A stretch of 12,293 nt of DNA from Candidatus Eiseniibacteriota bacterium (GTDB lineage: Bacteria > Arandabacterota > Arandabacteria > JAGLYR01), in assembly GCA_023132135.1 (NCBI GenBank), contig JAGLYR010000299.1, forward strand, positions 1 through 12,293. Direction: 5' to 3'. Position numbers and translations under genes: made by a program. Position 1 is the first letter of the stretch. Every line of letters begins with the position of its first letter. The notes below the pieces were generated by a model. That model was given only the letters and a program-made list of their open reading frames with translations. It searched no databases and had not been told where the DNA came from. Positions 1 to 12,293 of this stretch are shown piece after piece.

Positions 1-51
1 CTCGCAGCCCATGGACCGGTACCGCAGCAGAAAACTGGTGAGAAATGCAGG

Positions 52-1308
52 CTATTCGTAGCCATACTCGTGCATATCCGCCTGCGCTTCATTCCGATCG
101 ATCAGCTGCTCCTGCCGGGCGATCTGCTTCTTGAAGTAGTCGTTGAAGCGGGGATCATTGATAGCGAGACCCTTCTGGAATACGGTCCTGGCCTCCGTGT
201 ACCGCGCTTCCGCATCTTTGAATTTCTTTGCTTTCGCCAGATGGGTCCCCAGCTTCTCAAGGGCTTTCCCTTTGGAAGCGTACCCGTTTGCTATGTCAGG
301 GTTGACCACGAGACCTCTGTCAGCGTATTCGAGGCCTTCCGAGTACCTTTCACCGTCCACAAGAAGATCCGCCACCTGGAAGTAGACCTCCACCTTCTCC
401 GGGTTGAGCCGTATGACTTCCTCGTAGACCAGGAGAGCCTCGTCGGGGTCGTCTGTTTTCTCCAGGGCCACGGCGTAGTTGAGCTGGAGTCTCCAGTCCT
501 CCGACTCCCCGCCGACAAGCTCCTCGTAAATGGGAACCGCACTCTCGTAATCCTTGGCCCGAATGTAGAGGGCCCCGAGGAACCGGCCCAGCGTATTGTC
601 CGACGTGTCCATCATGTAGGCGCGCCCGAACCAGGCACGGGATTCCGGCTCGCGGTTGTTGTCGTAGAGCAGCCGGGCAATCCGCAGAATGGTATCCCGG
701 TCATTCGGATCGAGTTCAACCGCCCTGCTGTAGGCCTGGACTGCGGAATCGACTTCCCCCATCTTGCCCAGCGCGTATGCCTTGTTCACATGAACCGAAG
801 CATCGTCCGGTTTTTTGGCAAGAACCCTTTGGTACTCGGCAACAGCCTCCTCGTACCGCGTGGCGGCGGTCAACGTGTACGCCCTTCCTTCCATGATATC
901 CGTGTTGCCGGGCGCGAACTCCAGGGCCTCGTCGTAAACGGCCACCGCCTTGTCGTAGTAAGCCTGAATGACCTGGCTGGTGTCGGGCGACCCTCCCATA
1001 GCTTTGATGGACTCCTTTTTCCTCCCCGCCAGCTTCATGTACACGTCGGCCAGACCGCGCATCATCCCGACGCTGGCCGGATCCATGGCCAGCCCCTTCT
1101 TGTACTGGATCTCGGCCTGCTCGTAGTCGCCATTCTTCACGTACTGCTGCGCAAGCGCTTGGGAACGCTGAGCCGGGGTGATTTCCTCACGGCCTGTCGG
1201 CTGCGTCGATACGTCCTGATCCATCGCCGGCGCACCGCAGCCGGCCATCCCGAGCAGGCAGATCATCAGTGCTGTCCAAACCACCCTGCCCTGCAGAGTC
1301 GGCTCCAC
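52..1308 (-). CDS. TPR-repeat lipoprotein (large)
   Basis: Predicted outer- or inner-membrane lipoprotein of 418 aa, probably a protein-protein interaction scaffold on the periplasmic face. It starts with GTG at 1308, behind a good ribosome site (CAGGAGG, 9 bases upstream). Residues 8-24 form a lipoprotein signal ending in MAGC, with Cys24 as the likely lipidated residue; Met at -3 is a tolerated but less usual lipobox. From about residue 45 to 395 it is nearly all tetratricopeptide repeats, about nine units, recognisable by spaced Ala/Gly/Tyr and the closing DP or NP turn (for example ELDPND, RLNPEK, VVNPDI). No catalytic motif is visible. It is last in the minus-strand cluster and is separated from the preceding gene by 163 bases holding its own promoter-like site. 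The fold is sure, the partner unknown. Confidence 0.88.
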   Translation of the reverse strand: MEPTLQGRVVWTALMICLLGMAGCGAPAMDQDVSTQPTGREEITPAQRSQALAQQYVKNGDYEQAEIQYKKGLAMDPASVGMMRGLADVYMKLAGRKKESIKAMGGSPDTSQVIQAYYDKAVAVYDEALEFAPGNTDIMEGRAYTLTAATRYEEAVAEYQRVLAKKPDDASVHVNKAYALGKMGEVDSAVQAYSRAVELDPNDRDTILRIARLLYDNNREPESRAWFGRAYMMDTSDNTLGRFLGALYIRAKDYESAVPIYEELVGGESEDWRLQLNYAVALEKTDDPDEALLVYEEVIRLNPEKVEVYFQVADLLVDGERYSEGLEYADRGLVVNPDIANGYASKGKALEKLGTHLAKAKKFKDAEARYTEARTVFQKGLAINDPRFNDYFKKQIARQEQLIDRNEAQADMHEYGYE

Positions 1309-1395
1309 TTGTTTCAGCCTCCTGATTCAGGGGAAACAACTCGGCCCCAAGCCTGGATTGCGCTGTGGCCCTTCCCATAGTAAAGTAATCATAAT

Positions 1396-1437
1396 CCGCT
1401 GATACCCTAACACCGCAACACCGCCGATACCCTAGCA
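1396..1437 (-). repeat. 25-bp-period direct repeat over a promoter
   Basis: Two near-identical 17-base copies lie at 1396-1412 and 1421-1437 (plus strand CCGCTGATACCCTAACA and CCGCCGATACCCTAGCA, 15 of 17 identical). They are about two and a half helical turns apart. The copy at 1421-1437 contains the predicted -10 box of the promoter for the TPR lipoprotein gene, and the other lies just downstream in the leader. This is the layout of a repressor operator pair, but no regulator is known. Confidence 0.5.
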
Positions 1438-1457
1438 AACTCCCGGGAGGGTGTCAA
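1429..1457 (-). promoter_or_regulatory. sigma70-type promoter for the large TPR lipoprotein
   Basis: On the minus strand a perfect -35 box TTGACA (1457-1452) is followed by exactly 17 bases and then TAGGGT (1434-1429), a weak -10. The 10-base palindrome CTCCCGGGAG (1440-1449) sits inside the spacer. Transcription would begin near 1421, giving a leader of about 110 bases before the GTG at 1308. This would let the last gene be expressed independently of the upstream cluster. Confidence 0.55.
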
Positions 1458-1471
1458 GATCTGTTGAGTCT

Positions 1472-1804
1472 TCACCTGGATCTCAGGTAGATCCACAGGA
1501 AGATCACAACCATCAGTCCGTGCGTGACCACGGTCGGGATCTTGAGAACTCCCCCGCCCAGGGCCATGTTCTTCACCTCACCCAACGCCCCCACGAGATG
1601 AATCAGGATATTGCCCAGAACAACCCAGCGATGCCTGGTAATCCAGACCAGAAATCCCAGAGCGTTCAACCCGATCAGAAACACGAGCGGACGCAGCCAC
1701 AACTGCACCCCCTCCACCCGATCCAAGTAGAACATCCCGTAGGCAACATGAAGAACATACAGCAAGGCAAACGCCAGCAGAAGTGTTCGAGATCGCGATT
1801 CCAT
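1472..1804 (-). CDS. small four-helix membrane protein, unknown function
   Basis: I do not recognise this 110-aa protein. It is very hydrophobic, with four likely membrane helices at about residues 7-27, 34-56, 61-82 and 90-107, and short charged ends (MESRSR at the start, YLRSR at the end). A His lies in helix 1 (LHVAYG), and Asn/His and Glu/Lys pairs lie in helix 3 (NILIH, GEVKN). I chose ATG at 1804 because it begins right before the first helix and starts 59 bases after the methyltransferase stop. Its ribosome site is only a G-run. Longer readings (GTG at 1840, ATG at 1918) would add a non-hydrophobic tail, and the longest would overlap the methyltransferase by 55 bases. Position in the cluster suggests an envelope role, by inference only. 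Confidence 0.65.
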   Translation of the reverse strand: MESRSRTLLLAFALLYVLHVAYGMFYLDRVEGVQLWLRPLVFLIGLNALGFLVWITRHRWVVLGNILIHLVGALGEVKNMALGGGVLKIPTVVTHGLMVVIFLWIYLRSR

Positions 1805-1863
1805 GGAGAAGCCCCCCGCCGGCTCCGAAGCACGGAGCACGTCTTTGATGCCCTTCTCCGAGG

Positions 1864-2811
1864 CTACCTCTTCCGCGCATAGACTTCCAGCACATCTCCC
1901 TGCAGGAGCTTCTCCCATGGGAAGAAAATGACTTTCCCGAGACTCTCGTTGATGGCGGTCTGGCCGAGGCGCAGTGTTTCGTAGAGAGCATCCGGGACCC
2001 GCCCGCGGATTCGCAGCAGCGCCCGCCGGGCGCGCAGAAGATCCGTGCGAACGGTGAGGAGCCGGACGGGCTCAAAGCCGGCCTCCTCCAGCAGCAGTCC
2101 TACCGTCTGCGGCGAGAACAGGCTCAGGTGCTCATCCAGTTTGAACCCGTGCCAGCGGCCTCCGCGGATCCGGCGAAGAACGCTGTCGTAGTTGGGCGTC
2201 GAGATGGCCAGCGCGCCATGGGGTCGGAGAGCATGCCGGAGGGTGAGCAGATCGCGTAGCGGATCATGCAGGTGTTCGACGACCTCCCACATCGTAACCG
2301 CATCGACGGATTCCGGTTCGAGATGTGTGTCCTTCAGAGTCCCGGTCCGAACCGCAAGCCGGTGGCTGCGCGCGTAACGGGCGGCGGAATCCGAGACATC
2401 GAGACCCGATACCTCCCAGCGCCTCTCCCGCGCGTCCATGAGGAAAAAACCCGCTGCCGAGCCCACATCCAGAAGGCGGCGGCCGGGCGCAAGATTCTCC
2501 AGAGTCCTGAGTCTTCTCCGGTGGATCCGGTTCAGATGAACCCGCCGAGAGCGCTGGCGCTCGACATCTTTGATGTATCCCCCGTAGCACTTTTCGCCAT
2601 CGGTGTCCTGGACACGCGCCTCTCCACCGTAGTACGCCTCGTAGACATGCGAGGTCTCTTCCTCCGGAAACCTGGGGTTGACGGCTACCAACCCGCACTG
2701 GACACACTGCTGCACACGGAACTCGCCGATTCGGTAGCGTACCTCGGCCTCGCCGCAGCCGCAGAGGGCGCAGGGAACATCGATGCGGGAAATGGCATCA
2801 CTGTCAACCAT
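1864..2811 (-). CDS. zinc-ribbon class I SAM-dependent methyltransferase
   Basis: Cytoplasmic methyltransferase of 315 aa. Residues 14-39 form a four-Cys ribbon (C14-x2-C17 and C36-x2-C39), the N-terminal arrangement common in methyltransferases that act on sugars or polyketides. Motif I of the SAM-binding Rossmann fold is LLDVGSAAG at 113-121, the acidic end of strand 2 is GLDVS at 136-140, and the EVVEH stretch at 176-180 with LxxxxxxLRPGG-like LRHALRPHGAL follows. This is the Methyltransf_23 pattern. The ATG at 2811 overlaps the end of the glycosyltransferase gene by 8 bases (ATGGTTGA), so the two are probably translationally coupled. A likely job is methylating the sugar added by that glycosyltransferase or a related lipid-linked glycan, but the acceptor is not visible in the sequence. 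Confidence 0.85.
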   Translation of the reverse strand: MVDSDAISRIDVPCALCGCGEAEVRYRIGEFRVQQCVQCGLVAVNPRFPEEETSHVYEAYYGGEARVQDTDGEKCYGGYIKDVERQRSRRVHLNRIHRRRLRTLENLAPGRRLLDVGSAAGFFLMDARERRWEVSGLDVSDSAARYARSHRLAVRTGTLKDTHLEPESVDAVTMWEVVEHLHDPLRDLLTLRHALRPHGALAISTPNYDSVLRRIRGGRWHGFKLDEHLSLFSPQTVGLLLEEAGFEPVRLLTVRTDLLRARRALLRIRGRVPDALYETLRLGQTAINESLGKVIFFPWEKLLQGDVLEVYARKR

Positions 2812-3784
2812 CGGGAAACCCTCGCCGCAGGGTCATCAAGCCCCACTCGCGCGCTACGCGCGAGCGGAAACCTGTTCCTCCTCTGCCAATGAACCTGGCG
2901 AGGACCAAGCCCAGAAGGCGCACGAATGCCCCCAAACTCAGGACAGATCTGTAGACAGCCGTCTGGACTGCTCCCCTGTGCTTGGCATACAGTTGCACGC
3001 TGGCCCTGTAGTGGCGCAGATCACTCTCCACTTCCGCCACCGTGCTACCACCTCCAACATGAACGATACGCGCCTCACCGAAGTAGACTACCCGCCCCCC
3101 CGACCGCCTGACTCTCCAGCACCAGTCCATGTCCTCTCCGAAGAGCCAGAAGGCCTCATCCAGCGATCCAACCCGCTCGAAGACCTCGCGCCGCGTGAGA
3201 AGGAAAGCCCCGGAGACCCAGTCCACATCACGCACACCGGCCGGATCCCAGAGGCGCATCAGATCCCGCAGCGGCATCAGCGGCACGCCGGAGATTCTCG
3301 AAAGGAAGCGCACGGGCCCCGGCCCCACACCCTTGAGCGCGAGAATGAAAAGATTCTGCCACCACATGCTCCACACACTCGGAAAAACCCCACAGGAGGC
3401 CTGGACCTTGCCGTGTTCATCCTCAAGACAGCATCCGAGAACCTCGATGTCCGGCCCGCCCTCCACCATGGCAACGGTCTTCTGGAGGCATCCGGCGGGA
3501 ACGATCGTATCTGAGTTGAGGAGCAGAACAAGTCTGCAACCGGATGAAGCTACTCCGAGATTCACCGCCTTTGCGAATCCAAGGTTCCGGGTCTGTGGCA
3601 GGAGCTTCACCGCGGGGAATTCACTGCGGACCATTTCCAGCGAACCGTCCGTGGACCCGTTGTCGACTACCACTATTTCCAGTTCCAGATTCCCGACCGT
3701 CCCCTGGAGAGACCCGAGACATCGCCGGAGAAGATCCCTGGTATTCCAGTTGACTATGATGACCGAAAGCCCGCCAGCCTGCAT
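2804..3784 (-). CDS. glycosyltransferase family 2 (rhamnosyltransferase-like)
   Basis: GT2-fold glycosyltransferase of 326 aa resembling WbbL-type rhamnosyltransferases. The nucleotide-binding strand is LSVIIVNWNTRD (6-17), followed by VVVDNGSTDGS (38-48). The metal-site region is LLLNSDT (87-93), in which the usual DxD is NSD. The acceptor/catalytic segment is GAFLLTRREVFERVGSLDE with FGEDMDWCWR (about 215-223), typical of the family. A hydrophobic, basic C-terminal stretch (about 277-300) could attach it to the inner membrane face. Start choice: ATG at 3784. A TTG at 3793 has GGAG 3 bases upstream and is possible, adding three residues. It lies 30 bases after the prenyltransferase stop and overlaps the methyltransferase by 8 bases. 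Donor and acceptor sugars cannot be read from the sequence. Confidence 0.88.
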   Translation of the reverse strand: MQAGGLSVIIVNWNTRDLLRRCLGSLQGTVGNLELEIVVVDNGSTDGSLEMVRSEFPAVKLLPQTRNLGFAKAVNLGVASSGCRLVLLLNSDTIVPAGCLQKTVAMVEGGPDIEVLGCCLEDEHGKVQASCGVFPSVWSMWWQNLFILALKGVGPGPVRFLSRISGVPLMPLRDLMRLWDPAGVRDVDWVSGAFLLTRREVFERVGSLDEAFWLFGEDMDWCWRVRRSGGRVVYFGEARIVHVGGGSTVAEVESDLRHYRASVQLYAKHRGAVQTAVYRSVLSLGAFVRLLGLVLARFIGRGGTGFRSRVAREWGLMTLRRGFPDG

Positions 3785-3814
3785 TATGTACAAGTTCTCC
3801 GTGAATCACTCGGG

Positions 3815-4762
3815 TTAGATGAGTCTTGAAAGCACGTACCCCGCGCTGAGCAAGAGCCCTGTCGCCAGATGAATCACGATTGTACCGGCGTTGGCCGGAA
3901 CCAGCTTCATCGGGTCGTCGTGGTACGCTCGCGCCGTTCGCAGGGCCTTGATCGACAGGGGAAGGGTCGCCAGTCCCAACGCCGCCCACATGGGAACCAG
4001 TCTCGATACGAGACCAAACCCGATCACGACATACGCGCCGATCAGAAGCCCACCATACACCGAGACAGACTTCTTTCTCCCGAGGCGGATCACCCAGTGG
4101 TGCTTGCCCACCTGGTTGTCCGCGTCGAAATCAGGGAACTGGTTGATCCAGAGAACGGCCATGATCAGAAAAGCCATCGGCAGGGAAATCACAAAGGCCT
4201 CCCAGCTCAACCCCTGGGTCTGGACGTAGTAGCCGCCGAGCACGCAGAGAACCCCGAAGTTGATCCCGATGATGATCTCCCCGAATCCCCGGTAACCGAG
4301 TTTGAAGGGCGGGGCGGTATAGAAATAACCACCAAGAAGCCCGATGAGACCGAAAGCTATGATACCCGGACCAACCACCCAGGTCAGGTAGATACCAATG
4401 GCGAGGGCTGCGATGTAGAACAGGACGGCCGCGGCAAGGACTTGCCGGGCCGGAAGCAGGCCCTCCTGGATGAGCCGGGATCCGCCGCTGAAGGGCCGGA
4501 TGAAGCGGGTGTTGGCCTCGTCATTTCCACTGCGGTGGTCAAAGTAGTCGTTGGCGATGTTTGCACCCAGGTGCAGGAATGCCGCGCCCAGAGTCGCCAG
4601 AATGAAGCAGGACCAGTGAAACGCGCCCGTCTCCCGCCAGGCGACAATCGAACCGAGAACCACGGGAGTGATGCTCCCGGTGAGAAACGGGGCCCTGAGC
4701 TCCGCCAACCAGGACCTGACGCGGGACTGACCCGCGTCATAGATTCTCGTCGCTTCCTCCAT
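3815..4762 (-). CDS. UbiA-superfamily prenyltransferase, MenA-like
   Basis: Integral membrane prenyltransferase of 315 aa with eight or nine predicted helices. The two Asp-rich, Mg-diphosphate-binding motifs of the UbiA superfamily are present: NDYFDHRSGND (71-81) and DFDAD (211-215). The family attaches polyprenyl chains to aromatic or other acceptors. The N-terminal LRAPFLTGSITPVVLGS and ANIANDYFDH recall 1,4-dihydroxy-2-naphthoate prenyltransferase (MenA) of menaquinone synthesis, but no other men gene is nearby and the neighbours suggest envelope glycans. I therefore do not assign a symbol. Start: ATG at 4762, with GGGG 6 bases and GGAGG 12 bases upstream. ATG at 4774 has the GGAGG directly abutting it and is less likely. 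The gap from the protease stop is 26 bases, so it is cotranscribed. Confidence 0.85.
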   Translation of the reverse strand: MEEATRIYDAGQSRVRSWLAELRAPFLTGSITPVVLGSIVAWRETGAFHWSCFILATLGAAFLHLGANIANDYFDHRSGNDEANTRFIRPFSGGSRLIQEGLLPARQVLAAAVLFYIAALAIGIYLTWVVGPGIIAFGLIGLLGGYFYTAPPFKLGYRGFGEIIIGINFGVLCVLGGYYVQTQGLSWEAFVISLPMAFLIMAVLWINQFPDFDADNQVGKHHWVIRLGRKKSVSVYGGLLIGAYVVIGFGLVSRLVPMWAALGLATLPLSIKALRTARAYHDDPMKLVPANAGTIVIHLATGLLLSAGYVLSRLI

Positions 4763-4788
4763 CTCGTTCCCCATCCTCCAAGAACCAA

Positions 4789-5808
4789 CTAGTGCGCGGA
4801 GAGGATCACGAACAACGCAACCATTGCCTGGATCAAAACCACCGCGAGAACTCGTTTCCGCTCGATCAGCTTCGACGACATGGGCGCTTCCTCGAGATAC
4901 ACGCCCATGTCCGTCAGGTTGGGAAGACCGTACAGACACCTCACCACGAGAGCTTCGTCGTTCGTCACTCCCCTGCCTCGCGATCCTCCCCAGTACATCA
5001 CGTGTCCCGGATCCTCGCTGTGGACCAGAAGCATGAGAATGTGCCCCAGCTCGTGCTCAGCCGCGGACTGGACGTCCCTGGGCTCATCCAGCACCGGGCT
5101 CATCCACATGGAAGCCAGAACCGGGATCCCTCCCGGAGCGGCCCGCTCAAACACAACCCGCGAGTACCCCCCTGCGTATCCCACGCGGACCTGAGCTTCT
5201 TCCGCCTTTTCCACCTCGGCAAAGAGCGTGAGCCCGGTTCGCTCTTCCCACCGCCCCATCGCCCGCCTCACGAGTTCGTCCCACGAAAAACCCCGGGCTG
5301 AACGCGGAGGAACATGGATCCGGATGGGAAGACCTTCCCACCGTCTCAGGACAGTGGTTCGCGGCGAGCTCTCGTAGCTGATGCTGACATCCTCCTGGGC
5401 CCGCCTGCCAGGCTCTCCGGTCCCCGTCATCATCTTCAGCAGATGGAGCAGGTTCCGGTAGTCGCCGCTCTTCAGGGGGCCCAGGGGAATCATGGGGATT
5501 GTGAGACTCGTATCCCGGGGGGCAGCGAAAGGCTCCAGCAGAAACGCCGAGTACCCGCTGCCCGCGCCATCCACGACGAGTCCGCCGGTCCCGGCCGACT
5601 CCACGCGGAAACGCCCGCCGTAGCGGGTCGTATCGGCAACACCCCCGAGCCTGACCGGAAGACCATCGATCCCATCGCCAGTCGCAGCGTCGGTGACCCG
5701 GCCGGAGATTACGGAGGATGAGGCGCCGGACGGGAATGTTCCCCAGAGCGCTACGGCAAGCAGGCTAAGACCCCGGAGACTTCCTGTACGTCTGTCTCGC
5801 CCGCTCAA
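4789..5808 (-). CDS. exported matrixin-like zinc metalloprotease with C-terminal membrane helix
   Basis: Predicted exported metallopeptidase of 339 aa. Residues 1-31 look like a Sec signal (basic RDRR, then GLSLLAVALWG). Residues 33-105 resemble a carboxypeptidase-regulatory-like beta domain (ISGRVTDAATGDGIDG). The catalytic domain (about 160-297) has the metzincin order: helix WDELVRRAMGRWEERTGL, strand AQVRVGYAGG, zinc motif HELGH (252-256) with a third His at 263 then Ser, Met-turn candidate VMYW (M271), and closing TNDEALVVRCLYG. A hydrophobic helix at about 319-337 ends the protein, so it may be membrane-tethered by its tail. The zinc motif is one residue longer than HExxHxxGxxH and lacks its glycine. 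The start is uncertain. TTG at 5808 gives a short n-region and GAGG upstream; ATG at 5835 is the alternative. It overlaps the TPR gene by 44 bases. Confidence 0.75.
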   Translation of the reverse strand: MSGRDRRTGSLRGLSLLAVALWGTFPSGASSSVISGRVTDAATGDGIDGLPVRLGGVADTTRYGGRFRVESAGTGGLVVDGAGSGYSAFLLEPFAAPRDTSLTIPMIPLGPLKSGDYRNLLHLLKMMTGTGEPGRRAQEDVSISYESSPRTTVLRRWEGLPIRIHVPPRSARGFSWDELVRRAMGRWEERTGLTLFAEVEKAEEAQVRVGYAGGYSRVVFERAAPGGIPVLASMWMSPVLDEPRDVQSAAEHELGHILMLLVHSEDPGHVMYWGGSRGRGVTNDEALVVRCLYGLPNLTDMGVYLEEAPMSSKLIERKRVLAVVLIQAMVALFVILSAH

Positions 5809-6439
5809 TCCCCTCGATGTTCCGCTCGGCCGCATCCGCCACGTCGGACTCGGGCAAAACCTCAACCACCTTCCGCCATTCCACCAGTGCTTCGTCGTAG
5901 TACCCCTCGTCGGCGAAAGCCACTCCCAGATTGTAGTGCGCATGCGGGTTGTCCGGATCGATCTCGAGCGCCCCGCGGAACTCGTCGACCGCATCGGCCA
6001 CCTGCCCGTTGACATAGAGGGCATTCCCCAGGTTGCTGTGGGCGCGGGCATCCTCCGGCGACTTCTCCAGAACCTTCCGGTACTCGGCGATGGCATCCTC
6101 CAGCTCCCCCATTTCCTGCAGGACACCGCCCAGATTCGCGCGGGCCGGGAGGTGTTCAGGATCGCGTTGAAGGGCGCGCTGGTAATGCTGGATAGCCTCC
6201 GTGAAATCCCCCATGTCAAAATACACGTTGCCCATCTGATACAGGGCTTCCACGTTCTCCGGTTTCTCCCGAAGCGTATCCTGATACTTGATCATCCGCT
6301 GTTCCAGGGTCAGCTGCGGCTCCGCAGCGGGCCCGCTCTTGGCTCCCCTCGCAGCGCCCGAGCAACCGCAGGAACCCAGCATCAAGGCTACCAGTATCAC
6401 AGGAAAATACCACCGATTTCCAGCGATCACACCCTTCAA
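5765..6439 (-). CDS. TPR-repeat lipoprotein (small)
   Basis: Predicted lipoprotein of 224 aa and first gene of the minus-strand cluster. I chose TTG at 6439 because AGGGAGG lies 8 bases upstream and the protein then opens directly into a lipoprotein signal (KGVIAGNRW, then a hydrophobic run ending LGSC, Cys24). The reading frame stays open to a TTG at 6532, but that coincides with the predicted transcription start and would bury the signal. After a Gly/Ala/Ser linker there are about five tetratricopeptide repeats, closing on KPEN, RDPEH, KSPED, IDPDN and LPESD turns. No enzyme motif is seen. Its reading overlaps the metalloprotease start by 44 bases, which suggests coupled translation and a possible physical partnership with the protease. 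Confidence 0.85.
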   Translation of the reverse strand: MKGVIAGNRWYFPVILVALMLGSCGCSGAARGAKSGPAAEPQLTLEQRMIKYQDTLREKPENVEALYQMGNVYFDMGDFTEAIQHYQRALQRDPEHLPARANLGGVLQEMGELEDAIAEYRKVLEKSPEDARAHSNLGNALYVNGQVADAVDEFRGALEIDPDNPHAHYNLGVAFADEGYYDEALVEWRKVVEVLPESDVADAAERNIEGIERARQTYRKSPGS

Positions 6440-6538
6440 GACTCCATCCTCCCTTGAGATTCTCCAGTCAGAAACGATATCCACACGCTTGCGACGGAAC
6501 ACCTGAAAATTGCCGTGTTTCTTCCGGCACAACGTGTT

Positions 6539-6567
6539 ATCCTACCCATAGGCGACACTGCCGTCAA
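6539..6567 (-). promoter_or_regulatory. promoter of the minus-strand envelope cluster
   Basis: On the minus strand TTGACG (6567-6562) is separated by exactly 17 bases from TAGGAT (6544-6539), matching sigma70 consensus at 5 of 6 and 4 of 6 positions. Transcription would start near 6532, about 93 bases before the chosen TTG start of the small TPR lipoprotein. No other convincing promoter is visible before the site at 1429-1457, so this probably drives the six genes down to 1472. Confidence 0.5.
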
Positions 6568-6582
6568 GTCCAAACCCCGGCT

Positions 6583-6634
6583 TGCCAGCACGATCTATCG
6601 CCGGGGCCGAGCCCGGCGTATTCGCGTGCTGGCA
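6583..6634. repeat. large two-stem inverted repeat (hairpin)
   Basis: Ten-base arms TGCCAGCACG (6583-6592) and CGTGCTGGCA (6625-6634) pair perfectly. A symmetric 6x6 unpaired segment follows, then seven-base arms CGCCGGG (6599-6605) and CCCGGCG (6612-6618) close on the hexaloop GCCGAG. An overlapping alternative stem pairs CCCCGGC (6575-6581) with GCCGGGG (6600-6606). It lies about 90 bases past the aldehyde dehydrogenase stop and just before the cluster promoter. No T-run follows on either strand, so it is not a classical terminator. A REP-like palindrome or structured RNA is possible. Confidence 0.7.
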
Positions 6635-6640
6635 GAGCAA

Positions 6641-6668
6641 TAGAGAGTAGACATTAGAAATTAGAGCT
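6641..6668. repeat. four-unit 7-bp degenerate tandem repeat
   Basis: Four consecutive heptamers share TAGA plus three variable bases: TAGAGAG, TAGACAT, TAGAAAT, TAGAGCT. The array begins 6 bases after the large hairpin. It recalls the short heptameric repeats seen between genes in some bacteria. No protein reading is supported. Confidence 0.55.
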
Positions 6669-6700
6669 CGGCCTGCGGAATGCTGCCCCATTTCCTCGAC

Positions 6701-6721
6701 ACTCGATACTCGTCACTCGCC
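6701..6721. repeat. three-unit 7-bp degenerate tandem repeat
   Basis: Three consecutive heptamers share ACTCG plus two variable bases: ACTCGAT, ACTCGTC, ACTCGCC. It ends 4 bases before the stop codon of the aldehyde dehydrogenase gene (6726-6728). It has the same period as the array at 6641-6668 but a different unit. Confidence 0.5.
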
Positions 6722-6725
6722 CACG

Positions 6726-8138
6726 TCACAGACCTTCGCAAAAACTGACGACGCGAATGTCCGTCATCTCCTCCACGGCAAAGCGGGGACCTTCCCTCCC
6801 CAAGCCACTACTCTTCACCCCACCGTAGGGCATGTGATCCACCCGGAAGGTGGGCACATCGTTCACCATCACGCCCCCGGTTTCGATCTCGCGCGATGCA
6901 CGGAAGGCGTCATGGATCCGACGGGTGAAGATTCCAGCCTGCAGACCATAGGCCGAATCGTTGGCCAGAAGGATGGCCTCATCAAGATCCTCTGCCGGCA
7001 CAACAACGATGGCCGGAGCGAATAGCTCGCTGGTCCAGACCTTCGACGTCCGGACCTCTCCCGTGATCACGGCCGGTGTGAGGAAAGACCCGTCTGTTTT
7101 GCCCCCACACTCAAGCCGTGCGCCGCCCGCCACTGCTTCGTCGATCCATTCCTTTGCTCGCCGGAGCTCCGATGCAGTGACCATGGGTCCGAGCTCCGTG
7201 GTGTCCTCCAGCGGATCTCCCATCTTCAGCGATGAGACAGCCGGAACGATCTTCGACATGAATTCGTCCCAAACCGCCCGGTGCACGATGACCCGCTGGG
7301 TCGAGATGCAGACCTGGCCGGCAAGAGCGTACCCGCCGGTCCGGATTTTCCGAACCGCAACCTCGATGTCCGCGTCGTCCATAAGGATCACGGGGGAGTT
7401 CGAACCCAGTTCCATCGTGATTTTCTTTAAACCGGCCGTGCGGCAGATGCCTTCGCCGACTGCCAGAGATCCTGTGAACGTCACCATCCGAACATCAGGA
7501 TGACTGCAGAGAGCGTCCCCAATCTCCGAACCGGGGCCCGTGACAATATTGAGCGCGTGGGTTGGAAGCCCGCAGTCCATGAGAATCCGCCCCAGCTCCA
7601 GAGCAATCAACGGTGCGACCGTCGCGGGTTTGACGACCACCGCGTTGCCGGCGGCAAGGGCCGGAGCAATCTTGTGCGCCACGAGATTGAGCGGGAAGTT
7701 GAAGGGCGAGATCGCGGCGATGATTCCAACCGGGACCCGGATGTAGAATCCGAACTTCCCCTTCCCCGCGGGCGCTGCGTCCATGGGGATGGTCTCTCCA
7801 TGGATTCGCTTCGCCTCCTCCGAAGACAGGGCAAAGGTGTTGATGGCCCTGGCGACCTCGCCCCGCGCCTCGGTGATGGTCTTCCCAACTTCCTGAGCGA
7901 TGAGGCGCGCAAGCTGCTCCTGCTCCTCCTTCATTCTCCCGGCAGCGCGAAGCAGGATGGCCGCACGTTCGCCCGCTGTCAGCTCCCGCATTTGCTCCAG
8001 TCCCTGCTTCGCGGCAGAAACCGCCAGATCCACGTCCTCCCTTGTTCCCTTGGAGATCTGTCCCGCGACGGATCCGTCGTAGGGATTGAGGACATCGATC
8101 TTCTCTTCCTTCTCTATCCACGCGCCACCGATCAGCAT
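6726..8138 (-). CDS. NAD(P)-dependent aldehyde dehydrogenase
   Basis: Cytoplasmic aldehyde dehydrogenase superfamily enzyme of 470 aa, oxidising an aldehyde to its acid. Family residues are in place: oxyanion Asn147 in SPFNFP, cofactor Lys170 in VVVKPA, the FTGS nucleotide-binding turn (221-224), general base Glu243 in MELGSNSP, and nucleophile Cys277 in GQVCIST. The C-terminal end VDHMPYGGVKSSGLGREGPRFAVEEMTD is typical of the lactaldehyde/succinate-semialdehyde-like branch, but the substrate cannot be called. I chose ATG at 8138 because GGGAGA lies 8 bases upstream. A GTG at 8174 would add 12 residues but sits at the predicted transcription start. It diverges from the small coiled-coil and alcohol dehydrogenase genes, a pairing that could serve one alcohol-aldehyde-acid route. 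Confidence 0.93.
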   Translation of the reverse strand: MLIGGAWIEKEEKIDVLNPYDGSVAGQISKGTREDVDLAVSAAKQGLEQMRELTAGERAAILLRAAGRMKEEQEQLARLIAQEVGKTITEARGEVARAINTFALSSEEAKRIHGETIPMDAAPAGKGKFGFYIRVPVGIIAAISPFNFPLNLVAHKIAPALAAGNAVVVKPATVAPLIALELGRILMDCGLPTHALNIVTGPGSEIGDALCSHPDVRMVTFTGSLAVGEGICRTAGLKKITMELGSNSPVILMDDADIEVAVRKIRTGGYALAGQVCISTQRVIVHRAVWDEFMSKIVPAVSSLKMGDPLEDTTELGPMVTASELRRAKEWIDEAVAGGARLECGGKTDGSFLTPAVITGEVRTSKVWTSELFAPAIVVVPAEDLDEAILLANDSAYGLQAGIFTRRIHDAFRASREIETGGVMVNDVPTFRVDHMPYGGVKSSGLGREGPRFAVEEMTDIRVVSFCEGL

Positions 8139-8178
8139 CGTCGAGTCTCCCGTCCAGACAAAATCTATCGCCACGTCG

Positions 8179-8207
8179 ATTCTAGATCCGGATCCACTGC
8201 TTCACAA
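8179..8207 (-). promoter_or_regulatory. promoter of the aldehyde dehydrogenase gene
   Basis: On the minus strand TTGTGA (8207-8202) is followed by 17 bases and TAGAAT (8184-8179). Transcription would start near 8172, 34 bases before the ATG at 8138. A short inverted repeat, CGGCA-AC-TGCCG (8216-8227), lies 8 bases upstream of the -35 and could be an operator. The remaining part of this 215-base divergent region (8228-8353) holds only a TATAAC (8311-8316) with no good -35 as a weak candidate for the plus-strand genes. Confidence 0.5.
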
Positions 8208-8353
8208 GAGGTTTCCGGCAACTGCCGCGATAGATGTTGAACACACGGTCTGTTGAGATTACCATGACCCCGGGGACAGGATCGGGGGAACCACTCTCCC
8301 GCGCGAGACGTATAACGCACAAGACAACACCATTCACACAAGGAGGAGTTCCC

Positions 8354-8731
8354 ATGACAACCCTGTGGAAGAGGATCGCGGAGGGCGTGGACGCCGGACT
8401 CGCGGCCACCCTGGGCGCGGTCAAGACTGCCAGCGAAAAGGCGGCCGAGACCAGCCACACCGCACAGCAGAAGTACCAGAAAAGCGCCCTCCAGGCGAAG
8501 ATCATGCGCCACTTTGGAGAGCTGGGATCCAGCATCTACGAGAAGGCATTGCGCGAGGACATCAAGAACCCCATGGAGACCTCCGAAGTCCGGGCATTGG
8601 TGGAGAAGATCAGGACCCTGGATCAGGAGCTGGCGCTCATCGAGGCCACGCTTGAGAATGAAAACCGCTCGAAGCAGCAGGCGCCGGAGCCCGAGGTTCC
8701 GGAGAAGACCGAGCCTGCGGAACCTGAATAA
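8354..8731 (+). CDS. small helical/coiled-coil protein, unknown function
   Basis: I do not recognise this 125-aa protein. The start is clear: ATG at 8354 is preceded by AAGGAGGAG at 7 bases, one of the best ribosome sites in the window. It has no signal peptide or membrane helix and is predicted almost wholly helical. An amphipathic Ala/Gly-rich segment (1-32) is followed by a Gln/Lys-rich helix, then a segment with LREDIKNP, then a heptad-like helix (about 77-104, VRALVEKIRTLDQELALIEATL), and a tail rich in Pro and Glu (108-125). The first 45 residues have the Ala/Thr/Lys amphipathic character of stress or YtxH/phasin-like proteins, but that is only a compositional likeness. The gap to the alcohol dehydrogenase start is 77 bases, so the two may be cotranscribed. 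Confidence 0.8.
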   Translation: MTTLWKRIAEGVDAGLAATLGAVKTASEKAAETSHTAQQKYQKSALQAKIMRHFGELGSSIYEKALREDIKNPMETSEVRALVEKIRTLDQELALIEATLENENRSKQQAPEPEVPEKTEPAEPE

Positions 8732-8808
8732 CCCAAGCTACAACGGCAGCAAGGTATTTCCATCCGGAAAAGTCGCATTTGCGTAATCTGCGGCGGGGGG
8801 TTCGCGAC

Positions 8809-9834
8809 ATGGCCCGAATGGCAATCCTGACGGAACCCGGCAAGATCGTGATCGAGGACCGTCCTGCCCCCGAGATCGGCCCCCGCGAGGCCTTGGTGAG
8901 GGTGCGGTATGCCGGGGTGTGCGGGACGGATCTCGCGATTTACTCGGGCAGCTATCCCGTGCCGCTGCCTGTCGTGCTCGGCCACGAGTTCTGCGGGGAA
9001 GTCGTAAAGGTGGGGGCCGAAGCGCCGGATGAATGGCTTGGCAGGACGGTCACCGCAGAGATCAACAACACCTGCCTTTCCTACGCCGTGCCCCATCCCT
9101 GCAAAGCATGTGCGTCGGGTCTCCCCAATCACTGCCGGAAGAGAACGGTCACCGGAATCATCTGCGCCGACGGAGCATTCCAGGAATACATGAAGGTCCC
9201 GGCGGCGAACCTCCACGAGCTGCCGGGTGATCTGGATCCTCTGGCCGGCGCGTTCGTCGAACCAATGGCCGCGGCGATTCAGACGTTTGAGCTGGCCCCC
9301 ATCGAATCGGGCCAGACGGTCGTCGTCCTGGGCGCCGGACGTCTCGGAATCCTCGTCATTGGCGTCGCCCACCTGCGGGGCGCCAGAGTGATTGCCTTGT
9401 CCCGCCACAGGGAGGATCTGGAACTGGCCAGGGCTTTCGGAGCGGACGAGGCCTGGCTGGCGGAGAAGCCGGATCCGGTGCGCGCGCTGCATGAATGCAC
9501 GGGAGGGCTGGGCGCGCCCGTCGTCGTTGAGGCGACGGGATCACCGGATGGACTGAAGACAGCTCTCCTGCTGGTCGCCCCTCGCGGCACAATCGCCCTC
9601 AAGAGCACGCCCGGCACGCCGGCCGACGGGCTCGACGTTACCAAGATCGCCGTGGACGAGATCCGGATCCAAGGCTCCCGATGCGGTCCGTTCTCCAAGG
9701 CCATCGATTTGCTCCGAACCGGAACACTCCCCATAGCAGACCTGACAACATCCACCTTCCCGCTTGGCGAACTTGCGGGAGCCCTGAAGGCTGCCCGAAA
9801 CGAACCGAAAGTGATCATCGATATACAGCGGTAA
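8809..9834 (+). CDS. zinc-dependent alcohol dehydrogenase, medium-chain (MDR) family
   Basis: Medium-chain dehydrogenase/reductase of 341 aa, oxidising a hydroxyl group with NAD(P). Catalytic zinc ligands are Cys38 in VCGTD, His59-Glu60 in GHEF and probably Glu151 in VEPMA. The Rossmann fingerprint is GAGRLG (175-180). The structural zinc loop has four Cys (89, 98, 101, 109) but with 8 residues between the first two instead of the usual 2. The end (KSTPGTP, GSRCGPFSKAIDLLRTG) fits a branch of MDR enzymes of undefined substrate, which I judge from memory of family patterns. ATG at 8809 is chosen for its fit to the family N-terminus. The ribosome site is only GGGGGG 8 bases upstream. The substrate is unknown; the nearby aldehyde dehydrogenase could take its product. 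Confidence 0.9.
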   Translation: MARMAILTEPGKIVIEDRPAPEIGPREALVRVRYAGVCGTDLAIYSGSYPVPLPVVLGHEFCGEVVKVGAEAPDEWLGRTVTAEINNTCLSYAVPHPCKACASGLPNHCRKRTVTGIICADGAFQEYMKVPAANLHELPGDLDPLAGAFVEPMAAAIQTFELAPIESGQTVVVLGAGRLGILVIGVAHLRGARVIALSRHREDLELARAFGADEAWLAEKPDPVRALHECTGGLGAPVVVEATGSPDGLKTALLLVAPRGTIALKSTPGTPADGLDVTKIAVDEIRIQGSRCGPFSKAIDLLRTGTLPIADLTTSTFPLGELAGALKAARNEPKVIIDIQR

Positions 9835-9878
9835 CACATGCTGCGCCAGTGCGTTGCTGGCCTGTCATAATGTGTTAC
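9831..9878 (+). terminator. inverted repeat across the alcohol dehydrogenase stop
   Basis: GTAACACAT (9831-9839), which includes the stop codon TAA, pairs perfectly with ATGTGTTAC (9870-9878). Inside it, GCCAG (9845-9849) pairs with CTGGC (9857-9861) around a 7-base loop. No T-run follows, so it may be a processing or stability hairpin or a protein-binding palindrome rather than a terminator. Confidence 0.4.
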
Positions 9879-9885
9879 ACGATAT

Positions 9886-9902
9886 GCCGGCCTTCCGGCT
9901 TT
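9886..9902 (+). terminator. short GC hairpin with TTT, possible terminator
   Basis: GCCGG (9886-9890), loop CCTT, CCGGC (9895-9899), then TTT. The stem is only 5 bp and the T-run is short, so termination would be weak. It lies 52 bases after the alcohol dehydrogenase stop and ahead of the next gene's promoter-like box. Confidence 0.35.
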
Positions 9903-9938
9903 CCCCAACCTAGACTTCATCTTACACTCCTCTTGTCC

Positions 9939-9950
9939 GATAATCAACTA
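9939..9950 (+). promoter_or_regulatory. -10-like box directly before a start codon (leaderless candidate)
   Basis: GATAAT (9939-9944) matches the -10 consensus at 5 of 6 positions and ends 5 bases before the ATG at 9950. A poor -35 (TTCATC, 9916-9921) lies 17 bases upstream. No Shine-Dalgarno sequence precedes the ATG. If used, transcription would begin at or next to the ATG, giving a leaderless message. Confidence 0.4.
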
Positions 9951-10999
9951 TGCGCCCGAAACACCTTGCGACCATGGCGACAGTCTCATTGGTTCTCGTC
10001 GGCCTCTGCGGGATTATCCTCTCTGCCCCGGCTGCACCGCAGGTCGAGGCAGCCCGGGACGTCCTCTACTGCGCCTCCTGCGGGGAGCAAATCACGGGCG
10101 AGTATGTCAGCGCCTTGGGCAAATACTGGCACCCCGAGCATTTTGTCTGCGCCAACTGCCGGACGCCGCTTGCTGAAGCAACCTTCTACGAGAAGGACGG
10201 CCGCCCCTACTGCCAATCCTGCTACGAGGATCTCTTCCTCCCCCACTGCTGCATCTGCGGCCGGCCCATTCGGTCTGCATACATCGAGAACGTCTGGGGC
10301 GATGTCTACTGCAAGAAACACGAGCACGAATTCCAGACCTGCTTCAGCTGCGGCCGCCTGATCTGCGGAAGCCTCACCGGCGGCGGCCTGACCCACGATG
10401 ATGGAAGACACATGTGCAGCCTCTGTGGCCGGACTGCGGTCTATCGAGTCGAGGACGGCGAGGTTGTTCTCGACGAAGTGCGGCGGGCCATGAAGGTCCT
10501 CGGTCTCGATCTGCGCTCGGCGTCAATACCCCTTCGCATGGTAAGCCTGGAGGATCTGAGAGAGGGCCGGGCCAGAGACCTGAGTGGTCATATCAGCACG
10601 TCTGTCTGGACACGCGGCGGCAAGGTGACCGAGCGCAAGATCGAGGCCGTGTCCATTCTCTACGGTCTGCCCCGCGAGCACTTCGCAGCCGTCGCGGCCC
10701 ATGAGCTCATGCACGCCTGGTTGTTTCTTGAGAACTACCCGGAGCTGCCTCTGCATGTGGAGGAGGGTCTTGCCGAGCTCAGCTCCTATCTCTGGCTGCA
10801 GCAGCTGGGAACTCCAGAAGCGGCGTACCGGATGCGGGCGATGGAGAGCAACGACGATCCCGTGTACGGGTACGGTCTACGCCTTGCCCTCAAGAGCTGC
10901 CGACAAGTCCCCCTGGACAAGTTACTCGGATACATCAAGCGCCAACGGCGGTTTCCGGTCGAAGTTCAACAAGGAGTTGAAATAGAGCGACGGTTGTGA
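9950..10999 (+). CDS. exported double-LIM zinc-finger protein with DA1-like metallopeptidase domain
   Basis: A 349-aa protein with the architecture of plant DA1 minus its ubiquitin-binding N-terminus. Residues 1-35 are a signal peptide or anchor (RPKH, hydrophobic 7-29, likely cleavage near VEA-AR). LIM finger 1 uses C41, C44, H61, H64, C67, C70, C88, C91; H64 replaces the usual Cys. Finger 2 uses C100, C103, C121, H124, C131, C134, C156, C159, with YCKKHEHEFQTCFSCGRL like the second DA1 finger. The peptidase core is ILYGLPREHFAAVAAHELMHAWL (240s-258): HELMH (251-255) with downstream EEG (271-273) as probable third ligand, a gluzincin layout. Known DA1 proteins are ubiquitin-activated peptidases in plant growth control. 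Here the signal points to the periplasm or outside, so the substrate must differ. LIM domains are rare in bacteria. The family assignment is from motifs, not a search. Confidence 0.87.
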   Translation: MRPKHLATMATVSLVLVGLCGIILSAPAAPQVEAARDVLYCASCGEQITGEYVSALGKYWHPEHFVCANCRTPLAEATFYEKDGRPYCQSCYEDLFLPHCCICGRPIRSAYIENVWGDVYCKKHEHEFQTCFSCGRLICGSLTGGGLTHDDGRHMCSLCGRTAVYRVEDGEVVLDEVRRAMKVLGLDLRSASIPLRMVSLEDLREGRARDLSGHISTSVWTRGGKVTERKIEAVSILYGLPREHFAAVAAHELMHAWLFLENYPELPLHVEEGLAELSSYLWLQQLGTPEAAYRMRAMESNDDPVYGYGLRLALKSCRQVPLDKLLGYIKRQRRFPVEVQQGVEIERRL

Positions 11000-11005
11000 T
11001 ATACT
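10977..11005 (+). promoter_or_regulatory. strong extended -10 promoter for the P-domain gene
   Basis: TTGAAA (10977-10982), exactly 17 bases, then TATACT (11000-11005), each 5 of 6 to sigma70 consensus, with TG at 10997-10998 forming an extended -10. It overlaps the last codons and stop (TGA 10997-10999) of the preceding gene. This is the best promoter in the window and implies independent, probably high expression of the secreted P-domain protein, with a leader of about 78 bases. Confidence 0.7.
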
Positions 11006-11006
11006 C

Positions 11007-11027
11007 ATTGAAGTAGGATTGAAGTAG
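11007..11027 (+). repeat. 11-bp-period tandem repeat at the transcription start
   Basis: ATTGAAGTAG occurs at 11007-11016 and again at 11018-11027, one helical turn apart, right at and after the expected transcription start of the P-domain gene. It may be a binding site pair or part of the leader. Confidence 0.55.
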
Positions 11028-11047
11028 AGACGATGAGGTCGGTTTTG

Positions 11048-11073
11048 ACGGTCCTCACCCGATCGGTGACCGT
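11048..11073 (+). promoter_or_regulatory. leader hairpin before the P-domain gene
   Basis: ACGGTC (11048-11053) pairs with GACCGT (11068-11073), with three further pairs (ACC/GGT) inside after a 3-base bulge and a CGATC loop. It ends 5 bases before the ribosome site GGGAGG (11079-11084 region). It could influence mRNA stability or translation; no known riboswitch class is recognised. Confidence 0.35.
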
Positions 11074-11089
11074 TGTCCGGGAGGACGTC

Positions 11090-11848
11090 ATGAGGATTCT
11101 TGCTATAACTGTTGTGTTTGCCGGGGTTTGCTCGCTGATTCCCGCTGTCTTGCCTGCCATTGAATGTGGCGACTGTGGAATCGAGTGCGGGAGCGCCCTG
11201 TCCTGCATGAACCAGGTACCGGGAACCCCGTGCGGGATGAACGGGATCTGTATCGACCTGAATCATCCCGCCTGCGGGCTGGAAATCCGGTGCTGCGGCT
11301 GCGAGGAAGGTATCTCGCAGCAAGTTCTCTTCGACCCACCCCTGGCCATCCCCGATGGCGATCCTGTGGGTATCACTTCTTCAATTGATGTCCTGACATC
11401 ACGCATCGTCGTGGATCTGGACATCTATCTGGAGATCAACCATTCGTGGGTAGGGGATCTGGTGGTAACTCTGACTCATAAGGCGACCACAGCCACGTTG
11501 ATCCATCGACCCGGCGATCCTGCAACTCCCGGCGGCTGCGATAGTGATCTCTCGTGCGAGAAACGGATCTATCTGAACGATCAGGCCGCTGTTTCCATCG
11601 AGTGCTCGCCCGACGATTGCGAAACCTGCTTTCCCGGTGGTCAGGTCCAGGATTACAGCTATATCCCCAACGAAGCCCTGACCGCTTTTAACGGCCACGA
11701 CGCGTTCGGCGAATGGGAAATCGCCGTCGCGGACCTGAATGGCGGCGATGTCGGCGAGATCTGTTCCTGGGGAATCATTGTCGTCGGCGCCGGCCCGGTC
11801 CCGGCCGAGACACTCTCCTGGAGCACGGTGAAAGCGTTCTACCGATAG
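11090..11848 (+). CDS. secreted Cys-rich protein with P/Homo B (proprotein convertase) domain
   Basis: Predicted secreted protein of 252 aa. Residues 1-23 are a Sec signal (MRILAITVVFAGV...). Residues 26-71 contain ten Cys, suggesting a disulfide-knotted module. Residues 78-233 form a P domain: IPDGDPVGITSSI, VVDLDIYLEINHSWVGDLVVTL, then ALTAFNGHDAFGEWEIAVADLNGGDVGEICSWGI, the signature jelly-roll strands with GDL and GxW. The P domain normally accompanies subtilisin-like proteases, but no protease domain is encoded here. It ends SWSTVKAFYR, a possible short sorting or anchoring tag. I start at ATG 11090 because GGGAGG lies 5-6 bases upstream and the signal peptide begins there. An ATG at 11033 in frame would add 19 residues. 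It is convergent with glnS. Confidence 0.85.
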   Translation: MRILAITVVFAGVCSLIPAVLPAIECGDCGIECGSALSCMNQVPGTPCGMNGICIDLNHPACGLEIRCCGCEEGISQQVLFDPPLAIPDGDPVGITSSIDVLTSRIVVDLDIYLEINHSWVGDLVVTLTHKATTATLIHRPGDPATPGGCDSDLSCEKRIYLNDQAAVSIECSPDDCETCFPGGQVQDYSYIPNEALTAFNGHDAFGEWEIAVADLNGGDVGEICSWGIIVVGAGPVPAETLSWSTVKAFYR

Positions 11849-11866
11849 CGAACTCCGGGAACGAAA

Positions 11867-11886
11867 CACGTCGCACGAAGGACGTG
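11867..11886. terminator. short hairpin between convergent genes
   Basis: CACGTC (11867-11872) pairs with GACGTG (11881-11886) around an 8-base loop, in the 55 bases between the P-domain and glnS stop codons. No adjacent T-run is present (a T5 lies about 25 bases on, inside glnS), so a bidirectional terminator role is only plausible. Confidence 0.3.
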
Positions 11887-11903
11887 GCGCTGGCGCCGGG
11901 TTC

Positions 11904-12293
11904 TCAGTCCTTTTTCTGCTGCCCCATCTTCTTCTCGATCTTCTTCCACGTATCGCGCAGCGTGACCGTCCGGTTGAACACGGGATTTCCGGGTTTCGAA
12001 TCCACCGTATCTACGCAGAAGTAGCCCTGGCGTTCGAACTGGTAGCGGCTTCCCGGAGCGGCATCCGCCAGGCTCGGCTCCAGGCGGCAGTCTGTCAGCA
12101 CCTCCAGCGAGTGCGGGTTCAGGTGGACAGTGAAATCCTGCCCCTCCTCCACATCGTCCGGGCACAGCACTGCGAACAGGTGGTCGTACAGCCGGACTTC
12201 CGTCTTGACAGAATGCTCCGCCGACACCCAGTGGAGTGTGGCTTTGACCTTCCGCCCGTCGGGAGGGGAATCGCCGCCGCGCGTGGCCGGATC
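11904..12293 (-). CDS. glnS: glutaminyl-tRNA synthetase, C-terminal part (cut by window edge)
   Basis: The last 129 residues of GlnRS, which charges tRNA-Gln with glutamine. The frame runs open to the window edge, beginning [20 protein letters not shown] and continuing [20 protein letters not shown]. The stretch [25 protein letters not shown] and [13 protein letters not shown] is the classical GlnRS anticodon-binding beta-barrel end. The start codon and catalytic HIGH/KMSKS domain lie outside the window to the right. The tail [13 protein letters not shown] is a Lys-rich extension. The GTG at 12227 is an internal Val codon, not a start. Presence of GlnRS means this organism charges glutamine directly, at least in part. 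Confidence 0.95.

Follow-up and report, generated by a model that had tools for sequence, protein, structure and literature searches.

A bacterial relative of plant DA1 in which two LIM fingers are joined to a zinc peptidase

DA1 is a growth-limiting plant protease that regulates crop size, and the M1 aminopeptidases form a second group of interest here, with zinc sites of the form HExxH-x18-E. To our knowledge, no activity, location or substrate has been described for the bacterial members of the LIM-DA1 family. Such bacterial LIM/DA1 proteins are nonetheless already known, as the C-terminal region of DA1 was noted to be highly similar to Roseiflexus proteins with CxxC/H pairs, and the same study found that Cys274 of DA1 is needed for peptidase activity, its mutation abolishing that activity (Dong et al. 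2017, PMC5322733, citing Burroughs et al. 2011 for the bacterial match).

We analyzed a 12,293-nucleotide stretch of DNA from a Candidatus Eiseniibacteriota genome (hereafter “the window”; contig C222), in which an ORF at 9950..10999 on the + strand opens with ATG and encodes 349 aa. Its product is a genuine bacterial relative of plant DA1, with two LIM fingers joined to a zinc peptidase. An earlier note, made from the sequence alone, had recognized two consecutive LIM-type fingers and an HExxH peptidase and proposed searching for the corresponding Pfam families, both of which were found past their cut-offs. The LIM model (PF00412) matched residues 41-95 (E 1.5e-19, well past the curated cut-off), and the DA1-like model (PF12315) matched residues 221-289 (E 2.3e-21, 76.6 bits vs. 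a cut-off of 25), the latter match spanning profile positions 68-137 of 213 only, or about one third of the model; no NCBIfam model was found for this protein. The classical LIM finger (residues 41-92; 10070..10225, +), which also matched the LIM domains of paxillin and PINCH1 and shared 44-46% identity over ~60 residues with the closest single LIM domains, holds by inspection the ligands C41 C44 H61 H64 / C67 C70 C88 C91. The DA1-type LIM-like finger behind it (residues 100-160; 10247..10429, +) was not matched by the Pfam LIM model and was assigned from ligand spacing, ligand conservation in relatives and alignment with DA1, with all eight ligands there (C100 C103 C121 H124 / C131 C134 C156 C159), bringing the count to sixteen, while Cys 20, 101, 139 and 317 are non-ligand cysteines. 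The gluzincin-type peptidase domain (residues 165-349; 10442..10999, +), delimited by PF12315, a structural match and invariant columns, carries HELMH at 251-255 followed by E272 (H251-E252-x2-H255-x16-E272) and a conserved Y306-G-x-G.

Comparison with DA1 itself bore out the DA1-like order and spacing that had been proposed for these parts. The Arabidopsis DA1 query was a reconstructed sequence, supported by the agreement of its C274 and R358 with mutations reported by Dong et al. 2017 (PMC5322733), where its HEMMH motif is also named. A pairwise search aligned the window protein with this reconstructed DA1 over 370 columns at 26% identity (E 3e-34), co-linearly between the first LIM finger and the DA1 end (C-terminal FPV), with DA1 Cys274 falling on C134, and a profile built from bacterial sequences only scored the reconstructed DA1 at 124 bits vs. 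a maximum of 5.8 among 200 shuffles. At the level of sequence, then, the protein is homologous over its full length, and co-linearly, to the LIM, LIM-like and peptidase portion of plant DA1, and all zinc ligands and the catalytic Glu are retained. The reported lack of ubiquitin-interacting motifs (UIMs) also stood, as no such pattern was found ahead of the fingers, where only 40 residues are available and are taken up by the signal peptide and linker.

Scanning a genome collection, we found 13 relatives, from Chloroflexi, Ignavibacteria, a Bacteroidetes MAG, Hatepunaea (Electryoneota), Zixibacteria, a cyanobacterial MAG, Spirochaetia and one unclassified bacterium; none was found in the viral contigs searched. 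PF12315 was above cut-off in 40/400 genomes of a Chloroflexota sample and 18/395 genomes of an Ignavibacteria phylum sample, and was rare in a broad window-centred sample (3/386 genomes, host genome counted in). The earlier premise that LIM domains are essentially eukaryotic was thus overstated, both LIM fingers and DA1-like peptidases being frequent in Chloroflexota and found in several other phyla, and the bacterial link having been published already in 2011/2017. Across the alignment of these 14 proteins, the fixed core consists of one LIM-like finger plus the peptidase, and the LIM fingers ahead of it vary from none (L007, L012) up to three (L002). A divergent DA1-like branch (L078 in genome G953, reported with one internal TAA, and L081 in G1093) has extended arrays in which numerous CxxC fingers precede HEYAHAW. 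Three copies occur in the cyanobacterial MAG genome G065, the third of these DA1-like paralogues (L031) combining a signal of the lipoprotein type (LSAC) with a finger region that is truncated.

An AlphaFold model built on the 14-sequence alignment reached pLDDT 88 and pTM 0.76, with pLDDT <50 only at the extreme N-terminus and in the 29-35 linker. Its finger pair matched PINCH1 LIM4-5 (E 5e-9), and residues 165-346 matched M1 aminopeptidases, the best being 1z1w (VIA Z 12.0, 160 residues, 3.1 A), matches that hold at the level of fold only, with 12-14% identity. The GxMEN exopeptidase motif of M1 aminopeptidases was not found in the ORF protein, which would make an endopeptidase likelier than an aminopeptidase. 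A structure of the DA1 latent peptidase seems not to have been solved so far, as no DA1 chain was among the PDB sequence matches.

We then considered where the protein may act. Its first 28 residues (9950..10033, +) form a probable Sec signal peptide, with an MRPKH n-region, a hydrophobic core at 12-25 (hydropathy 2.83 over 12 residues), an APA|A site after residue 28, at which cleavage is likely as judged by eye, and a helix at 4-25 in the predicted model; inspection further revealed that every start codon skipping the h-region and the cleavage site would break the first finger. These features agree with the earlier reading of an exported protein behind a signal peptide, and we consider the protein probably exported from the cell. 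Export labels for the relatives, assigned by listing plausible starts for each, by a hydropathy test on 64 ORFs and by inspection, gave an N-terminal signal or anchor for the window protein as well as for 29 further rows of a 63-row tree (Ignavibacteria/Bacteroidota, Zixibacteria, Electryoneota and cyanobacterial lineages), and neither for the Chloroflexota rows and one Spirochaetia row. Most non-Chloroflexota members thus appear to carry a signal or anchor, and the Chloroflexota members and plant DA1 appear to do without. The label required 4 changes on the tree vs. 21 when shuffled, so predicted location follows lineage.

The strongest alternative to cleavage is that the N-terminus remains as an uncleaved anchor, making this a membrane-bound peptidase facing the periplasm. 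The same helix at 4-25 would serve such an anchor, and relatives carry not only signal peptides but also a probable anchor (L029) or the lipoprotein-type signal of L031; prokaryotic LIM domains are also said to have been discussed, by Burroughs, Iyer and Aravind in 2011, as partners of membrane-associated peptidases. However, APA|A at residues 26-29 suits signal peptidase I, and we judge the anchor unlikely, if still a serious contender. Export raises the concern, voiced in the earlier note, that a reduced-Cys zinc finger would be odd in an oxidising compartment. The puzzle is less severe than it seems, as neither VKOR nor DsbB was found in the host genome by searches that did find each family in control genomes, and as many relatives share the same export-plus-Cys-finger design.

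Gene neighbours offered lineage-specific hints only. In three loci (L008, L009, L101), all of the exported type, a gene for a bifunctional transglycosylase/transpeptidase of the class A penicillin-binding protein (PBP) type sits directly upstream of the LIM-DA1 gene and in its orientation, and the same gene type lies near L007 in divergent orientation (identified by Pfam Transgly plus Transpeptidase in L009 and by similarity in the others). One could read this as a peptidase dedicated to cell-wall machinery, which processes or regulates periplasmic class A PBPs or their partners, but 3 of the 4 loci fall in one clade and no PBP-type neighbour was found in the window or the other loci examined, leaving such a role improbable. 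In ten loci from Chloroflexota of the Ktedonobacteria type (L104-L108, L110, L112-L114, L118), the LIM-DA1 gene, of the signal-less, cytosolic kind, is preceded at 4-85 bp and in the same orientation by a gene for a two-domain GNAT acetyltransferase, and a further GNAT copy lies 903 bp away in L103. Within the window, the neighbouring alcohol dehydrogenase-like gene, P-domain protein and tRNA synthetase end gave no hint to function. The P-domain gene (11090-11848, +) follows the LIM-DA1 gene on the same strand after ~90 bp. Its product, Cys-rich and exported, has a proprotein-convertase P domain at its C-terminus (E 2e-6) and is a possible substrate or partner of the peptidase. A probable secreted matrixin-like (Peptidase_M10) metalloprotease, with HELGHILMLLVHSEDPGHVM, is encoded at 4789-5760 (-; E 8e-6 to Pfam Matrixin).

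The host genome (3.40 Mb, 96% complete, 0.4% contaminated) contains this ORF as the sole LIM and sole DA1-like gene found in it, and no DA1-like gene was found in the seven other genomes of its small phylum. That isolation, a single gene among 8 genomes, together with the two-finger architecture shared with plant DA1, could point to recent acquisition from a eukaryote or to a contaminant. Against this, the base composition of the gene (GC 61.4%, GC3 74.9%) is that of the contig and inside the range of neighbour genes, the neighbours are bacterial (TPR proteins, a methyltransferase, UbiA, an aldehyde dehydrogenase, an alcohol-dehydrogenase-like gene, a tRNA-synthetase end), a signal peptide is present, and bacterial relatives occur in several phyla, many as deep clades. 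Such an origin is thus very improbable, and eukaryotic contamination, which the earlier note had named among the findings that would undo its reading, was rejected on genome quality, composition and neighbours in favour of a bacterial source. The alcohol-dehydrogenase-like neighbour itself has only ~30% identity matches in sister genomes of the phylum, so no shared gene neighbourhood was available there for comparison.

That the protein might be a catalytically dead scaffold, in which LIM fingers accompany a degenerate peptidase, is scarcely credible, as HELMH or HELGH (with H251, E252 and H255 invariant), the Glu ligand E272 and YGxG are kept in all 14 aligned proteins. The spacing between HExxH and the Glu ligand is the same in 63 of the 64 ORFs, C134 is invariant in the 14, and the ligands of the LIM-like finger are invariant or C/H-conserved among them. 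We favour, with reasonable though incomplete confidence, an exported DA1-like zinc endopeptidase of the periplasm or envelope, in which the LIM-like finger belongs to the catalytic unit, the front finger docks a substrate or partner, and ubiquitin plays no part. A Sec signal would take the protein out of the cytoplasm, zinc would be held by H251/H255/E272 with E252 as general base, and Y306 may be a transition-state residue. The LIM-like finger may pack with the catalytic domain or be required by it, a role suggested by its retention in every aligned relative and by the essential equivalent Cys of DA1. The front classical LIM finger, variable in number, would dock peptide segments of the substrate or partner, and the enzyme would carry out limited proteolysis of exported or envelope proteins, leading to their processing or clearing. 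Ubiquitin is presumed uninvolved because the protein lacks UIMs and, once exported, would be out of reach of the cytosolic ubiquitin route of plants. An E2 enzyme search gave no match in the host genome and none in its controls.

As to ancestry, the window protein, the Chloroflexi protein L002 and DA1 share one fork of the 63-row tree, in which more than one branching order is compatible with the data (support for DA1+L002, 70/81). Constrained trees joining DA1 to the window protein (p 0.50), DA1 to Ktedonobacteria (p 0.41) or the window protein to the other exported rows (p 0.08) were not rejected, so the tree is compatible with passage of DA1 in either direction between bacteria and plants. 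A further reading, which we hold somewhat less likely than not, is that several phyla hold an exported DA1 branch with Cys-rich LIM fingers as extracytoplasmic substrate readers, and that plant DA1 derived from an exported or cytosolic bacterial branch to which UIM control was added later.

Beyond what was known, our additions are modest: predicted export that follows lineage, an unchanging core preceded by differing numbers of LIM fingers, and a conserved pairing with GNAT genes. Small, UIM-free bacterial relatives offer a simple system for the role of the LIM-like finger in catalysis, and are also suited to questions of the ancestral DA1 substrate and of how LIM zinc sites persist extracytoplasmically. 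Set beside known systems, the window protein is most like plant DA1/DAR, sharing the LIM, LIM-like and HExxH-x16-E peptidase parts in the same order down to the C-terminal FPV, with DA1 C274 corresponding to C134, but it has a signal peptide in place of UIMs and a shorter linker from the LIM-like finger to HExxH, and activation by ubiquitin is a feature of plant DA1. Roseiflexus and other bacterial LIM-DA1 proteins belong to the same bacterial family, although the sampled Chloroflexota members lack the signal peptide that the window protein carries. M1 gluzincin aminopeptidases (1z1w, tricorn interacting factor F3) share the catalytic fold and HExxH with a distant Glu, but the window protein differs in lacking GxMEN and the M1 N-terminal domain and in its x16 rather than x18 spacing. 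Eukaryotic tandem LIM proteins such as paxillin and PINCH1 share the classical LIM finger, but are cytoplasmic adaptors without a peptidase.
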